Position numbers and translations under genes: made by a program
The notes under the pieces: generated by a model
What the model saw: only the letters and a program-made list of their open reading frames with translations
What the model was told of the DNA's origin: nothing
The model's database searches: none
Assembly: GCF_032108445.1 (NCBI RefSeq)
Contig: NZ_CP134876.1
Location: forward strand, 5,580,001 to 5,644,000
Origin: Micromonospora halotolerans
Lineage (GTDB): Bacteria > Actinomycetota > Actinomycetes > Mycobacteriales > Micromonosporaceae
Length of the DNA: 64,000 nt
Direction of reading: 5' to 3'
Shown: in pieces, positions 1-64,000 of the stretch
Layout: every line of letters begins with the position of its first letter
Position numbering within the stretch: position 1 is the first letter of the stretch

Positions 1-1211
1 ACGTCGCGCTGGTCGGCGGCGGTGGCGCCGCCTCCCTCGTGCTGGCCGCCCTGGACCGGCACGACGTGACCGGCCTGCGGGTCGCCGTCGTCGACCCGGT
101 GCGCAAGCGCGGCCAGGACCGCACCTGGGCGTTCTGGGGCGCCCCGGGCGGCGACCTCGACCCGCTGCTGAGCGCGAGCTGGTCGGAGGTCGACGTGGTC
201 ACGACCGCCGGCCGCCGCGTCCTGCCGCTCACCCCGCTGCGGTACGCCATGCTCCGCTCGGCCCCGGTCTACGACCGGGCTGCCGCGGCCGAGCGGCGGC
301 TGGGCGCGGTGCGGATCGGCGCGCCGGCCGGCGTGCTGGCCGACGACGGTCACCGGGTGGCCGTCCACGACCCGGAGGGGCGGCCGCTGGTGCGGGCCGG
401 CTGGGTGCTGGACTCCCGGCCCCGCCCGCCGGCCCGGCCCGGGCGGACGAGCTGGTTGCAGCACTTCCGCGGCTGGTGGCTGGCGGCCGACCGGCCCACC
501 TTCGACCCGGGCCGGGCGGTGCTCATGGATTTCCGCACCCCGCAGCCCGCCCGGGGCGTCTCCTTCGGCTACGTCCTGCCGGTCGACGACCGGTACGCCC
601 TGGTCGAGTACACCGAGTTCGGCCCGGCCGTGCTCACCGACGCGGGCTACGACGCGGCGCTGCGCGGGTACGCCGGCCTGCTCGGCCTGGACCTGTCCGG
701 GCTGCGGGTGCGGGAGGTGGAGAACGGGGTGATCCCGATGACCGACGGCCCGTTCGTGCCCCGCCCGTCGCCGCGGGTGGTCCGGCTCGGCACCGCGGGT
801 GGCGCCACCCGCCCGTCCACCGGGTTCACGTTCTCCGCGATGCTCCGGCAGGCCGAGCAGGTGGCCCGGGCCCTGGCGGCGGGCCGGCCGCCGGTGCCGG
901 CGCCGGCGTATCCCGGGCGGCACCGGTGGATGGACGCGGTGGCGCTGCGTGCCCTGGACCGGGGGCACGTCAGCGGGGTGGAGTTCTTCGAGCGGCTGTT
1001 CGACCGGAACCCGCCGGAGCGGGTGCTGCGCTTCCTCGACGGGGTCACCTCGCCGGCCGAGGACCTGGCGGTGATGCGGTCCAGCCCGCTGCTGCCGATG
1101 ACCGGCGCGGTGCTCGGCGACGCGGCCGGCCGGCTCCGCGCCCGGGTGCGCCGCGGCCCCGCCCCCGTGCCGGGGGCCGGCTCGCGGGCCGCCGGTCGGG
1201 CCGGCCCGTAG
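1..1211 (+). CDS. crtY: Lycopene cyclase (FAD-dependent), 5' end cut by window edge
   Basis: The reading frame is open from base 3, so the start codon lies outside the window. The first visible residues, ALVGGGGAAS, are the FAD-binding glycine loop of the lycopene beta-cyclase family. Further family signs are DRTWAFW shortly after the Rossmann strand and the QHFRGW stretch in the middle, followed by a LGTAGGATRPSTG segment typical of these flavoproteins. The enzyme cyclises the ends of lycopene in carotenoid synthesis, probably at the membrane. The rest of a carotenoid cluster would be to the left, and no other carotenoid gene is seen on the right. The product is of normal length (about 400 residues). 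Function is inferred from family motifs; which ring type it makes cannot be told. Confidence 0.85.
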   Translation, partial: VALVGGGGAASLVLAALDRHDVTGLRVAVVDPVRKRGQDRTWAFWGAPGGDLDPLLSASWSEVDVVTTAGRRVLPLTPLRYAMLRSAPVYDRAAAAERRLGAVRIGAPAGVLADDGHRVAVHDPEGRPLVRAGWVLDSRPRPPARPGRTSWLQHFRGWWLAADRPTFDPGRAVLMDFRTPQPARGVSFGYVLPVDDRYALVEYTEFGPAVLTDAGYDAALRGYAGLLGLDLSGLRVREVENGVIPMTDGPFVPRPSPRVVRLGTAGGATRPSTGFTFSAMLRQAEQVARALAAGRPPVPAPAYPGRHRWMDAVALRALDRGHVSGVEFFERLFDRNPPERVLRFLDGVTSPAEDLAVMRSSPLLPMTGAVLGDAAGRLRARVRRGPAPVPGAGSRAAGRAGP

Positions 1212-1292
1212 CGGGCGATCACGGCGCCCGCGTTGGTGGTGACGCGGTCGGTCGATCGCAACGCGCCCGGGTCGACCAGCCGCCGCAGGGTG

Positions 1293-2405
1293 TCAGCGGC
1301 CGAGTTCCGCGGCGACGTGGTCGCGGACCAGCAGCCTCAGCCGCTCCATCGGGTCGCCGTCACCGGCGCCGAGCCGGTTGCGCACCGCCGCCACGGTCAA
1401 CCCCAGTTCCGGGTACGCGAACGCCAGGCTGCCGCCGCTCCCGGCGGTGCCGAAGGACCCGTCGGCGTCGACCGCGTAGCCGAGGCCGAACGTCGCCTCC
1501 TGCCCGAACACCCACTCCTCGGCGCGCACCGCCACGGCGGACACCTCCCGGAGGCGTTCCGGCGCGATGAGCCGCACCCCGTCGACGGGGCCGAGCAGCG
1601 CCGCGTACATCCGGGCGACCGCGCGGGCCGACATCGTGCCGACCGCCGGCACGTCGGCGCGGAGCACCTCGGGGCGGCCGCCGGTCGTGGCGTCCGGGCG
1701 GACGTGCGGCGGGGCCACCGCGTCGAAGTTCGGCAGGTTCGCGCCCGCCCAGGTCATGAGGGCGGCCAGGCCGGCGTCCTCCAGCCGGGCCAGCCGGGGC
1801 AGGTCGGCCTCCGGCACGCCGAGGAACAGCTCGCCGGTCACGCCCAGCGGCCCGGCCACCTCCTCGGCCAGCACCTGCGAGACCGGCTTGCCGGTGACCC
1901 GCCGGACCACCTCGCCGACCAGCCAGCCCCACGTCCAGGCGTGGTACGCCAGCCGCTCGCCGGGCGCCCAGAGCGGTTGCGCGTCGGCGAGCAGCCCGCA
2001 CATCCGGTCCCAGTCGGTGAAGTCCGCCGGGGTGATGTCGGCGGGCAGGGTCGGCAGCCCGGCGGTGTGGGTGAGGGCGTGCCGCAGCGTGATGCCGTCC
2101 TTGCCGTGCCGCGCGAATTCCGGCCACACGTCGGCGATGCGCAGGTCGTAGTCGAGCCGCCCCCGCTCGGCGAGCACGTGCACGACGGTGGCGGTGAGCC
2201 CCTTGCCGGTGGACACGGCGTGCACCGGTGTGTCGGCGGTGAGCGGCCGGCCGGTGGTGGTGTCGGCCAGCCCGGCCTGCTCCTCGACGATCGGCGCGCC
2301 GGCCACGTACGCGGCCACCTGTACCCCGGCCTCCCGCCCGGAGCTGACCAGATCGTCGATCGCCGCGCGTACCTCGGCCCGCAGGCCGTCCCACCGTCCG
2401 TCCAT
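1293..2405 (-). CDS. Beta-lactamase-fold serine hydrolase (EstB/class C-like)
   Basis: A 370-residue protein of the serine beta-lactamase/esterase family (PF00144 type). The catalytic SxxK motif is Ser65-Thr-Gly-Lys68 in VSTGKG; the second motif appears as YHAWTWGW, where the Tyr acts as general base in EstB-like esterases; a Gly-rich GTAGSGGSL segment near residue 325 takes the place of the KTG box. No signal peptide is visible, which favours an intracellular esterase or small-molecule hydrolase rather than a secreted beta-lactamase or DD-peptidase. It is convergent with the lycopene cyclase. Start: ATG at 2405. The substrate is unknown. Confidence 0.85.
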   Translation of the reverse strand: MDGRWDGLRAEVRAAIDDLVSSGREAGVQVAAYVAGAPIVEEQAGLADTTTGRPLTADTPVHAVSTGKGLTATVVHVLAERGRLDYDLRIADVWPEFARHGKDGITLRHALTHTAGLPTLPADITPADFTDWDRMCGLLADAQPLWAPGERLAYHAWTWGWLVGEVVRRVTGKPVSQVLAEEVAGPLGVTGELFLGVPEADLPRLARLEDAGLAALMTWAGANLPNFDAVAPPHVRPDATTGGRPEVLRADVPAVGTMSARAVARMYAALLGPVDGVRLIAPERLREVSAVAVRAEEWVFGQEATFGLGYAVDADGSFGTAGSGGSLAFAYPELGLTVAAVRNRLGAGDGDPMERLRLLVRDHVAAELGR

Positions 2406-2489
2406 AATCAGGGACCCTGCCAGAGCGCCTCGCGGGTGTCGTGCGGTTTTCCGTGTCCGGTCGGCAGCGGGTGGCCGCGCCGGAGCCCG

Positions 2490-2540
2490 CCCCGCGCGTT
2501 CGGCGACCGCCGGGGCGGGTTCATCCGGGTGGGCGCCTAC
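2490..2540 (+). pseudogene. Short remnant resembling a P450 internal segment
   Basis: Between the serine hydrolase and the metallophosphoesterase, the plus strand reads AFGDRRGGFIR in one frame. The same residues, with nearly identical DNA, occur inside the intact P450 at about 15,065-15,105. The match covers only about 45 bp, has no start, and is followed by unrelated sequence. It is best read as the remains of a deleted P450 gene, although chance or gene conversion cannot be excluded. Confidence 0.35.
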
Positions 2541-2541
2541 C

Positions 2542-5379
2542 TCATGACGTCGCGTCCAACAAGAACACCGGTGGAGTGTCGGACTCCCGGCTGCCGTAGC
2601 TGCTCGACGAGGCGCCGCTCGAGGTCAGGCCGACGGTGAACGTGCCGTTGCCGCTCACCACCGGGGTGATGTCGAGGGTGACCCAGGAGCCGCTGGTCGT
2701 CCGGCCGCTGGCCGCGACCGCGGTGCTGCCGATCGGGGGTGCGTTGTTCCAGGTGGTCTGGGTCTCCGACCAGGTGGAGTCGGCGACCGGGCGGACCACG
2801 AAGCCGCTGGACGAGCCGGCAGCGATCCAGATCTTCAGCCGTGCGCGGCGCACCACCCCGGTCTGCCCGGACACCGCGAACTTCAGGTATGCGTTGGTGA
2901 CCGGGTCGCCGTCGACCCGCAGAAGCGTGGCGGTCCCGTACTTGCTGGTGGGACTGGACGCCTTGACGTAGGTGTCCGCCACCGCCGCGAGCGGGGTGAC
3001 CGCCGGCGTGGTGACCGCGTTCGGCGCGCCCGGGCCTGACGAGTTGCCGGCGGCGTCGAAGGCGGAGACCGTGTACGAGTAGGACGTCTCCGACAGGGCG
3101 GTGGTGTCGGTGAAGGTCTGGCCTGTCGTGGTCGCGATGGCCGTGCCGTCGCGATAGACCTGGTACCCGGCCACGCCGGAGTCGTCCGTGGCGGGCACCC
3201 ACGACAGCTCGACCCGGTTCGGGCCGGCGGCCGTGGCCTGCAGATCGGTGGGGACCGTGGGTGGGTTGCCGTCCGGGGTGGTGACGGACACCGGCTCGCT
3301 CGGCCCGGACACGTTCCCCGCGCCGTCGACCGCCGCGACCAGGTACGTGTACGAGGTGCGGGCGGTGCCGACCGTCTCGTCGACGAACGTCTCGCCGGAC
3401 GAGGTTTCCGCCAGCAGGCTGCCGTCGCGGAAGATCCGGTACCGTGCGGCGCCGACGTTGTCGGTGGCCGCGTCCCAGGCGAGACCGACCGCGCCGGGCG
3501 CCACGCCGGTGACCCGCAGGTTCGTCGGGGCCGACGGCACCAGCGTGTCGCGTACTGCGGTCACCCGGTTCGACTCGGCGCTGGTGTTTCCGGCGGCGTC
3601 CAGGGCGCGGACGCTCCAGTTGTGCGGTTCGTTCGCCGGCACGTCGCTGTCGGCGTATGTGGTGGCCGGGACGGTCGTCACCGGCGCGCCGTCCCGGAGC
3701 ACCTCGTATCCGCTGACGCCGACGTTGTCGGCCGCTGCCGACCAGTTGAGGCTCACCGTCTCGGGCGAGGTCACGGCGGCGAGCCCGGCCGGAACGGTAG
3801 GCGGCGTGGTGTCCGGGCCGGGGGTCGTGACGGCCACCGGTACGCGGTCGGAGCGGTTCCCGGCCGCATCGACCGCGTCGACAGTGTATTCGTACCGGGT
3901 CGCCCCGGCGACGGCGGTGTCCGTCCAGGCGGTCGCGGTGGCGGGCAGATCGGCCACGGCGGCGCCGTCGCGGTAGACGCGGTAGCCGGTCACACCGTAG
4001 TTGTCGGTCGCCCCGGCCCAGCTGAGATGTACCGACGGGATCGAGGTCGGGTTCGCGGTCAGGCCGGTCGGCGCGGCCGGGCTGATGCCGTCCGCGCCCT
4101 TGCAGGAGACGGTCGACGAGTCGACCAGTGTCGTTCCCCCGGCACCGGCCGCGTGGTACCGCAGGTCAGCGCGGTTGCCGAAGAGCTCCATCCGGATCGC
4201 GCCGTAGCTCTTGTTGGTCTTGACCACGCGGGCGTCCGAGCTCAGGAAGCCCTGACTCGAGTGGCCGCCGCCGCCCACCACCAGCTCGACGATGCCGTCG
4301 GCGGCGGGCGCGCCGCCCGCGCCCATCGGAGTCCAGCGCTGGTAGTTGTGGTCGTGTGCGCTGAGCAGCAGCGTGACGTGATGCGCGGCCATGAGGTCCC
4401 ACATGGCCTGCATTCGCGGCGCAGGGTCCTCCGAGCCGATGCTGAACAGCGGGTGGTGCCAGAATACCATCGTGCACGGGCTGCGGTTCGCGGCGAGGTC
4501 CGCCGCCAACCACTCGTACTGCGGCGTGCCCGGGGCGACCCGGTTGTAGTTGCTGGTCGAGTCGATTGCGACGAAGTGCCATCCGTTGACGTCGTAGCTG
4601 TAGTAGTGCGGAATGTTGTCCCAGAAGTGGAAGTAGCCGTCCGCCCTGTTGCCGGTGTACTCGTGGTTGCCGACGACCGGGGTGGTGACGCCGCGCAGCC
4701 GCCCGAAGAAGGCGTCGGCGCCGCCATACCAGTTCTTGAACTCGGTGAGCGTGCCGTCCTCGTAGACGTCGCCTAGGTACAGGAACAGGTCCGGATCCCA
4801 ACCGACGAGCGAGTTGGTGACGTTCACCGCGTTGGTCTCGCCGCCGGCGCCATCGCCGACAGCGGCCACGACGAAGGGTTCCTGGGGACCGCGCGCGCGA
4901 ATCGATGGGACGGACCACTGCCGGGTGTTCTCCGGGGCGGTGACGTTGCCGTTGGCGAAGGTGACCGTGATGTGGGTCTCCGGCCCGGCGTATCCGTCGC
5001 GCATCTTCGCGGAGACGCCGAGCACGTGTTCGCCGTCGGCGAAGTCGGCGGAGGAGAGGACGAACTGGTGCGGCGACTGGAAGTCCGTGAGCAGGTACTG
5101 CCCGTCCAGAGACCACTCGGTCTTGGCGACGCCGGGGCTGGTGCCGACCGTCACGTTGACGGTTGCGGTGACAACGGCATCGCCCTCGATGGTGCTGCCG
5201 TTGGGTGGTTGGGCGACGCAGACCAGCACGGTGTAGGCCCCGCTCGGCGGGCTCGACGTACGGCAGGTGGGGGAGGCGCTCTCGGCGGGGCCGCTCAGGG
5301 ACAGAGTCAGCCCGGCGGCGACGGATACGGCGACGACTGTCACGGCGGCCCGAGGCCGTGTCGTTCTGCGAAGCTTCAT
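2542..5379 (-). CDS. Secreted metallophosphoesterase with FN3 repeats and DNRLRE domain
   Basis: A 945-residue exported protein. A basic Sec signal (MKLRRTTRPR then a hydrophobic run ending near SAS, residue 36) is followed by an Ig-like region and a calcineurin-type phosphoesterase domain. The metal-binding motifs are all present in order: VGDG, YLGDVYEDG, VVGNHEY, FWHHPLFS and SAHDHNYQRW. Four fibronectin type III modules (roughly residues 430-800) follow, each with the DNVGV/WDAATD pattern, and then a C-terminal DNRLRE-type domain starting VADTYVKAS. The FN3 and DNRLRE modules suggest cell-surface or polysaccharide attachment. It probably cleaves phosphomonoesters or diesters outside the cell. 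It is the last member of the minus-strand envelope cluster, 13 bp after a small remnant ORF. The substrate is not known. Confidence 0.85.
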   Translation of the reverse strand: MKLRRTTRPRAAVTVVAVSVAAGLTLSLSGPAESASPTCRTSSPPSGAYTVLVCVAQPPNGSTIEGDAVVTATVNVTVGTSPGVAKTEWSLDGQYLLTDFQSPHQFVLSSADFADGEHVLGVSAKMRDGYAGPETHITVTFANGNVTAPENTRQWSVPSIRARGPQEPFVVAAVGDGAGGETNAVNVTNSLVGWDPDLFLYLGDVYEDGTLTEFKNWYGGADAFFGRLRGVTTPVVGNHEYTGNRADGYFHFWDNIPHYYSYDVNGWHFVAIDSTSNYNRVAPGTPQYEWLAADLAANRSPCTMVFWHHPLFSIGSEDPAPRMQAMWDLMAAHHVTLLLSAHDHNYQRWTPMGAGGAPAADGIVELVVGGGGHSSQGFLSSDARVVKTNKSYGAIRMELFGNRADLRYHAAGAGGTTLVDSSTVSCKGADGISPAAPTGLTANPTSIPSVHLSWAGATDNYGVTGYRVYRDGAAVADLPATATAWTDTAVAGATRYEYTVDAVDAAGNRSDRVPVAVTTPGPDTTPPTVPAGLAAVTSPETVSLNWSAAADNVGVSGYEVLRDGAPVTTVPATTYADSDVPANEPHNWSVRALDAAGNTSAESNRVTAVRDTLVPSAPTNLRVTGVAPGAVGLAWDAATDNVGAARYRIFRDGSLLAETSSGETFVDETVGTARTSYTYLVAAVDGAGNVSGPSEPVSVTTPDGNPPTVPTDLQATAAGPNRVELSWVPATDDSGVAGYQVYRDGTAIATTTGQTFTDTTALSETSYSYTVSAFDAAGNSSGPGAPNAVTTPAVTPLAAVADTYVKASSPTSKYGTATLLRVDGDPVTNAYLKFAVSGQTGVVRRARLKIWIAAGSSSGFVVRPVADSTWSETQTTWNNAPPIGSTAVAASGRTTSGSWVTLDITPVVSGNGTFTVGLTSSGASSSSYGSRESDTPPVFLLDATS

Positions 5380-5392
5380 CGAAGTCAGTCCT

Positions 5393-5650
5393 CTAGGGGT
5401 AGACGTTGCCGGCGATGTTCAGCCCGTACCTCGGGGTCTTGGTGGTCTCGTCGCCGGGGGAGGCGCTGCCCCACACCTGGTTGCCTTCGCCGGGGACCGC
5501 GTCGGCGGAGGTGATCCGGATGCCGTCGCCCCGGGACACGTCGGCGGAGCTGTCGACGACGAAGTTGCCGGTGCCCTCGTTGTCGTCGCTGGCGTGAAAC
5601 GTGCCGCCCGCGCGACAGTGCGCGCCTTCCCAGGAGCGAATCGTTGTCAC
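5393..5650 (-). pseudogene. 85-residue remnant of a secreted beta-helix-type protein, or orphan small ORF
   Basis: The GTG start overlaps the stop of the GH99-like gene (GTGA), and the stop lies 13 bp before the metallophosphoesterase. The product has no signal peptide. It reads like the C-terminal end of a right-handed beta-helix protein: Asn/Gly/Asp-rich text such as ASDDNEGTGNFVV and RYGLNIAGNVYP. A complete beta-helix enzyme would be several hundred residues, so this is probably what remains after a deletion. It could still be translated by coupling. Low certainty. Confidence 0.35.
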
Positions 5651-7923
5651 TGATCGGCGCTACCGGCCTCCGTTCCGGAGGTCCGGCCCGGCGGGGACGG
5701 TGATGAGCGGCGGCGCCGGAGGAGCACCCCGAGCGGTAACAGCACCGCCGCCGCCCCGGCGACCAGGAGTGCGGCCCAGGCACTCAGCCCCCAGTGGTCG
5801 CCATCGCCCGGCTCGCTGCTGTCCGCCGGTACCGCGATGTCGACGTGGACGCCGAGCAGGTCGGCGAGCACGTTGATGTCGGCGGCGCTGAAGCGTTCGC
5901 TCGGCTCGATGTGGGTGTTCTCGCTGAACTCGTTCCAGCTGATCACCCCGATCGCGTCCGGATCGGAGAGGCGTGCCGCGGCGAACGAGGCCCGCAGGGT
6001 GTCACCCGAGCGGCGCGGCACCTCCCGCTTGCCGCCGACCAGGCGCGCGTCGAAGCCGGGCGTCACCGGGGCGATCCACAGCCCGCCCCGCTGGTGCACC
6101 GCCCGGGACATCTCCGCCAGCTTCTTCCCGCTGGTGCCGGCCGTCGGGTCCACCGAGGACCAGTAGTAAGCCTGGCCGTCCAGCGCACCCTGACTCGACT
6201 CGATGTCCGCAAGGCTCTTCGCGTTGCCGAGGACCAGAAGCTTCCCCCGTACGCTGCCGACCGTGGCCCCGATCTGCGCCGCCGTGAAGCGGTCGCTGCC
6301 CGTCCAGACCACCACCGGCCGGCCGAAGATGTCGAAGACCGGGTCGGTGGCGTACCGGGTCGCGAAGTACGTGAGGTCCGTGCGGACGGTGTCGAAGGCC
6401 AGCGGGGTACGGGCGAAGTCGAGCCCCTGGTACACGATGCCCAGGCGGAAGTGCTCCTCGCGGGCCACCTCGACCAGCTTGGCCAGCCGCTCGTCGAGCT
6501 GTGGGGTGTGCTTCCACGACACCAGGAACCCGTTGATGCCGGCGGACTTGGCCATCCGCACATGTCGCCGCATGATCTCGACGTCATCGCTGGAATAGCG
6601 ACCGAGCAACGGGTAGTCGATCTTCGCGCGGTTCCAGGACGTCGGGTTGAACCAGATGTAGTAGTAGGCGAGGACCGGGACGGGAGCCGCCGCCGGCTGC
6701 GGGGTGCTGTCCCCTCGATGGCCGACGTCGGCCCGGGCGGGCGCGGGTGGCAGCAGCGGAACGGCCAACGCGGCGAGCAGCACCAGGGTGACCCCGGCCC
6801 GCAGTGGCGCGGACCGGTCATCCTCGGCCTGGAGCCGCGGGGGTGGGCCCGCCCGCGGCCTCCGCCACCGTCGGCGGTGCCTCGACCGCGGGCGTCGTGC
6901 CTCGTCGCGGGCCGTCCCGGCGCGGCCGGCCCGGCGTAACCGGGCGAGCAGGTGCGGCCGTCCGAGCAGGATCAGGCCCACCGCGACGACCAGGACCGCG
7001 AGGGTCACCAGGGTCATGTCGGCCACGCTGATCACGGTGAGGGTCACCTCCTGGTCCTTGCTGATGCTGACCGGACGCCCGAACGACACGCCGCCGCCGA
7101 ACACGGTGATCGTGTACGTGCCGCGCGGCAGGTCGGGCACCACCGCCGTGCCGTCCCGGCCGAACGGCAGCTGCTCGACGCCGCCGTCGGCGCGCGTGAG
7201 CTCGATACCGTCGCCGACCTGCCGGGTGAAGAACATGTCGGTCGCCGTGAACGCGACGCGGAAGAACAGCAGCTGCACCACCCACGCCCGCTGCTCCCAC
7301 GGCACGAATTTCTGTCCCGCCCGGTTGACCACCGAGGTGCCGTCGACAATCGCGCTGTCGACCACGTAGTAGAGCTGCTTGGACACCAGTCCCTGTGGGC
7401 CCTGCTGAGTCCGGCTCTCGGAGACCCAGCGTGGCTGGGCCACCCCGTCGCCGGCCAGATCGTGGATCTCACCCGTGTTGCTGCGCAGTCGCATGGCGGA
7501 GACGCGGTCCGCGGGCACGGTATTGCCGAACCGGTCGAGGAAGCTCCATGACACCAGGCGTGCGGTGCGCAGGCCGAGCTCCACGGCCTTGCCCCGCGCC
7601 CCGGCGTCCGGATTTCCCCGGAACCGGTCGAAGATGACCTTGCGATCGGGGCTGATCCGGGTCTCCGGAACGACGAGGCGTTTCTCCAGGCCGACGAAGT
7701 TGCGGACGCGGATCCGCAGCAGGCCCCTGGCGTCGGACCTGGCGACCTGCCCGTCCACCTTGACCACCACGCCGGGCAGCGGGGGCACCGTCTGCAGGTG
7801 CAGCGTTCCCGGCCCCGCCGACGAGGGCCGGGCGCTCGCGGCGGCCGGCAGCACGACCACCGTCAACGTGGCCGCGACCAGCGACAGCAGGGCGGCCCGC
7901 ACGATCCGCCGGGTCACGACCAT
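5647..7923 (-). CDS. Two-part membrane protein with C-terminal GH99-like glycosidase domain
   Basis: 758 residues starting at ATG 7923, which overlaps the upstream stop by 10 bp; the open frame continues upstream only as a shadow. Residues 1-30 form a signal peptide. An extracytoplasmic region with a carboxypeptidase-regulatory-like turn (LPRGTYTITVFGGG) runs to a transmembrane helix at about 303-321. A basic Arg-rich linker follows, then a second hydrophobic segment at about 374-395 ending in APARA like a second signal peptide. The C-terminal domain begins VLAYYYIWFNP and contains WNEFSENTHIEPS, as in GH99/WbsX-like (endo-alpha-mannosidase-type) proteins. A last helix and Arg tail anchor it at about 711-740. 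It looks like two ancestral genes joined in frame. A role in mannan or surface-glycan processing is inferred from the neighbouring mannosyltransferase-like genes. Confidence 0.7.
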   Translation of the reverse strand: MVVTRRIVRAALLSLVAATLTVVVLPAAASARPSSAGPGTLHLQTVPPLPGVVVKVDGQVARSDARGLLRIRVRNFVGLEKRLVVPETRISPDRKVIFDRFRGNPDAGARGKAVELGLRTARLVSWSFLDRFGNTVPADRVSAMRLRSNTGEIHDLAGDGVAQPRWVSESRTQQGPQGLVSKQLYYVVDSAIVDGTSVVNRAGQKFVPWEQRAWVVQLLFFRVAFTATDMFFTRQVGDGIELTRADGGVEQLPFGRDGTAVVPDLPRGTYTITVFGGGVSFGRPVSISKDQEVTLTVISVADMTLVTLAVLVVAVGLILLGRPHLLARLRRAGRAGTARDEARRPRSRHRRRWRRPRAGPPPRLQAEDDRSAPLRAGVTLVLLAALAVPLLPPAPARADVGHRGDSTPQPAAAPVPVLAYYYIWFNPTSWNRAKIDYPLLGRYSSDDVEIMRRHVRMAKSAGINGFLVSWKHTPQLDERLAKLVEVAREEHFRLGIVYQGLDFARTPLAFDTVRTDLTYFATRYATDPVFDIFGRPVVVWTGSDRFTAAQIGATVGSVRGKLLVLGNAKSLADIESSQGALDGQAYYWSSVDPTAGTSGKKLAEMSRAVHQRGGLWIAPVTPGFDARLVGGKREVPRRSGDTLRASFAAARLSDPDAIGVISWNEFSENTHIEPSERFSAADINVLADLLGVHVDIAVPADSSEPGDGDHWGLSAWAALLVAGAAAVLLPLGVLLRRRRSSPSPPGRTSGTEAGSADQ

Positions 7924-9284
7924 CGCCGCCGAAGCGCCGCGACGCCGACCAACGCCGCCACCAGGCTGCCCGTGACGGCGTACGACGCGAAGACCGGAAC
8001 CGGGTTCGGTCTGATCACGACGGGCGGCGTGCGTTCGGTGCCGAGGAAGACGGCCGGCCGCGGTGGTCGGTCGAAGTCGAAGGCGTCGAGGAACGTCTTC
8101 GCCTTGCGGTCGCGTTCGGCCAACGGCTCCAGCCGCCAGTTGACCTCGATGAACTTCAACGCCGAGGTGAAGTCGAGGGTGGTCGAGTCCACGTACCCGC
8201 GTCGGGCGTAGGGACTGACCAGCAGGGCGGGCACGCGGAAGCCGTATCCGTAGGCGTCGACCTGCGGCGGTGGCACGTGGTCGTACCAGCCGCCCCAGTC
8301 GTCGTACGACCACAGGAAGGCCGACGAGTCCCAGTCCGGCGAGCGCATCAGCTGGGTCACCAGCGTCCGGACGAGGTTCTGGCCGGCTCGGATGCTGCCC
8401 GGCGGGTGTTCGCTGTCCCCGGCCGGAGCGATGAAGGAGACGGCGGGCAACTGACCCTTGGCGGCGTCGTCGTAGTACTGGTCCAGGTCGACGATCTTGT
8501 TGAACAGCCTGGGATCGTCGACGTAGCGTGCGTAGCCGAGCAGCGGCACCCAGATGACCTGCGCGCCCCGGTCGATGTCCTCCGCACTGGTGCGTGAGCG
8601 GAAGGTGATCGTCGGGTCGTAGTTCTCCACGTAGAACTTCCAGCTGATCCCCGCGGCCTCCAGCCGGTCGAAGATGGTCGGGATGTTGCCCCAGCCGTCC
8701 GCTGGAATCGACTCCGACGACCCGGTGGCGCCCGGGCCGCCGGTCACCCGGAACATGTGGTTGCGGATGCTGCCCGAATTGGACGAGCTGAAGAAGCGGT
8801 CGAAGAGCACGTACTCGTCGGCGATGTTCCAGTAGTACGGCAGGTCCCGGTCGTCGTAGTAGGCCATCGCGAGCTTGCCGTCCTTGCCCTGCGTGCTGAC
8901 CCCTTCGACGAAGCCGTCCATGCGGCGGTTGTTGTACTGCACCCGGAAGGCCTCGGCCGTGTGGTCGAGGTCGAGGCTGCCGAGCTCGCCCATGTGGAAG
9001 GGCTTGACGCAGGCCCCGGCCTGGCCCCGGCTGACCGGCATGCAGGTGCCCGGGGGGATCCCGTCGACGCCGGGCCGCGTGCCGAAGTAGTTGTCGAAGG
9101 TGTGGTTCTCCTGCATGAGGAAGACGAAGTGGTCGATCGGTGTGGTGGGGCTCGGTGCGGCCGTGGCCCCGGCGGCGTGCGCGGCCGCGGGCGGGTTCGC
9201 GAGCACCAGCAGGCCGGCGATCAGCAGCGCGCGGCGGAGCAGGCGCCCAACGTGCCTGCGACGCGCGGGGTGGGGATCGGTCAT
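7914..9284 (-). CDS. Secreted phosphoesterase of the phospholipase C/acid phosphatase family
   Basis: 456 residues from ATG 9284, overlapping the stop of the glycosyltransferase upstream by 4 bp (ATGA). A signal peptide (RRALLIAGLLVLANPP, cleavage near AHA) leads to the family's hallmark metal/nucleophile motif FLMQENHTFDNYFGT. Later motifs include FSSSNSGSIRNHMF, FLWSYDDWGGWYDHVPPP and LLVSPYARRGYVD, all diagnostic of the bacterial phospholipase C/AcpA family (PF04185). A C-terminal helix (SYAVTGSLVAALVGVAAL) followed by RRRW suggests anchoring at the outer face of the membrane. It probably hydrolyses phospholipids or phosphate esters outside the cell. The gene sits in the middle of an overlapping envelope operon. 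Confidence 0.88.
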   Translation of the reverse strand: MTDPHPARRRHVGRLLRRALLIAGLLVLANPPAAAHAAGATAAPSPTTPIDHFVFLMQENHTFDNYFGTRPGVDGIPPGTCMPVSRGQAGACVKPFHMGELGSLDLDHTAEAFRVQYNNRRMDGFVEGVSTQGKDGKLAMAYYDDRDLPYYWNIADEYVLFDRFFSSSNSGSIRNHMFRVTGGPGATGSSESIPADGWGNIPTIFDRLEAAGISWKFYVENYDPTITFRSRTSAEDIDRGAQVIWVPLLGYARYVDDPRLFNKIVDLDQYYDDAAKGQLPAVSFIAPAGDSEHPPGSIRAGQNLVRTLVTQLMRSPDWDSSAFLWSYDDWGGWYDHVPPPQVDAYGYGFRVPALLVSPYARRGYVDSTTLDFTSALKFIEVNWRLEPLAERDRKAKTFLDAFDFDRPPRPAVFLGTERTPPVVIRPNPVPVFASYAVTGSLVAALVGVAALRRRWS

Positions 9285-10936
9285 GGACGCACCTCGTAGA
9301 TGATGATCACGGGGACCGGGACGCGAGCCCCCGTGGAGTCGGTCCCGTTGACGAACTCGGTGTGCACGACGCGGCCGTGGTAACGGCGGATCAGGACCAT
9401 CAACCGCTCGGAGAAGAACGTCGAGCGTCCGGCGGAGAACGAGTCCCAGACGACGTAGTGCAGGTCGTTGTGGCGAAGCCACCAGTCGGGGTTGGGCAGC
9501 GGCTCGTACGACGGGTTGCGCCGCAGCGGGTTCGGGCTCACCGAGAGGCCGTAGCCGCGACGGTGGCCGTAGTACTGGATGATGTTGGCCATCGAGGGGC
9601 CCAGGGTGAGCACCACGGACCCCTGCGGCGTGTTCCTGGCCAGCCACCGCCCGGCCTCCCGACCGCCGGGCACCCCACCGGACCCGGCGAGGAAGGTGGC
9701 GTTGTCCGCCCGGTTGACCGCGTGCCAGCTGGGCACGAGCAGGCTCAGGGTGACCACCGCGAGCACCGTGCCTCGCACGGTCCGGACCACCCGGGACGGC
9801 CCGACGCCCGCCCGGTCGACCCGGCGCAGCAGGCGGCGTATCCGTCCGGGCACCGGCATCCCGGTCAACGCCCGTGCGGCGAGCACCGCGACGGGTGCCA
9901 CGGCGGGCAGCAGATACTGGAAACCCTTGACCGGCCACAGTTGGAAGAACAGCACCGGCGCGGCGATCCACGACAGCAGCAGTGTCTCCCGCCAGGACCG
10001 GTGCCGGCGCAGCCACCACAGGCCACCGGCGGCCGCGACCACCACGAGCAGCCCCATCGCCGGCGGCACCGTCTCCAGGTAGAAGCCCATGGAGTGGTTG
10101 GGCCGCCGGAACAGCTGCCACACCAGATAGCTCTTGCCGGTCTGGCTGCGCCCGGCCATCGCCTGCGAGACCGGATGGGTCGCGAAGACCGCCGCCATCG
10201 CGGCGACGGCCAGCAGCGACAGTCGCACCGGACGACGCACCGTCGGGGTCAGCGCCAGGAACGCGTAGACCCCACCGGCCAGGACGATGCTCGTTTCCTT
10301 CGTCAGCATCGTCAGGCCGAGCATGCCACCGGCCGCGACGTACCAGAGCACCTGCTGGCTCTGCACGAAGCGCACCAGGCAGTACAGCGTGAGCGTCGCG
10401 AACAGCACCATCGGACCGTCGAGGAGGACCTGGCGGGTGACGATCACGTGGTACGGCATGACGGCCACGAGCAGTGCCGCGACCAGCCCGACCCGCCGGC
10501 CGTAGAGCCGGGCGCCGAGCAGGTGGACGGCGAGTACCGTCGCCACGCCCAGCGCCGCCACGACCACGCGCCCGGCCACGTCCACCTCGCCGGCGCGGAA
10601 GAACGGCGACAGGAGGGTCTGGAAGAGCATTGGATGGGCGCGGAACACCGGGAAGAACGGCGTGTAGTTCGGGTTGCCGGCGAGCGAGGCGGCCTGTCCG
10701 GCGTAGACCGCCTCGTCGCTGTTGAAGCCGAGAGCGTCCAGCTGCCACACCCGCAGGTACAGCGCGAGGGCCGCGATGGCGACGAGGGCGGACGGCGTGA
10801 GCCAGCGGCGTCGCCCGCGGCCCTGCCCGGTGTCCGCGGGGCGCGACACCGACGAAGGCGTGACGGGATGGAGCACGACCGTTGCGGCGCAACGGTCGTG
10901 CTCCATCTCCTCGACGGAGGATCGGGCCACGCTCAC
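9281..10936 (-). CDS. GT39/ArnT-like polyprenyl-phosphate-sugar glycosyltransferase
   Basis: 551 residues with about ten hydrophobic helices. The first periplasmic loop carries the Asp-Glu pair (GFNSDEAVYAGQA) typical of the protein mannosyltransferase/ArnT fold (PF13231). The C-terminal soluble part ends in VIIIYEVRP. Such enzymes move a sugar from a polyprenyl phosphate donor to a protein or lipid acceptor on the outer face. The GTG at 10936 gives the usual GTGA overlap with the preceding stop; an ATG at 10906 is the alternative, but it lies inside a perfect 19-bp hairpin (10867-10907). The upstream GT2 enzyme would supply the polyprenyl-phosphate sugar, so the two probably act together. 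Confidence 0.85.
   Translation of the reverse strand: MSVARSSVEEMEHDRCAATVVLHPVTPSSVSRPADTGQGRGRRRWLTPSALVAIAALALYLRVWQLDALGFNSDEAVYAGQAASLAGNPNYTPFFPVFRAHPMLFQTLLSPFFRAGEVDVAGRVVVAALGVATVLAVHLLGARLYGRRVGLVAALLVAVMPYHVIVTRQVLLDGPMVLFATLTLYCLVRFVQSQQVLWYVAAGGMLGLTMLTKETSIVLAGGVYAFLALTPTVRRPVRLSLLAVAAMAAVFATHPVSQAMAGRSQTGKSYLVWQLFRRPNHSMGFYLETVPPAMGLLVVVAAAGGLWWLRRHRSWRETLLLSWIAAPVLFFQLWPVKGFQYLLPAVAPVAVLAARALTGMPVPGRIRRLLRRVDRAGVGPSRVVRTVRGTVLAVVTLSLLVPSWHAVNRADNATFLAGSGGVPGGREAGRWLARNTPQGSVVLTLGPSMANIIQYYGHRRGYGLSVSPNPLRRNPSYEPLPNPDWWLRHNDLHYVVWDSFSAGRSTFFSERLMVLIRRYHGRVVHTEFVNGTDSTGARVPVPVIIIYEVRP
10867..10907. repeat. Perfect 19-bp inverted repeat at the start of the GT39-type gene
   Basis: Left arm 10867-10885 (GATGGAGCACGACCGTTGC), 3-nt loop GGC, right arm 10889-10907. 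Both arms read ATGGAGCACGACC outward. The element lies just after the GTGA overlap between two operon genes and contains an alternative ATG start on the minus strand. It could be an RNA hairpin controlling coupling, a terminator without a U tract, or a protein-binding site. Confidence 0.8.
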
Positions 10937-13443
10937 GCACGAGCTCCCGTCGGGGCCAGCGCCCCAGGCCAACTCGGCCAGGTCGGCAGGAGCACCTGCT
11001 GCCCGGCCGGCAGGTCGCGACGTTCCGTCCGCAGCAGGTTCGGGATCTCGTCGGCCCAGCCGAACCGGTCCGAGGCCAGTACCCGGCTGCGCACGTGGGA
11101 CAGGAACGCGGCGAGGATCTCCCGCTCCCGCTGGCGCAGCTGCGCGTATCCCTGCCCGTCGATGGTGATTGCCGGCGCCAGGTAGCGGAACGGCGGGAAC
11201 CCGTACGCGTCGTCGGTGTTCTGGATCATCCGCTCCAACGTCTCGTCGGCGCCGAGCTCACTGATCCGCGGCGTGCCGCGTTCGATGATGAACAGCTCCT
11301 CCACCCGGGTGCTGGTGCCGATGCGGCAGGGGACCAGCCGGTCGACGCTGTACTTCGGTGGCGGGATGAGCCGTTGGGTGATGGCGTTGATGCCCATGAT
11401 CGGCACGTTGAACCGGCTCAGGGTCAGGGCCAGCGACCGGCCGCCCTTCGAGTGCAGCCGGCTCTGGAACTGCAGCCGGCGCCACTCGGCGGGAGTCAGG
11501 TCCTGGGCCTGCACAGCCCGCAGGGTGTGGGCGCTGATGGTCAACGGCTTGGGGAAGCACGTCGCGACGCCGTCCGGACCGATCAGGGTCATGTCGTCGG
11601 AGAGGAAATGCCCGCCGTGGTCGCGCAGCAGGCGCAGCACGGTGGCGGTCTTGCCCGTGTCGGTGAGGGCGGAGAGCATCACCCCGACGCCGTTGAGGTT
11701 GACGCACGCGGAGTGCAGGAGCATGTACCCCCGGGAGACCAGCACGAACCGCAGCAGCGCCTCGATGATGTTGGTGTAGACCACGTGCGGCGACCGGGCG
11801 AGCAGCGGTCCGACCTGGATGTCGATCGGCGAACCGAGCTGGATCCGGAAGTTCGCGCCCAACCGGCCCAGATGCTCTTCGTACCGCAGCACCGACTCGT
11901 TCGCGTACTCGGTCATGGCGGCTCGGCGCTGCGGCCCCCGGCCTCCCACGTCACTGACTCGCACCGCGATGTCGACGTCCGAGTCCGCGACCCACTGCGC
12001 GCGGAAGAACTCCAGCTCCGGCAGCATGATCTGGGAGCCGATGGTGACCACCCCGGCCACGTCGTACCGGTACGCCAGGTACTGGTAGCGCTTGCGGGAG
12101 GGGGTCGCGGCGGCCTCGGGGGCCCTGAGGTTGACCAGCATGCGGACCGGATCGCGCCGGCCGGTGCTGCCCGGGGAGTAGATGACCCGGTCGTTGACCA
12201 GGAACCGGACGAGGAAGAGGGCGGCCAGCGTGAGCGCGTTCGACGTCAGGATGCCGACGCCGGCCCAGACCAGGGCCTGTAGCACCGGCAGGCGCACCAG
12301 CAGCAGCACGTTGTTCAGCAGGAGGAAGCGGCTGGCCCGGCTGGCCCGCGAGCCCTGCCGGGTGCGACGGTAGATGAGCAGGTCGACGAGGACGAAGTTC
12401 CACGCCGTCGACAGCTGGGTCGCCAGCGCGGCGCCCAGCAGGTGGTGCAGGTTGGCCGGCTCGTAGAAGAACCACAGGGCGGCAGTGTTCACCACCATCC
12501 CGGTCAACCCGACCAGTCCGAAGGCGACCATCCTGATCAGCTCCGTCAGGCGGTCACGGGCGACGGTCGGGTGCTCCCGCATCTGGCCGACCAGCCGCTG
12601 GCTGCGCAGCCGCCCCAGGTGCCGCAGGAACGTCAGCCCCTCCCGCACCGACGCCTTGGACCGGCCGGCGTGCCGGTGAGCCATCTCGTAGGCGACCTCG
12701 GCGACGCGCGCACCAGGGTGACGGACGACCAGTTCCAGCAGCACCTTGAAGCCGATGGGGTTCATCCGGTCCAGGTCGACGGCCGCCCGGCGGAAGGCGA
12801 ACAGGCCGCTCATCGGATCGCTGATGGTGGTCAGGCGACGCGGGAAGAGGCTCTTCGCCAGGCGGGTGGCCCACGACGAGGTCGCCTCGCGAGCCGCGCC
12901 GCCCAATCCTTCGGTGGAGCCCTCGCCGGCGTAGCGGGTGCCGATCACCACGTCGACGTCCTGCCGCATCGCGATGTCCGCCAGCCTGCCGGCCGACTCC
13001 GGGGGGTGCTGGAGGTCCGCGTCCATCACCATGACCCACTCGCCGCGGGCGTGCCGCGCGCCGAGCAGCACGGCGCCGCTCAGGCCGCCGGCCCGGACAC
13101 TCGGCGGTCGGTGCAGCAGGCGTACGGGCACCGGGGCGTCGGCAGCGTGTCGGGCCAGGACGTCCACCGTGTCGTCGTCACTGTCGTCGACGAAGATGAT
13201 CTCCGCGCCCAGCGCCTCGACCGCCCCGCCCAGGCGGGACAGCAGCGTAGGAACGTTCTCCGCCTCGTTGCGGGTCGGTATCACGACGCTCAGCCGCACC
13301 CGCTTTTCGGACGCCGGCTGGTGCAGGTAGTGCGGCGCCGGCTCGGAGGCGCGGGAGTTCCGCCGCCGCCGGATCTCGCCATCGGATTCTCCGGCCTCCT
13401 CGTCGTCCTTCGCCAGCGAAGACGCGTGCGCAACTTCGGTCAT
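10933..13443 (-). CDS. Three-domain fusion: GT2 polyprenol-P sugar transferase, GtrA, HPr-kinase-like ATPase
   Basis: 836 residues. ATG 13443 is preferred because GGAGG sits 5 nt upstream; an ATG at 13455 is upstream of that site. Domain 1 (about 50-290) is a dolichyl-phosphate mannose synthase-like GT2: LSVVIPTRNEAENVP, IIFVDDSDDDT and the metal site MDADLQHP. Domain 2 (about 300-425) is GtrA-like, with four helices beginning VAFGLVGLTGMVVN. Domain 3 (about 455-836) resembles HPr kinase/PEP carboxykinase-type proteins: a P-loop ALTDTGKT near residue 590 and FLSDDMTLIG after it. GT2-GtrA proteins are common in actinobacteria; the appended kinase-like domain is unusual. The first domain probably makes a polyprenyl-phosphate sugar used by the next gene; the third domain's role is unknown. 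Confidence 0.8.
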   Translation of the reverse strand: MTEVAHASSLAKDDEEAGESDGEIRRRRNSRASEPAPHYLHQPASEKRVRLSVVIPTRNEAENVPTLLSRLGGAVEALGAEIIFVDDSDDDTVDVLARHAADAPVPVRLLHRPPSVRAGGLSGAVLLGARHARGEWVMVMDADLQHPPESAGRLADIAMRQDVDVVIGTRYAGEGSTEGLGGAAREATSSWATRLAKSLFPRRLTTISDPMSGLFAFRRAAVDLDRMNPIGFKVLLELVVRHPGARVAEVAYEMAHRHAGRSKASVREGLTFLRHLGRLRSQRLVGQMREHPTVARDRLTELIRMVAFGLVGLTGMVVNTAALWFFYEPANLHHLLGAALATQLSTAWNFVLVDLLIYRRTRQGSRASRASRFLLLNNVLLLVRLPVLQALVWAGVGILTSNALTLAALFLVRFLVNDRVIYSPGSTGRRDPVRMLVNLRAPEAAATPSRKRYQYLAYRYDVAGVVTIGSQIMLPELEFFRAQWVADSDVDIAVRVSDVGGRGPQRRAAMTEYANESVLRYEEHLGRLGANFRIQLGSPIDIQVGPLLARSPHVVYTNIIEALLRFVLVSRGYMLLHSACVNLNGVGVMLSALTDTGKTATVLRLLRDHGGHFLSDDMTLIGPDGVATCFPKPLTISAHTLRAVQAQDLTPAEWRRLQFQSRLHSKGGRSLALTLSRFNVPIMGINAITQRLIPPPKYSVDRLVPCRIGTSTRVEELFIIERGTPRISELGADETLERMIQNTDDAYGFPPFRYLAPAITIDGQGYAQLRQREREILAAFLSHVRSRVLASDRFGWADEIPNLLRTERRDLPAGQQVLLPTWPSWPGALAPTGARA

Positions 13444-14251
13444 TCCACCCTCCATCAGATGCGCTTCCAGGCAGCGCCGAGCCGTCGCAATTGCCGCTCG
13501 GAAACAGCGCAGAAGCCGGTCGGAAATATGCGCGGAACCGACTCTGGTCCGGTCCCGACGCGGTGGTGTTCAAGGGGTGGCCGCGGTGTTGTCAGAGATT
13601 ACGAAGAGCGAACGCGAAGTGTCTAACAGCTGAACAGTCGTGAAAGTGACACTTGCTCGCCCCGACGACATTCCCCGGAATCGCTGCTCCCACCTGCGAG
13701 AAATGTGGTTAGCCAACCCTTTGGTTGCGCTGGGTGAACGCTCAATGGCACCGGTGGCGGGGTGGCATGGCCAGCACGCGACGGTCCGGGAACCGTCTGC
13801 GGTAGCGGCGATCGGTGGTGTCCCCAATGGAACGTTGACGGGACGCAAGCGCGATTCGCCTTCACCTACAGCTACCACGCTGAATTGTTTAGGATGACGT
13901 CGCTCTGGCCATTCGGGTGAATGTTTGCTTCGTAAAGTATCGGCTGGCCCCACCGGGTCATCGAGGAATTCCCCGAACGGAGTGGCGGGTCTACCGGTTC
14001 GCCGTCGGCTGCGATGGCCGAGCAGGCCAGCACCGACCGGGCCAGTCGGAGGGTTCGTGGCACCTGATTGGTCAGACAGGCCGCCGTGTCCGGCGTGCCG
14101 ACCCGTCCATGTCGACGACGGCAGCCTGCGTCCAGGCCCGCATGGCGGTGCACGACGTGGTCAGGCCGAGGGCGATTCCATGATCGGAGCGCTGGCGCCG
14201 CGGTCCGGGTCGGGTGGTGGCGCGCCGGGGCGTACCAGGTAGGTTGCCGGC
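13444..14251. other. 808-bp non-coding interval
   Basis: No convincing gene. The interval is visibly less GC-rich than its surroundings, especially 13,580-13,950, and short frames in it lack good codon usage and ribosome sites. It must hold the promoter of the minus-strand envelope cluster and of rnhA. The lower GC content could mark an old insertion or deletion scar, or simply a long regulatory region. Confidence 0.6.
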
Positions 14252-14728
14252 ATGGTGGAGGCGGCGGCCGGCGGGGTCGTGGAGATCTGGACCGACGGGG
14301 CGTGCAGCGGCAACCCGGGCCCCGGTGGGTGGGGCGCGCTGCTGCGCTGGGGCGGGCACGAGCGGGAGCTGTGCGGCGGCGAGGCCACCCCGACCACCAA
14401 CAACCGGATGGAACTGACGGCCGCGATCCGGGCGCTGGAGAGCCTCACCCGCCCGGTCACCGTGCGGCTGCACACCGACAGCACGTACGTGCGCAACGGG
14501 ATCACCAGCTGGCTGGCCTCGTGGAAGCGAAACGGCTGGCTGACCGCCGCCAAGCAGCCGGTGAAGAACGCCGACCTGTGGCAGCGGCTGGAGGCGGCCT
14601 GCGCCCGGCACGACGTGACCTGGCTCTGGGTGAAGGGCCACAACGGGCACCCGGAGAACGAGCGCGCCGACGCGCTGGCCAACCGGGGGATGACCGAGGC
14701 GCGGGCGGCGGCGGTGGCCGCTCGCTGA
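14252..14728 (+). CDS. rnhA: Ribonuclease HI
   Basis: 158 residues, normal for the family. The four catalytic acidic residues are visible: Asp15 in [15 protein letters not shown], Glu54 in NNRMELTAA, Asp76 in LHTDSTYV and Asp140 in ERADALAN. His130 in [11 protein letters not shown] matches the catalytic loop histidine. The enzyme cuts the RNA strand of RNA-DNA hybrids (R-loops, primer remnants) in the cytoplasm. An AGGTAGG ribosome site lies before ATG 14252. The gene stands alone; it ends 86 bp before the P450. Confidence 0.96.
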
Positions 14729-14738
14729 GCCGCGCGGG

Positions 14739-14767
14739 TTGTGTCGACCCCGGTCGATGGGTAACGT
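14739..14767 (+). promoter_or_regulatory. Candidate promoter for the P450-ferredoxin operon
   Basis: TTGTGT (14739-14744), 17-bp spacer, TAACGT (14762-14767). This fits an actinobacterial housekeeping-type promoter and would start transcription about 40 bp before the GTG of the P450. Predicted by eye only. Confidence 0.4.
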
Positions 14768-14814
14768 AGCGGATCGATGCCGTCACGGACAGTCGCCCTC
14801 CCGGAGGTGTCCGC

Positions 14815-16038
14815 GTGACCGTTGCTCCCCTCACCGACCTGCCGCTCTGGCCACCGACCAACCTCGACCGTGATCCGCTCGTCCCGCTCGACGCGGGGGA
14901 GCGGCGGCGGTTCGCCGGTCCGGTCACCCGGGTCCGGCTCCCCACCGACGCCACGGCCTGGCTGGTGACCCGGCACGCCGACGTCAAGCAGATGCTGCGC
15001 CACCCCGGCTTCAGCGCCGACCTCACCCGCCCGGGTTTTCCCCTGCTGCGCCGGCTCGCGCCCGGCGCGTTCGGCGACCGCCGCGGTGGATTCATCCGGA
15101 TGGACGGCGCCGAGCACGCCCGGCTGCGCCGGATGCTCACCGCCGAATTCATGATCAGGAACGTGCGGCGGATCGAGCCGCTGATCCGGCAGACGGTCGA
15201 CCGGGCGCTGGACGAGCTGCACGCCGCCGGCCCGCCCGCCGACCTCGTCACGCACGTCGCCCTGCCGGTGCCGTCGATGGTGATCTGCCACCTGCTCGGC
15301 GTCCCCTACGCCGACCACGAGTTCTTCCAGGAGCGCAGCCGCACGCTCATCGACCGGGACGCCCCGCCCGAACGGGTCCAGCGGCACGTGCGGGAGCTGC
15401 GCGACTACCTGCACCGGTTGGTCGAGGCCAAGGTGGCCGCCGGGGAGCGCGCCGACGACCTGCTCAGCCGGCTGGCCCGCGACCGGGTCGAGACCGGCGA
15501 GCTGGCCGTCGACGAACTGGTCGGCATGGCGGTGCTGCTGCTCATCGCCGGCCACGAGACGACCGCCAACATGATCGGCCTGAGCACCCTGCTGCTGCTG
15601 CGCCACCCCGCCCGGTACGCCGCGCTGCGTGACGACGCCGGGCACGCCGAGGGCCTGGTCGACGAGCTGCTGCGCTACCTCAGCATCGTGCGCACCGGCC
15701 TGCCCCGCCTCGCCACCGAGGACGTCGAGATCGGCGGGCGGCTGATCCGGGCCGGGGAGGGGGCCATCGCGGTGCTGTCCCTGGCCAACCGGGATCGGAC
15801 CGCCTTCGACCGGCCGGACGAGTTCGACCCCTACCGGGCCGCGCAGCAGCACGTCGCGTTCGGCTTCGGGGTGCACCAGTGCATCGGCCAGCCCCTCGCC
15901 CGCGCGGAGCTGCGGATCGCGCTGGTGGAGCTGGCCCGCCGGTTCCCCCGGCTGCGGCCGGCCGTCACCGCCGGGCGGCTGCCGACCCGGGACAGTTCGG
16001 TCGTCTACGGCCTCGACGCGCTGCCGGTGACCTGGTGA
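14815..16038 (+). CDS. Cytochrome P450
   Basis: 407 residues, a typical soluble bacterial class I P450. The oxygen-binding helix has AGHETT (245-250), the ELLR of the ExxR motif follows, and the heme loop is AFGFGVHQCIGQ with Cys356 as the axial ligand. The GTG start is preceded by GGAGG. It overlaps the ferredoxin gene by 4 bp (GTGA), so the pair is translated together and the ferredoxin is the likely electron donor. The sequence looks CYP105-like, a family of broad-substrate hydroxylases, but the substrate cannot be told. No biosynthetic cluster surrounds it. Confidence 0.95.
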   Translation: MTVAPLTDLPLWPPTNLDRDPLVPLDAGERRRFAGPVTRVRLPTDATAWLVTRHADVKQMLRHPGFSADLTRPGFPLLRRLAPGAFGDRRGGFIRMDGAEHARLRRMLTAEFMIRNVRRIEPLIRQTVDRALDELHAAGPPADLVTHVALPVPSMVICHLLGVPYADHEFFQERSRTLIDRDAPPERVQRHVRELRDYLHRLVEAKVAAGERADDLLSRLARDRVETGELAVDELVGMAVLLLIAGHETTANMIGLSTLLLLRHPARYAALRDDAGHAEGLVDELLRYLSIVRTGLPRLATEDVEIGGRLIRAGEGAIAVLSLANRDRTAFDRPDEFDPYRAAQQHVAFGFGVHQCIGQPLARAELRIALVELARRFPRLRPAVTAGRLPTRDSSVVYGLDALPVTW

Positions 16039-16271
16039 GCGGGGCCGTGCGGGTCCGGGTGGACCGGGAGCGCTGCTGCGGCGCCGGCAACTGCGTGGTG
16101 ACCGCGCCGGAGGTGTTCGACCAGGACGACGCGGACGGCCTCGTGCTGCTGCGCCGGGCCGAACCGCCCGCCGACGCGGCCGACCGGGTGCGGCTCGCCG
16201 TGGAGCTCTGCCCGGCCGGGGCGATCACCGTGGCGCCCCGGCCGGTGCCGGAGCGCTCCTCGACACCGTGA
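16035..16271 (+). CDS. P450-partner ferredoxin (3Fe-4S type)
   Basis: 78 residues. The cluster ligands are in RCCGAGNC (Cys14 and Cys20) and in the C-terminal ELCPAGAI (Cys59), with APEVFDQDDADG between them, the layout of the small 3Fe-4S ferredoxins that accompany actinobacterial P450s. Cys15 beside Cys14 is extra. GTG start overlaps the P450 stop. It would pass electrons from a reductase, not encoded here, to the P450. Confidence 0.9.
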   Translation: MSGAVRVRVDRERCCGAGNCVVTAPEVFDQDDADGLVLLRRAEPPADAADRVRLAVELCPAGAITVAPRPVPERSSTP

Positions 16272-16284
16272 GGCGCCGGGCCGC

Positions 16285-16545
16285 TCACCGTTCGGGGCGG
16301 CCCTCCTCGATCTCCTCCGGCTCGTTCGCCGGGTCGGTGGTGCCGGACACGTCGGCCACGTCGTAGCCGGCCCGGCTGATCTCCCGGGCGGAGCGGCGAT
16401 CCTCGGCCGGCAGGTCGGCGAAGTCGTCGCCGGTGTCGTCGGTGCTGTGCAGGGACTGGCCCGGTGGGCGCAGCGACGCCTCGTACGCGGTCGCGCCGTC
16501 GGGCTCGTCGGTGTTGGCACGGCCGAAGGACTCTTCACTCGTCAT
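16285..16545 (-). CDS. Small acidic protein of unknown function
   Basis: 86 residues, rich in Asp, Glu, Ser and Thr, with no membrane segment or cysteine. A GGAG site precedes ATG 16545. It starts 36 bp after the end of another small disordered protein on the same strand. No family is recognised. The composition suggests an intrinsically disordered protein. Confidence 0.6.
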   Translation of the reverse strand: MTSEESFGRANTDEPDGATAYEASLRPPGQSLHSTDDTGDDFADLPAEDRRSAREISRAGYDVADVSGTTDPANEPEEIEEGRPER

Positions 16546-16581
16546 GTCGCACTCCTGCCCGTCCCGTCCGGAGGCAAACGC

Positions 16582-16839
16582 TCAGCGGGCCGCGTCCGGG
16601 TGCGTCGGCATCGAGGAGCCGCCGGAACTGCTGCCCGACGAGCCGCCGGCCACGCCGGAACCGTCGTCCTCGGTCACCTCGTCCGGTTTCGGCGCACCCG
16701 GCTCGGGCGCCGGCACGTCGGTGTCCGCCTCCACCTGGACCAGCCGGGCCTGGCCCGCCTCGTCCTCGGCGTGCGCCGGATCGACCGGCTGCCTGCTCTG
16801 CCGTGTCTCGTATTTCACTGGCCGTGTCTCGGGCTTCAC
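16582..16839 (-). CDS. Small low-complexity protein of unknown function
   Basis: 85 residues starting at GTG 16839 behind a clear GGGAGG site. The N-terminal half is charged and polar (KPETRPVKYETRQS), the middle is Pro/Glu-rich, and the C-terminal end is a Gly/Ser run (GGSSGSSSGGSS). Probably disordered. It lies in the same direction as the next small gene. No function can be assigned. Confidence 0.5.
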   Translation of the reverse strand: MKPETRPVKYETRQSRQPVDPAHAEDEAGQARLVQVEADTDVPAPEPGAPKPDEVTEDDGSGVAGGSSGSSSGGSSMPTHPDAAR

Positions 16840-16932
16840 CGGCCCGCCTCCCGTCCGTCGCGCGGTGACGCCGCCTACCCGGCGGGGTCGCCGCGAAACC
16901 CGGCCGCCCCGTCCCGGCGAACGGGGGTGCCG

Positions 16933-17916
16933 TCAGCGGCGACGCCGGCCTCCGGAGCGGCCGCCCGTCGGGCGCCCGCCGCCCGACCGTCCGCCGGACG
17001 ACCGGGTCACGCCGGGCGACCCGACCGGGGTGACGGTCAGGGACCAGTGCGCGGGGCGGCGCAGGCTCCCGGGCAGGACCGTCCGGTGGTCGCCGCGGGC
17101 CGCGTCGAGCTGGGACTGGTGCACGAAGAGGCAGTCACCGAGGTCGGCCCCGCGCAGGTCGGCGCCGCGCAGGTCGGCCCCGGTCAGGTCGGCCGCGCCG
17201 AGGTCCACCCCGCGCAGGTCGGCGCCGATGAGGCAGGCGCCGCGCAGGTTCGCCCCGGCCAGGTCGGCTCGGCGCAGGTCCACGCCGATCAGCACGGCGC
17301 CGCGCCGGTCGACGCCGGCCCGGCCGGCCCGCGCCTGCTCACCGGCCCGGGACAGCAGCCGGTTGACCCGGTCCCGCTGCGCGTCGACGTCGACGGCGAG
17401 CAGCTCCTCCGGGGTGCCGTCGGTGAGCCGTTCGGTCTCGGTGCGGGCGGCGGCCAGCTCGTCGCGCAGCGGCCCGGCCGGGGTCAGCGCCACGGCCTCG
17501 GTCAGATACCAGAGCAGCTCGTGCAGCGGCCGCATCACCGCGAAGGTGTCGAACATCCGCCGCGCGGTCGCCGGGTCGCCCCGCCAGTCCCGCCCGCCGA
17601 AGGTGCCCTGGGCGACGTGCTGGCCGGCGCCGAAGCAGTCGAAGACGGTGCAGCCGGGGAAGCCACGCTGGCGCAGGTCCCGGTGGATGCCGCAGCGGGA
17701 GTCGGCGCCCAGGTTCGGGCAGGGCTGCCCGGCCGGCTTGTCGATGGCGAAGTCGGCGGAGGCGGCGAACGCCGGCGCGACGCAGCAGATCCCGAAGCAG
17801 CGCGCGCAGTCGGCGCGCAGTTCGGGGGCGCCGCCCGCCGCCCGCTGGTCCACCGCCTCCGACATCCCGCCCGGCCTCCCGCCACCGTCGGGCGCGCCCC
17901 TCACGCCCACCGCCAT
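16933..17916 (-). CDS. Cysteine-rich N-terminal domain plus pentapeptide-repeat protein
   Basis: 327 residues; GGGAG precedes ATG 17916, with an internal ATG 17 codons in as an alternative. The N-terminal third holds at least eight cysteines in a zinc- or cluster-like arrangement: CARCFGICC, then GQPCPN, RCGIH and GCTVFDCFG. The centre is a short helical region. Residues about 205-260 are a pentapeptide-repeat beta-helix with the A(D/N)LxG pattern (ADLAGANLRGACLIGADLRG). The tail is Gly/Arg-rich. Some pentapeptide proteins mimic DNA and protect gyrase, but the cysteine module points elsewhere; the role is unknown. Confidence 0.8.
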   Translation of the reverse strand: MAVGVRGAPDGGGRPGGMSEAVDQRAAGGAPELRADCARCFGICCVAPAFAASADFAIDKPAGQPCPNLGADSRCGIHRDLRQRGFPGCTVFDCFGAGQHVAQGTFGGRDWRGDPATARRMFDTFAVMRPLHELLWYLTEAVALTPAGPLRDELAAARTETERLTDGTPEELLAVDVDAQRDRVNRLLSRAGEQARAGRAGVDRRGAVLIGVDLRRADLAGANLRGACLIGADLRGVDLGAADLTGADLRGADLRGADLGDCLFVHQSQLDAARGDHRTVLPGSLRRPAHWSLTVTPVGSPGVTRSSGGRSGGGRPTGGRSGGRRRR

Positions 17917-17978
17917 TCTCCCGCCGGGTCCGCCCGGACCGGCCGCCGGGGCTCCGCGGTGTGACGGACCCGGGGCGC

Positions 17979-18002
17979 GGCGCCCGCGCGGGGGCGGGCG
18001 CC
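17979..18002. terminator. GC hairpin after the SSI-like gene
   Basis: GGCGCCCGC (17979-17987) pairs perfectly with GCGGGCGCC (17994-18002) around a 6-nt loop, 11 bp downstream of the stop of the minus-strand inhibitor gene. There is no U tract, as is usual in this group. Confidence 0.5.
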
Positions 18003-18013
18003 GGCCCTCCGGC

Positions 18014-18424
18014 TCAGAAGTCGAACAGCACGTCGGTACCGCGGTGCAGGTGGCACCGGTTGTCGAAGGTCCGGGTGTACGCGACCGGCCGGTCCTGCCA
18101 GAAACCCACCGCGCGGGCGGTGACCGGGGCGTACTCCCGGGTGCAGGGGCCGGGCTGCACCTCGAGGGCGTCGAGGTGGCCGTCGACCCGGGCGACGAGC
18201 CGGCACGCGGTCGCCGGGTCGGGGTGCAGCCCGCCCTCGGGGCCGCAGGTCAGCACGGTGGCGCGGACGTCGCCGCCGCCGGCGTCGACGGTGAGCAGCA
18301 GCGCCGACGGGGTCTCGGGGCCGGGTCGGGGCGCCGCGCCGGCCGCCGTGGGCGCGGCGGTCGCGGCGAGGCCGCCGAGCGCGGCGGCCAGGGCCAGCGC
18401 GGCGGTACGTGGGGCGAAGGGCAT
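18014..18424 (-). CDS. Secreted subtilisin-inhibitor-like (SSI) protein
   Basis: 136 residues from ATG 18424, with GGAAGGA upstream. A signal peptide (ALALAAALGGLAATAAP) leads to a mature domain with the four SSI cysteines: LTCGPEGGLHPDPATACRL and PCTREYAPV ... DNRCHL. Comparison with Streptomyces SSI (Cys-Pro-Met-Val-Tyr at the reactive loop) places Arg in the P1 position here (Cys-Thr-Arg-Glu-Tyr), so a trypsin-like target is expected rather than subtilisin. The protein ends VLFDF like its homologues (VFAF). It would act outside the cell on the organism's own or foreign serine proteases. Confidence 0.88.
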   Translation of the reverse strand: MPFAPRTAALALAAALGGLAATAAPTAAGAAPRPGPETPSALLLTVDAGGGDVRATVLTCGPEGGLHPDPATACRLVARVDGHLDALEVQPGPCTREYAPVTARAVGFWQDRPVAYTRTFDNRCHLHRGTDVLFDF

Positions 18425-18585
18425 GTGTCGTCCTTCCGTCGGGGCCCCGGGGTGGGGGCCGGTCGTCGGTCCGGGCCGTCGTGCGACCGGGCCGACGAGA
18501 ACCCTAAGTGGACGGTGTGAACGCACAGCGTCACGAAGTGTTACACCGTTTCACCCCGGGCCACCGACGGGTGTGACACGCACCC

Positions 18586-19392
18586 TCACACCGACCGCCA
18601 CCCGTCGTCGGGCAGGGACGACGCCTGGGGGCCCATCATGAGCATCCCGCCGTCCACCGGCCAGGACGCCCCCGTCACGTACGCGGCGGCCGGCGAGGCG
18701 AGCAGCGCCACCACGGCCGCCACCTCCCGGGCGTCCCCGGGCCGCCCCACCGGCACGCCCGGGCGTTCCTGGGTGAACGGGTCCACGTCCTCCTGCCCGG
18801 TCATGGGGGTGGCGATCTCACCGGGCGCCACCGCGTTGACGGTGATCCCGTCGGCCGCCAGTTCCTGCGCCATCACCTGGGTGAGCAGGCCCAGCCCGCC
18901 CTTCGCCGCGCAGTACGCCGACGAGCCCACCCGCGGGGCGTGCTCGTGCACGCTGGTGATGCTGATGATCCGGCCGCCCCGGCCGGCCGCCCGCATCCGC
19001 CGGGCAGCCCGCTGGGAGCAGAGGAACGGCCCGTCCAGGTCCACGGCGAGCACCTCCCGCCACTGCTCCCAGGCCACGTCGACGAAGGGCGTGGCCAGCC
19101 CGGTGCCGGCGTTGTTGACCAGCACGCCGAGCCCGCCGAGCCGGTCGGCCAGCTCGTCGACGACCGCGGCGCCCTCGGGCAGCCGGGTCAGGTCCATCTC
19201 GGCCACCTCGCAGCGGCGGCCGGTGGCGCGTACCTCGCCGGCGGTGCGCTCGGCGCCGTCCGGGTCGCCGTACCAGGTGATGCCGATGTCGAAGCCGGCC
19301 TCGGCGAGCGCCACGGCGCACGCCTTGCCGATGCCGGAGTCCGCGCCGGTCACGACGGCGATCCTGTCGTATTCCTCGTATCGCTGGGGCAT
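18586..19392 (-). CDS. Short-chain dehydrogenase/reductase
   Basis: 268 residues of the classical SDR family. The cofactor loop is TGADSGIGKA, followed by VNNAGTG, the catalytic Ser in ISITSVHEH, and YCAAKGG (Tyr-x-x-x-Lys). The C-terminal VTGASWPVDGGMLMM is typical of FabG/glucose dehydrogenase-like members. NAD(P)H-dependent oxidoreductase of the cytoplasm; substrate unknown. It is divergent from rtcB. Confidence 0.92.
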   Translation of the reverse strand: MPQRYEEYDRIAVVTGADSGIGKACAVALAEAGFDIGITWYGDPDGAERTAGEVRATGRRCEVAEMDLTRLPEGAAVVDELADRLGGLGVLVNNAGTGLATPFVDVAWEQWREVLAVDLDGPFLCSQRAARRMRAAGRGGRIISITSVHEHAPRVGSSAYCAAKGGLGLLTQVMAQELAADGITVNAVAPGEIATPMTGQEDVDPFTQERPGVPVGRPGDAREVAAVVALLASPAAAYVTGASWPVDGGMLMMGPQASSLPDDGWRSV

Positions 19393-19467
19393 GCTGGCGC
19401 ACTACCCGGAGCGGGCGGGCTGAATCGGACCGGGTGTAACCGCTCGCGACCGGGGTAGCCGGGCCGG

Positions 19468-20886
19468 ATGGACCTGGTCGAGGAGTCGCCGTACCGGTTC
19501 CGGATCGACCGGCACGAGCCGATGCGGGTGCCGGGCGTGGTCTTCGCCTCCCGCGCGCTGCTGCCGGACGCCGGGGCGGACAAGTCGCTGGAGCAGGTGG
19601 CGAACGTGGCCACTCTGCCCGGCATCGTGGACGCCTCCTACGCCATGCCGGACGTGCACTGGGGCTACGGCTTCCCGATCGGCGGGGTCGCCGCCACCGA
19701 CGTCGAGAACGGCGGAGTGGTGTCGCCCGGCGGGGTCGGCTTCGACATCTCCTGCGGGGTCCGGCTGCTCACCGCCGACCTGGACCGGGACGCGCTGCGC
19801 CCCCGGCTGGACGCCGTCATGGACGGCCTCAGCGAGTCCACCCCGCGGGGCATGGGCAAGGGCGCCGTGTGGCACCTGACCGACGGGGCCGAACTCGACG
19901 CGGTGCTCCGCGGCGGCTCCCGGTACGCCGTCGAGCGCGGCTTCGGTGTCCAGCGGGACCTGGACCGCTGCGAGGACTACGGCGCGGTGGGCGACGCGAA
20001 CCCGGCCCAGGTGAGCGAGCGGGCGATCGAGCGCGGGGCCCGCCAGGTGGGCAGCCTCGGCTCCGGCAACCACTTCCTGGAGGTGCAGGCGGTGGAGGAG
20101 ATCTACGACGGGGCCGTGGCGGAGGCCTTCGGGCTGCGCGCCGGCCAGGTCTGCGTCATGATCCACAGCGGTTCGCGGGGGCTGGGCCACCAGATCTGCA
20201 CCGACTACGTCCGGGAGATGGAGAAGGTGATGCCCCGGCACGGCATCCACGTGCCCGACCGGCAGCTGGCCTGCGCGCCGGTCTCGTCCCACGAGGGCCG
20301 CGCCTACCTCGGGGCGATGGCCGCCGCGGCCAACTACGCCCGGGCCAACCGGCAGCTGCTCGCCCACGCCGCCCGGCAGGTGTTCGCCCGGGTCACCGGC
20401 TGCGACCTCGACCTGGTGTACGACATCTCGCACAACCTCGCCAAGATCGAGACGCACGACGTGGACGGGGCGCCGCGCCCGCTCTGCGTGCACCGCAAGG
20501 GCGCCACCCGGGCCCTCCCGCCGGGACACCCCGAACTGCCTGACGACCTGCGCCCGGCCGGGCAGCCGGTCCTCATCCCCGGCTCCATGGGCACCGGCTC
20601 GTACGTGCTCACCGGCGTGGCCGGCTCGCCGGCCTGGGCGTCCACCTGTCACGGCGCGGGCCGGGTGCAGAGCCGCAAGCAGGCCACCAGGGCGGTCGCC
20701 GGGCACGACCCGCGCCGCGAGCTGGAGGCGCAGGACATCGCGGTGCGGGGCGCCAGCCGGCGCGGGCTGGCCGAGGAGATGCCGGCCGCGTACAAGGACG
20801 TCACCGCCGTGGTGGCGGCGGCCGAGGGTGCCGGCCTGTGCCGGAAGGTGGCCCGGCTCGTGCCGCTCGGCGTGGTGAAGGGCTGA
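19468..20886 (+). CDS. rtcB: RNA-splicing ligase RtcB
   Basis: 472 residues, the usual size. Family motifs: [13 protein letters not shown], then [10 protein letters not shown] with the guanylylated-intermediate and metal-binding Cys, [35 protein letters not shown] and the C-terminal VMP-like [12 protein letters not shown] with AYKDVTAVV. RtcB joins 2',3'-cyclic phosphate (or 3'-phosphate) RNA ends to 5'-hydroxyl ends using GTP and Mn2+, repairing cut RNAs. The archease gene is convergent, with only 6 bp between the two stop codons, so the enzyme and its activator are together although not in one operon. Confidence 0.96.
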
Positions 20887-20892
20887 GCCCGC

Positions 20893-21321
20893 TCACACGT
20901 CCAGCGTCACCGCGCAGCGCCAGCCGGCGGGCTCCGCCGCGAAGCGCAGCTCGTGCAGGGACACCGCCTTGGGAACCGCGCCCACCAGCTCCACCGCGTC
21001 GGTGCCGGTGGTCCGCCAGCGCACCGCCAGACCGCCGTCTTCGGCCGTCCGCACCTCGGTCTCCAGCGGCAGCTCGTCCGCCGTCTCCAGCCGGAAGATC
21101 ACCTCGTCGAGGACGCCGACCAGCAGGTCCGCGTCGGCACCCGGCGGCACCCGGAACCCGGTCTCCCCGTCGGCGACCGCCCCCGTGGTGTCCACGAAGG
21201 TGTCCACCAGCGCGGTCACCGCCTCGGCCACGCAACCCTCCCGGTCCGGCGCCCACGCCTCGATGCGGACGTCGGCGGTGTGCGGGATGTTCCGGTGCCC
21301 GCGGGCCGGTGGTCGCTCCAT
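20893..21321 (-). CDS. Archease, RtcB activator
   Basis: 142 residues from ATG 21321 (the longer open frame upstream is not supported). The archease signature is present: IPHTADVRIEAWAPD near the N terminus, where the Asp binds metal, and DLLVGVLDEVIFRLET in the middle. It ends in CAVTLDV, as archeases do. Archease speeds RtcB guanylylation and allows multiple turnover. Its gene ends tail to tail with rtcB. Confidence 0.93.
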   Translation of the reverse strand: MERPPARGHRNIPHTADVRIEAWAPDREGCVAEAVTALVDTFVDTTGAVADGETGFRVPPGADADLLVGVLDEVIFRLETADELPLETEVRTAEDGGLAVRWRTTGTDAVELVGAVPKAVSLHELRFAAEPAGWRCAVTLDV

Positions 21322-21446
21322 GCCCCGATCATGCCGCCGCCGGTCCGGCGCCCCACCGGTTTCGACGACCTCAGGAGGACCGACGACCCGGACCACCGCA
21401 CGGCCCGACCCGGCGGCGGCACGCCGCCAGGCGCACCGGCCGGCGG

Positions 21447-22172
21447 CTAGCGGCCGCCGGCGGCGGCGCCGGTCCGCTCGGACACCACGAAGTCGGGCGC
21501 CCCGGCGGTGAGCACCGCCGTCCGGGTCGGGGCCGCCCAGTCCGCGCCCAGCGCGGCGGCCAGCTCCGCGAGCATCCGGGGCACGACCCGGGGTCCGTCG
21601 TCGTGCATCGCCTCGATCACCACCAGCACCTCGGTGGTCTCCGCGCGCACCGCCGACGCGCCGCTCTGCCGGTGCGTCCACCGCCGGGAGTGGGCCCGGC
21701 CGGCCGCGTCGGCGAAGATCAGCTCATCCGGCTCCGGATGCTCCTCGTCCCCGCCGAGGGTCCGGTAGACCTCCGTGCCGAGAGCCGGGCGCACGGTCAG
21801 GTCCCCGGTGATCCGGGCGAGATCCAGCACGGCCACCGGCACGGCGTAGCCGAGGGAGAGGGCGTTGCCCAGGTCGACCAGCGGATGCAGCCGGGGCAGC
21901 GTCCCGTCGCGGCGGAACCGGCGCAGCAGCGACTCGGCGGCGCACCGGTAGCGGGTCGGCGGCGAGCCCGCCCGGGCGAAGGCCCGCCGCCAGGCCTGGA
22001 TCTCCGGGAAGCCACCCTCCGTGCCGGCGGCGAGGCGGGCGCGGGCGGTGTCGGTGTACCGGGCGAGTCGCGGCGTGACGTCGACGCCGGGGGTGATGCC
22101 GGTGGCGTGCAGGACGCCGCAGGTCAGTTCGGGAAAGGTCGACCAGACCTGCGGGGAGTGCCGGAAGCGCAC
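21447..22172 (-). CDS. B3/B4 (PheT-like) tRNA-binding domain protein
   Basis: 241 residues related to the stand-alone B3/4 domain of phenylalanyl-tRNA synthetase beta chain (COG3382 type). Recognisable parts are FPEIQAWRRAFARAG, the ESLLRRFRRDG helix and the PLVDLGNALSLGYAVPV strand. Such proteins are suspected to edit mischarged tRNA or bind small molecules; the function is not settled. It lies 9 bp downstream of the LysE-type exporter and is probably co-transcribed with it. Confidence 0.8.
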   Translation of the reverse strand: MRFRHSPQVWSTFPELTCGVLHATGITPGVDVTPRLARYTDTARARLAAGTEGGFPEIQAWRRAFARAGSPPTRYRCAAESLLRRFRRDGTLPRLHPLVDLGNALSLGYAVPVAVLDLARITGDLTVRPALGTEVYRTLGGDEEHPEPDELIFADAAGRAHSRRWTHRQSGASAVRAETTEVLVVIEAMHDDGPRVVPRMLAELAAALGADWAAPTRTAVLTAGAPDFVVSERTGAAAGGR

Positions 22173-22181
22173 GGAAGGCTC

Positions 22182-22793
22182 CTATCGGGCGGTGAGGGCC
22201 AGGCCGAGGCCCAGGGCGAGGAAGCTGCCGGCGAAGCCGTGCCGCAGCAGGGCGGTGAGCCGGGGCCGCGCCAGCACGCGGCGGCGCAGCGCGCCGGCCA
22301 GCAGCGCGTACCCGGCGAAGACCACCAGGGTGGCCGCCATGAACACCGCGCCGCAGGCCAGCATCCGGACCGGCGCGTCCGGCGCGTCCGGCGGGACGAA
22401 CTGCGGCAGGAACGCCACGAAGAAGACGGTGACCTTGGGGTTGAGCAGGTTCATCAGCACCCCGTCGCGGAACAGCCGGCCGGCCGGGCGGGGCGGGCGG
22501 TGCTCGTCCACCGGCAGCGGGCCGCGATCGCGCAGCGCCGCCCACGCCATCCAGAGCAGGTACGCCACGCCCAGCCAGGTCACCACCCGGAACGCCGGGG
22601 TGCCGGCGCGGAGCAGGGCCGCCAGACCGGTCACCGCGGCGACCAGGTGCGGGACGAGGCTGAGGGTGCAGCCGGCGGCAGCCACCAGGCCGGCCCGCCG
22701 GCCGGCGGAGAGGCCGGTGGCGAGGGTGTAGACGACCCCGGTGCCCGGGGTGATCACCACGACGAGCGTGGTCAGCAGAAAGGCGATGCTCAC
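22182..22793 (-). CDS. LysE/RhtB family amino acid exporter
   Basis: 203 residues with six hydrophobic helices. The family motif is ITPGTGVVYTLATGLSAGRRAG after the first helix, followed by NLLNPKVTVFFVAFLPQF. These proteins export amino acids or their derivatives. The gene starts with GTG and is divergent from a MocR-type regulator only 29 bp away, the classic arrangement for local control. It likely forms a short operon with the B3/B4 gene. Confidence 0.92.
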   Translation of the reverse strand: MSIAFLLTTLVVVITPGTGVVYTLATGLSAGRRAGLVAAAGCTLSLVPHLVAAVTGLAALLRAGTPAFRVVTWLGVAYLLWMAWAALRDRGPLPVDEHRPPRPAGRLFRDGVLMNLLNPKVTVFFVAFLPQFVPPDAPDAPVRMLACGAVFMAATLVVFAGYALLAGALRRRVLARPRLTALLRHGFAGSFLALGLGLALTAR

Positions 22794-22810
22794 GCGGTCC
22801 AGCCTGGGCC

Positions 22811-22823
22811 CATAATGGTCGGA
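22811..22823 (+). promoter_or_regulatory. Candidate -10 for leaderless MocR transcript
   Basis: CATAAT at 22811-22816 lies 6 nt before the ATG at 22823, so transcription should begin at the A of the start codon. The 29-bp divergent gap must also contain the exporter's control signals. No good -35 is seen. Confidence 0.4.
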
Positions 22824-24298
22824 TGGACAGGGCCAAACCGTCGACGGTCGAGGGGTCCATAACGTCCGGTGCGGATTTCCTCCAGCTCGACGTCGGCGAG
22901 GCCCCGCCGGGCGGGCGTGCCGACTGGCTGGCCGCCCGGCTGCGCGCCGCGATCGCCGACGGTCGGGTGCCGGTGGGCGCCCGGCTGCCGGCCAGCCGGG
23001 TGCTCGCCGCCGAGCTGGGCGTGTCCCGGGGCGTGGTGACCGAGGCGTACCAGCGGCTGACCGAGGACGGGCACGTGGTCGGGCGGGGCCGGGCCGGCAC
23101 CGTCGTGGTGGCCACCCCGGCCGCCGTGGTCACCCGGGCGCCCGCGCCACGCCGCCCGCCGGAGGTGTTCGCCACGCGGCCGGACACCACCGTCTTCGAC
23201 GCGCTGCGCAACGCTCCGGCGGAGCTGGACCTGACGCCCGGCGTACCCGATCTGGCGGCCTTTCCCCGCGCGGCCTGGCTGCGCGCGGAACGCGCCGTGC
23301 TGCACCGCCTGGCGCCGGCCGCCTTCGGATACGGCGACCCGACCGGCACCCCCGCGCTGCGGCTCGCCGTCGCCACCTGGCTGGCCCGCAACCGCGGCAT
23401 CCGGGTGGACCCGGCCGAGGTGGTGGTCGTGGCCGGGGTGTCCCAGGCGCTCGGCCTGCTCGCCCAGGTGCTGCACACCCACGGGGTGCACACGGTGGCC
23501 GTGGAGGATCCCGGCTCGCTCGGCGTACGCCAGCACCTGAACAACTGGCGGCTGGACACCCCGCCCGTGCCGGTGGACGCCAACGGCCTGCGGGTCGACC
23601 GGCTGGAGTCCAGCGGTGCCCCGGCCGTCATGCTCACGCCGGCGCACCAGTTCCCGACGGGGGTGGTGCTCGACGGCGACCGGCGCCGCCGGCTGCTGCG
23701 CTGGGCCCGGCGCGGCGGGCTGGTCATCGAGGACGACTACGACGCCGAGCACCGCTACGACCGCCCGCCGGTGCCGGCGCTGCGGGGGATGCTGCCGGAC
23801 GGCGTCTGCTACACCGGCAGCGTGTCCAAGCTGCTTGCGCCGGCGCTGCGGATCGGCTGGGTTCTGGTGCCGGCCCGGTGGCACGCCGACCTGGTGGCGG
23901 CCAAGCGGATGGCCGACCTCGGCAATGCCGCGCTGCCGCAGCTGGTGCTGGCCGAGCTCATGGACTCCGGCGCGCTGGAACGCCACCTGCGACTGCTGCG
24001 CCGCCGGCACGTCCGCCGCCGGGACGCGATGATCCGGGCGGTCCGCGAGCACCTGCCCGGCGCGGTGGTGCACGGCGCCGCCGCCGGCCTGCATCTGCTG
24101 GTCACCCTGCCCGGCGAGGTCGACGACACGGCCCTGGCCGCGGCGACCCTGCGCCAGGGCGTCAAGGTCCAACCCCTGTCCTGGCACGCGCAACGCCCGC
24201 AACCCCCCGGCCTGGTCCTCGGCTACGCCGCCAACCCGCCCTCGGACATCGACCGCGCCCTCACCACCCTCGCCCAAGCCCTCCACACCCTGCGCTGA
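22823..24298 (+). CDS. MocR/PdxR-type regulator (GntR HTH fused to PLP aminotransferase)
   Basis: 491 residues. The N-terminal winged helix contains LPASRVLAAELGVSRGVVTEAYQRL. The rest is a fold-type I aminotransferase domain with YGDPTGTPALRLAVA, the aspartate EDDYDAEHRYDR and the PLP-binding lysine in YTGSVSKLLAPALRIGW. MocR proteins sense PLP or an amino-acid aldimine and control neighbouring metabolism or transport. The divergent LysE exporter is the obvious target. The start lies directly behind a -10-like element, which suggests leaderless translation. Confidence 0.93.
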   Translation: MDRAKPSTVEGSITSGADFLQLDVGEAPPGGRADWLAARLRAAIADGRVPVGARLPASRVLAAELGVSRGVVTEAYQRLTEDGHVVGRGRAGTVVVATPAAVVTRAPAPRRPPEVFATRPDTTVFDALRNAPAELDLTPGVPDLAAFPRAAWLRAERAVLHRLAPAAFGYGDPTGTPALRLAVATWLARNRGIRVDPAEVVVVAGVSQALGLLAQVLHTHGVHTVAVEDPGSLGVRQHLNNWRLDTPPVPVDANGLRVDRLESSGAPAVMLTPAHQFPTGVVLDGDRRRRLLRWARRGGLVIEDDYDAEHRYDRPPVPALRGMLPDGVCYTGSVSKLLAPALRIGWVLVPARWHADLVAAKRMADLGNAALPQLVLAELMDSGALERHLRLLRRRHVRRRDAMIRAVREHLPGAVVHGAAAGLHLLVTLPGEVDDTALAAATLRQGVKVQPLSWHAQRPQPPGLVLGYAANPPSDIDRALTTLAQALHTLR

Positions 24299-24317
24299 AC
24301 GCCCCCCTCGCCGGGTT

Positions 24318-24371
24318 GATCAAGAGGTTCGCGTCAGCGAGGAGATCGATCCCGACGCAAACCTCTTGATC
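24318..24371. terminator. 18-bp imperfect inverted repeat after the MocR gene
   Basis: GATCAAGAGGTTCGCGTC (24318-24335) and GACGCAAACCTCTTGATC (24354-24371) are complementary except for one position, with an 18-nt loop. It could end the MocR transcript. It is AT-richer than its surroundings, and it resembles a dispersed repeat rather than a simple GC terminator. Confidence 0.5.
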
Positions 24372-24408
24372 GACGATGCGTTCGCCCGGCGGGAGTGGGT
24401 AAGGGTCG

Positions 24409-25671
24409 ATGTGGATGGGCGGTCCTGACGGGCGGGGGGCGGGGATGGTGGTCGGGGAGCTGGTCGCGGCGGGTGCCGAGTCCGGGGTGGACCGTCCGCC
24501 CGGTACGGTTCTCGGCCGCTACGCCACGGCCGCCGTGCTGGTGCGCCTGGCCGACGAGGGCGCCCGGGTCGCCCTGGTGCTGCTGGCGATCGAGCGGACC
24601 GGCAGCGCGGCTTACGGAGGTCTGCTGGTTGCGGCGCTCATGGTGCCGCACGTGGTGGCCGGCCCGGTGGTCGGCGCGGTCGCCGACGCGGTTGGCCGGC
24701 GCCGCCTCTTCTACACCCTCGCCCTGCTCGGGTACGGCGGGGCGCTGGTCGCCGCCGTGGCGTCGGCGGCCGCGTCCCGGCCGCTGTCGGTCGCCCTCGT
24801 CGTCCTGGCCGGGTGCGTCGCGCCGATCATGCTCGGCGGGATGACGAGCCTGCTGGGCGACCTCGTGCCGGACCGGCTGGACACCGCGTTCGGCATCGAC
24901 GCCACGTCGTACAACCTGGCGGGCATCGCCGGTCCGGCCATCGCGGCGGTCGTCGCCCTCGCGGCGGGCGCCACCGCGGCGACCGTGGTGCTGGCTGCGC
25001 TCGTGGCCCTGGGCGCCCTCATGCTGTGGACGCTGCCGATCCGCGACCGCCCGGCGCGCGCCCACCGCGACGCGGGGCCCGGCCGGCGCAGCCTCCTCGC
25101 CGGGGTGCCGCTGCTGTGGCGGCGGCCCCGGCTCGGCGCGGTGACCCTGGCCAGCAGCTTCGGGCAGCTCGGCGTCGGCGCCCTGCCGGTGGTCGCGGCG
25201 CTGCTCGCCGGCCGGTTCCAGCACACCTCGTACACCGGGCTGTTCCTGGCGGCCGCGTCGGTCGGAGGGCTGGTCGGCTCGTTGTGGTCCGCGCGCCACC
25301 CGATCCGCTCCCACCCGCCCGAGCGGGTCGTCCTGGTCAGCCTGCTCGCCATGGCGGTGCCGTTCGCGCTGGTGCCGCTCGTGCCGTCGGTGTGGGCCAC
25401 GCTGCCGCTGTTCGCCGCCGTCGGGGTGCTGACCGGCCCGCTGTTCTGCGCGGTGCTCGCGGTGCGGGAGCGGGAGGCGCCGCCGGAGGCGCGCACCCAG
25501 GTGTTCACCGTCGGCGCCGGCCTCAAGTGCGGCGCGGCCGCCGCCGGCGCGGCGCTCGCCGGTGCCCTCACCGGCTTCGGGGTCGGCCTGCTGCTGCTCG
25601 GCGTGGCCGCCTGCCAGGCCCTCGGCGCCGCCGCGGGCGCTGCCGTCCTGCGCCTGCCGGACCGCCCGTAG
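24409..25671 (+). CDS. Major facilitator superfamily transporter
   Basis: 420 residues with about twelve hydrophobic helices. The loop after helix 2 has the MFS motif GAVADAVGRRRLFY, and a repeat of it, SLWSARHPIRS, is found in the second half. The protein resembles drug-efflux-like MFS members of actinobacteria. ATG 24409 follows TAAGGG. It is convergent with the WYL regulator gene, 7 bp apart. Substrate unknown. Confidence 0.85.
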   Translation: MWMGGPDGRGAGMVVGELVAAGAESGVDRPPGTVLGRYATAAVLVRLADEGARVALVLLAIERTGSAAYGGLLVAALMVPHVVAGPVVGAVADAVGRRRLFYTLALLGYGGALVAAVASAAASRPLSVALVVLAGCVAPIMLGGMTSLLGDLVPDRLDTAFGIDATSYNLAGIAGPAIAAVVALAAGATAATVVLAALVALGALMLWTLPIRDRPARAHRDAGPGRRSLLAGVPLLWRRPRLGAVTLASSFGQLGVGALPVVAALLAGRFQHTSYTGLFLAAASVGGLVGSLWSARHPIRSHPPERVVLVSLLAMAVPFALVPLVPSVWATLPLFAAVGVLTGPLFCAVLAVREREAPPEARTQVFTVGAGLKCGAAAAGAALAGALTGFGVGLLLLGVAACQALGAAAGAAVLRLPDRP

Positions 25672-25678
25672 CGCACGG

Positions 25679-26659
25679 TCAGGCCGGTGGCCGGTGGTAG
25701 AGGGCGGCCAGCGCGGTGGCGGTCTCCGCCAGCCGGTCGCGCAGCGCGGCGGGGGAGAGGACCTCCACCTCGGCGCCGAGCCGCAGCAGGTCGCCGTGCG
25801 CGTGGGTGAGCGACTCGATGGGTACGACCGCCCGCACCCAGCCCGCCGCGTCGGGCGGCCCGGCGCTGGCGTCCACCGCGCCGACCACCGCGTCGCTGGC
25901 GACCTCCCGCAGCCGCGCCCGGCCCGCGGGCGAGAGCCGGATGGTCGCCTCGTCCCGGTGCAACCGGGCCCGGAAGGCGACCACGTGCGCCCGCCACCAG
26001 GCCGGCAGGTCGAACTCGGGCCGGTCGAACGGCTCGTCCAGCGGGGTCAGGTCGAGGATCTGGTTGACCCGGTAGGTCGCCGGCTCGGCCCGGTCCGGGC
26101 GGGCGGCCACCACGTACCAGCGGCCGCCCTTGAGCACCAGCCCGTACGGTTCGAGGACCCGGCTGACCTCGCCGCTCCAGCTCCGGTAGCGGACCCGGAC
26201 CCGGTGCTCCCGCCACACCGCCTCGGCCGCGGCGGCCAGGTACGGCGACGGGTCGCCGTCGGAGTACCAGCCGGGGGTGTCCAGGTGGAACCGCTGCTCG
26301 AGCCGGGCGGCCCGGTCGGCGAGCGGCGGCGGCAGCGCGGCGCGCAGCTTCAGTTGCAGGGTGGCCACCACCGACTCGTAGCCCAGCTCGGCGGCCGGCC
26401 CGGGCAGCCCGGCGAAGAGCAGCCGGTCGGCCTCCTCGCCGGTGAGCCCGGTGAGCCGGGTCCGCCAGCCGTCCACGAGCCGGTAGCCGCCGGCGTGTCC
26501 CGCCTCGCCGTAGAGCGGGATGCCGGCGGCGTGCAGCGATTCGACATCCCGGTAGACCGTGCGGACCGAGACCTCCAGCCGCCGGGCCAGCTCGGCGGCG
26601 GTCAGCCGGCCGTGGGCCTGGAGCAGCAGCAGGAGGGAGAGAAGCCGACTGGCCCGCAT
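25679..26659 (-). CDS. YafY-type HTH-WYL transcriptional regulator
   Basis: 326 residues. ATG 26659 is chosen over an upstream ATG because the DNA-binding domain starts there (MRASRLLSLLLLLQAHGRL). The winged helix continues LARRLEVSVRTVYRDVESL. A WYL domain follows (VRVRYRSWSGEVSRVLEPYGLVLKG, then GRWYVVAARPD) and a WCX-type C-terminal domain. Such regulators respond to a ligand bound by the WYL domain. It is divergent from a two-gene operon and a 17-bp palindrome lies over its own promoter, which points to autoregulation and control of the neighbours. Confidence 0.92.
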   Translation of the reverse strand: MRASRLLSLLLLLQAHGRLTAAELARRLEVSVRTVYRDVESLHAAGIPLYGEAGHAGGYRLVDGWRTRLTGLTGEEADRLLFAGLPGPAAELGYESVVATLQLKLRAALPPPLADRAARLEQRFHLDTPGWYSDGDPSPYLAAAAEAVWREHRVRVRYRSWSGEVSRVLEPYGLVLKGGRWYVVAARPDRAEPATYRVNQILDLTPLDEPFDRPEFDLPAWWRAHVVAFRARLHRDEATIRLSPAGRARLREVASDAVVGAVDASAGPPDAAGWVRAVVPIESLTHAHGDLLRLGAEVEVLSPAALRDRLAETATALAALYHRPPA

Positions 26660-26663
26660 TCCA

Positions 26664-26680
26664 CTGACACTAGCTGTCAG
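26664..26680. promoter_or_regulatory. Palindromic operator between WYL regulator and divergent operon
   Basis: CTGACActagcTGTCAG: 6-bp perfect arms around 5 nt. On the minus strand it covers TAGTGT, 7 nt before the regulator's ATG, a likely -10 of a leaderless transcript. On the plus strand, TACTGT (26692-26697) lies 6 nt before the ATG at 26704, and the palindrome covers the expected -35. One bound dimer could therefore repress both directions. Confidence 0.55.
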
Positions 26681-26703
26681 GGGAGCAGGCCTACTGTCCG
26701 GGC

Positions 26704-27180
26704 ATGGCATTTCGGAACAAGGAACTGACCGTGCCGGGGACCGTCGAGGTCGCCGGCCGGCACGTCAAGCGTTACCACATCGACCAGCCGGAACGCCGCC
26801 TCGAACCGGAGGTCGTCGACGCCGCCTACGCGTACCTGCCGAAGCTGCTCCCCGACCCGGACGGCGACACCCCGCCGGCGGCCTGGGTGGTGCTGCACCG
26901 GGGCGCGGACACCGGCGCGTACCTGCTGGCGTACAGCTGGTTCTTCGACAACGTGGTGGAGTGCCGGATCGCGATCGCCGGCCAGCCCGCGCTGGACTGC
27001 CCCGACGACGACCCGGCGCACTTCGTCCCGCTGGACCGGCCCGGCGTCGGCTGCGTCTGGGAGCTGGGCGTGCTGGAGCACGAGCGGGCCGCCTGGGTCC
27101 GGCACGTCCTCGCCCCCGACCGGCCCGACCTGGCCGGCTACCTGGCCGACAGCCGCGCCGAGGGAACGGTGGGTTTCTGA
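26704..27180 (+). CDS. Conserved protein of unknown function in WYL-regulated operon
   Basis: 158 residues with no signal peptide or membrane helix. It begins MAFRNKELTV, has a Trp/Tyr-rich core (YLLAYSWFFDNVVECRIAIAG) and ends VGF. The stop overlaps the start of the next gene (TGATG). The ATG follows a -10-like TACTGT at leaderless spacing. No domain is recognised; the shared operon and the WYL regulator suggest a role in a ligand-induced response. Confidence 0.75.
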   Translation: MAFRNKELTVPGTVEVAGRHVKRYHIDQPERRLEPEVVDAAYAYLPKLLPDPDGDTPPAAWVVLHRGADTGAYLLAYSWFFDNVVECRIAIAGQPALDCPDDDPAHFVPLDRPGVGCVWELGVLEHERAAWVRHVLAPDRPDLAGYLADSRAEGTVGF

Positions 27181-27635
27181 TGGGCGACTTCGACTTCCTC
27201 GTGGGCACCTGGGACGTGGCCAACCGGCGGCTGCGCGAGCGGCACGTCGGCAGCGACGACTGGGACGAGTTCTCCGGCACCAGCGTGGCGCACTCGTTCT
27301 TCGACGGCGCCGGCAGCTTCGACGAGATGCGCTGCCCGAGCCGCGGCTTCTCCGGCTCGACCGTCCGCATCCTCGACCCGGCCACCGGGCTGTGGTCGAT
27401 CTACTGGATGAACAGCAAGCGCGGGGTGCTCGAATTCCCGCCGATGGTCGGCCGGTTCGTCGACGGCGTGGGCACCTTCTACGCCGACGACACCGACGAG
27501 GGGCGGCCGGTCCGCTGCCGGTTCATCTGGACGCGGAGCACGCCCACCTCCTGCCGCTGGGAGCAGGCGTTCTCCACCGACGGCGAGCGGACCTGGGAGA
27601 CCAACTGGACCATGGACTTCAGCCGGACGGGCTGA
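27180..27635 (+). CDS. DUF1579-like small protein
   Basis: 151 residues starting at ATG 27180, one base into the previous stop. The opening FDFLVGTWDVANRRL and the later GLWSIYWMNSKRGVLEFPPMVG and WEQAFSTDGERTWETNW are the pattern of the DUF1579/lipocalin-like group, beta-barrel proteins that bind small molecules. Its last 17 bp overlap the end of the convergent TetR gene. Function unknown. Confidence 0.75.
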   Translation: MGDFDFLVGTWDVANRRLRERHVGSDDWDEFSGTSVAHSFFDGAGSFDEMRCPSRGFSGSTVRILDPATGLWSIYWMNSKRGVLEFPPMVGRFVDGVGTFYADDTDEGRPVRCRFIWTRSTPTSCRWEQAFSTDGERTWETNWTMDFSRTG

Positions 27636-28290
27636 CCGGCGGGGTGGTGGTCCGGTAGATCGCGGTCAGCCAGACGTCGAGCAGCACGTCGACGACGTCC
27701 CGCTCGGCCACCGCCGGCCCGTCCCCGGCGAAGGTCGCGTACCAGACCCGCTCGTTCATGGAGTTCAACGCGATGGCGAGGTCCCGGGCGGGCAGCCCGT
27801 CCGGGGCCGCGCCGCGCGCGCGTTCCCCCTCGATGGCCGCCTCGACCGCGCGTACCCAGCGTTCGAGGACCTCGGCCCAGAGCCGGCGCACCTCGGCGTT
27901 GGTGCCGCGCACCTGGGCGCAGGCGAGCACCACGTCCCGGTGGCCGCCGAAGGTGGCGTGGAACCGGTCGATCAGCTCCCGCCAGCGGGCCCGCGGGTCC
28001 TCGGCGAGCCGGACCAGCGCGTCACCCGCGGCCGCGTCCGCCTCCTCGGTCACCCGGTCGAGCAGGGTGAGCAGCACGGCGTCCTTGGACGGGAAGTAGA
28101 AGTAGAAGGTGGGCCGGGAGATGCCGGCGCCGCGCGCCAGGTCGTCGATGGAGATGTCGCCGAAGGGCCGCTGCCGCAGCAGCCGCTCGGCGGTGGCGAG
28201 GATGGCCACCTCGCGGTCGTCGCCGGTGGAGCGGCCGGGTCGCCGCCCGCGCGTCGGCGCGGCGCCGGTCGGCGTACGGGCGGGTGTCAT
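27619..28290 (-). CDS. TetR family regulator of the monooxygenase operon
   Basis: 223 residues from ATG 28290. The N-terminal helix-turn-helix is IDDLARGAGISRPTFYFYFP followed by SKDAVLLTLLDRV, a standard TetR layout; the C-terminal part is an EthR-like ligand domain (NAEVRRLWAEVLERWVRAVE). It is divergent from the flavin monooxygenase gene and the shared control region contains palindromic GTGTCG/CGACAC sites. EthR-type repressors typically control Baeyer-Villiger monooxygenases, which fits the neighbour. Confidence 0.92.
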   Translation of the reverse strand: MTPARTPTGAAPTRGRRPGRSTGDDREVAILATAERLLRQRPFGDISIDDLARGAGISRPTFYFYFPSKDAVLLTLLDRVTEEADAAAGDALVRLAEDPRARWRELIDRFHATFGGHRDVVLACAQVRGTNAEVRRLWAEVLERWVRAVEAAIEGERARGAAPDGLPARDLAIALNSMNERVWYATFAGDGPAVAERDVVDVLLDVWLTAIYRTTTPPVSPSG

Positions 28291-28312
28291 GTCGGCCGAT
28301 GTTACACCCGCT

Positions 28313-28371
28313 CGACACCGTGTCGATTGCACTCGACAGGGTGTTGACTGGTGTCGACGGTGGTGGATAGT
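28313..28371 (+). promoter_or_regulatory. TetR operator region and promoter of the monooxygenase operon
   Basis: CGACACcGTGTCG (28313-28325) is a perfect palindrome. Further half sites follow (CTCGACAGGGTGTTGAC and GGTGTCGAC). TTGACT (28344-28349), 16-bp spacer and GATAGT (28366-28371) form a good promoter for the plus-strand operon, placed among the half sites so that TetR binding would block it. Confidence 0.55.
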
Positions 28372-28404
28372 GTCCGGTCCACTGCCGGCCGAACGGGAGA
28401 TGTC

Positions 28405-29901
28405 ATGGCCTCCGACCACGTCGACGTCCTCATCGTCGGCGCCGGGCTCTCCGGCGTCGGCGCCGCCGTCCACCTGCAACGCCAGTGCCCCGGCAAGACG
28501 TACGCGGTGCTGGAGGCGCGGGGCGCCGTCGGCGGCACCTGGGACCTGTTCCGCTACCCGGGCATCCGCTCCGACTCCGACATGTTCACCCTCGGCTACT
28601 CGTTCAAGCCGTGGACCAACCCCAAGGCGATCGCCGACGGCGACGCCATCCGGGAGTACGTCCGGGAGACCGTCCGCGAGTACGGCGTGCAGCGGCACAT
28701 CCGCTTCCACCACCGGGTGCTGCGCGCCGAGTGGGACAGCGCCACGGCCCGCTGGACGGTGCGCGCCCGTCGCGACGACACCGGCGAGGACGTGGTCCTG
28801 ACCTGCGGGTTCCTGTTCACGAACTCGGGTTACTACCGCTACGACGAGGGCTACACACCCGAGTTCCCCGGCGTCGAGCGGTACGCCGGCCGGCTCGTGC
28901 ACCCGCAGCACTGGCCCGAGGACCTGGACTACGCCGGCAAGCGGGTGGTGGTGATCGGCAGCGGCGCCACGGCGGTCACCCTGGTCCCGGCCATGGCCGA
29001 GCGGGCCGGCCACGTCACCATGCTCCAGCGCTCGCCCACGTACGTCATCTCGCTGCCCTCGCGCGACCCGTTCGCGGACGCGGCGCGGCGCTGGCTCCCG
29101 GCGAAGGCCGCGTACGCGGTGACCCGCTGGAAGAACGTCGCCCTCGGGGTGGCCAACTTCCAGCTCAGCCGGCGCGCCCCGGGCCTGGTGAAGACGTTCC
29201 TCCGCCGCGCCGCCCGGGGCAAGCTTCCGGTCGGCTACGACCTCGACCGGCACTTCTCGCCCCGCTACAACCCGTGGGACCAGCGGCTGTGCGTGGTGCC
29301 CGACGGGGACCTGTTCGCCGCGCTCAGCGCCGGGACGGCCTCGGTGGTCACCGACACCATCGACACCTTCACCGAGCGGGGCATCCGGCTCACCTCCGGC
29401 GAGGAGCTGCCCGCCGACGTCGTGGTCACCGCCACCGGCCTCAACCTGCTCGCCCTCGGCGGCATGACCCTGGCCGTGGACGGCGCCGAGGTCGACCTCG
29501 CCTCGACGGTCGCCTACAAGGGCATGATGCTCTCCGGCGTGCCGAACTTCGCCATGACCATCGGCTACACCAACGCCTCCTGGACGCTGAAGGCCGACCT
29601 GGTCGCCACGTACGTCTGCCGGCTGCTACGCCACCTCGACGACACCGGCCAGCAGGTCGTCACCCCGCTCGCCCCGGACTCGGACGACCTCGTGCCGATC
29701 ATCGACCTGCAGTCCGGTTACGTGCTGCGCGCCGTCGACCAGCTGCCCAAGCAGGGCCCGGCGGCGCCGTGGCGGCTGCACCAGAACTATCCCCGCGACG
29801 TGCTGCTGATGCGCCACGGCCGGCTCACCGATGAGGGCGTGCGCTTCTCCCGCGCGGGCACGCCCGCCACCGTCGCCGACCGGCCCGCGCCCGTCGCCTG
29901 A
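28405..29901 (+). CDS. Flavin-containing (Baeyer-Villiger-type) monooxygenase
   Basis: 498 residues from ATG 28405, with GGGAGA upstream; an earlier in-frame start is less likely. The FAD loop is VLIVGAGLSGVGAA, the type I BVMO fingerprint is YAGRLVHPQHWPED (FxGxxxHxxxWP with Tyr for Phe), and the NADPH loop is VVVIGSGATAVTLVP. Such enzymes, including the EthA type, insert oxygen next to a carbonyl or oxidise S and N atoms. It leads a three-gene operon with an SDR and a hydrolase: alcohol to ketone, ketone to ester, ester to acid and alcohol would be a complete degradation route. Confidence 0.93.
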   Translation: MASDHVDVLIVGAGLSGVGAAVHLQRQCPGKTYAVLEARGAVGGTWDLFRYPGIRSDSDMFTLGYSFKPWTNPKAIADGDAIREYVRETVREYGVQRHIRFHHRVLRAEWDSATARWTVRARRDDTGEDVVLTCGFLFTNSGYYRYDEGYTPEFPGVERYAGRLVHPQHWPEDLDYAGKRVVVIGSGATAVTLVPAMAERAGHVTMLQRSPTYVISLPSRDPFADAARRWLPAKAAYAVTRWKNVALGVANFQLSRRAPGLVKTFLRRAARGKLPVGYDLDRHFSPRYNPWDQRLCVVPDGDLFAALSAGTASVVTDTIDTFTERGIRLTSGEELPADVVVTATGLNLLALGGMTLAVDGAEVDLASTVAYKGMMLSGVPNFAMTIGYTNASWTLKADLVATYVCRLLRHLDDTGQQVVTPLAPDSDDLVPIIDLQSGYVLRAVDQLPKQGPAAPWRLHQNYPRDVLLMRHGRLTDEGVRFSRAGTPATVADRPAPVA

Positions 29902-29916
29902 CCCCTCAGGAGCGTC

Positions 29917-30798
29917 ATGCGTGACTTCGTCTTCCCCGGCGGCACCGCGGTGCTGACCGGCGCGGCCAGCGGCATCGGCGAGGCCCTGGCGCACGCGCTG
30001 GCCCGGCGCGGCGCCGATCTGGTCCTGCTCGACCGGGACGCCGAGCGGCTGGCCGCCGTGGTCGCCGCGATCCGCGCCGCGCACCCCGACCGGCGGATCG
30101 AGACCCACCTGGTCGATCTGGCCGACGCCGACGCGACCGACCGCGTGGCCGCCGAGATCCTCGCCGCGCACCCCCGGATCCGGCTGCTGGTCAACAACGC
30201 CGGCGTGGCGCTGGGCGGCCGGTTCGACCAGGTCACCCTCGACGAGTTCCTCTGGGTCATCGAGATCAACTTCCGGGCGGTGGTGCGGCTGACCCACGCG
30301 CTGCTGCCCGCGCTCAAGGACGAGCCCGGCGCGCACCTGGTCAACGTCTCCAGCCTCTTCGGGCTGATCGCGCCCGCCGGGCAGGCCGCCTACTCGGCCA
30401 GCAAGTTCGCGGTGCGCGGCTTCACCGAGGCGCTGCGGCACGAACTCGTCGACGACGGGGTCGGGGTCACCTCGGTGCACCCGGGCGGCATCCGCACCCG
30501 GATCGCGGCCAGTGCCCGGGTAGGCAGTGGCGTCCCGGTCGAGGAGTACGAGGCCGGCCGGAAGCAGTTCGAGAAGCTGCTCTCCATCGACCCGGCGAAG
30601 GCCGCCGAGGTGATCCTGCGCGGGGTCGAGCGCCGCCGCGGCCGGGTGCTGATCGGCTGGTCGGCGAAACTGCCCGACCTGCTCGCCCGGGTGGCCCCCG
30701 CCGGGTACGGGAAGGTGCTGGCCCTGGGGATGCGGCCGCGCCCGGCCCGGGTGCCCGCCCCGGAGGCCGTCCCGTCGGAGCCGGGACGGCCGGCGTGA
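29917..30798 (+). CDS. Short-chain dehydrogenase/reductase of the monooxygenase operon
   Basis: 293 residues. Cofactor loop LTGAASGIGEALA, VNNAGVALGG, catalytic Ser in VNVSSLFG and YSASKFAVRG. The C-terminal extension carries RVAPAGYGKVLALGM. It begins 15 bp after the monooxygenase and overlaps the hydrolase gene by 4 bp. It probably interconverts an alcohol and the ketone used by the monooxygenase. Confidence 0.92.
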   Translation: MRDFVFPGGTAVLTGAASGIGEALAHALARRGADLVLLDRDAERLAAVVAAIRAAHPDRRIETHLVDLADADATDRVAAEILAAHPRIRLLVNNAGVALGGRFDQVTLDEFLWVIEINFRAVVRLTHALLPALKDEPGAHLVNVSSLFGLIAPAGQAAYSASKFAVRGFTEALRHELVDDGVGVTSVHPGGIRTRIAASARVGSGVPVEEYEAGRKQFEKLLSIDPAKAAEVILRGVERRRGRVLIGWSAKLPDLLARVAPAGYGKVLALGMRPRPARVPAPEAVPSEPGRPA

Positions 30799-31658
30799 CC
30801 CTCGCCCTGCCGCCGGCCGACTCACGGACCGTCGCCGGGCGGCGGGTGCGCTACCGGATCGCCGGCGACGGCCCGCCGGTGGTGCTGCTGCACGGCATCG
30901 GCCGGACCATGGAGGACTTCTCCGCCGTGCAGGAGGCGCTGGCCCGGTATCACCAGGTGCTCGCCCTGGACCTGCCCGGGCACGGCGGCTCCGCGCCGCT
31001 GGACGACCGGCACACGCTGCCGACCCTGGCCACGGCCGTCGCCGAGTTCCTCGACGCCGCCGGGGTCGCCGGCCCGGCGCACCTGGTCGGCAACTCGATG
31101 GGCGGGGCGGTGGCCATGCGGCTCGCCGCCGACGCGCCGGAGCGGGCGGCCAGCCTCGTGCTGGTCAACAGCGCCGGCTTCGGCCGGGAGGTGACCGCCG
31201 CGCTGCGGCTGCTCGCGGTGCGGCCCCTGGCCCGCCTGCTGCTGCGCCCGCACCCGGCGATCGCCCGCCGCACCGAGCGCGCCATCTTCCACGACCCGGC
31301 GTACGTCACCGAGGCCCGGATCGCCACCGCCCTGGCGGCGGCCCGGCAGCCGCACGCCCCCCGGGTGATGCTGGAGCTGGTCCGCAGCCTCGGCACCTGG
31401 CGCGGGGTACGCCCCGAGTGGCGGGCCGAACTGCTCGACGCGGTGGCCGCGCTCGACCTGCCCACCCTGGTCGTCTGGGGCGACCGGGACTTGATCCTGC
31501 CCGCCGCCCACCTCGCGTACGCGCGGTCGCGGCTGCCGCGGGCGCAGGGCCACCTGTTCCGCGACACCGGGCACATGCCGCAGATCGAGCGGGCCGCCGA
31601 GTTCGCGGCCCTGGTCAAGAGGTTCTGGACGCGTCCCGGTGCCGCAGGACCAGCGTGA
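30795..31658 (+). CDS. Alpha/beta hydrolase
   Basis: 287 residues. The oxyanion strand is VVLLHGIGRTMEDF, the nucleophile elbow VGNSMGGAVAM (Ser), the acid is in LVVWGDRDLILP and the His in RDTGHMPQIE. The GTG start overlaps the SDR stop. As the last gene of the operon it likely hydrolyses the ester or lactone made by the monooxygenase. Its 3' end overlaps the convergent ltrA-like gene by 44 bp. Confidence 0.92.
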   Translation: MTLALPPADSRTVAGRRVRYRIAGDGPPVVLLHGIGRTMEDFSAVQEALARYHQVLALDLPGHGGSAPLDDRHTLPTLATAVAEFLDAAGVAGPAHLVGNSMGGAVAMRLAADAPERAASLVLVNSAGFGREVTAALRLLAVRPLARLLLRPHPAIARRTERAIFHDPAYVTEARIATALAAARQPHAPRVMLELVRSLGTWRGVRPEWRAELLDAVAALDLPTLVVWGDRDLILPAAHLAYARSRLPRAQGHLFRDTGHMPQIERAAEFAALVKRFWTRPGAAGPA

Positions 31659-32778
31659 CGGCCACCAGGGCGACCAGCACCCCGGCGATCAGGTCGACGG
31701 GTGCGAACAGCCACGGCGTCACCAGCACCAGCGCGGCCGTGGCGGGGAACAGCACCAGCCCGAGACCGCGTTTGGCCGGTAGGTGCAGCCCCCAGAGGGC
31801 GACCAGGAAGACCGCGACCGGCACGGCGACGGCGTAGCCGGCCACCCGGCCGGACACGTGGCCGGTGTGCAGGTCGTGGTCGACCGCCACCGCCAGCCCG
31901 GCGCCGACCGCGGCGATCGAGGTGAACGCGAAGTAGTGGCCGTAGCCCCAGAACAGCGCGCCGGGCACCGACTCCGGCGGCAGCGGGTTCGGCCGGTCGA
32001 AGTAGAGCCACCAGATCGCGAAGACGATCACCGTGCCGGCGGCGGCCAGCGACCACAGCTGCCCGTTGCCCGCGTCCACCCCGCGCTGGATCGCCACCGA
32101 CGTGGAGAGGACCACCTCGCCGAGCACGATCAGGGTGAACAGCTGGTACCGCTCGGAGATGTGCCGCGGGTGCCAGGTGGTCTGTCCGCGCCGTTCGCCG
32201 AGCACCGGCACCAGCAGGTCGGCGACGACCAGCACCACGAACGCGGGCACCAGCCAGGCGGGCGGCAGCAGGAGCCGGAGCAGCCAGCCGAGCTGCACCA
32301 CGCCGACGCCCGCCACGAACGTCAGGGTGGTGGCCCGGCGTTCCGGGTCGCCGGCCGCGGCCCGCGCCCAGTTCGCCATGGCGGCCAGCCGCATCACCAC
32401 GTACCCGTAGGTGATCGTCGTGAAGTCACCCTCGACGAAGGCGCGGGGTACGCCGGCGGCGAGGATCAGCGCCCCGGCGATCTGCACCAGGACGGTCAGC
32501 CGGTAGAGGTCGTCGTCGGTGTCGTAGGCGGAGGCGAACCAGGTGAAGCCCACCCAGGCCCACCAGATCGCGAAGAACACGCTCAGGTAGGAGAACACCC
32601 CGTGCCCGAGGTGCCCCGCCGCGACGTCGTGGTGCAGGCCCTCGGACGCCTGCGCCACCGCGACCACGAAGCACAGGTCGAAGAAGAGCTCCAGCGGCGT
32701 GGCGGACCGGTGCTCCTCGTCGCGCCGGCGCGGCCGCATCGGCCGGTGCCAGGCGCGGAACGAGGCGGTCGTGGTCAA
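31615..32778 (-). CDS. Low temperature requirement protein A family membrane protein
   Basis: 387 residues with about ten membrane helices. The family signature TPLELFFDLCFVVAVAQ is near the N terminus, followed by FFAIWWAWVGFTWFASAYDTDD and SERYQLFTLIVLGEVVL. LtrA was named from a Listeria mutant unable to grow in the cold; the biochemical function is unknown. The gene overlaps the convergent hydrolase by 44 bp. Confidence 0.9.
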   Translation of the reverse strand: MTTTASFRAWHRPMRPRRRDEEHRSATPLELFFDLCFVVAVAQASEGLHHDVAAGHLGHGVFSYLSVFFAIWWAWVGFTWFASAYDTDDDLYRLTVLVQIAGALILAAGVPRAFVEGDFTTITYGYVVMRLAAMANWARAAAGDPERRATTLTFVAGVGVVQLGWLLRLLLPPAWLVPAFVVLVVADLLVPVLGERRGQTTWHPRHISERYQLFTLIVLGEVVLSTSVAIQRGVDAGNGQLWSLAAAGTVIVFAIWWLYFDRPNPLPPESVPGALFWGYGHYFAFTSIAAVGAGLAVAVDHDLHTGHVSGRVAGYAVAVPVAVFLVALWGLHLPAKRGLGLVLFPATAALVLVTPWLFAPVDLIAGVLVALVAVTLVLRHRDASRTS

Positions 32779-32825
32779 GGGGACTCCTCACCGGCGGCCG
32801 GTCAGCTGCGCCCACGATAACCAGC

Positions 32826-33722
32826 TCAGGCCGCTGCGGACGGGACCGGCTCCGGAACTTCGGCGGAAAGGGGAGCGGTGGCCCCGGCGCGGGACAGCGT
32901 GACCAGCGCGGCCTCCACCTCGACCGGCAGCCGGCGCCGGTGCCGCAGCACCCAGCCGGAGTGGCGGGCCGCGTCGCGCAGGCCGGCCCGCCCGGCCGGG
33001 TCCCGCCAGGCGTCGGCCACCACCGCGCGCAGCACCGACCCGGGCCGGCGCAGCGCCGCGGTGAGCACCCGGTTGCGCGTTTCCACCCGGCGGCGGGCGC
33101 GCGGGTCGCGCCCGGCCGGCACCGGCAGGTGGTGGGCCACCAGCTCCGGCACGTACGCGAGGTTCCAGCCCGCCGCCGCCAGGTCCATGGCCAGCAGCGC
33201 CTCCTCGCCGTACGTGCCGAGCCGCTCGGCGAAGCCGCCGACCTGCCGGTACGCGTCGCGACGCAGCACCACGGCGCAGGCCAGGAAGCCGAGCACCGTG
33301 GGCCCCGGCGCGTCCGGCTCGGTGCCCAGCGGCGCCCGGGCCATGGCGGCCGAGACGGGGTCCCGCCGGGCCGCCGCACCGACCCGCACCTCCCCGGTGA
33401 GCAACGCGGTACGCGGGTGCCGGCGCAGCAGTGCGGCGGCCCGGTCGAGCGCGCCCGGCGCCCAGTACGAGTCGTCGTCGGCGAACGCCACGTACGGCGT
33501 GCGGGCCAGGCCCACCCCCACGTTGCGGGCCGCCCCGGCGCCCGCGTTGCGGCCCAGTTCCACGACCCGGACACCGGGGAACTCCCGGGCCACGGCGGCC
33601 GGTGTGCCGTCGTCGGAGCCGTTGTCCACCATGATCACCGGAGCGGTGTGCCGGGGCAGCAGGGACAGGAGCTGGTGGCGCCGGTTGCGGGTGGCCACCA
33701 CGATCGTCACGTCCGTCGTCAT
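32826..33722 (-). CDS. Family 2 glycosyltransferase
   Basis: 298 residues from ATG 33722; the longer open frame is a shadow. The GT-A fold is seen in VTIVVATRNRRHQL, VIMVDNGSDDGT, VGLARTPYVAFADDDSYW (metal-binding acidic triplet) and LGTYGEEALLAMDLAAAG. It resembles mycofactocin/rhamnosyl-type actinobacterial GT2 enzymes. No membrane helices. Acceptor unknown; the divergent CapA-like gene may be related to the same surface polymer. Confidence 0.88.
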   Translation of the reverse strand: MTTDVTIVVATRNRRHQLLSLLPRHTAPVIMVDNGSDDGTPAAVAREFPGVRVVELGRNAGAGAARNVGVGLARTPYVAFADDDSYWAPGALDRAAALLRRHPRTALLTGEVRVGAAARRDPVSAAMARAPLGTEPDAPGPTVLGFLACAVVLRRDAYRQVGGFAERLGTYGEEALLAMDLAAAGWNLAYVPELVAHHLPVPAGRDPRARRRVETRNRVLTAALRRPGSVLRAVVADAWRDPAGRAGLRDAARHSGWVLRHRRRLPVEVEAALVTLSRAGATAPLSAEVPEPVPSAAA

Positions 33723-33788
33723 GGCGGCCCTGGTACCCCCGCCGGCCGGTCTCACGCATGGCGCGCCGCGCGGCGGGAACACCCCGGC

Positions 33789-34883
33789 ATGGCCGAGGTG
33801 ACGCTCTTCCTCGCCGGTGACGTGATGACCGGGCGGGGCGTGGACCAGCTCCTCCCGCACCCCGGCTCGCCCGAGCTGCGGGAGGAGCTGGTCACCGACG
33901 CCCGCCGGTACGCCGCGCTGGCCGAGTCCGTCGCCGGGCCGGTGCCGCGCCCGGCCCCGCCCGGGTGGCCCTGGGGCGACGCGCTGCGGCTGCTCGACGC
34001 GGAACGTCCGGACGCGCGGATCGTCAACCTGGAGACGGCGGTGACGGCGCGCGGGGCGCACCAACCCGGCAAGGGCATCCACTACCGGATGCACCCGGCG
34101 AACCTGCCCTGCCTCACCGCCGCCCGGCTCGACGTCTGCGCCCTCGGCAACAACCACGTGCTGGACTTCGGCCCCACCGGCCTGGCCGACACCCTGGACG
34201 CGCTACGGGGCGCGGGGATCCGGACCGCCGGCGCCGGCCGGGACGCCGAGGAGGCGTGGCGCCCGGCGCTGGTGCCACTGGCCGGTGACCGCCGGCTGCT
34301 GGTCTGGTCGGTGGGCGCGGTGTCCAGCGGGATCCTCCCGCAGTGGGCCGCGGCGGCCGGCCGGCCCGGCGTGGCGTACCTGCCGGAGGTGTCCGCCGCG
34401 GCGGCCGGCGCGCTCGCCGAGCGGATGGCCCGGACCGTGCGGCCGGCCGACCTCGTGGTGGTCTCGGTGCACTGGGGGAGCAACTGGGGCCACGAGGTGC
34501 CGGACGGGCACGTCGACTTCGCGCACGCCCTGATCGACGCCGGGGTGCACGTGGTGCACGGCCACTCGTCCCACCATCCCCGCGCCGTCGAGCGCTACCG
34601 GGGCCGGCTGGTCCTCTACGGCTGCGGCGACCTGATCGACGACTACGAGGGGATCGGCGGGCAGGAGGCGTACCGGCCGGAGCTGCGGCTGCTGTATCTG
34701 GCCACCCTCGACGCCGCCACCGGCGAGCTGCGGGGACTGCGCCTCGTCCCGCTGCGGATACGCCGGATGCGCCTGCGACCGGCCACGCCCGCGGAGGCCG
34801 GCTGGCTTGCCGACCTCCTCGACACCGTCGGCCGGGGCACCCGCTTCACCCGCGCGCCCGACGGCGTGCTCACGCTGCGCTGA
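33789..34883 (+). CDS. CapA-family metallophosphatase-like protein
   Basis: 364 residues. The CapA family (PF09587, calcineurin-like fold) is shown by TLFLAGDVMTGRGVDQ at the start, VNLETAVTARG, CALGNNHVLDFG, VVVSVHWGSNWGHEVP and VVHGHSSHHPR. Members take part in poly-gamma-glutamate capsule formation in Bacillus, but many actinobacterial members have no proven role. Start ATG 33789. No signal peptide is visible, which is unlike the classical CapA. Confidence 0.9.
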   Translation: MAEVTLFLAGDVMTGRGVDQLLPHPGSPELREELVTDARRYAALAESVAGPVPRPAPPGWPWGDALRLLDAERPDARIVNLETAVTARGAHQPGKGIHYRMHPANLPCLTAARLDVCALGNNHVLDFGPTGLADTLDALRGAGIRTAGAGRDAEEAWRPALVPLAGDRRLLVWSVGAVSSGILPQWAAAAGRPGVAYLPEVSAAAAGALAERMARTVRPADLVVVSVHWGSNWGHEVPDGHVDFAHALIDAGVHVVHGHSSHHPRAVERYRGRLVLYGCGDLIDDYEGIGGQEAYRPELRLLYLATLDAATGELRGLRLVPLRIRRMRLRPATPAEAGWLADLLDTVGRGTRFTRAPDGVLTLR

Positions 34884-34950
34884 CGTGGCCCGGGCCACGT
34901 TCGGGCCGGTCGACGACGGTGCCGCGCCGACCGGGGCGCACCATAGATAC

Positions 34951-35619
34951 ATGACGCATCCCACCCCCGTGTCCGGGGCGCGGCCCGCCGCACCGTCCGC
35001 CGCCGAGCGGGCCTACCGGCACCTCAAGCGGGCGATCCTGGAGAAGGTCTACCCGGGCGGGCTGCTGATCAGCGAGGGGGAGATCGCCGAGGCGACCGGG
35101 GTGTCCCGGACGCCGGTCCGGGAGGCGCTGCTGCGCCTCGAGGCCGAGGGCCTCGTGAAGCTCTACCCGAAGCGGGGGGCGCTGATCCGGCCGGTCTCCG
35201 CCCGGGAGATCGCCGACGTCGTCGAGGCCCGCCGGCTGGTCGAGCTGCACGCCGCCGAGCAGGTCTGGCCGCGCCGGGCCGCCATCCGCGACGACCTGGC
35301 CCGCCGGCTCGACGAGATGCGCCGGGCGCACGCCGCCGGCGACGTCACCGCGCTGATGGCCGCCGACCGGGCCTTCCACGCCACCGTCGTGGAAGCGGCC
35401 GGCAACGAGATCCTCGCCGAGCTGTACCACCGGCTGCGCGACCGGCAGCTGCGGATGGGCGAGGCCAGCTTCCGGCTGTCGCCGGGCTGGGCCGAGGTGG
35501 CCCTCACCGAGCACGCCGCCCAGCTCGCCGCCCTCGACGGCGACGACCCGCGGGCCTGGCTCGACGCGGTCGGTGCGCACATCGACAACGCCGCGACCGT
35601 GCTGCGGACGCTGCGGTGA
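34951..35619 (+). CDS. GntR family (FCD) transcriptional regulator
   Basis: 222 residues from ATG 34951. The winged helix has ISEGEIAEATGVSRTPVREALLRLEAEGLV, and the C-terminal FCD domain carries the metal-binding His residues in DRAFHATVVEAAGN and LTEHAAQL. Its stop overlaps the GTG of the following MFS transporter (GTGA), so it likely controls uptake of that carrier's substrate, probably an organic acid. Confidence 0.93.
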   Translation: MTHPTPVSGARPAAPSAAERAYRHLKRAILEKVYPGGLLISEGEIAEATGVSRTPVREALLRLEAEGLVKLYPKRGALIRPVSAREIADVVEARRLVELHAAEQVWPRRAAIRDDLARRLDEMRRAHAAGDVTALMAADRAFHATVVEAAGNEILAELYHRLRDRQLRMGEASFRLSPGWAEVALTEHAAQLAALDGDDPRAWLDAVGAHIDNAATVLRTLR

Positions 35620-36929
35620 CCGCCGCCGTCCGTGCCGTTGCGCCGCGCCGGTCCGCCGCCCTGGTCTTCGCGGTGGCCGTCACCGCGTACGTGACCGCGG
35701 TCTTCCACCGCAGCTCGCTCGGCGTCACCGGGGTCGACGCGGCGGACCGCTTCCACATCAACGCCGCCGCCCTGGCCACCTTCAGCGTCGCGCAGCTCGC
35801 CGTCTACGCGGCCATGCAGGTGCCGGTCGGGGTGCTGCTCGACCGGTTCGGCTCGCGCCGGCTGCTGCTGGCCGGCGGCGCGCTCATGGTGGCCGGGCAG
35901 CTCTGCTTCGCCGTGGCCACCGACGTCCGGCTCGCCGTCGCTGCCCGGGTGCTCGTCGGCCTGGGCGACGCGATGACCTTCATCAGCGTGCTGCGGATCG
36001 TGGCGTTCTGGTTCCCGGGCCGGCGCAACCCGCTGCTGGTGCAGCTCACCGGCACGATCGGGCAGCTCGGCGCGGTGCTCGGCGCCGTACCCCTGGTCGC
36101 GCTGCTGCACCACGCGGGCTGGACGCCGGCGTTCCTCACCGCGGCGGCGCTCGGCGCGACCGTGCTGCTGGTGGTGCTCGTCGCGGTCCGGGACACTCCG
36201 CACGCGGAGCACACCACCGCGCTCGCGCCCGACCTGACCACGGTACGCCGGCAGCTCGCCGACGCCTGGGCCCAGCCCGGCACCCGGCTGGGCCTCTGGA
36301 CGCACTTCGTCACGCAGTTCTCCGGCTCGGTGTTCGCCCTGCTCTGGGGCTACCCGTTCCTGGTGCAGGGCCAGGGCTTCTCGCCCACCGCGGCGGCCGG
36401 CCTGCTCACCCTGATGACCGTGGTGACCCTGGTCTGCGGCCCGGTGATCGCCCACCTGTGCGCCCGGCACCCGTTCCACCGCTCGGCCGTGGTCTTCGCC
36501 ATCACCGCCGGCACGGCCGCCGTCTGGGCGGTGGTGCTGGCCTGGCCCGGCCGCGCCCCGCACGGGCTGCTCGTGGCCCTCGTGGTCGTCCTCGCGGTCA
36601 ACGGCCCCGGCTCGGTGATCGGCTTCGACTACGCGCGCACCTTCAACCCGGTGCACCGGATCGGCAGCGCCACCGGCATCGTCAACGTCGGCGGGTTCGT
36701 CGCCTCGATCCTGCTGATCCTGGCGGTCGGCGTGGTGCTCGACCTGGCCACCCCGGCCGGCCGGAGCGCGCCGCCGCTGTCGGCGTTCCGCTGGGCGTTC
36801 GCCGTGCAGTACCTGCTCTGGGCGCTGGGCGCGGTGCAGGTGCTGCGCTACCGCAACGCCGCCCGCCGCCGCTACGCCGCCGACACCCTGCGGTTGCCCG
36901 CCGGCGCGGTGGGGAGCCCGGTCACGTGA
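35616..36929 (+). CDS. Major facilitator superfamily transporter with GntR partner
   Basis: 437 residues with twelve hydrophobic helices. Helix 1 ends YVTAVFHRSSLGVTG, and the loop after helix 2 is VPVGVLLDRFGSRRLLLAGG, the MFS signature. The sequence is close to nitrate/sugar-acid type carriers annotated only as MFS. Start GTG overlaps the GntR stop. The last 8 bp overlap the convergent membrane protein gene. Confidence 0.88.
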   Translation: MTAAVRAVAPRRSAALVFAVAVTAYVTAVFHRSSLGVTGVDAADRFHINAAALATFSVAQLAVYAAMQVPVGVLLDRFGSRRLLLAGGALMVAGQLCFAVATDVRLAVAARVLVGLGDAMTFISVLRIVAFWFPGRRNPLLVQLTGTIGQLGAVLGAVPLVALLHHAGWTPAFLTAAALGATVLLVVLVAVRDTPHAEHTTALAPDLTTVRRQLADAWAQPGTRLGLWTHFVTQFSGSVFALLWGYPFLVQGQGFSPTAAAGLLTLMTVVTLVCGPVIAHLCARHPFHRSAVVFAITAGTAAVWAVVLAWPGRAPHGLLVALVVVLAVNGPGSVIGFDYARTFNPVHRIGSATGIVNVGGFVASILLILAVGVVLDLATPAGRSAPPLSAFRWAFAVQYLLWALGAVQVLRYRNAARRRYAADTLRLPAGAVGSPVT

Positions 36930-37341
36930 ACCGACGCTTGTGGGCCAGCGAGTCCAGGATCAGTGTCAGCCCGGCGGCCACCAGCCAGCTGTCCTTGGCC
37001 AGCCCGATGCCGGCCTGGGACGGCTTCAGGCTGTTCCCCTCCCGCATCCCGGGCGTCTTCAGATAGAGCTGCACCAGGCCGGCCCCGAAGGCGGTCAGCC
37101 CGGCGCCGGCCAGCAGCGACGGCACGAACGGGGTGAGCAGCGCGGCGCCCAGCGCGATCTCGGAACCGGAGAGCAGCTTCGCGAACTGGTCCGGCGGGAA
37201 CTGCCGCAGCTGCGGAATCGCTCCCACCGCCATGCCGTGCATGCCGGCGGCGGCCTCACCCTCCAGGGACCGCTTGGACAGCCCGGAATTCAGGAAGAAC
37301 GCGCCGATGATGATCCGTAGTGGCGCATGGGTCAACCTCAT
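36922..37341 (-). CDS. DoxX-like small membrane protein
   Basis: 139 residues from ATG 37341, chosen because GGGAG lies 5 nt upstream (a GTG two codons earlier has no room for a ribosome site). Three to four hydrophobic segments (PLRIIIGAFFLNSGLSK, ALGAALLTPFVPSLLAGAGLTA, WLVAAGLTLILDSLA). The arrangement resembles the DoxX/DUF4267 group of small quinone-linked membrane proteins, but the match is loose. Confidence 0.7.
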   Translation of the reverse strand: MRLTHAPLRIIIGAFFLNSGLSKRSLEGEAAAGMHGMAVGAIPQLRQFPPDQFAKLLSGSEIALGAALLTPFVPSLLAGAGLTAFGAGLVQLYLKTPGMREGNSLKPSQAGIGLAKDSWLVAAGLTLILDSLAHKRRFT

Positions 37342-37470
37342 GATCACTCCCGTCGGTGCCGGACAACCGGGCCACCGCGTACCCGGCGACGCGCGGGGAT
37401 AACCCGCCGGACGGCGGTGGGCCGCGCACCGTGATCAGCGGTAGGTTTTCGACGCACAGCGAACGCAGGG

Positions 37471-37594
37471 GGCACCGTGAGCGCGAGGAGCGAGCCGGGT
37501 CTGCGAGCCCCGCAGTCGCGAACGAAGGAGGCACCGTGAGCGCGAGGAGCGAGCCGGGTCTGCGAGCCCCGCAGTCGCGAACGAAGGAGGCAGA
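37471..37594 (+). repeat. Two identical tandem 59-bp units plus partial copies
   Basis: Copy 1 spans 37471-37529 and copy 2 spans 37530-37588; they are identical. The first bases of a third unit (GGCA) run into the mscR start, and a degenerate tail of a unit (GAACGCAGGGGGCACC) precedes copy 1. Each unit carries its own GTG, and each ends with AAGGAGG, the ribosome site for the next unit. It also contains CTGCG-agccc-CGCAG, a 5-bp hairpin inside GCGA/TCGC. Confidence 0.9.
37477..37539 (+). CDS. Coupled 20-codon mini-ORF, copy 1
   Basis: GTG 37477 to TGA 37537-37539 encodes [20 protein letters not shown]. Its stop overlaps the GTG of copy 2 by the sequence GTGA. The ribosome site upstream is a weaker CAGGGGG. 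The 59-bp period is not a multiple of three, yet each unit is a complete 63-bp ORF because of the 4-bp overlaps. Whether it is translated is inferred from architecture. Confidence 0.5.
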
Positions 37595-37598
37595 GTGA
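37536..37598 (+). CDS. Coupled 20-codon mini-ORF, copy 2, overlapping mscR start
   Basis: GTG 37536 to TGA 37596-37598, preceded by AAGGAGG with a 4-nt gap. The peptide is the same as copy 1 except that the last residue is Glu. The stop overlaps the GTG of mscR at 37595. A ribosome finishing this peptide is placed to start mscR, which also has its own AAGGAGG. Confidence 0.5.
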
Positions 37599-38683
37599 GC
37601 CAGGAAGTCCGGGGAGTCGTTTCGCGGCGCAAGGGCGCGCCCGTGGAGGTCACCACCATCGTGGTGCCCGACCCGGGGCCGGGCGAGGCGGTGGTGCGCG
37701 TCCAGTCCTGCGGGGTGTGCCACACCGACCTGCACTACCGCGAGGGCGGCATCAACGACGACTACCCGTTCCTGCTCGGCCACGAGGCCGCCGGCATCGT
37801 GGAGCAGGTGGGGGAGGGGGTCACCGAGGTGGCCCCCGGCGACTTCGTGGTGCTCAACTGGCGGGCGGTCTGCGGGCAGTGCCGCGCCTGCCGGCGGGGC
37901 CGCCCCTGGTACTGCTTCAACACCCACAACGCCGCGCAGAGGATGACGCTCACCGACGGCACCGAGCTCGCGCCCGCCCTGGGCATCGGCGCGTTCGCCG
38001 AGAAGACCCTGGTGCACGCCGGCCAGTGCACCAAGGTCGACCCGTCCGCCCGGCCCGCCGCCGTCGGCCTGCTCGGCTGCGGCGTCATGGCCGGCCTGGG
38101 CGCGGCCATGAACACCGGCAACGTGACCCGGGGCGACTCGGTCGCGGTGATCGGCTGCGGCGGGGTCGGCGACGCGGCGGTGGCCGGCGCGACCCTGGCC
38201 GGCGCGACCACCGTCATCGCCGTGGACACCGACTCGCGGAAGCTCGACTGGGCGCGGAAGTTCGGCGCCACGCACACCGTCAACGCCTCGGAGGAGGACC
38301 CGGTCGAGGCCATCCGCGCCGCGACCGGCGGATTCGGCGCCGACGTGGTCATCGACGCGGTGGGCCGCCCGGAGACCTGGAAGCAGGCCTTCTACGCCCG
38401 CGATCTGGCCGGCACCGTCGTGCTGGTCGGCGTACCCACCCCGGAGATGAGGATCGAGCTGCCGCTGCTGGACGTCTTCGGCCGCGGCGGCGCCCTCAAG
38501 TCCAGCTGGTACGGCGACTGCCTGCCCAGCCGCGACTTCCCGATGCTCACCGAGCTGTACCGGCAGGGCCGCCTCGACCTGGACGCCTTCGTCACCGAGG
38601 AGATCGCCCTCGACCAGGTCGAGGAGGCGTTCACCCGGATGCACCACGGTGACGTGCTCCGGTCGGTGGTGGTCTTCCCGTGA
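37595..38683 (+). CDS. mscR: S-(hydroxymethyl)mycothiol dehydrogenase
   Basis: 362 residues of the zinc-dependent alcohol dehydrogenase family. Catalytic zinc ligands: [17 protein letters not shown] and [10 protein letters not shown]; structural zinc cysteines: [15 protein letters not shown]. The coenzyme loop is [22 protein letters not shown] is characteristic of the mycothiol-dependent formaldehyde dehydrogenases. It oxidises the adduct of formaldehyde and mycothiol, using NAD+, in the cytoplasm. It is followed with a 4-bp overlap by an MBL hydrolase, the usual partner. Translation is coupled upstream to two tandem mini-ORFs. Confidence 0.93.
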
Positions 38684-39309
38684 CCGCCCGCGTCGACCAC
38701 ACGGTCACCTCCGGCACGTTCTCCCTCGACGGGCAGACCTTCGACGTCGACAACAACGTCTGGGTGGTCGGCGACGACGACGAGTGCGTGGTCGTCGACG
38801 CGCCGCACGACGTCGCCGCCATCCGCGCGGTGGTCGGCGACCGCCGGGTGGTCGCCGTCCTGGCCACCCACGCGCACGACGACCACGTCCGGGTCGCGCC
38901 CGAGCTGGCCCGGGCCACCGGCGCGCCGGTGCTGCTGCACCCGGCCGACCGGGTGCTCTGGGACCTGGTCCACCCGGACACCCCGCCCGACGGCGACCTC
39001 GCCGACGGGGAGACCGTCGAGGTCGGCGGCACCACCCTCCGGGTGCTGCACACCCCGGGCCACAGCCCCGGCGCGTGCAGCCTCTACGCCCCCGACCTCG
39101 GCGCGGTCTTCACCGGGGACACTCTCTTCGCCGGCGGTCCCGGCGCCACCGGCCGCTCCTTCAGCGACTTCGGCACCATCGTGGAGTCGATCCGCACCCG
39201 CCTGCTCACCCTGCCGCCGCAGACCGTGGTCCACACCGGGCACGGCGACGACACCAGCATCGCCGCCGAGGCGCCCCACCTCGACGAGTGGATCGCCCGG
39301 GGGCACTGA
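38680..39309 (+). CDS. MBL-fold metallohydrolase, partner of mscR
   Basis: 209 residues. The metallo-beta-lactamase motif THAHDDHV binds the zinc ions, followed by [22 protein letters not shown] and VVHTGHGDD. The size and layout match glyoxalase II-like thioesterases. GTG start overlaps the mscR stop. In actinobacteria this gene is the standard neighbour of mscR and probably hydrolyses S-formylmycothiol to formate and mycothiol; that reaction is inferred. Confidence 0.9.
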
Positions 39310-39354
39310 GCCGACCGCCCGGCCGGGTCGCGGCCCGGCCGGGCGCCGCCGGCC

Positions 39355-39765
39355 TCAGCGCTCGCCGTCGAGCACCGGCTTGACATCGAGTACGGGCGTG
39401 CCGTCCAGCGCCTCCAGGTCGGCCACCCGCAGCCGGACGCCGTCCACGGCGAGCACCCGCACCCGGTGCAGGCCGATCGGGTTCGGCCGGTGCGGCGAGC
39501 GGGTGGCGAACACCCCCGTCTCCGGCCGGGACACGTCGCCGCGCGGGTGCACCGCGAGGACGTCCCGCCGGGCCCGGTCCAACCAGGTCAGCACGAGCAC
39601 GTCCGCGCCGGGCCGCAGCCCGTCCAGCGCCGGCGCGTACGCCTCGTCGAAGACCAGCCACGCCTCCGGGGCGCCCTCGTCGCCCTGCTTCGGCGCCGCC
39701 GCCGGATCGGTCAGGGGCGACTCGACCCGGCCGACCGGACACAGTGTCTGTTCGCTTCCCGTCAC
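39355..39765 (-). CDS. trmO: TrmO (TsaA-like) tRNA methyltransferase
   Basis: 136 residues from GTG 39765, which overlaps the stop of the sensor gene upstream. The family signature is GVFATRSPHRPNPIGLHRV, preceded by the short CPVGRVESPLTD strand and followed by LEALDGTPVLDVKP. TrmO uses S-adenosylmethionine to methylate N6 of threonylcarbamoyladenosine-37 in tRNA. It lacks the extra C-terminal domain of the E. coli enzyme, as is common in short homologues. Its place as third gene of a MEDS sensor operon is unusual. Confidence 0.88.
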   Translation of the reverse strand: MTGSEQTLCPVGRVESPLTDPAAAPKQGDEGAPEAWLVFDEAYAPALDGLRPGADVLVLTWLDRARRDVLAVHPRGDVSRPETGVFATRSPHRPNPIGLHRVRVLAVDGVRLRVADLEALDGTPVLDVKPVLDGER

Positions 39766-40709
39766 GGGACCTCCCGGAGCATGTGCAGCCGGACCGTGGT
39801 GCCGGCCGCGGTGGTGTGCAGCAGTACCAGGTCGCACAGGGCGTGCACGATGACCAGACCCCGTCCGCCGATGCCGTCGTGCGCGGGGGTGAGCCGGCCG
39901 GCGAGCGGATCGGCCAGCCAGCCGTCGTCGTGGATCTCGCACACCAGGTGCCGGTCGGTGCGCCACGCCTGGAGGGTGCCGGCGCCGCCCGCGTGTACCA
40001 CGCTGTTCGTGGCCAGCTCGGTGACCGCGATCTGCAGGTCGGCCACCCGGTCGGCGGCCAGCCCGGCGGCAAGCCCGTGCTCGGCGACGAACCGCCGGAC
40101 CTGCGGCAGCGTAGCCAGGTCGTAGCGGAGCACCGCGACCTGCTCGGCGGGGGTGGGCAACGGCTTGTTGTGCCGCTCGGTGACCGCCGCCGGTGCGTAG
40201 CCGGCGATGCGGCGGCACCCACCGCCGTCGGCCAGCAGCGGGTGCGTGCAGCGCGCCTCGGCGAGCACGCCGGGGTCGAGCCGGCCCGCGTCGTACGGGC
40301 AGAGGATGCTCGCGGCCCGGCCCGCGAAGGCCCAGTTGATCGCGGCCTCGTGCTGGGCGCAGGCCCGGTACTCCTCGGCGGTGCGTCCCGCCCAGACCGG
40401 CTCGCCGATGATCCGGACCCGCCGCTCGGGATGCCGGTCGGCGAACGCCTGGAGCACGCACGGGATGATCTGGCCCGGGTTGCGCCCCGCCTCGGTCATG
40501 TCGGCCCATCCGACGGCGTCGCCGGTCGCACCGAGCGCCGCGCGGATCAGCGCGAGCTGCGGGCCCGGCGTCGCCACCAGCACCGGCTCGCCCGCGGCCA
40601 GTCCCTCCTGGACGAACGGCACGGTGACCGCCAGCAGGCTCGCGGCGTCGGTGTAGAAGGTCAGCTCGTGGCGGAAGCCGGCCGGCGCCGGCCCGGCGGG
40701 CGCGCTCAC
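39762..40709 (-). CDS. MEDS-domain sensor with anti-sigma-type ATPase domain
   Basis: 315 residues. The N-terminal MEDS domain (methanogen/methylotroph DcmR sensory) has HELTFYTDAASLLAVTVPFVQEGLAAGEPVLV and ends near residue 170. The C-terminal part is a GHKL ATPase of the RsbW/SpoIIAB type: QIAVTELATNSVVHAGG (N box) and IGGRGLVIVHALCD (G box). No phosphorylated His is present. It is likely an anti-sigma or anti-anti-sigma kinase whose activity responds to a ligand bound by MEDS. Overlaps its neighbours by 4 bp each. Confidence 0.88.
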   Translation of the reverse strand: MSAPAGPAPAGFRHELTFYTDAASLLAVTVPFVQEGLAAGEPVLVATPGPQLALIRAALGATGDAVGWADMTEAGRNPGQIIPCVLQAFADRHPERRVRIIGEPVWAGRTAEEYRACAQHEAAINWAFAGRAASILCPYDAGRLDPGVLAEARCTHPLLADGGGCRRIAGYAPAAVTERHNKPLPTPAEQVAVLRYDLATLPQVRRFVAEHGLAAGLAADRVADLQIAVTELATNSVVHAGGAGTLQAWRTDRHLVCEIHDDGWLADPLAGRLTPAHDGIGGRGLVIVHALCDLVLLHTTAAGTTVRLHMLREVP

Positions 40710-41569
40710 GCGGGCCGCTCCGGGGTCGGCACGTCACCGAGCAGGTGCAGCAGCCGGTGCAGCGCCGGCCGGCACCCCACCAGCCGCACGCCGGTGGCGC
40801 TCGCCCGGTCCGCCCACACGATGGCGGTGGCGGCGCCCACGTCGGCGAAGCTCAGGTCGGAGACGTCCAGCACCGGCGGGAGGCCCGCCGCCCGCTCGTC
40901 GGTCGTCACCTCGTCCAGCACCGCGGTGAACGCCTCCCGGTTGCTCCGGTCCACCTGCCCCACGAGCCGCACCCCCGGCGGGTCGGTCGTCCGGTACGCC
41001 CGCAGCAGCGGCGCCCAGGTCCGCGCGGCGTGCGGACCGGCCGTGCCCGGATGGGCGGCGGCCAGGGCGCGCAGGTCGTCGGCCGGGAAGAGCCGCCGGT
41101 CGTACAGGCACAGGCCGGCGACCCGGGTGTCCAGGAAGAGCGGGTTGAGCGCGGTCTCGTACCGGCGCAGGTCGCCCAGGGTGCTGCCGCTGCGCAGCAC
41201 CCACGCCATGTCGCCGGCCAGCCGGATCCCCGGGTAACCCTCGTGCCGCGCGCGGTCGACCTCGTCGACCATGACGGCGACCATCGTCTCCGGGGCCGGC
41301 GGGCCGCCGGTCGGGTAGGCGTCCACGGCCGGCACGATGCGCAGCTGGCCGGCGGCCACGGCGGCTTCGGTCGGCACGCCGACGGCGTCGACGCGGGCGC
41401 GCACCGCCTGCGGCGGGGAGGTATCGGTGAAGCAGACGACCTTGTGGCCGAGCCGCAGGCCGGTGGCGGCGAAGCGGCCGACGACGTCGAGAGCGACCCT
41501 CTCGTCGTCGTGCGTCCAGCAGACGTGGTCACCCAGGTGGACCTGGTCGACCACGGTGGTAGCGGTCAC
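40706..41569 (-). CDS. MEDS-domain sensor with STAS domain
   Basis: 287 residues from GTG 41569. The N-terminal MEDS domain starts LGDHVCWTHDDERVALDVVGRF and includes the DMAWVLRSGSTLGDLRRYE helix. The C-terminal STAS domain (anti-sigma antagonist fold) has PVLDVSDLSFADVGAATAIV, with Asp-Leu-Ser at the phosphorylation-loop position. It is the first gene of the operon and the obvious antagonist partner of the GHKL kinase next to it, the logic of a partner-switching stress pathway. Confidence 0.88.
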   Translation of the reverse strand: MTATTVVDQVHLGDHVCWTHDDERVALDVVGRFAATGLRLGHKVVCFTDTSPPQAVRARVDAVGVPTEAAVAAGQLRIVPAVDAYPTGGPPAPETMVAVMVDEVDRARHEGYPGIRLAGDMAWVLRSGSTLGDLRRYETALNPLFLDTRVAGLCLYDRRLFPADDLRALAAAHPGTAGPHAARTWAPLLRAYRTTDPPGVRLVGQVDRSNREAFTAVLDEVTTDERAAGLPPVLDVSDLSFADVGAATAIVWADRASATGVRLVGCRPALHRLLHLLGDVPTPERPA

Positions 41570-42140
41570 GGTGCTGGCCTCCCGGTCGGCGCGCCCCTCA
41601 CTGTAGCCCCGGCCCGGGCGCCTACCGAGCCGGCCGTGATCCGCTTGTCGGCGGCGGCGTTCCGGGGTAGCCTGCCGGTGGACCCGGATGCCGGCGCGTC
41701 ACACCACCCGAGGTCCACTCCACCGAACTGGCAGCTCATTCGGCGACACGACGCCGATCCGGCCGCGACCACGCCGCCACCGCCGTCCTGGCTCGCTGAG
41801 CACCCGACCCGGGCCTCCACGGGAGTGAACCGGGAGCACGGTTCCCGCGCCGCCCGACGGCTCGCCCGCCGGCCGCGACCTCCAGGCATGACGCCGGAGA
41901 GCAGGCTCGCCCGCTCCGGCAGAACGTCCCACCGGCGCACAGGTCAGCGCGGCCACTCGAGCCTGCGCCTTCGCCGCGCGTCCCGCGGTCAGCCCCACCC
42001 GGCCGTCGACGACCGGTCCTGCGCCGGTTCGTGGACACGGTGGCCAGGCGCCGCATCCCTCGCCTGCGCACCGAACGAGCCGATGCTCGCTTCTCCCTCG
42101 CCTGTCCCGATCGGGACGGCCACTTCTCGAAAGGCACCCG
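41570..42140. other. 571-bp divergent interval with long leader of the rho-like gene
   Basis: Short frames here look like shadows. The interval separates the MEDS operon (minus) from the rho-like gene (plus). A plausible promoter lies at 41645-41673, leaving a C-rich untranslated leader of about 460 nt. A stem GGGA(gtg)AACCG/CGGTTCCC is seen near 41820-41845. A frame starting at ATG 41888 runs into the rho-like gene out of phase, and its coding is unproven. Confidence 0.55.
41645..41673 (+). promoter_or_regulatory. Candidate promoter of the rho-like gene
   Basis: TTGTCG (41645-41650), 17-bp spacer, TAGCCT (41668-41673). The start would be near 41680. Predicted by eye. Confidence 0.4.
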
Positions 42141-43268
42141 ATGACCGACACCTCCGCGCCGCTCCCGGTGAGCGGCATCGTCGACACGGTCGACGACCAC
42201 GCACTGCTCCGGGTGGACGGCTACCTGCCGTCCACCGCCGACGCCCACCTCAGCGCCGGCCAACTGCGCCGGTACGGCCTGCGCCGCGGTGACCTCGTCA
42301 CCGGCGCGGTCGCCGCCACCGCCCACCGGGGCCGGCACACCCCGCTCCTCCGGGTCGACACCGTCAACGGGACGCCCCTGGAACAGGCCCGCCGCCGCCC
42401 GGAGTTCCACCGCCTCACACCGGTCCACCCGCACCAGCGGCTGCGGCTGGAGACCGAGCCGCACATCCTCACCACCCGGGTGATCGACCTGGTGATGCCG
42501 ATCGGCAAGGGCCAGCGGGCGCTGATCGTCTCGCCGCCGAAGGCGGGTAAGACGATGGTGCTGCAGGCGATCGCGAACGCGATCACCCGCAACAACCCGG
42601 AGTGCCACCTCATGGTGGTGCTGGTCGACGAGCGGCCGGAAGAGGTCACCGACATGCAGCGGTCGGTGAAGGGCGAGGTCATCGCGGCCACGTTCGACCG
42701 TCCGCCGCAGGACCACACGACGGTGGCGGAGCTGGCGATCGAGCGGGCGAAGCGCCTGGTCGAGCTGGGCCACGACGTGGTCGTGCTGCTCGACTCGCTG
42801 ACCCGGCTCGGCCGTGCCTACAACCTGACCGTCCGCTCCGCCGGCCGCACCCTCTCCGGCGGCATCGACGTGGCCGCGCTCACCCCGCCCAAGCAGCTGC
42901 TCGCCGCCGCCCGGATGGTCGAGGAGGGTGGTTCGCTGACCGTCGTCGCCACCGCCCTGGTCGACACCGGGTCCGCCGCGGACAACCTCATCTTCGAGGA
43001 GTTCAAGAGCACCGGCAACGCCGAGCTGAGGCTGGACCGGGCGCTGGCCGAGCGGCGCACGTTCCCCGCCGTCGACGTGCGGGCCTCCGGCACCCGCCGG
43101 GAGGACCTGCTGCTCACCGGCGTCGAGCGGGACCGCCTGCGGGCCCTGCGGTCCGCGCTGTCCACCCTGGACCGCCAGGCGGCGCTCGACCAGCTCCTCC
43201 ACCAGCTCGCCGCCACCGGCGGCAACGCCCACTTCCTGGCCCGCCTCGGCGCCGCGACCCGCGGCTAG
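42141..43268 (+). CDS. Short-form transcription termination factor Rho paralogue
   Basis: 375 residues, against about 419 in E. coli and usually well over 600 in the housekeeping actinobacterial Rho. The primary RNA-binding (cold-shock-like) domain begins directly (VSGIVDTVDDHALLRVDGYLP ... LRRYGLRRGD); the N-terminal helix bundle and the actinobacterial insert are missing. ATPase motifs are intact: SPPKAGKT (131-138), VLVDERPEEVTDMQR, VVVLLDSLTRLGRAYN, TLSGGIDVAAL and VEEGGSLTVVATAL. The usual LARAYN is LGRAYN here. A GAAAGG site precedes ATG 42141. It should be an RNA-dependent ATPase/helicase; whether it terminates transcription or antagonises the main Rho is unknown. It has a long leader and no usual rho neighbours (prfA, rpmE). 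Confidence 0.88.
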   Translation: MTDTSAPLPVSGIVDTVDDHALLRVDGYLPSTADAHLSAGQLRRYGLRRGDLVTGAVAATAHRGRHTPLLRVDTVNGTPLEQARRRPEFHRLTPVHPHQRLRLETEPHILTTRVIDLVMPIGKGQRALIVSPPKAGKTMVLQAIANAITRNNPECHLMVVLVDERPEEVTDMQRSVKGEVIAATFDRPPQDHTTVAELAIERAKRLVELGHDVVVLLDSLTRLGRAYNLTVRSAGRTLSGGIDVAALTPPKQLLAAARMVEEGGSLTVVATALVDTGSAADNLIFEEFKSTGNAELRLDRALAERRTFPAVDVRASGTRREDLLLTGVERDRLRALRSALSTLDRQAALDQLLHQLAATGGNAHFLARLGAATRG

Positions 43269-43279
43269 GATCTGTGCCC

Positions 43280-43744
43280 ATGGACGCTCCCCGGGCCGAC
43301 CGGCCGCCGACCGTACGCCAGTTGCGCCTGGTCGTCGAGGCCGAGGACTACGACACCGCGGTCGCCTTCTTCCGGGACGCGCTGGGCCTGCCGGAGCAGG
43401 CCGCCTACTCGGGTGGCGACGGCGCCCGGGTGGTGATCCTGGAGGCGGGCCGGGCCACCCTGGAGCTGGCGAACCCCGCGCAGAAGCGGCTGATCGACGA
43501 GGTGGAGGTCGGCCGCCAGGTCGCGCCCCGCCTGCGGGTGGCGTTCGAGGTGGACGACAGCCGGGCGACGGCCGAGCGTCTCGTCGCGGCGGGCGCCACC
43601 GAGGTCGCCCCTCCGACGGTCACCCCGTGGCAGTCGCTCAACGCTCGCCTCGACGGCCCGGCGGGCCTGCACCTCACCGTCTTCCAGGAGCTGCGGAGCC
43701 CCGCCGAGCGGGAGGCCCTGGACGGGTTCGGCACCGACGGCTGA
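43280..43744 (+). CDS. VOC family protein
   Basis: 154 residues from ATG 43280, 11 bp after the rho-like gene. The glyoxalase/bleomycin resistance fold is seen in LRLVVEAEDYDTAVAFFRDALGLP, VVILEAGRATLELA and LRVAFEVDDSRATAERLVAAG, with a C-terminal LDGPAGLHLTVFQEL. The canonical Glu and His metal ligands are only partly evident. Could be a dioxygenase, isomerase or binding protein. Confidence 0.82.
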   Translation: MDAPRADRPPTVRQLRLVVEAEDYDTAVAFFRDALGLPEQAAYSGGDGARVVILEAGRATLELANPAQKRLIDEVEVGRQVAPRLRVAFEVDDSRATAERLVAAGATEVAPPTVTPWQSLNARLDGPAGLHLTVFQELRSPAEREALDGFGTDG

Positions 43745-43790
43745 GAATCCGCGTGGCGTGCCGCCGGCGGGTGCGGCGATACTTCGGCGC

Positions 43791-44882
43791 GTGCCCGACG
43801 TGACGTTGACCCCCGCACAGGCCGCAGCCCTCCAGCACGTCCGCGAGGTCGCCCTCCGCGACCGGCCCGCGGCGCTCGCCGTCATCGCCCGGCACCTCGC
43901 CGGGTCCGGCGCCGCCTACCACGCGGAGGAGATCGTCGCCGCGGTGGCCGCCCACGGCCGGCTGACCCTCAACTTCCACCCCGACCGGCTGCTACGCGAC
44001 GGCCGGACGGTGGCCGAGGCGCTCGACCAGGAGGGCGTCTACCGCAGCCAGTTCGAGACGGGCGTCTCCAACGGTGGGCTGACCGCCTTCCCCGGCGGCG
44101 ACCGGGACCGCTGGGAGGAGAGGCTGTTCGGCGGGGCGTACCAGCGGCCCGGCGTGCCCCCGGCGGAGCGCCCGAAGTACGGCGGCCTCAACCTACTCGA
44201 CCACCCGGACGGCGCCTGCCCCCGGTTCGGCTCCTGTCACCTGCGGCTGCGGCCCGCGGCGCTCGCGCGGGCCACCTTCAGCTTCGGGGACAGCCACACC
44301 GAGCCGAAGGACCTCGGCACCGTCACCGTGTTCGAGCCCGTGCTCGCCGCGCTGCTGGCGGCCACCGCCACGACCGGGATCAGCCTCGGCGTGGCCGGCA
44401 TGGACACCGGCACCCTCCTGCGGACGCTGCTGCGCCGCCGGGAGCGCGCGTCCGACGCGGCCGGCCGGGCGCTGGACGACTACATCGAGGCGCAGGTGCA
44501 CGGTGAGCTGAACCTCGCCCGGGACGTCGAGGCCGTGGTGGTGGACCCGTCGTTCCGGGGCACGGAGGAGGGGCGGATCCTCGCCGGCGTCGCCCGGCGG
44601 CACGGCTTCGCGCTGTGCTGGCACACCGGGTTCGAACTGCCGGTCGACGGCGTCGACGCCGAGTTCCGGGGACCGGCCATCCCGCCGCTCGCCGCCCGCG
44701 TGCACGCCGAGTTCGCGCGCCCGGGGGAGCCGGTGCACGCCGCGCTGATCGGCCGGGCCGCCGCCTCGGTGGTACGCGAGCCGCACCGCTGGGCCGACCG
44801 CGGCCCGGCCGAGGTGACCCTGCAGCACCTCAAGCAGCTCTGGCACGTTCTGGTCCGGTTCGGCGTCCCCGCGGCCGGCTAG
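43791..44882 (+). CDS. DUF3626 domain protein
   Basis: 363 residues starting at GTG 43791. It matches the DUF3626 pattern: TLNFHPDRLL, YRSQFETGVSNGGLTAFPGG, RPKYGGLNLLDHPDGACPRFGSCHLRL, FSFGDSH, and a conserved EAQVHGELNLARDVEAVVVDPSF. The many conserved His, Asp and Glu residues suggest an enzyme, possibly related to ADP-ribosyl or nucleotide chemistry, but no reaction is established. Codon use is normal. Probably its own unit, 46 bp after the VOC gene. Confidence 0.85.
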   Translation: MPDVTLTPAQAAALQHVREVALRDRPAALAVIARHLAGSGAAYHAEEIVAAVAAHGRLTLNFHPDRLLRDGRTVAEALDQEGVYRSQFETGVSNGGLTAFPGGDRDRWEERLFGGAYQRPGVPPAERPKYGGLNLLDHPDGACPRFGSCHLRLRPAALARATFSFGDSHTEPKDLGTVTVFEPVLAALLAATATTGISLGVAGMDTGTLLRTLLRRRERASDAAGRALDDYIEAQVHGELNLARDVEAVVVDPSFRGTEEGRILAGVARRHGFALCWHTGFELPVDGVDAEFRGPAIPPLAARVHAEFARPGEPVHAALIGRAAASVVREPHRWADRGPAEVTLQHLKQLWHVLVRFGVPAAG

Positions 44883-44960
44883 GCCGTTTCCGCCGGACCG
44901 TCCCGCGCCGTCACGGCCGTCCGGAACGGTCGGTGACCTGGACCGCAGGTCGAGCGGGCA

Positions 44961-44981
44961 CGGGCATTTCCGGAATGCCCG
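44961..44981. terminator. Hairpin after DUF3626 gene
   Basis: CGGGCATT-tccgg-AATGCCCG, 8-bp perfect stem, 79 bp downstream of the DUF3626 stop and 118 bp before the first lysozyme-like gene. Possible terminator. Confidence 0.4.
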
Positions 44982-45098
44982 ACACGGCGAGCTGGTTGTG
45001 TCCCCCGTAGCGCCGGAAGCCAAACCCGTACCGGCGAGTAGTTCCCCCGAGGGGCGCTCACCCCGGAGCGCGTCGTGACGATCGAAAGGGCAACCATC

Positions 45099-45857
45099 GT
45101 GAAGCAGCACTTCACTCGATGGCTCCCCGCCATCGCGAAGACCGCCGTGGCAACGACCGCCATCGCCAAGACCGCCGCCGCGAGGACCGCCGTCGCCGCC
45201 GGCCCCAACCGCCGCACCGCGCTGACCGTCGCGGGCGTGGCCTGCCTGGGCGGGCTGGCGTTCGGCCCCACCGCCGTCGCCGCCCCGGTGACCAGCGGCC
45301 CGCACGCCGGGGCCCTGGCCGCCATCGACCTGGCCACCGGCAAGAAGACCGGCACCGAGACGGTGAAGTCCGGCCTGACCACCGGCAGTGACAAGGTCCC
45401 GACGAAGGCCGACCGTCCCGACCGGGAGAAGCTCATCCCGCGCGGCGTCGAGGGCGCCCAGTCGCGCATCCCGCTCGACGACGCGCAGCTCGACAACGCC
45501 AAGGCCATCGTGAAGGCGGCCAAGGAGACCGGCGTGGGGGAGCGGGGCGCCGTGATCGGCGTCGCCACCTCCCTGCAGGAGTCGAAGCTGTACAACCTCG
45601 GTCACCTCGGCACGTACAACGACCACGACTCGGAGGGTCTGTTCCAGCAGCGCCCGTCGTCCGGTTGGGGTACGCCCGAGCAGGTCACCGACCCGGACTA
45701 CGCCAGCAAGGCGTTCTTCAACGCGCTGAAGAACGTCGGCGGCTGGCAGGACCTGCCGCTGACCGCCGCGGCCCAGACGGTCCAGGTGTCCGCCTTCCCG
45801 TACGCGTACGCGCAGTGGGAGGAGCAGGCGGCGGACATCGTCCAGCAGCTCTGGTGA
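45099..45857 (+). CDS. Secreted lysozyme-fold protein, paralogue 1
   Basis: 252 residues from GTG 45099, 9 nt after GAAAGG; a GTG at 45075 has no ribosome site. The N terminus is long and repetitive in Ala, Lys and Thr (AIAKTAVATTAIAKTAAART) before a hydrophobic signal region (VAGVACLGGLAFGPTAVAA). The C-terminal 110 residues are the transglycosylase/lysozyme-like domain common in actinobacterial secreted proteins: ATSLQESKL with the presumed catalytic Glu, DHDSEGLFQQRPSSGWGTPEQV and AAAQTVQVSAFPYAYAQWE. It probably acts on peptidoglycan outside the membrane. Two shorter paralogues follow at 46.4 and 57.1 kb. Confidence 0.82.
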   Translation: MKQHFTRWLPAIAKTAVATTAIAKTAAARTAVAAGPNRRTALTVAGVACLGGLAFGPTAVAAPVTSGPHAGALAAIDLATGKKTGTETVKSGLTTGSDKVPTKADRPDREKLIPRGVEGAQSRIPLDDAQLDNAKAIVKAAKETGVGERGAVIGVATSLQESKLYNLGHLGTYNDHDSEGLFQQRPSSGWGTPEQVTDPDYASKAFFNALKNVGGWQDLPLTAAAQTVQVSAFPYAYAQWEEQAADIVQQLW

Positions 45858-45870
45858 CGACACCCGCGAA

Positions 45871-45901
45871 GCGGCCGGCCCTCGGACAGGGGGCCGGCCG
45901 C
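45871..45901. terminator. Terminator of lysozyme-like paralogue 1
   Basis: GCGGCCGGCCC (45871-45881) pairs with GGGCCGGCCGC (45891-45901), 11-bp perfect stem, 13 bp after the stop codon. Confidence 0.7.
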
Positions 45902-45995
45902 CTCCGTATGCGGGGATGATCCCGACTGTCGACGTCAGCCCCGGCTTCGGTTGTGGGATGAATGTCCGGTTCCCGCGCTCGCCCGGGGGCGGTGA

Positions 45996-46046
45996 GTGGA
46001 ACGCTGTGGGTGTCTCCGGTGCCGGGATACACCCATACCGTTCCAC
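45996..46046. repeat. 18-bp inverted repeat between paralogues 1 and 2
   Basis: GTGGAACGCTGTGGGTGT (45996-46013) and ACACCCATACCGTTCCAC (46029-46046) match at 16 of 18 positions with a 15-nt loop. It is not found in the corresponding place before paralogue 3. It may be an operator or a remnant of a small mobile repeat. Confidence 0.75.
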
Positions 46047-46054
46047 CGACCGTC

Positions 46055-46389
46055 CCGCCTTGGGTGTGGTGTCCGGTTCGCGGGGTGACCGGCGGCATCC
46101 CGGCGGTGGAATGGCCGCCGGGTGGGGGTCGTTATACCCGGTGCACGACCGAGGACCACGCCCCGCTCGACGGGGCGCCCCGCCCCGCTACCCGTGCCCG
46201 GCCCCCGGGAATGATGGTGGTTGGTCGGTCGTTGGACATGGTCCCGGCGCGACGAAGAGGCCCCCGCCCCGTCCGCTGGATGATCCCCCTTGAGACTTCT
46301 TGAGCGCCTGACGGTGCTTGCGCCCACCAGCTAAGAGCCGACCCCCCGGTCGGTGCGTGTGCGCCAACCCCCGAATGGAGCCATCCCCC
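46055..46389 (+). promoter_or_regulatory. Long conserved leader of lysozyme-like paralogue 2
   Basis: About 330 bp upstream of the gene aligns, with short gaps, to 56,765-57,077 before paralogue 3. Shared features in order: GGCATCCCGG...GGAATGG, a hairpin GGTCGT...ACGACC that contains a -10-like TATACC, GGAATGATGG...GTCGTTG, GATGATCCCCC, GAGCGCCTGACGGTGCTTGCG, and the stem-loop CCGACC-cccc-GGTCGG (46338-46353). The interval 45,858-46,389 holds no gene. Similarity over a non-coding leader suggests a regulatory RNA or complex promoter. Confidence 0.6.
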
Positions 46390-46938
46390 ATGAACACGAT
46401 GCTGCGTAAGAGCGTGCTGGGTATTGCTGGTCTGGCCTTCACCGGTGGTGTCTTCGCCGGTCCGGTCGCCGCCCACGCCGACGCCCGCCCCGTGCAGGGT
46501 AAGCCGGCCGCCGTGGCGACCGTGCAGGGCGCCCAGTCGCACATCGACCTCAACGACGAGCAGCTGGCCAACGCGAAGGCGATCATCGCGGCGACGAAGA
46601 AGGCCGGTCTGCCCGAGCGGGCCGCGGTGATCTCGATCGCCACGAGCCTGCAGGAGTCGAAGCTGGAGAACCTCGGCCACCTCGGCGACGCCAACGACCA
46701 CGACTCGCTGGGCCTGTTCCAGCAGCGCCCCTCCAGTGGTTGGGGTACGCCGGAGCAGATCACCAACCCCGAGTACGCGACCCTGGCCTTCGAGAAGGGT
46801 CTGAAGCAGGTCGACGGCTGGGACAAGATGCCGCTGACCGAGGCCGCGCAGACCGTGCAGGTCTCGGCCTACCCGGACGCCTACGCCCAGTGGGAGCAGC
46901 AGGCCACCGACATCGTCCACCAGCACTGGAACAGCTGA
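46390..46938 (+). CDS. Secreted lysozyme-fold protein, paralogue 2
   Basis: 182 residues from ATG 46390. Signal peptide MNTMLRKSVLGIAGLAF to about AHA, then a short linker and the lysozyme-like domain (ISIATSLQESKLENLGHLG, DHDSLGLFQQRPSSGWGTPEQI, AAQTVQVSAYPDAYAQWEQQ). The first 60 bases are nearly identical to paralogue 3, and use codons such as CGT, GGT and ATT that are rare around here, a pattern of high expression or recent duplication. The likely role is peptidoglycan cleavage or binding. Confidence 0.85.
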   Translation: MNTMLRKSVLGIAGLAFTGGVFAGPVAAHADARPVQGKPAAVATVQGAQSHIDLNDEQLANAKAIIAATKKAGLPERAAVISIATSLQESKLENLGHLGDANDHDSLGLFQQRPSSGWGTPEQITNPEYATLAFEKGLKQVDGWDKMPLTEAAQTVQVSAYPDAYAQWEQQATDIVHQHWNS

Positions 46939-46952
46939 CCCAAACAACACGA

Positions 46953-46990
46953 CCGCTGGCCGGCACCCCCAACGGGGTGCCGGCCAGCGG
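46953..46990. terminator. Bidirectional terminator of paralogue 2 and phoD
   Basis: CCGCTGGCCGGCACCCC (46953-46969), loop CAAC, GGGGTGCCGGCCAGCGG (46974-46990): a perfect 17-bp stem between convergent genes. It closely resembles the terminator of paralogue 3. Confidence 0.85.
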
Positions 46991-46995
46991 CGTCT

Positions 46996-48618
46996 TCACA
47001 CCGGGGCGCTCTCGGCGCGCAGGCGGGACGAGCCCGTCCCCACCGACCAGCCCGCCACCCACCGGCTGCCGCTGGTGCCGCTGGTCCGGTCAGTGACGTG
47101 GTACCAGTCCATCCGGCAGCGCTGCGGGGTCACGTCGAGCACCCCGTACCCGTGCCCGTCCAGCTCGGCCCAGCGCACGTGCGGGTTCGTGGAGCCGAGC
47201 AGCCCCGCGCCGAGCCGGCTCAGCGGGTTTCCGGCCGGCAACCTGAGGAAGTCGTTGACGTTGTCGCTGGTCACCGACGGGACGACGAACTCCGCGGCGG
47301 CCGGCTCGAACAGTGTGGTCCGGGTGGTCACCTCGTTGGCCCAGGAGGTGTGGATGTCCCCGGTCAGGAAGACCACGTCGCGGGTGCCGGTGGCCCGCAG
47401 GTGGTCGACCAGTTCGTTGCGGTCGGCGTTGTAGCCGTCCCACTGGTCGGCGTTGAGCACCGCGCCGTTCTCCGGGATGCCGAGCAGCTTCCCGAGCGGG
47501 CCGAGCAGCCAGGACGGCAAGGCCCCGACGTCCAGCCGGGCCATCATCACCGGGTTGCCGACCAGCTTCCAGCGGGCGGCGGAGCCGGACAGTCCCGCCT
47601 TCAGCCAGGCCATCTGCGCGTCGCCGGTGATCGTCCGGTCCGGGTCGTCGACGTCGTCGCCGGACGCCTGCGCCGACCGGTACGAGCGGAGGTCCAGCAT
47701 GGACAGCTCCGCGAGCCGGCCGAACCGGAACCGCCGGTAGATCGCCCCGTCCGCGCCGATCCGCACGGGCATCCACTCCAGGTACGCCTGCCGGGCGGCG
47801 GCCAGCCGGTCGGCGAACGGGCCCTCGGCGCCCGGCGTGTGGTTCTCCGCACCGCCGGACCACTCGTCGTTGGCCACCTCGTGGTCGTCCCAGGTGATCA
47901 CCCAGGGCACGGTGGCGTGCAGCGCCTGCAGGTCGGGGTCGGTCTTGTAGAGCGCGTGCCGGATCCGGTAGTCGGCCAGGGTGAGCACCTCGTGCGCCGG
48001 CTGCGTCGGCCGGACCACCCGACCGGCGGCGGCGAACTCGCCGGTCCCGTACTCGTAGATGTAGTCGCCGAGGTGGACGACGAGGTTGAGGTCGCCCCGG
48101 TCGGCCAGCCGCCGGTAGGCGGCGAAGTAGCCGGCCTCCCAGTTCGCGCAGGACACCACGCCGATCCGCAGCCGGTCGACGGCGGCGTCCACGGGTGGGG
48201 CGGTCATCGTCCGGCCGGTGGGCGACCAGGCGCCGGCGTGGCCGAAGCGGTACCAGTAGGTGGTGGCGGCGGCCAGGCCGGAGACGGCGATCTTCACCGT
48301 GTGGTCCCGGGCCGGACCGGTGGTGAGCGTGCCGGCGGCCACCGGAGACCGGAAGTCGGGGTCCGCGGCCACCTGCCAGGTAACCTCCACGTCCGGGCCG
48401 GCGCCGGAGCCGGGCCGGGCGTCGGGGGTCGGGGTGACCCGGGTCCACAGCAGGATCCCGTCCGGCAGCGGGTCACCGGAGGCGACGCCGTGCCGGAACG
48501 CGGCGGTGGCCGCGCCCGCGGAGGAGGGGCCGGCGAGGGTGGTGCCGGCCAGGACGGCGGTGCCGGCGGAGGCACCGGCGAGGCGCAGGAGGGTACGACG
48601 GTCGAGGGTGTTCGTCAT
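46996..48618 (-). CDS. phoD: PhoD-like alkaline phosphatase
   Basis: 540 residues with a Tat signal (DRRTLLRLAGASAGTAVLAG, cleavage near AGAATA). The PhoD N-terminal domain (FRHGVASGDPLPDGILLWTRVTP) and the metal-site motifs follow: VVSCANWEAGYF, VVHLGDYIYEYG, ITWDDHEVANDEW and FLTGDIHTSWANEV. The enzyme hydrolyses phosphate mono- or diesters outside the cell with Ca2+ and Fe3+, and is usually induced by phosphate starvation; no PHO box was identified by eye. Convergent with lysozyme-like paralogue 2. Confidence 0.93.
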   Translation of the reverse strand: MTNTLDRRTLLRLAGASAGTAVLAGTTLAGPSSAGAATAAFRHGVASGDPLPDGILLWTRVTPTPDARPGSGAGPDVEVTWQVAADPDFRSPVAAGTLTTGPARDHTVKIAVSGLAAATTYWYRFGHAGAWSPTGRTMTAPPVDAAVDRLRIGVVSCANWEAGYFAAYRRLADRGDLNLVVHLGDYIYEYGTGEFAAAGRVVRPTQPAHEVLTLADYRIRHALYKTDPDLQALHATVPWVITWDDHEVANDEWSGGAENHTPGAEGPFADRLAAARQAYLEWMPVRIGADGAIYRRFRFGRLAELSMLDLRSYRSAQASGDDVDDPDRTITGDAQMAWLKAGLSGSAARWKLVGNPVMMARLDVGALPSWLLGPLGKLLGIPENGAVLNADQWDGYNADRNELVDHLRATGTRDVVFLTGDIHTSWANEVTTRTTLFEPAAAEFVVPSVTSDNVNDFLRLPAGNPLSRLGAGLLGSTNPHVRWAELDGHGYGVLDVTPQRCRMDWYHVTDRTSGTSGSRWVAGWSVGTGSSRLRAESAPV

Positions 48619-48716
48619 GACCCATGTATCTACCGCCGTCTACGTGTCCGACGCACCCCTTGGGACGGCGAATTCGCAAGCTGTTCTGCGCCGGTTCGCA
48701 ATTCGGCGGCACGGCG

Positions 48717-48734
48717 GGCCGGCGCGCGCCGGCC
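48717..48734. terminator. Palindrome after the MFS gene
   Basis: GGCCGGCGCGCGCCGGCC, a perfect 18-bp palindrome 16 bp beyond the stop of the minus-strand transporter. Plausible terminator; no U tract. Confidence 0.45.
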
Positions 48735-48749
48735 GCCCCCGTACGCGGG

Positions 48750-50204
48750 TCAGGAGGACGAGTCGGAGCGGTTCCGGCCGGCGACGACGTCGACCAGCGC
48801 GGCCACCAGCGCCAGCGCGATGATCGCGACGGCCAGCAGCAGGGAGTGCCGGTAGGCGACGGTGAAGTCGCCCCGGCTGTCGGCCAGCGTCGAGAAGAAC
48901 AGCGCGCCGACCGCGGCGATGCCGGCCGCCGAGCCGATGCGTTGCCCGGTCTGCAGCATGCCGGCGCCGCTCCCGGCCTGCGGCACCGGCACCTCGGAGA
49001 GGGTCAGGGTCTGGTTCGGCGCGATGACCAGGCCGCTGCCGAGCCCGGCGAGCAGGAACGGCACGGCGAGCAGCAGCGGCACCGAGTGCCGGGGCTCGTC
49101 CCGCAGCACCCAGACGGTGGCGAGCAGGCCGAGGATCACCACCAGCAGGCCGGCGGCGACCAGCGGGCGGCCGTACCGGGTGACGACCCGGCCGCCCACC
49201 GCGGAGGCGGCCGCCGAGCCGAGCGCGAACGGGGTGATGGCCAGGCCGGCGACGAGCGCGCTGTAGCCGAGCCCGACCTGCAGGTAGAGCGTGAAGATGA
49301 AGAAGATCGCGGTGAACCCGGCGAAGTAGACCAGGCCGATGAGGGAGCCCAGGGTGTAGGAGCGCATCCGGAACAGCCGCAGGTCGAACAGGGGCGTCCG
49401 GTGCCGCCCGTACCACCGTTCCCACAGGGCGAAGCCGGCCAGGAAGAGCAGCCCGGCGGGGATCAGCGCCCACTTGCCGGCGCCGCGCCACTGCTCCCGC
49501 TGGACGAGTGGCAGCAGCACCAGGGTCACCCCGACGCCGAGCAGCAGCACGCCGACCGGGTCCAGGCGGTGCCGGTCCGGCTGGCCTTCCGGGCGGGCCG
49601 GGATGAGCCGCCAGCCGAGCACCACGGCGAGGATGCCGACCGGGATGTTCACGAAGAAGACCCAGCGCCAGCCGTGCTCCTCGCCGCCGAGCTGGATGAG
49701 CAACCCGCCGAGCAGCGGGCCGACCGCGGTGGAGATGCCGATCGTGGCGCCGAGCAGGCCGAACGCCCGGCCCCGCTCGGCGCCTCGGAACAACTGCTGG
49801 ATCATGCCGCTCACCTGGGGGTTGACCACCCCGGCGGCGGCGCCCTGGACCAGCCGGGCGACGACCAGCCACTCCGGCGAGCGGGCCAGGCCGGCCAGCG
49901 CGCTGGTCACGGTGAACAGCGCCACCCCGACCACGAACGCGGCACGCCGGCCGCGGGCGTCCCCGAACCGCCCGGCCGGCACCAGCACCAGACCGAAGGT
50001 CAGCGCGTAGCCGGAGAGCACCCACTGCAGGTCGCTGGGTGTGGCGTGCAGCGCCCGGTCGATCGACGGCACGGCGACGTTCACGATGCTGACGTCCAGC
50101 AGGGTCATGAACGCCGCGACCAGGCCGACGCTGAGGGCCTTCCAGCGGCGCCGGTCGTCGGGTCCGCCGGTGACCACCGGCGCCGACGACCGGTCCGTGT
50201 TCAT
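48750..50204 (-). CDS. EmrB/QacA-type drug efflux MFS transporter
   Basis: 484 residues from ATG 50204, preceded by GGGAGG; an upstream GTG is less likely. Fourteen hydrophobic segments. Family motifs: MTLLDVSIVNVAVPSIDRAL in helix 1 (motif D1 of 14-TMS drug/proton antiporters), LVPAGRFGDARGRRAAF (motif A) and GPLLGGLLIQ (motif C). It should export hydrophobic compounds in exchange for protons. No adjacent regulator. Confidence 0.92.
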   Translation of the reverse strand: MNTDRSSAPVVTGGPDDRRRWKALSVGLVAAFMTLLDVSIVNVAVPSIDRALHATPSDLQWVLSGYALTFGLVLVPAGRFGDARGRRAAFVVGVALFTVTSALAGLARSPEWLVVARLVQGAAAGVVNPQVSGMIQQLFRGAERGRAFGLLGATIGISTAVGPLLGGLLIQLGGEEHGWRWVFFVNIPVGILAVVLGWRLIPARPEGQPDRHRLDPVGVLLLGVGVTLVLLPLVQREQWRGAGKWALIPAGLLFLAGFALWERWYGRHRTPLFDLRLFRMRSYTLGSLIGLVYFAGFTAIFFIFTLYLQVGLGYSALVAGLAITPFALGSAAASAVGGRVVTRYGRPLVAAGLLVVILGLLATVWVLRDEPRHSVPLLLAVPFLLAGLGSGLVIAPNQTLTLSEVPVPQAGSGAGMLQTGQRIGSAAGIAAVGALFFSTLADSRGDFTVAYRHSLLLAVAIIALALVAALVDVVAGRNRSDSSS

Positions 50205-50273
50205 CGTGCCTCCCGTGGACCGTCGATCACGCATCCCCGATCGCTACCCGGCCCCGGGTGGGGCAAACGACGA

Positions 50274-50510
50274 TCACGCCACCTGGCGGGCGCACCACCG
50301 CGGTCCGAAGTCCAGGCCGGCCATCGGGGAGTCCTCCCGGTGCAGCAGCCCCCGCTCGGTGAGCAGGTGCAGCGGCTCGCGGAGCTCCTTCTCGGTCATG
50401 CCGGCCTCCTGGGCGATCGTGTCCGGGTAGGGGACGTGTCCCCGCACCTCCAGCGCGGTCACCGCCTGGTACACCCGTTCCTCGATCGCAGACAGCCGTA
50501 CCTGCTGCAT
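50274..50510 (-). CDS. Small winged-helix-like protein
   Basis: 78 residues with a strong ribosome site (GAGGAGGGAAG) before ATG 50510. The sequence looks like a single winged helix: IEERVYQAVTALE, DTIAQEAGMTEKELREPLHLLTERGLL. It might bind DNA as a dimer. It lies 69 bp upstream of the efflux gene on the same strand, so it could influence that gene. Confidence 0.65.
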   Translation of the reverse strand: MQQVRLSAIEERVYQAVTALEVRGHVPYPDTIAQEAGMTEKELREPLHLLTERGLLHREDSPMAGLDFGPRWCARQVA

Positions 50511-50660
50511 CGCTTCCCTCCTCGGCGTGGACCGCCCGACCGGCGGGCGGCCTGCGCCCGGCGGTTACCCGGGCGACGTCCGATGATGCCCACCCGATCG
50601 GGGGGTCGCGGCCGGGTGCGTGCCGGGCGGTCGGTCGGTGCCGTGGCCTAGGCTGCTCTC

Positions 50661-51815
50661 GTGATCATCTGGGACCTCGTCGTGGTCGGTGGCGGCCCCG
50701 CCGGCCTCTCCGCCGCGCACGCGGCGGCCCGGGCCGGCGTCCGCACCCTGGTGGTCGAGCGGGCCACCCATCCCCGGTACAAGACCTGCGGCGGCGGTCT
50801 CATCGGCACGTCGCTGACCGAGATCGCCGACCGGATCGAGGTGCCCGCGCACGACCGCGTCGACCGGATCACCTTCACCCGCGACGGGCGACGCGGCTTC
50901 ACCCGCCAGCACTCCACGCCGCTGGTGGCCATGGTCCGCCGCGAGGAGTTCGACGACCGGCTGCGCGCCGCCGCGGTCGCTGCCGGCGTCGAGGTTCGCG
51001 AGGGCGTCGCGGTCCGCGCCGTCGAGCAGGACCCCGACGAGGTACGCCTGCGGCTGGCCGACGGCGACACGGTGCGCGCCCGCGCGGTGATCGGGGCCGA
51101 CGGCTCGTCGGGCGTGACCGCCCGGCACGTCGGGGTGACGTGGCGGCAGGTCGACCTCGGGCTGGAGCTGGAGCTGCCGGTCCCACCCGCCGAGGCGGAC
51201 CGCTGGCGCGGGCGGGTGCTCATCGACTGGGGGCCGGTCCCCGGCTCGTACGCCTGGGTCTTCCCGAAGGGCGACCGGCTCACCGTCGGTGTCATCGCCG
51301 CCCGGGGCGAGGGTGACCGCACCCGCGCCTACCTGCGTGACTTCGTGGCCCGCCTGGGCCTGGCCGGGGTCACCCCGGAGCACGACTCGGGGCACCTGAC
51401 CCGGTGCCGGGCGGAGGACTCGCCGCTGCGCCGCGGCCGGGTCCTGGTCGCCGGCGACGCGGCGGGCCTGCTGGAGCCGTGGAGCCGGGAGGGCATCAGC
51501 TTCGCCCTGCGGTCGGGCCGGCTGGCCGGCGAGGCGGTGGCCGGCGGCGACCTCGACACCTACGCACGGGAGGTCGGCCTCCGGCTGGTGCCGGAGATGC
51601 GGGCCGGGCACCGGCTGCTGGAGGTCTTCACCCGGCGGCCCGACGTGTTCCACGCCCTGCTGGCGACCCCGCCGGGTTGGCGGATGTTCGTGCGGTTCTG
51701 CCAGGGGCAGGCCAGCTTCGCGCGGGTGCTGGCCCGCCGCCCGGTGCGGGCCGGCCTGGCCCTGCTGGACCGGCTGCCGCCGCGGCAGCCGGGCGCCGCT
51801 GAGAACGCGCGGTAG
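50661..51815 (+). CDS. Geranylgeranyl reductase family flavoprotein
   Basis: 384 residues. FAD loop DLVVVGGGPAGLSAAHAAARAG, then the family-specific YKTCGGGLIG, later VIGADGSSGVTARHVG and VLVAGDAAGLLEPWSREGI. Members reduce the double bonds of geranylgeranyl chains (for menaquinone or lipids) or act as related oxidoreductases. GTG start. It ends exactly at the boundary with a decayed dehydrogenase on the opposite strand. Confidence 0.88.
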   Translation: MIIWDLVVVGGGPAGLSAAHAAARAGVRTLVVERATHPRYKTCGGGLIGTSLTEIADRIEVPAHDRVDRITFTRDGRRGFTRQHSTPLVAMVRREEFDDRLRAAAVAAGVEVREGVAVRAVEQDPDEVRLRLADGDTVRARAVIGADGSSGVTARHVGVTWRQVDLGLELELPVPPAEADRWRGRVLIDWGPVPGSYAWVFPKGDRLTVGVIAARGEGDRTRAYLRDFVARLGLAGVTPEHDSGHLTRCRAEDSPLRRGRVLVAGDAAGLLEPWSREGISFALRSGRLAGEAVAGGDLDTYAREVGLRLVPEMRAGHRLLEVFTRRPDVFHALLATPPGWRMFVRFCQGQASFARVLARRPVRAGLALLDRLPPRQPGAAENAR

Positions 51816-52402
51816 TCAGGGCACGACGACGCCCCAGAACGGCACCTCGACCACCGTCTCCAGCGGGACGGTCGGCGGCTCGTCGGCGACGGCAGGGTGC
51901 CGCCGGCCAGGCCGACCAGCAGGATCTGACCGCCGGTGGCGACCACCTGCCGGGCGGTGGTGACCGTGGGGTCCGCGCCGACGAAGTCGAGCACCACGTC
52001 CGCGCCGTCCGGCGGCGGGCCCACCAGCGCCCGGATCCGGTCCACGCCGTCCGGACCGGCCTGCACCAGGTCGTGCGCGCCCATCCGGCCGGCCAGGTCC
52101 AGGGCCGCGACGCTGGTGTCCACCGCGATGATCCGCACGGCGGTGGTGGCGGCCAGGATCTGCACCGCCATGTGCCCCAGCCCGCCGATGCCGATCACCA
52201 CGCAGGAGGTGCCGGGACGCAGCCGGTCCCGGGCCAGCTCGACGGCGTGATACGGGGTCAGCCCGGCGTCGGTGAGCGGGGCCGCCTGGGTGAGGTCCAG
52301 GTCACCGACGGGCAGCAGCCGGGAGGCGGGCACCACCACGTGGTCGGCCAGCCCCCCGTCGCGGCTGAGCCCGACGCCGCCGACCGGCACCACCCGGCAC
52401 TT
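51816..52402 (-). pseudogene. Decayed zinc-type alcohol dehydrogenase
   Basis: The minus strand encodes the coenzyme half of a medium-chain dehydrogenase: GGLADHVVVPASRLLPVG, CVVIGIGGLGHMAVQ and ADVVLDFVGADPTV. The first 90-100 residues with the zinc ligands are missing; unrelated sequence joins before GVGLSRDGG. Near the C terminus the frame shifts after GLAGGTLP: moving one base restores VADEPPTVPLETVVEVPFW and a natural stop at 51816. Both defects together mark a pseudogene. Confidence 0.75.
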
Positions 52403-52502
52403 TGGTCGCCCTCCACCTCGTCGCCGGACGGGTCGCCGGGGCGGCTTACCCGGGCCGGATCGGTTGATGCGGCGGCTGGCCGGGCGGGCGGACAATGCGG
52501 TC

Positions 52503-52697
52503 ATGAGCGAACCGCGCGAGTCGTTCACCGACGAGGAGTACGCGTTCCTGCGGCACGTCCGCTTCGGCGAACTGCCGCCCGGGGTACGCCCCGAGGAGCG
52601 GTTGGAGTCGACCGAGAGCGAGACCGAGCCGCGCCGGGACCGGCCCGACCCGACCGGCGGTCAGCACGAGTGGGACCTGCGGGCCGGGGGCGGCTGA
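52503..52697 (+). CDS. Small hydrophilic protein of unknown function
   Basis: 64 residues, MSEPRESFTDEEYAFLRHV, then a charged and probably disordered tail ending WDLRAGGG. Good codon usage. It is next to a pseudogene and a strong terminator. The N-terminal helix with a conserved look (FLRHVRFGELPPGV) is the only structured part. No family is assigned. Confidence 0.55.
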   Translation: MSEPRESFTDEEYAFLRHVRFGELPPGVRPEERLESTESETEPRRDRPDPTGGQHEWDLRAGGG

Positions 52698-52714
52698 CCG
52701 GTCCGTGACGCCGA

Positions 52715-52743
52715 CGGGCCCCGGGTGCGACACCCGGGGCCCG
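52715..52743. terminator. Bidirectional terminator
   Basis: CGGGCCCCGGGTG (52715-52727), loop CGA, CACCCGGGGCCCG (52731-52743): a perfect 13-bp stem between the convergent small gene and the 5'-nucleotidase gene. Confidence 0.8.
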
Positions 52744-52759
52744 CCGTGACCGGTACGGA

Positions 52760-54550
52760 TCAGAAGACCGGCACGCCCTCGCGGACCAGCTTCCAGTTCG
52801 GCACGGAGAAGTCGGCCGGGCGGATGACGCCCTTGGCCTGCGCCCAGTCGATGAGCAGCTGGCGGATCTCCTGCTGCTGGTTGTAGACCTGGGTCTTCAC
52901 GATGCCCGGGAAGTTGCCACCACCGCTGCGCCGGTAGTTGTTGACCGCGACGACGAACTGGGCGTCCGCGGCGACCGGGGTGTCGGTGCCCGGCAGGACC
53001 AGGCGGGTGATCCGCTGGCCGACCGGCTTCGAGATGTCGATGTCGTAGTCGAGGCCGGAGATCACGTCGTAGTTGTAGTCCGGGACGGCCGGGTCGCTGA
53101 TCGTCTCCGGGTTGACCGCCGCGCCCACTCCGACGGTGACGAAGTACTTCGCGGAGTACTCCAGGTACGCCTTCACCTCGGCGCCGGTCATGACGACCGC
53201 CTCCAGGGTGTTGTCGAAGACGTACAGCCCGGCGACGTCGCGGATCCGCACGTCCCCGGCGGGGAAGACCGCGGTCCGGCTGAACGGCGACGCCTGCGAC
53301 AGCACCGGCAGGTTCGCGTACGCGGTGCCGGCCAGGGCCGCGGTGACGACCTCGGCCTGGACGTGGTTGATGAAGTCCAGGATCGGGGTGTCCTTGTACC
53401 GCGACTCGACGGTGGACAGCTCCACCTCCGACTGCGCCACGACCTGGTTGACGTACCCGACGGTCTTGGTGTGCTGGCCGCGGACGGCCGCGAGCACCGC
53501 CGGGTCCTCGACCACGGTGTTGGTGTTCAACATGGTCGAGCCCTTGCCGACGACCTTCCAGCGGCCCTTCTCCCGGGTCAGGGTGAAGTCCATCCGGGTG
53601 AGCCGCTGGCCCCACTTCGACGGCTCCGAGGTGAGCACCTGCGCGCCGGTGGCCGTGTTGGTGACGAACTTCTCCGGCACCTCGTTGTGGGCGTGGCCGA
53701 AGAGGATCGCGTCGATCCCCGGCACCTGCTCGGCGATCAGCGCGACCGGGTTCTCGTTCGGCAGCTCCGGGCCGTAGCTGGAGGTGCCGCTGTCGCCGCC
53801 GTGGGCGGAGATGATGACCAGGTCGGCGCCGCGCTCGCGCATCACCGGCACCCACGTGGCGGCGGTGGCCACCATGTCGGCGAAGACCAGCTTGCCCTCG
53901 ACGTTGCCCTTGTCCCAGATGGCCACGCCCGGGTTGGTGAGGCCGAGGATGCCGACCTTCAGCTTCGGCGCGTCGTGCCCGCCGAGGTCGACCTCCTTGA
54001 TCACGTACGGCAGGAAGGCCGGCTTGCCGGTCTTCTCGTTGATCGCGTTCGCCGCCAGGGCGGGGAAGCCGAGCTGGCCGATCCAGGTGGCGAGCAGCGG
54101 CAGGCCGTAGTTGAACTCGTGGTTGCCCAGCGTCACGGCGTCGTACTTCAGCACGTTCATGGCGTTGGCCATCGGGTGCGTCTCACCGGTGCTGGTGATC
54201 GGCTCCTGCTTGGCGTAGTAGGTGGCCAGCGGGGTGCCCTGGATGGTGTCGCCGGCGTCCAGCACGAGGGTCGCCTTACCCGTGCGCTGCGCGCGGATCT
54301 GGTTGACCAGGGTGGCCAGCTTCGCGACGCCGACGTCGTTGTGCTTGCTGTCGTCGAACTCGGCGTCCCGGTAGTAGTCCCAGTTGTAGACGTTGCCGTG
54401 GGTGTCCGAGGTGCCGAGGACCGTCAGGTCCCAGGTCTTCGGCGGCTTCGGCTTGGCCTCGGCGGGAGCGCCGGCGATCAGGGGGGCGGTCGCGGCGGCG
54501 GCCGCGACGGCCAGCACCTGGCGGCGCGAGGCGCCGGAGGAGGAGGTCAT
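52760..54550 (-). CDS. Secreted 5'-nucleotidase/UshA-like metallophosphatase
   Basis: 596 residues from ATG 54550 (GGAAGG upstream). An export signal with twin Arg (ASRRQVLAVAAAAATAPLIAG) suggests the Tat route. Metallophosphatase motifs: VLGTSDTHGN, LVLDAGDTIQGTPLA, VTLGNHEFNYG, VIISAHGGDSG and LFGHAHNEVPEKF. The C-terminal 5'-nucleotidase domain has SRTAVFPAGDVRIRDV, VFDNTLEAVVMTGAEVKAYLE and VVAVNNYRRSGGG. It hydrolyses nucleotides or cyclic nucleotides outside the cell and frees phosphate. Confidence 0.93.
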   Translation of the reverse strand: MTSSSGASRRQVLAVAAAAATAPLIAGAPAEAKPKPPKTWDLTVLGTSDTHGNVYNWDYYRDAEFDDSKHNDVGVAKLATLVNQIRAQRTGKATLVLDAGDTIQGTPLATYYAKQEPITSTGETHPMANAMNVLKYDAVTLGNHEFNYGLPLLATWIGQLGFPALAANAINEKTGKPAFLPYVIKEVDLGGHDAPKLKVGILGLTNPGVAIWDKGNVEGKLVFADMVATAATWVPVMRERGADLVIISAHGGDSGTSSYGPELPNENPVALIAEQVPGIDAILFGHAHNEVPEKFVTNTATGAQVLTSEPSKWGQRLTRMDFTLTREKGRWKVVGKGSTMLNTNTVVEDPAVLAAVRGQHTKTVGYVNQVVAQSEVELSTVESRYKDTPILDFINHVQAEVVTAALAGTAYANLPVLSQASPFSRTAVFPAGDVRIRDVAGLYVFDNTLEAVVMTGAEVKAYLEYSAKYFVTVGVGAAVNPETISDPAVPDYNYDVISGLDYDIDISKPVGQRITRLVLPGTDTPVAADAQFVVAVNNYRRSGGGNFPGIVKTQVYNQQQEIRQLLIDWAQAKGVIRPADFSVPNWKLVREGVPVF

Positions 54551-54656
54551 GAGGTGCCCTTCCATGGGGGTGGACGCGCCTCGTGGGCGCCGTTGCGCAC
54601 CATAACGACCAGCTGTCACAGACGCCACATCGCCCAGAGGTATCTCACACCAGCAG

Positions 54657-54676
54657 CGCCGCGGGGCCCCGCGGCG
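54657..54676. repeat. Perfect 20-bp palindrome in divergent promoter region
   Basis: CGCCGCGGGGCCCCGCGGCG lies between the 5'-nucleotidase and SDR genes (205-bp gap). It could be an operator or a transcription barrier. The self-complementarity may also be chance in such GC-rich DNA. Confidence 0.45.
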
Positions 54677-54755
54677 TAACACCCGCGGCCACCGTTTCCG
54701 CCCCCGCCCGCGGGGTAGGGCGGGGAGGACGGAGCGACGGCCCGAGGGAGACCCG

Positions 54756-55658
54756 GTGAGCGACGACCAGTACACCCAGCAGGACCCCACCCGCCAGTAC
54801 GGTCAGCGGCAGGGCCAGCCCGGCCAGCAGCAGTCGGCGCCCGGCACGGAACGCGAGATGGGCCCGAAGCCGGACCACGGTGAGGAATCATACCGGGGCA
54901 GCGACCGGCTCAGCGGCAAGCGGGCGGTGATCACCGGCGGTGACTCGGGCATCGGCCGGGCGGTCGCCATCGCCTACGCCCGCGAGGGCGCCGACGTGCT
55001 GATCTCCTACCTCGGCGAGGAGGAGGAGGCGGACGCCCGGGAGACCGTGCGGCTCGTCGAGCAGGCCGGGCGCAAGGGCGTCGCCGTGCGGTGCGACGTG
55101 CGGGAGGAGGCGAACTGCCGGAGCCTGATCGAGCGAGCGCTGGCCGACCTCGGCGGCATCGACATCCTCGTCAACAACGCGGCCTTCCAGATGTCGCAGG
55201 ACCGGGGCCTGCTCGACATCAGCACCGAGCAGTTCGACCGGGTCGTCAAGACCAACGTGTACGCCATGTTCTGGCTCTGCAAGCTGGCCGTGCCGCACCT
55301 GCCCGAGGGCTCGGCGATCATCAACACCTCCTCGATCCAGGCGTTCGACCCGTCGCCGCACCTGCTGGACTACGCCACCACCAAGGCGGCCATCGCCAAC
55401 TTCACCAAGGCCCTCGCGCTGAACCTGGCCGGCCAGGGCATCCGGGTCAACGCCGTCGCGCCCGGCCCGGTCTGGACGCCCCTGATCCCGGCCACCATGC
55501 CCGAGGAGAAGGTGAAGCAGTTCGGCACCGACACGCCCATGGGTCGCCCCGGCCAGCCCGCCGAGCTGGCGCCCGCGTACGTCTTCTTCGCCTCCCAGGA
55601 ATCCAGCTACGTGACCGGGGAGATCCTCGGCGTGACCGGCGGCCGGCCCACCAAGTGA
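54756..55658 (+). CDS. SDR oxidoreductase with Gln-rich N terminus (YghA-like)
   Basis: 300 residues starting at GTG 54756. The first 45 residues are Gln/Gly-rich and polar (QQDPTRQYGQRQGQPGQQQ), then GPKPDHGEESYRGS, as in the general-stress SDR group (YghA, YhdF, GsiB-like neighbours). The SDR core follows: TGGDSGIGRAVA, VNNAAFQMSQ, NTSSIQAF, YATTKAA. The C terminus is VTGEILGVTGGRPTK. NADP-dependent reductase, substrate unknown, often part of the stress response. Confidence 0.92.
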   Translation: MSDDQYTQQDPTRQYGQRQGQPGQQQSAPGTEREMGPKPDHGEESYRGSDRLSGKRAVITGGDSGIGRAVAIAYAREGADVLISYLGEEEEADARETVRLVEQAGRKGVAVRCDVREEANCRSLIERALADLGGIDILVNNAAFQMSQDRGLLDISTEQFDRVVKTNVYAMFWLCKLAVPHLPEGSAIINTSSIQAFDPSPHLLDYATTKAAIANFTKALALNLAGQGIRVNAVAPGPVWTPLIPATMPEEKVKQFGTDTPMGRPGQPAELAPAYVFFASQESSYVTGEILGVTGGRPTK

Positions 55659-55683
55659 CGCGACCGCCCGGCCGCGCGGGTGG

Positions 55684-56337
55684 TCAGCGCGGCCAGGCGG
55701 CCATCCGGCGGCGGACCTCGGCGACCTGGCCGGGGTCCAGGCCGTAGCGGGCGAACCGGCGGTCCGGCACCCGGTCCAGGTAGCGCCCGGCCGCCCGGAC
55801 GTCGTCGTCGTCCAGCGCGGGGTCCACCTGCCGGGCCAGCTCCAGCAGCTCGGCCACCGCGTACCGGTCCAGCGCGGCCGACACGTCGATGTAGTCCCGG
55901 ACCTCCCGGCGGTTGACCAGCGCGGCGGTCTTGTTGGCGATGAGGTCCCGGACGTCCATCACCGGGCCCAGGTCCATCACCACCGGGCTGCGGTACCGGT
56001 CGAGCCGGGCCAGGCTGAGCCGGATCTGCCGGCCGTCCCGGCTCACCACGAAGTCCCGCAGGTCCCGGTCGTAGCCATCGAACAGCTCGCCCAGCTCGCT
56101 GCCCGGATCGGCGTCGGCCACCCGGTAGCCGGCCCGTTCCAGGGCGGCCCGCACCCCGGCCGCGGCCGCGGCGGCCGCGCCCTCCACGTCGGCGAACAGG
56201 TCCACGTCCTCCGTCGGCCGGGTGACCAGGCCGTGCGCTGCCCAGGCCACCCCGCCGCCCAGCACGAACCGGTGCGGGCCGGCGGCCGCGAGGGCCACCC
56301 GGGCCACCTCCCGGTAGAAGTCGTGCAGGTGGGTCAC
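55684..56337 (-). CDS. AbiEii-like nucleotidyltransferase (putative toxin)
   Basis: 217 residues from GTG 56337, which overlaps the upstream stop (GTGA). The nucleotidyltransferase site is FVLGGGVAWAAHGLVTRPTEDVDLFAD: the GG motif and the Asp-x-Asp metal pair. A conserved lysine lies in VRDLIANKTAALVNRREVRDYIDVSA, as in AbiEii/MenT proteins. Such enzymes add nucleotides to tRNA or use GTP as toxins. The small gene just upstream would be the antitoxin. Toxicity is inferred only from family and layout. Confidence 0.8.
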   Translation of the reverse strand: MTHLHDFYREVARVALAAAGPHRFVLGGGVAWAAHGLVTRPTEDVDLFADVEGAAAAAAAGVRAALERAGYRVADADPGSELGELFDGYDRDLRDFVVSRDGRQIRLSLARLDRYRSPVVMDLGPVMDVRDLIANKTAALVNRREVRDYIDVSAALDRYAVAELLELARQVDPALDDDDVRAAGRYLDRVPDRRFARYGLDPGQVAEVRRRMAAWPR

Positions 56338-56660
56338 GCGGCGCGCAGGCCCCGGTGCCGGCTCTCCCACGCGAGGCGTACGCCCCGGGGCAGGTTCAAC
56401 AGCGGCCACACCCGGCGCAGCGTCCCCCCGTGGATCAGCTCGCGCAGATCCTCGACGCGGCTCGTCTCGCGCAGCACGTTCTCGTACATCCAGAGCAGGT
56501 CGTCGGGGTCGCCCAGGTCGAAGGCGCGCTCGCTGCTCCACATCAGGCGCACCGGCAGCTCCACGATGCCCCGGGTGGGGCCGGCGAGCTCGCCGAGGGT
56601 GCGCGCCACCACGGCGGGTCGCCCAGGACGGGCGAGGTACGCGGTGCTGGTGGCCGACAT
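56334..56660 (-). CDS. Putative antitoxin-like partner of the AbiEii-like gene
   Basis: 108 residues from ATG 56660. No known domain is certain. It begins MSATSTAYLARPGRPAVVA and includes LRETSRVEDLRELIHGGTLRRVWPLLNLP. It has no obvious helix-turn-helix. The 4-bp overlap with the nucleotidyltransferase and its position first in the pair are typical of an antitoxin or accessory protein. Confidence 0.65.
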   Translation of the reverse strand: MSATSTAYLARPGRPAVVARTLGELAGPTRGIVELPVRLMWSSERAFDLGDPDDLLWMYENVLRETSRVEDLRELIHGGTLRRVWPLLNLPRGVRLAWESRHRGLRAA

Positions 56661-56764
56661 GGTGTCAGGGTAACCCCTGTCCGGCGTTTTCCCCTCGCCC
56701 TGACCTGCCACCCGCCGACCCCCGAGCGTTGACTCGACCGGTCCGCGCCGTTCGGTGACGCCCC

Positions 56765-57077
56765 GCCCGGCCTGGGGTGGTTGTCCGGATCGGGGCTGTG
56801 ATCCGCGGCATCCCGGTGGCGGAATGGCGGGTGGGTGGGGGTCGTTGTATCCCCGTGAACGACCGAGGAGGACGGCCCCCGAGGCGGGTGCCCGAGGCCC
56901 GGAATGATGGCGGGCCGGCGGTCGTTGTACATGGTCCGGCGCGATGAAGTGGCCCCCCCGGCCCCGCGCTGATGATCCCCCCGAGTGACTTCTTCGAGCG
57001 CCTGACGGTGCTTGCGCACGCCAGCTTGCCGACCCCCCGGTCGGGGTGTGCGTCGACCCCCGAATGGAGCTACCCCC
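56765..57077 (+). promoter_or_regulatory. Long conserved leader of lysozyme-like paralogue 3
   Basis: Matches the leader of paralogue 2 (46,055-46,389). Conserved blocks: the hairpin GGTCGTT...AACGACC with -10-like TGTATCC inside, GGAATGATGG, GATGATCCCCC, GACTTCTTCGAGCGCCTGACGG, and CCGACC-cccc-GGTCGG. The gap 56,661-57,077 between divergent genes holds no other gene and must also carry the promoter of the minus-strand toxin-like pair. Confidence 0.6.
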
Positions 57078-57665
57078 ATGAACACGATGCTGCGTAAGAG
57101 CGTGCTGGGTATTGCCGGTCTGGCGTTCGCCGGTGGTCTGGCTGCCGGTCCGCTGAACCATCAGGAGACGGCGCCGGTGACCGGGCTGTCGGAGGCGGCG
57201 GTGGTGCAGGCCGACAAGCCGGACATGGGCAAGCTGATCCCGCACGGTGTGCAGGGCGCCCAGTCGCACATCGACCTGAACGACGAGCAGGTGGGCAACG
57301 CGAAGGCGATCATTGCCGCCACGAAGAAGGCCGGCCTGCCGGAGCGGGCGGCGGTCATCTCGATCGCGACGAGCCTGCAGGAGTCGAAGCTGGAGAACCT
57401 GGGTCACCTCGGCGACATGAACGACCATGACTCGCTGGGCCTGTTCCAGCAGCGCCCGTCCAGTGGTTGGGGCACGCCGGAGCAGATCACCGATCCGGAG
57501 TACTCGACGCTGGCGTTCCTGAAGGGTCTGAAGCAGGTCGACGGCTGGCAGGACATGCCGCTGACCGAGGCCGCCCAGACCGTGCAGGTCTCGGCCTACC
57601 CCGACGCGTACGCGCAGTGGGAGCAGCAGGCCGCCGACATCGTCGCCCAGTACTGGAACAGCTGA
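57078..57665 (+). CDS. Secreted lysozyme-fold protein, paralogue 3
   Basis: 195 residues from ATG 57078. Signal peptide MNTMLRKSVLGIAGLAFAGG, a linker (EAAVVQADKPDMGKLIPHGV) that resembles the linker of paralogue 1 (DREKLIPRGVEGAQS), then the domain with ISIATSLQESKLENLGHLG and DHDSLGLFQQRPSSGWGTPEQI. It therefore combines the signal sequence of paralogue 2 with a linker closer to paralogue 1. It lies about 10.7 kb from paralogue 2 in the same direction. Confidence 0.85.
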   Translation: MNTMLRKSVLGIAGLAFAGGLAAGPLNHQETAPVTGLSEAAVVQADKPDMGKLIPHGVQGAQSHIDLNDEQVGNAKAIIAATKKAGLPERAAVISIATSLQESKLENLGHLGDMNDHDSLGLFQQRPSSGWGTPEQITDPEYSTLAFLKGLKQVDGWQDMPLTEAAQTVQVSAYPDAYAQWEQQAADIVAQYWNS

Positions 57666-57672
57666 GTCGGCA

Positions 57673-57713
57673 ACCGGTGGCCGGCACCCGGGAACGGGGT
57701 GCCGGCCACCGGT
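57673..57713. terminator. Terminator of lysozyme-like paralogue 3
   Basis: ACCGGTGGCCGGCACCC (57673-57689), loop GGGAACG, GGGTGCCGGCCACCGGT (57697-57713): perfect 17-bp stem, 7 bp after the stop. Compared with the terminator of paralogue 2, a C-G pair has become G-C with both arms changed. Confidence 0.85.
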
Positions 57714-57769
57714 GACCGCCGTCACCGACAACCGGCGGAAGAACGAGCGAGCCAGTACCGTTGTGCAGA

Positions 57770-57879
57770 GCGTCGGTGTGTCCAGTGTCCCCGGGCCTCA
57801 CCTAAATTGCCTTCGCGGAATACCGTTCGGCTGGAGCCGCGTCGCGCCACTCGCCGAGAGGCGACCTGCACACCGACGC
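57770..57879 (+). ncRNA. Candidate structured leader RNA of the fdh operon
   Basis: An 11-bp perfect stem (GCGTCGGTGTG 57770-57780 with CACACCGACGC 57869-57879) closes a 110-nt element. Inside are CC-ttcgc-GG within ATT/AAT, CGGC-tgga-GCCG, and TCGCC-gaga-GGCGA with a GNRA loop. A -10-like TACCGT at 57756-57761 would start the RNA at the foot of the closing stem. A terminator hairpin follows one base later (57881). This is riboswitch-like architecture. The text ACTCGCCGAGAGGCGAC recalls the 3' part of molybdenum-cofactor RNAs, but the match is too short to assign. Confidence 0.45.
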
Positions 57880-57880
57880 C

Positions 57881-57916
57881 CAGCGGCGCCCCGGCCATCC
57901 GGCCGGGGCGCCGCTG
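57881..57916 (+). terminator. Attenuator-like terminator ahead of fdhA
   Basis: CAGCGGCGCCCCGGCC (57881-57896), loop ATCC, GGCCGGGGCGCCGCTG (57901-57916), then TTTCTG. A perfect 16-bp stem placed between the structured leader and the formate dehydrogenase genes, and not directly behind a coding region. Confidence 0.75.
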
Positions 57917-58035
57917 TTTCTGCGTCTCCCGGGCTGCACCGCGACCCCGCCCGGCCGGGGCGCCGCTGTTTCTGCGTCTCCCGGGCTGCACCGCGACCCC
58001 GCCGGGCCGGGGCGCCGCTGTTTTCCGCGTCCTGG
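57901..58035 (+). repeat. 52-bp tandem repeat carrying the terminator's right arm
   Basis: Units start at 57901, 57953 and 58005 (period 52). The first two are nearly identical; the third keeps about 30 bp (GGCCGGGGCGCCGCTGTTTT) and then diverges. Each unit begins with the right arm of the terminator, so the single left arm could pair with any of three partners. The rest of 57,666-58,108 has no gene. Confidence 0.85.
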
Positions 58036-58108
58036 GTCGCGAGCACACCTCGGCTGGCCTAATGTTCAAGAGGTCAGCTACCCGCCAGCCGGGAAGGGGG
58101 TGCGCCGC

Positions 58109-61100
58109 ATGGGGGTGAAGACCTTCATCCAGGGGTGGCCGGTCTACCGGCAGCTCACCGGCACCGACCCGCTCGGTCGGGGCGCCGCGGCGCAGTCGGC
58201 CCGCTCGGCGGCGCTGACCGCGCGCACCGAGACCGCCGACAGCATGGCCCGCTCGGTCTGCCCCTACTGCGCGGTGGGCTGCGGGCAGCGGGTCTTCGTC
58301 TCCGACGGGCAGGTCACCCAGATCGAGGGCGACCCGGACAGCCCGATCTCCCGCGGCCGGCTCTGCCCCAAGGGTTCGGCCAGCAAGAGCCTGGTGACCA
58401 GCCCGCTGCGGCAGACCAAGGTGCGCTACCGCCGGCCGTACGGCACGGAGTGGGAGGACCTGGATCTCGACGTCGCGCTCGACATGATCGCCGACCGGAT
58501 CCTGGCCGCCCGCGACGAGACCTGGGAGGACGTCGACGACCAGGGCCGCCCGCTCAACCGGACGCTGGGCATCTCCAGCCTGGGCGGGGCGACGCTGGAC
58601 AACGAGGAGAACTACCTCATCAAGAAGCTGTTCACGGCGATGGGGGCCCTCCAGATCGAGAACCAGGCCCGCATTTGACACTCCGCCACCGTCCCCGGTC
58701 TGGGGACCAGCTTCGGTCGCGGCGGCGCGACGGACTTCCAGCAGGACCTGGTCAACGCTGACGTCATCGTCATCCAGGGCTCCAACATGGCCGAGGCCCA
58801 CCCGGTGGGCTTCCAGTGGGTGATGGAGGCCAAGAAGCGTGGCGCCAAGGTCTTCCACGTGGACCCCCGGTTCACCCGGACCAGCGCGCTCGCCGACACG
58901 TACCTGCCCATCCGGGCGGGCACCGACATCGCGCTGCTCGGCGGCGTGGTGCGGTACATCCTGGACAACGAGCTGGACTTCCGGGAGTACGTGCTGACGT
59001 ACACCAACGCGGCCACCGTCGTCAGCGAGCGGTTCGCCGACACCGAGGACCTCGACGGGCTCTTCTCCGGCTACAACCCGGAGACCGGCTCGTACGACCA
59101 GACCACCTGGCAGTACGAGGGGCACGAGAGCGAGTCCGCGGAGCGGGGCACCGGCAAGGAGCGCGACAGCGCGGCCGGCCTGCGGCACGAGTCGCACGGC
59201 ATGCCCGTGCCGGCGCAGACCCAACGCGACGAGACGTTGCAGCACCCGCGCTGCGTCTACCAGATCCTCAAGCGGCACTTCGCCCGCTACACGCCGGAGA
59301 TGGTGGCCCGGGTCTGCGGCATCCCCGAGGAGAAGTTCCTGGAGCTGGCCCGTGCCTGGACGGAGAACTCCGGGCGGGAGCGGACCGGGGCTCTGGTCTA
59401 CTCGGTGGGCTGGACCCAGCACACCGTCGGCGTGCAGTACATCCGCACCGGCGCCATCATCCAGACCCTGCTGGGCAACATGGGCCGGCCGGGCGGCGGC
59501 ATCCTGGCGCTGCGCGGGCACGCCAGCATCCAGGGCTCCACCGACATCCCGACCCTGTTCAACCTGCTGCCCGGCTACCTGCCGATGCCGCACCACGCCG
59601 ACCACCCGACCTTCGACGAGTGGGTGGACAGCATCCGGCACCCCGGCCAGAAGGGCTTCTGGGGCAACTCCCGGGCCTTCGCGGCGAGCCTGCTCAAGGC
59701 GTACTGGGGGGACGCGGCGACGCCGGAGAACGACTTCTGCTACGGCTACCTGCCCCGGATGACCGGCGACCACGGCACCTACCAGCAGGTGCTCAACATG
59801 ATCGACGGCAAGATCAAGGGTTACTTCCTGCTCGGCCAGAACCCGGCGGTCGGCTCGGCGCACGGCCGCGCCCAGCGGCTCGGCATGGCCAACCTGGACT
59901 GGCTGGTCGTCCGCGACCTGTTCATGATCGAGAGCGCCACCTTCTGGCGGAACAGCCCGGAGATCGCCACCGGCGAGATCGTGCCGGAGGAGTGCCGCAC
60001 CGAGGTGTTCTTCCTGCCCGCCGCGTCGCACGTGGAGAAGGAGGGCACCTTCACCCAGACCCAGCGGCTGCTCCAGTGGCGGGAGAAGGCCCTCGACCCG
60101 CCGGGCGACTGCCGCTCCGAGCTGTGGTTCTTCTACCACCTCGGCCGGGTGCTGCGGGAGAAGCTGGCCGGCTCCACCAAACCCCGCGACCGGGCGCTGC
60201 TCGACCTGGCCTGGGACTACCCGACGCACGGCCCGGACGCCGAGCCGAGCGCCGAGGCGGTGCTCAAGGAGATCAACGGCTACGAGGTGGCCACCGGCCG
60301 CCTGCTCGGCGGTTTCCCGGAGGCCAGGGACGACGGTTCCACCGCCGTCGGCTGCTGGATCTACACCGGTGTCTATGCCGACGGCGTCAACCAGGCGGCC
60401 CGCCGCAAGTCCCGGCACGAGCAGGACTGGGTGGCCGCCGAGTGGGGCTGGGCCTGGCCGGCCAACCGGCGCATCCTCTACAACCGCGCCTCGGCCGACC
60501 CGGAGGGCCGGCCGTGGAGCGAGCGCAAGAAGTACGTCTGGTGGGACGCCGACAAGGGCGAGTGGACTGGCTACGACGTGCCGGACTTCGAGAAGACCAA
60601 ACCGCCGAGCTACCGGCCTCCGGAGGGTGCCGCGGGTCCGGCAGCCCTCGCCGGGGACGACCCGTTCGTCATGCAGGGCGACGGCAAGGCCTGGCTGTAC
60701 GCGCCCACCGGCGTGCTCGACGGGCCGCTGCCGACGCACTACGAGCCGGCCGAGTCCCCGATGCGCAACCCGCTCTACGGGCAGCAGGCCAACCCGACCC
60801 GGAAGGTCTACGAGCACCCGGTGAACTCGGTCAACCCGAGCCCGCCCGAGCCGCACAGCCAGGTCTTCCCGTACGTGTTCTCGGTCAGCCGGCTCACCGA
60901 GCACCACACGGCCGGTGGGATGAGCCGGACCGTGCCGCGCCTGGCCGAGCTGCAACCGGAGATGTTCGTCGAGGTGTCCCCGGAGCTGGCCGCCGAGGTC
61001 GGGCTGACGCACCTCGGCTGGGCGCACCTGGTCAGCGGCCGCGCGGTGATCGAGGCGCGGGTCCTGGTCACCGACCGGCTCACCCCGCTGCGGGTCGACG

Positions 61101-61432
61101 GCCGGGTGATCCACCAGCTCTGGTTGCCGTACCACTTCGGCAGCGAGGGCCTGGTCACCGGCGACTCCGCCAACGACCTGTTCGGCATCACCCTGGACCC
61201 GAACGTGCTCATCCAGGAGAGCAAGGTGGGCACCTGCGACGTGCGGCCGGGCCGCCGGCCCACCGGGCCGGCCCTGCTCGACCTGGTCGCCGACTACCAG
61301 CGGCGGGCCGGGCTGACGCCGGGCCGGAAGGTGCCGCTGGTCACCACCGGCACGGCGGGCGGGGACGACGCCGCCGGCAGCACCGACGAGCGGTCCGCCG
61401 ACGCGGCGCGGGACAGGGGCGGGGATGCCTGA
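58109..61432 (+). CDS. fdhA: Formate dehydrogenase catalytic subunit, selenocysteine protein (UGA read through)
   Basis: 1107 residues including selenocysteine at codon 190 (TGA 58676-58678). ATG 58109 follows GGAAGGGG by 9 nt. The 4Fe-4S ligands are Cys51, Cys54, Cys58 and Cys86 (SVCPYCAVGCG, RLCPKG). The frame is the same on both sides of TGA: NQARI-U-HSATVPGLGTSFGRGG, which matches the NQARVUH context of FdnG-type enzymes, and a SECIS hairpin lies 12 nt downstream. The remaining domains are the molybdopterin-binding ones (VIQGSNMAEAHPVGFQW, LLGNMGRPGGGI, FLLGQNPAVGS, VEKEGTFTQTQRLLQW). No Tat signal is visible, so the subunit should stay in the cytoplasm. It oxidises formate to CO2 and passes electrons to FdhB. 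A Sec-decoding system must exist elsewhere in the genome. Confidence 0.95.
58676..58707 (+). promoter_or_regulatory. Selenocysteine UGA codon and bacterial SECIS hairpin
   Basis: TGA (58676-58678), 12 nt, then GTCCCC (58691-58696), loop GGTCT (58697-58701), GGGGAC (58702-58707). The loop GGUCU and the 11-12-nt distance are those of the E. coli fdhF SECIS, which binds SelB. The hairpin is within the coding sequence. Confidence 0.9.
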
Positions 61433-62468
61433 CGTCAACAGCCTCTACGGCCCGCTCGACCCGGCCCCGGACGCCGGCTGGGTCGAGGCCGGCCCCCGGA
61501 TGGGGTTCTTCACCGACACCAGCGTCTGCATCGGCTGCAAGGCCTGCGAGGTCGCCTGCAAGGAGTGGAACGGCGTCCCGGACTCGGGCTTCGACCTGCT
61601 CGGCATGTCCTACGACAACACCGGGGCGCTGACCGCCAACTCCTGGCGGCACGTCGCGTTCATCGAGCAGCCCCGCCCCGTCGGGCACGGCACCCCGCCG
61701 TTCGCGGACAACCCGACCGGCCCGCCGAGCAGCGCGGGCAGCGCGGCGACCGCCGCCGGCACGGCCACCGACACCGGCACCGACCCGGGGCTGCCGCCGG
61801 GCCGGCCGGAGGTGGCGGCGCGGATGGCGGCCGGCCCGGAGTTCCTCGGCATGCCCGGCGCCCAGCCGCCGGGGCGGGCCACCGGCGTCGACACCCGGAC
61901 CGACTTCCGCTGGCTGATGATGTCGGACGTCTGCAAGCACTGCACGCACGCCGCCTGCCTGGACGTCTGCCCCACGGGGTCGCTGTTCCGCACCGAGTTC
62001 GGCACGGTGGTGGTGCAGGAGGACATCTGCAACGGCTGCGGCTACTGCATCTCCGCCTGCCCGTACGGGGTGATCGACCAGCGCAAGGACGACGGCCGGG
62101 CGTGGAAGTGCACGCTCTGCTACGACCGGCTGGGCGCCGGGAAGACGCCGGCCTGCGCGCAGGCCTGCCCCACCGAGTCGATCCAGTTCGGCCCCCTGGA
62201 CGAGTTGCGGGAACGCGCCGCGCAGCGGGTCGCCAAGCTGCACGAGCACGGCGTGCCGGAGGCCCGCCTCTACGGCCACGACCCGACCGACGGCGTCGGC
62301 GGGGACGGCGCGTTTTTCCTGCTCCTCGACGAGCCCGAGGTGTACGGCCTGCCGCCGGACCCGGTGGTCACCACCCGGGACCTGCCGAGGATGTGGAAGC
62401 GCGCGGGGCTGGCCGCCCTGGCCATGGCGGCGGCGGCCGTCGCCGCGTTCGTCGGAGGTTCATCGTGA
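61425..62468 (+). CDS. fdhB: Formate dehydrogenase iron-sulfur subunit
   Basis: 347 residues; ATG 61425 overlaps the fdhA stop by 8 bp. Sixteen cysteines in four clusters: CIGCKACEVACKEWN, CKHCTHAACLDVCPTG, CNGCGYCISACPYG and CTLCYDR...CAQACPTE. An Ala/Thr/Gly-rich insert (about residues 98-130) separates the first cluster from the rest. A C-terminal helix (AGLAALAMAAAAVAAFVGG) anchors the subunit. It carries electrons from FdhA to the membrane subunit. Confidence 0.95.
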   Translation: MPDVNSLYGPLDPAPDAGWVEAGPRMGFFTDTSVCIGCKACEVACKEWNGVPDSGFDLLGMSYDNTGALTANSWRHVAFIEQPRPVGHGTPPFADNPTGPPSSAGSAATAAGTATDTGTDPGLPPGRPEVAARMAAGPEFLGMPGAQPPGRATGVDTRTDFRWLMMSDVCKHCTHAACLDVCPTGSLFRTEFGTVVVQEDICNGCGYCISACPYGVIDQRKDDGRAWKCTLCYDRLGAGKTPACAQACPTESIQFGPLDELRERAAQRVAKLHEHGVPEARLYGHDPTDGVGGDGAFFLLLDEPEVYGLPPDPVVTTRDLPRMWKRAGLAALAMAAAAVAAFVGGSS

Positions 62469-63709
62469 GTCCGGAGCGCCCCGCCGTCGGTGCCCTGTTC
62501 CGCCGCTTCCGCGAGCGGCTCGCCGCCCAGGGGCCGGTCCGCCCGGGCGAGCCGGGTGGCCACGCGCCGAAGACGGGTGCGAACGGGAGCCGGGCGACCG
62601 GCACCGGGGCCGGCGTGGCGCGCACCGACACGGCGGCCGCCGGCGCCCGGCTGGCGCCCCAGCCACCCCGGGACGTCCCGCCGACGGAACGCCGCCGGCG
62701 CCGCCGCGGGGGCGGCGGCGGGGAGCAGCTCACCGTGCCGCCCGCCGAGTTCACGTCGTACTACGGGCGGCCGATCCTGAAGGCGCCCGTGTGGAAGTGG
62801 GACGTCGCCGCGTACCTGTTCACCGGCGGGCTCGCGGCCGGGTCGTCACTGCTGGCCGCCGGTGGACAGCTCACCGACCGGCCCGCGCTGCGCCGGGCCG
62901 GTCGGGTCACCTCCCTCGCGGCGGTCAGCGCCAGCGCGTACTTCCTCATCCACGACCTGGGCAGACCGGCCCGGTTCCACCACATGCTGCGGGTGGCGAA
63001 GCCGACCTCGCCGATGTCGATGGGCACCTGGATCCTCAGCGCCTTCGGCCCCGCGGCCGGTGTCGCGGCGGTCGCCGAGGCCGCGCGCTGGCTGCCGGAG
63101 CGGGGTGTGCTCGGACTCGGCCGGAGGCTGCTGCCGCCGGCCGGGAACGCCGCCGGGCTGGCCGCCGCGGTCACCGCCCCGGCCCTCGCCACTTACACCG
63201 GGGTGCTGCTCGCCGACACGGCGGTGCCGTCCTGGCACGAGGCGTACCCGGAACTGCCGGTCATCTTCGCGGGCAGCGCGCTGGCCAGCGGGGCCGGCGT
63301 CGGGCTGCTGGCCGCGCCCACCCGGCAGGCCGGGCCGGCGCGGCGTCTCGCGGTCGCCGGCGCGGCGCTGGAGCTGTGGGGCGGGCACCGGGTGGAGACC
63401 CGGCTGGGCCTGCTCAGCGAGCCCTACGCGACCGGCACCGCCGGGAAGCTGCTGCGTGCCGGGCGGGCGCTCACCGCCGCCGGGGTGCTCGGCGCGCTGG
63501 CGGGGCGCCGCAGCCGGGTGCTCTCCGGGCTGTCGGGCGGCGCGCTGCTCGCCGCGTCGGTCTGCACGCGGTTCGGCATCTTCCACGGCGGGGTCGCCTC
63601 GGCGCGGGACCCGAAGTACACCGTGGTGCCACAGCGGGACCGGGCCCGGCGACGGGAGAGCCCGGGAACAGACATCAACGGGCCGGGCGCCGGCCCGAAC
63701 GGGGGATAG
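62465..63709 (+). CDS. NrfD-type membrane subunit of formate dehydrogenase
   Basis: 414 residues from GTG 62465, overlapping fdhB (GTGA). A long disordered, basic N-terminal extension (about 95 residues, with RRRRRRGGGGG) precedes the NrfD/PsrC-like membrane part: VWKWDVAAYLFTGGLAAGSSLLAAG, FLIHDLGRPARFHHMLRV, and about eight helices. NrfD proteins exchange electrons with menaquinone and lack heme. It replaces the heme b FdnI subunit, giving a cytoplasm-facing FDH linked to quinone. Confidence 0.92.
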   Translation: MSPERPAVGALFRRFRERLAAQGPVRPGEPGGHAPKTGANGSRATGTGAGVARTDTAAAGARLAPQPPRDVPPTERRRRRRGGGGGEQLTVPPAEFTSYYGRPILKAPVWKWDVAAYLFTGGLAAGSSLLAAGGQLTDRPALRRAGRVTSLAAVSASAYFLIHDLGRPARFHHMLRVAKPTSPMSMGTWILSAFGPAAGVAAVAEAARWLPERGVLGLGRRLLPPAGNAAGLAAAVTAPALATYTGVLLADTAVPSWHEAYPELPVIFAGSALASGAGVGLLAAPTRQAGPARRLAVAGAALELWGGHRVETRLGLLSEPYATGTAGKLLRAGRALTAAGVLGALAGRRSRVLSGLSGGALLAASVCTRFGIFHGGVASARDPKYTVVPQRDRARRRESPGTDINGPGAGPNGG

Positions 63710-63753
63710 GCAGGACAGGCGCCGGCCCATGAGCCGATACGGGGGTACCGCTC

Positions 63754-64000
63754 ATGGCCACAACAGCCGCGCATTCGCGGGGGGATCGACCACCGACACG
63801 AGGCCGCTGGGGTCTCGTCGTCGCCGCCGTGCTCGTCCAGCTCGCGCTGGGCGCCGTGTACGCCTGGAGCGTGTTCAACAAGCCGCTCCAGGCCGAGTTC
63901 GGGTGGAGCAAGGCCGAGGTGGTGCTGCCGTTCGAGGTGGCGATCGGGACCATCTTCATCGGCAGCCTGGTGGGCGGGCGCATCCAGGACCGGCGGGGGC
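63754..64000 (+). CDS. OFA-family MFS transporter (oxalate/formate antiporter-like), 3' end cut by window edge
   Basis: The first 82 codons from ATG 63754. The sequence has the first helix and loop typical of the OFA family: GLVVAAVLVQLALGAVYAWSVF followed by NKPLQAEFGWSKAEVVLPFEVAIGT. Members exchange oxalate for formate or carry related acids. The position 44 bp after the formate dehydrogenase operon suggests that it moves formate or a precursor. Only the N-terminal part can be judged. Confidence 0.75.
   Translation, partial: MATTAAHSRGDRPPTRGRWGLVVAAVLVQLALGAVYAWSVFNKPLQAEFGWSKAEVVLPFEVAIGTIFIGSLVGGRIQDRRG

Follow-up and report, generated by a model that had tools for sequence, protein, structure and literature searches.

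The mscR gene of Micromonospora halotolerans is preceded by two short units, arranged head to tail directly 5' of its start codon, in which a small ORF beginning with GTG ends in a TGA lying inside a GTGA that also holds the next start. The locus raises the question of what such a chain is and how it came to stand there. The original prediction, made on a window of 64,000 nucleotides (the whole stretch of DNA analysed), had offered a translational relay, a leader peptide sensing the state of the ribosome, or a mobile short repeat bringing its own translation start. We consider it highly probable that the unit is a non-autonomous mobile repeat of the Micromonosporaceae, akin to the mycobacterial interspersed repetitive units (MIRUs; Supply et al. 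1997), and one whose anatomy would let ribosomes re-initiate through its mini-ORF onto the next gene. Coordinates of the features at the locus are collected in Table 1.

Table 1. Features of the mscR locus (positions in the window)
Feature	Position	Strand	Remarks
Repeat unit 1	37477..37535	+	59 bp
Repeat unit 2	37536..37594	+	59 bp; last 2 bases unlike those of unit 1; same-species genome G234 has one unit here
Mini-ORF 1	37477..37539	+	63 nt, 20 codons and stop; 4-nt stop/start overlap with mini-ORF 2
Mini-ORF 2	37536..37598	+	63 nt, 20 codons and stop; 4-nt overlap with mscR start
AAGGAGG, Shine-Dalgarno-like, carried by unit 1	37525..37531	+	sequence
AAGGAGG, Shine-Dalgarno-like, now 5' of mscR	37584..37590	+	sequence
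Putative -10 element TAGGTT of mscR promoter, just upstream of array	37442..37447	+	TAG[GT]TT in 23/24 same-genus loci; promoter function inferred
Old target: probable original ribosome-binding site and start region of mscR, today 5' of mini-ORF 1	37459..37480	+	like the stretch directly 5' of mscR in some element-free relatives
mscR, S-(hydroxymethyl)mycothiol dehydrogenase, GTG start at 37595	37595..38683	+	TIGR03451, 703.8 bits (cut-off 512.9)
MBL-fold hydrolase gene	38680..39309	+	PF00753; GTGA 4-nt overlap with mscR, element-free

The anatomy first described at this locus, with its 20-codon GTG ORFs, GTGA overlaps, AAGGAGG motifs and a last stop overlapping the GTG of mscR, is borne out in the sequence. 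The two units, said to be identical, are both 59 bp long but differ in their last two bases (CC in unit 1, GA in unit 2), so that the peptides end in P and E, respectively. TRF assigns the array a period of 59, 2.4 copies and 95% matches. The arrangement exceeds chance, as had been claimed: a 21-nt part of the unit has 2 matches in the window against 0.02 expected, and 2 were reached in 0 of 100 shuffles. Rfam covariance models gave 0 matches at E up to 1 between positions 36900 and 38000. Two other tandem arrays were seen in the window: a 52-bp repeat at 57899-58031 (2.5 copies, 96% matches), apparently intergenic and with GC-rich parts, and an array at 17138-17334 with periods of 15, 30 and 60 which, to judge from the period, may be a minus-strand coding region for pentapeptide repeats.

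An 83-nt query gave 57 matches in the 6.96-Mb genome, grouped by hand into 40 loci, and two variant queries added 7 more, bringing the total to about 47. Copies fall into three main core classes, to all of which the right half GAGCCCCGCAGTCGCGAAC is common. This exact 19-nt core is present in 78 of 200 genomes of the family sample and in 17 of 44 genera, including all 38 same-genus genomes (2 to 47 copies each); the reversed pattern scored 0 throughout the same 200 genomes. In a class-wide sample the 19-mer occurred in 3 of 394 genomes, all three of the same genus, and in 0 of the 391 sampled class genomes outside the genus; nor was it found, searched as the exact 19-mer, in the genomes sampled from other families of the same order. 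Scanning of GTDB contigs returned the core in at least 120 stretches, and the names among the matches listed (80 records) are Micromonospora, Plantactinospora, Phytohabitans, Catellatospora, Catenuloplanes, Planosporangium and "Micromonosporaceae bacterium", genera which we take to belong to the Micromonosporaceae. The original prediction was right to suspect a dispersed repeat of the group, and right in its idea of a mobile one bringing its own translation start. Among the full-text literature matches listed, judged by title and the start of the abstract and drawn mostly from outside the subscription journals, none reports this Micromonospora repeat family.

No transposase or autonomous partner of the repeat was seen in a search of limited breadth. 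Two copies, at 2520874 (L460) and 4243880 (L058) of the own genome, were considered as ends of a longer autonomous element and rejected: both are gene starts with a remnant, in which the first ~20 nt of the repeat alone are left and open the coding sequences there.

Nearly all classifiable copies lie at gene starts. By hand count, the 40 own-genome loci divide into 30 coupled to the gene that follows, 2 in-frame fusions, 3 that have kept the end phase and lost the start, and 5 of other kinds; at 27 of the 40, the first unit's TGA is the exact stop of an upstream ORF 80 codons or more in length. Sixty loci from five other genomes, picked by the 3' core alone, comprised 48 coupled and 9 fused in frame, with 1 other, 1 without the 5' half and 1 at a contig end, and the upstream stop fell on the first TGA at 47 of 58 classified loci. 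Placement is therefore non-random and most frames are unbroken, the reverse of the two outcomes that had been thought to speak against the chain.

In all, 168 arrays were found, of which 138 were classified and 30 left out (16 lay too close to a locus end, 10 had no clear coding frame downstream and 4 lacked the 5' half). One exact 19-mer was required of each own-genome array. Clustering, in which shared insertions were merged solely by similarity of the downstream 300 bp, removed the double counts of overlapping loci and gave 86 distinct sites with one row each. In a strict chain test, each link had to be a stop/start overlap of 1, 4 or 8 nt, and real and control rows were handled alike; allowing extra starts rescued no row. 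The chain begins at the upstream gene's stop in 115 of the 138 arrays and was followed from the first mini-ORF only in 23.

As to phase, 70 of the 86 sites are coupling, 13 in frame and 3 neither (binomial p 7e-20 against 1/3); the figures for all 138 arrays are 113, 21 and 4. The strict test found 72 sites coupled, 8 fused, 3 absorbed and 3 with no chain, the links being almost all 4-nt, so that at 83 of 86 sites the mini-ORFs either chain stop to start without a break or are fused in frame. Across the 138 arrays there were 114 coupled, 15 fused, 3 absorbed and 6 failures (L086, L260, L278, L292, L305 and L338). L292, a clear frameshift, is the only one of the 4 arrays in neither phase that also fails the chain test. 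Simulated 1-nt deletions (860 trials on the 86 sites) left no chain in 698 cases (81%), with 99 coupled and 63 fused; deletions of 2 nt on the same sites gave 499 fused, 172 coupled, 187 none and 2 absorbed. Shine-Dalgarno-like 4-mers precede 63 of 69 coupled downstream starts, the stronger ones (GGAG, GAGG, AGGA) 28 of 69. Altogether, the relay envisaged at mscR stands as an anatomical arrangement across the 86 sites, and not as a measured process. Since a GC3-based sense/antisense test of the neighbours did not discriminate, both strands scoring alike, our statement on orientation rests on the exact coincidence of stop and start. At least one own-genome copy, at 1415490 (L477), looks unlike a sense-strand junction.

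Empty sites were found at mscR and at two his junctions. By comparison of copies, the element is a fixed part of roughly 50-55 bp accompanied by a short copy of the target; it enters at a start codon, usually one overlapping the prior gene's stop (NTGA or TGATG), with the last few target bases, including NTG(A), present on both of its sides. At the best resolved site, the element's own bases begin just behind the first NTG, and its 3' end carries the Shine-Dalgarno-like consensus GAAGGNGG. Behind hisB, the filled junction of G000 reads CTCTGATG-element-CTCTGATG, whereas the empty junctions of G163 or G084 have a single CTCTGATG; the start-codon bases have therefore been duplicated. A duplication test that took in 60 of the 86 sites gave a mean agreement of 5.97 between the 14 nt preceding the first and the last NTGA, as against 5.04 when shuffled (sd 0.19; 0 of 2000 shuffles above 5.7). 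The signal is short, residing in the last four bases before NTGA, and the base just before NTGA matches in 65% of cases against 26% expected (n=60). With entry at a start codon and duplication of NTG(A), the new unit therefore forms a mini-ORF running from the old start to a stop in the second start/stop overlap, and after insertion the units multiply locally in tandem. The empty sites, the short target duplication and the varying number of units together show insertion and local amplification.

The his junctions were compared in 30 genomes. Both empty and filled junctions occur before and behind hisB, and the element is present versus absent at hisB within the same species. Between hisB and the next gene, with all in-frame starts allowed and a deletion control added, 20 of 20 filled junctions are strict chains, several through spacers that no longer look like the repeat; 1-nt deletions left 14 coupled and 24 fused of 400. 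The 10 unfilled sites here consist of 8 direct overlaps and 2 without overlap. Before hisB, 13 filled sites comprise 7 strict chains, 1 HisB fusion, 4 C-terminal extensions of HisC and 1 site that fails the strict test, its mini-ORF start being 13 nt downstream of the stop's first base. Decayed hisC-hisB copies shortened by 21 bp (G020, G016) still end in ATGA, and copies with a shifted start chain too. Most decayed copies still link the upstream stop to the downstream start through the chain, or are fused in frame with the prior or the next gene. In 4 of the 30 relatives a repeat remnant now forms a C-terminal extension of HisC. The own genome has three copies in or beside the hisB region, at 4440896, 4441560 and 4442425 (L093, L075).

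Unit length was analysed in relation to the overlaps. At 70 coupled sites the last unit measures 59 bp in 49 cases, 62 in 10, 56 in 8 and 65 in 1, while the two remaining rows are aberrant, at -1 and 92; these lengths are 2 mod 3, which 4-nt and 1-nt overlaps both require. At 4302816 of the own genome, four 58-bp units, each ending in the 8-nt overlap GTGGCTGA, follow a 494-codon upstream ORF. The period there is 1 mod 3, as required by an 8-nt overlap, and the downstream gene itself overlaps its neighbour by 8 nt (GTGGCTGA). By eye, the gene after this array, an exception to the 59-bp rule, reads as threonine-aldolase-type (L474 1-3501, own genome 4301000-4304500). A further departure from 2 mod 3 is seen in 11 of 44 tandem intervals, which are 60 (7) or 61 (4) bp long. 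Such arrays nevertheless score as coupled or fused, for one of two reasons. In the 60-bp arrays one unit is read straight into the next, giving a fused (L071, L241, L363) or coupled (L249, L354) end; in the 61-bp arrays (L238, L355) the next unit has an internal GTGA at which the first ORF terminates, and the test still detects a chain. Where 60-bp units are fused in frame, the tilS product (L071 3001-4092) has two repeat-derived N-terminal blocks and an HlyD-like protein (L078 3011-4327) has three.

The mscR locus itself was compared in 41 genomes, 38 of which have MscR; the 24 of these from the same genus formed the set used. A recognisable core is present at 2 of the 24 loci, with two units here and three in G018, and G009 has a decayed 39-bp remnant, in frame. 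Arrays of 0, 1, 2 or 3 units occur among relatives; the same-species pair has one unit in G234 versus two here, and M. chaiyaphumensis has one unit whose mini-ORF start codon has been lost (GCG). With the core at so few loci, the right half read in different frames and a start lost, the proposed leader peptide sensing ribosome state is not supported. An mscR-specific leader or attenuator was likewise rejected, as it is not conserved 5' of mscR in relatives.

What had been taken for a degenerate unit tail before unit 1 has a counterpart directly 5' of mscR in unit-free relatives (e.g. G021, G019 and G022). Since some relatives' empty leaders also have a similar stretch, the simplest reading of it is as the original ribosome-binding site of mscR; alternatively, an older copy could have left it behind as a scar. 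The conservation of TAG[GT]TT upstream of mscR suggests that the array, which no gene precedes, is probably part of the 5' untranslated leader. Since no gene stands in front, the relay at mscR looks optional, unlike at the his junctions. Ribosomes would here be expected to load at the old mscR binding site, as the array has no upstream gene, and would reach mscR after one or two extra rounds. Running counter to a constant relay at this gene are the species without a mini-ORF start and the one with the in-frame 39-bp remnant.

We envisaged that the phase could be a mechanical by-product, the element's length being always 2 mod 3 and the chain thus kept without selection at each site. The clustering of lengths on 59 bp agrees with this, as a young family would have a common length. 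However, lengths within core classes vary by multiples of 3, the site with 8-nt overlaps has 58-bp units, and the hisC-hisB copies that are 21 bp shorter or start-shifted still chain, as do all hisB/next gene junctions, some of them beyond recognition as repeats; these data make a purely mechanical origin very doubtful. It might also be thought that the mini-ORF peptide is the product, a small functional family spread by duplication, given that the left part VSARS recurs in most copies. Yet GAGCCCCGCAGTCGCGAAC encodes RAPQSRT in one subfamily and SPAVAN in others, and in the hisB copy the left half is read in another frame (VGARGAS) and the chain still closes. The different frames of the conserved right half imply that the peptide is not what is kept, and a peptide product is extremely improbable; the kept thing is, on this comparison, the hand-over and the nucleotides. 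REP/BIME elements are palindromic intergenic repeats, short and dispersed. The Micromonospora repeat is likewise short and dispersed, and CGCGA and TCGCG lie, by eye, near the two ends of the core, as might befit a palindromic or protein-binding DNA repeat placed at gene starts incidentally. But folding of the three-unit RNA gave no stable hairpin and was no better than shuffles (z-scores +1.57, +0.46 and +0.67), and the repeat sits at translation starts, its position matching the stop and start to the base, so that we regard this reading as exceedingly unlikely.

A regulatory role deserves separate consideration. The mini-ORF copy number, or a carried promoter, might tune mscR and other downstream genes and so form an adaptive VNTR switch. 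The variation from 0 to 3 units at mscR among relatives, and from 1 to 2 within the species, would suit such a role, and mycobacterial precedents exist: a passage of PMC2734929 relates the repeat length of the MIRU-VNTR upstream of M. tuberculosis fpg1 to mRNA level, and one of PMC4213456 attributes senX3-independent regX3 expression to the MIRU-bearing senX3-regX3 spacer. Against it, the recognisable core is missing at 22 of 24 same-genus mscR loci, the peptide frame is not conserved, and the RNA folds no better than shuffles. Moreover, the downstream genes scanned (mscR and 17 of 35 others listed) are unrelated in kind, with TsaE, TilS, Der, quinolinate phosphoribosyltransferase, NADH dehydrogenase and others among them. 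We therefore hold the regulatory account to be unlikely. Distinctly unlikely, in our judgement, is that the repeat is aimed at junctions and does not just survive there; it would then be a mobile sequence without a protein, entering in the sense direction exactly behind the start codon, perhaps by an mRNA- or ribosome-linked step (e.g. an RNA copy), with the gene overlap as target signal.

Under the preferred reading of a mobile repeat that rides on translation, ribosomes ending one gene would re-initiate on the mini-ORF, whose translation is predicted from its sequence, and then on the next gene. Re-initiation of this kind would leave downstream translation nearly intact after insertion, and such copies would survive for that reason. 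Natural insertions are plentiful in Micromonospora, and alongside them stand empty sites, decayed copies and variants in copy number. They make it possible to test how strong a selection guards the hand-over of ribosomes between overlapping genes, and how so small a sequence gets to start codons. For annotation, copies in frame with a gene may add length to its predicted product, N-terminally in tilS and the HlyD-like gene and C-terminally in hisC of some relatives, and the gene starts at L071 and L078 (tilS and HlyD-like) may be misannotated.

The closest known kind of element is the MIRU, with which the Micromonospora repeat shares its principle when descriptions are set side by side. A passage of PMC12548453 presents MIRUs as apparently mobile, inserting at start codons, with an inner ORF coupled at -4 nt and a likely minimal impact on the gene. 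The Micromonospora repeat resembles them in being short and dispersed over about 47 own-genome loci (41 places are given for MIRUs in H37Rv in part of PMC2734929), in its insertion at start codons, the sites at mscR and the two his junctions being empty elsewhere, and in having an inner ORF whose stop overlaps the downstream start by 4 nt (48 of 60 loci coupled; 72 of 86 sites). Tandem copy number also varies: there are 0 to 3 units at mscR, and for ETR-D, with its 77-bp unit, PMC2453075 gives 1 to 7. MIRU unit lengths of 77 and 53 bp, as they appear in sections of PMC4213456 and PMC2453075, are by our arithmetic 2 mod 3, as are most Micromonospora units, which differ in measuring mostly 56-62 bp and in residing in another host family. 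As the likeness is drawn from descriptions and the host family differs, we call the repeat MIRU-like and not a MIRU. Native gene pairs offer a second parallel: parts of PMC12548453 and PMC6728339 treat coupled short upstream ORFs and termination-reinitiation at ATGA or TGATG overlaps. The stop/start overlaps and the proposed hand-over of ribosomes are the same there, whereas in Micromonospora the middle ORF is an inserted repeat. In conclusion, these comparisons suggest that repeats of the MIRU type, which exploit translational coupling, are not peculiar to mycobacteria.
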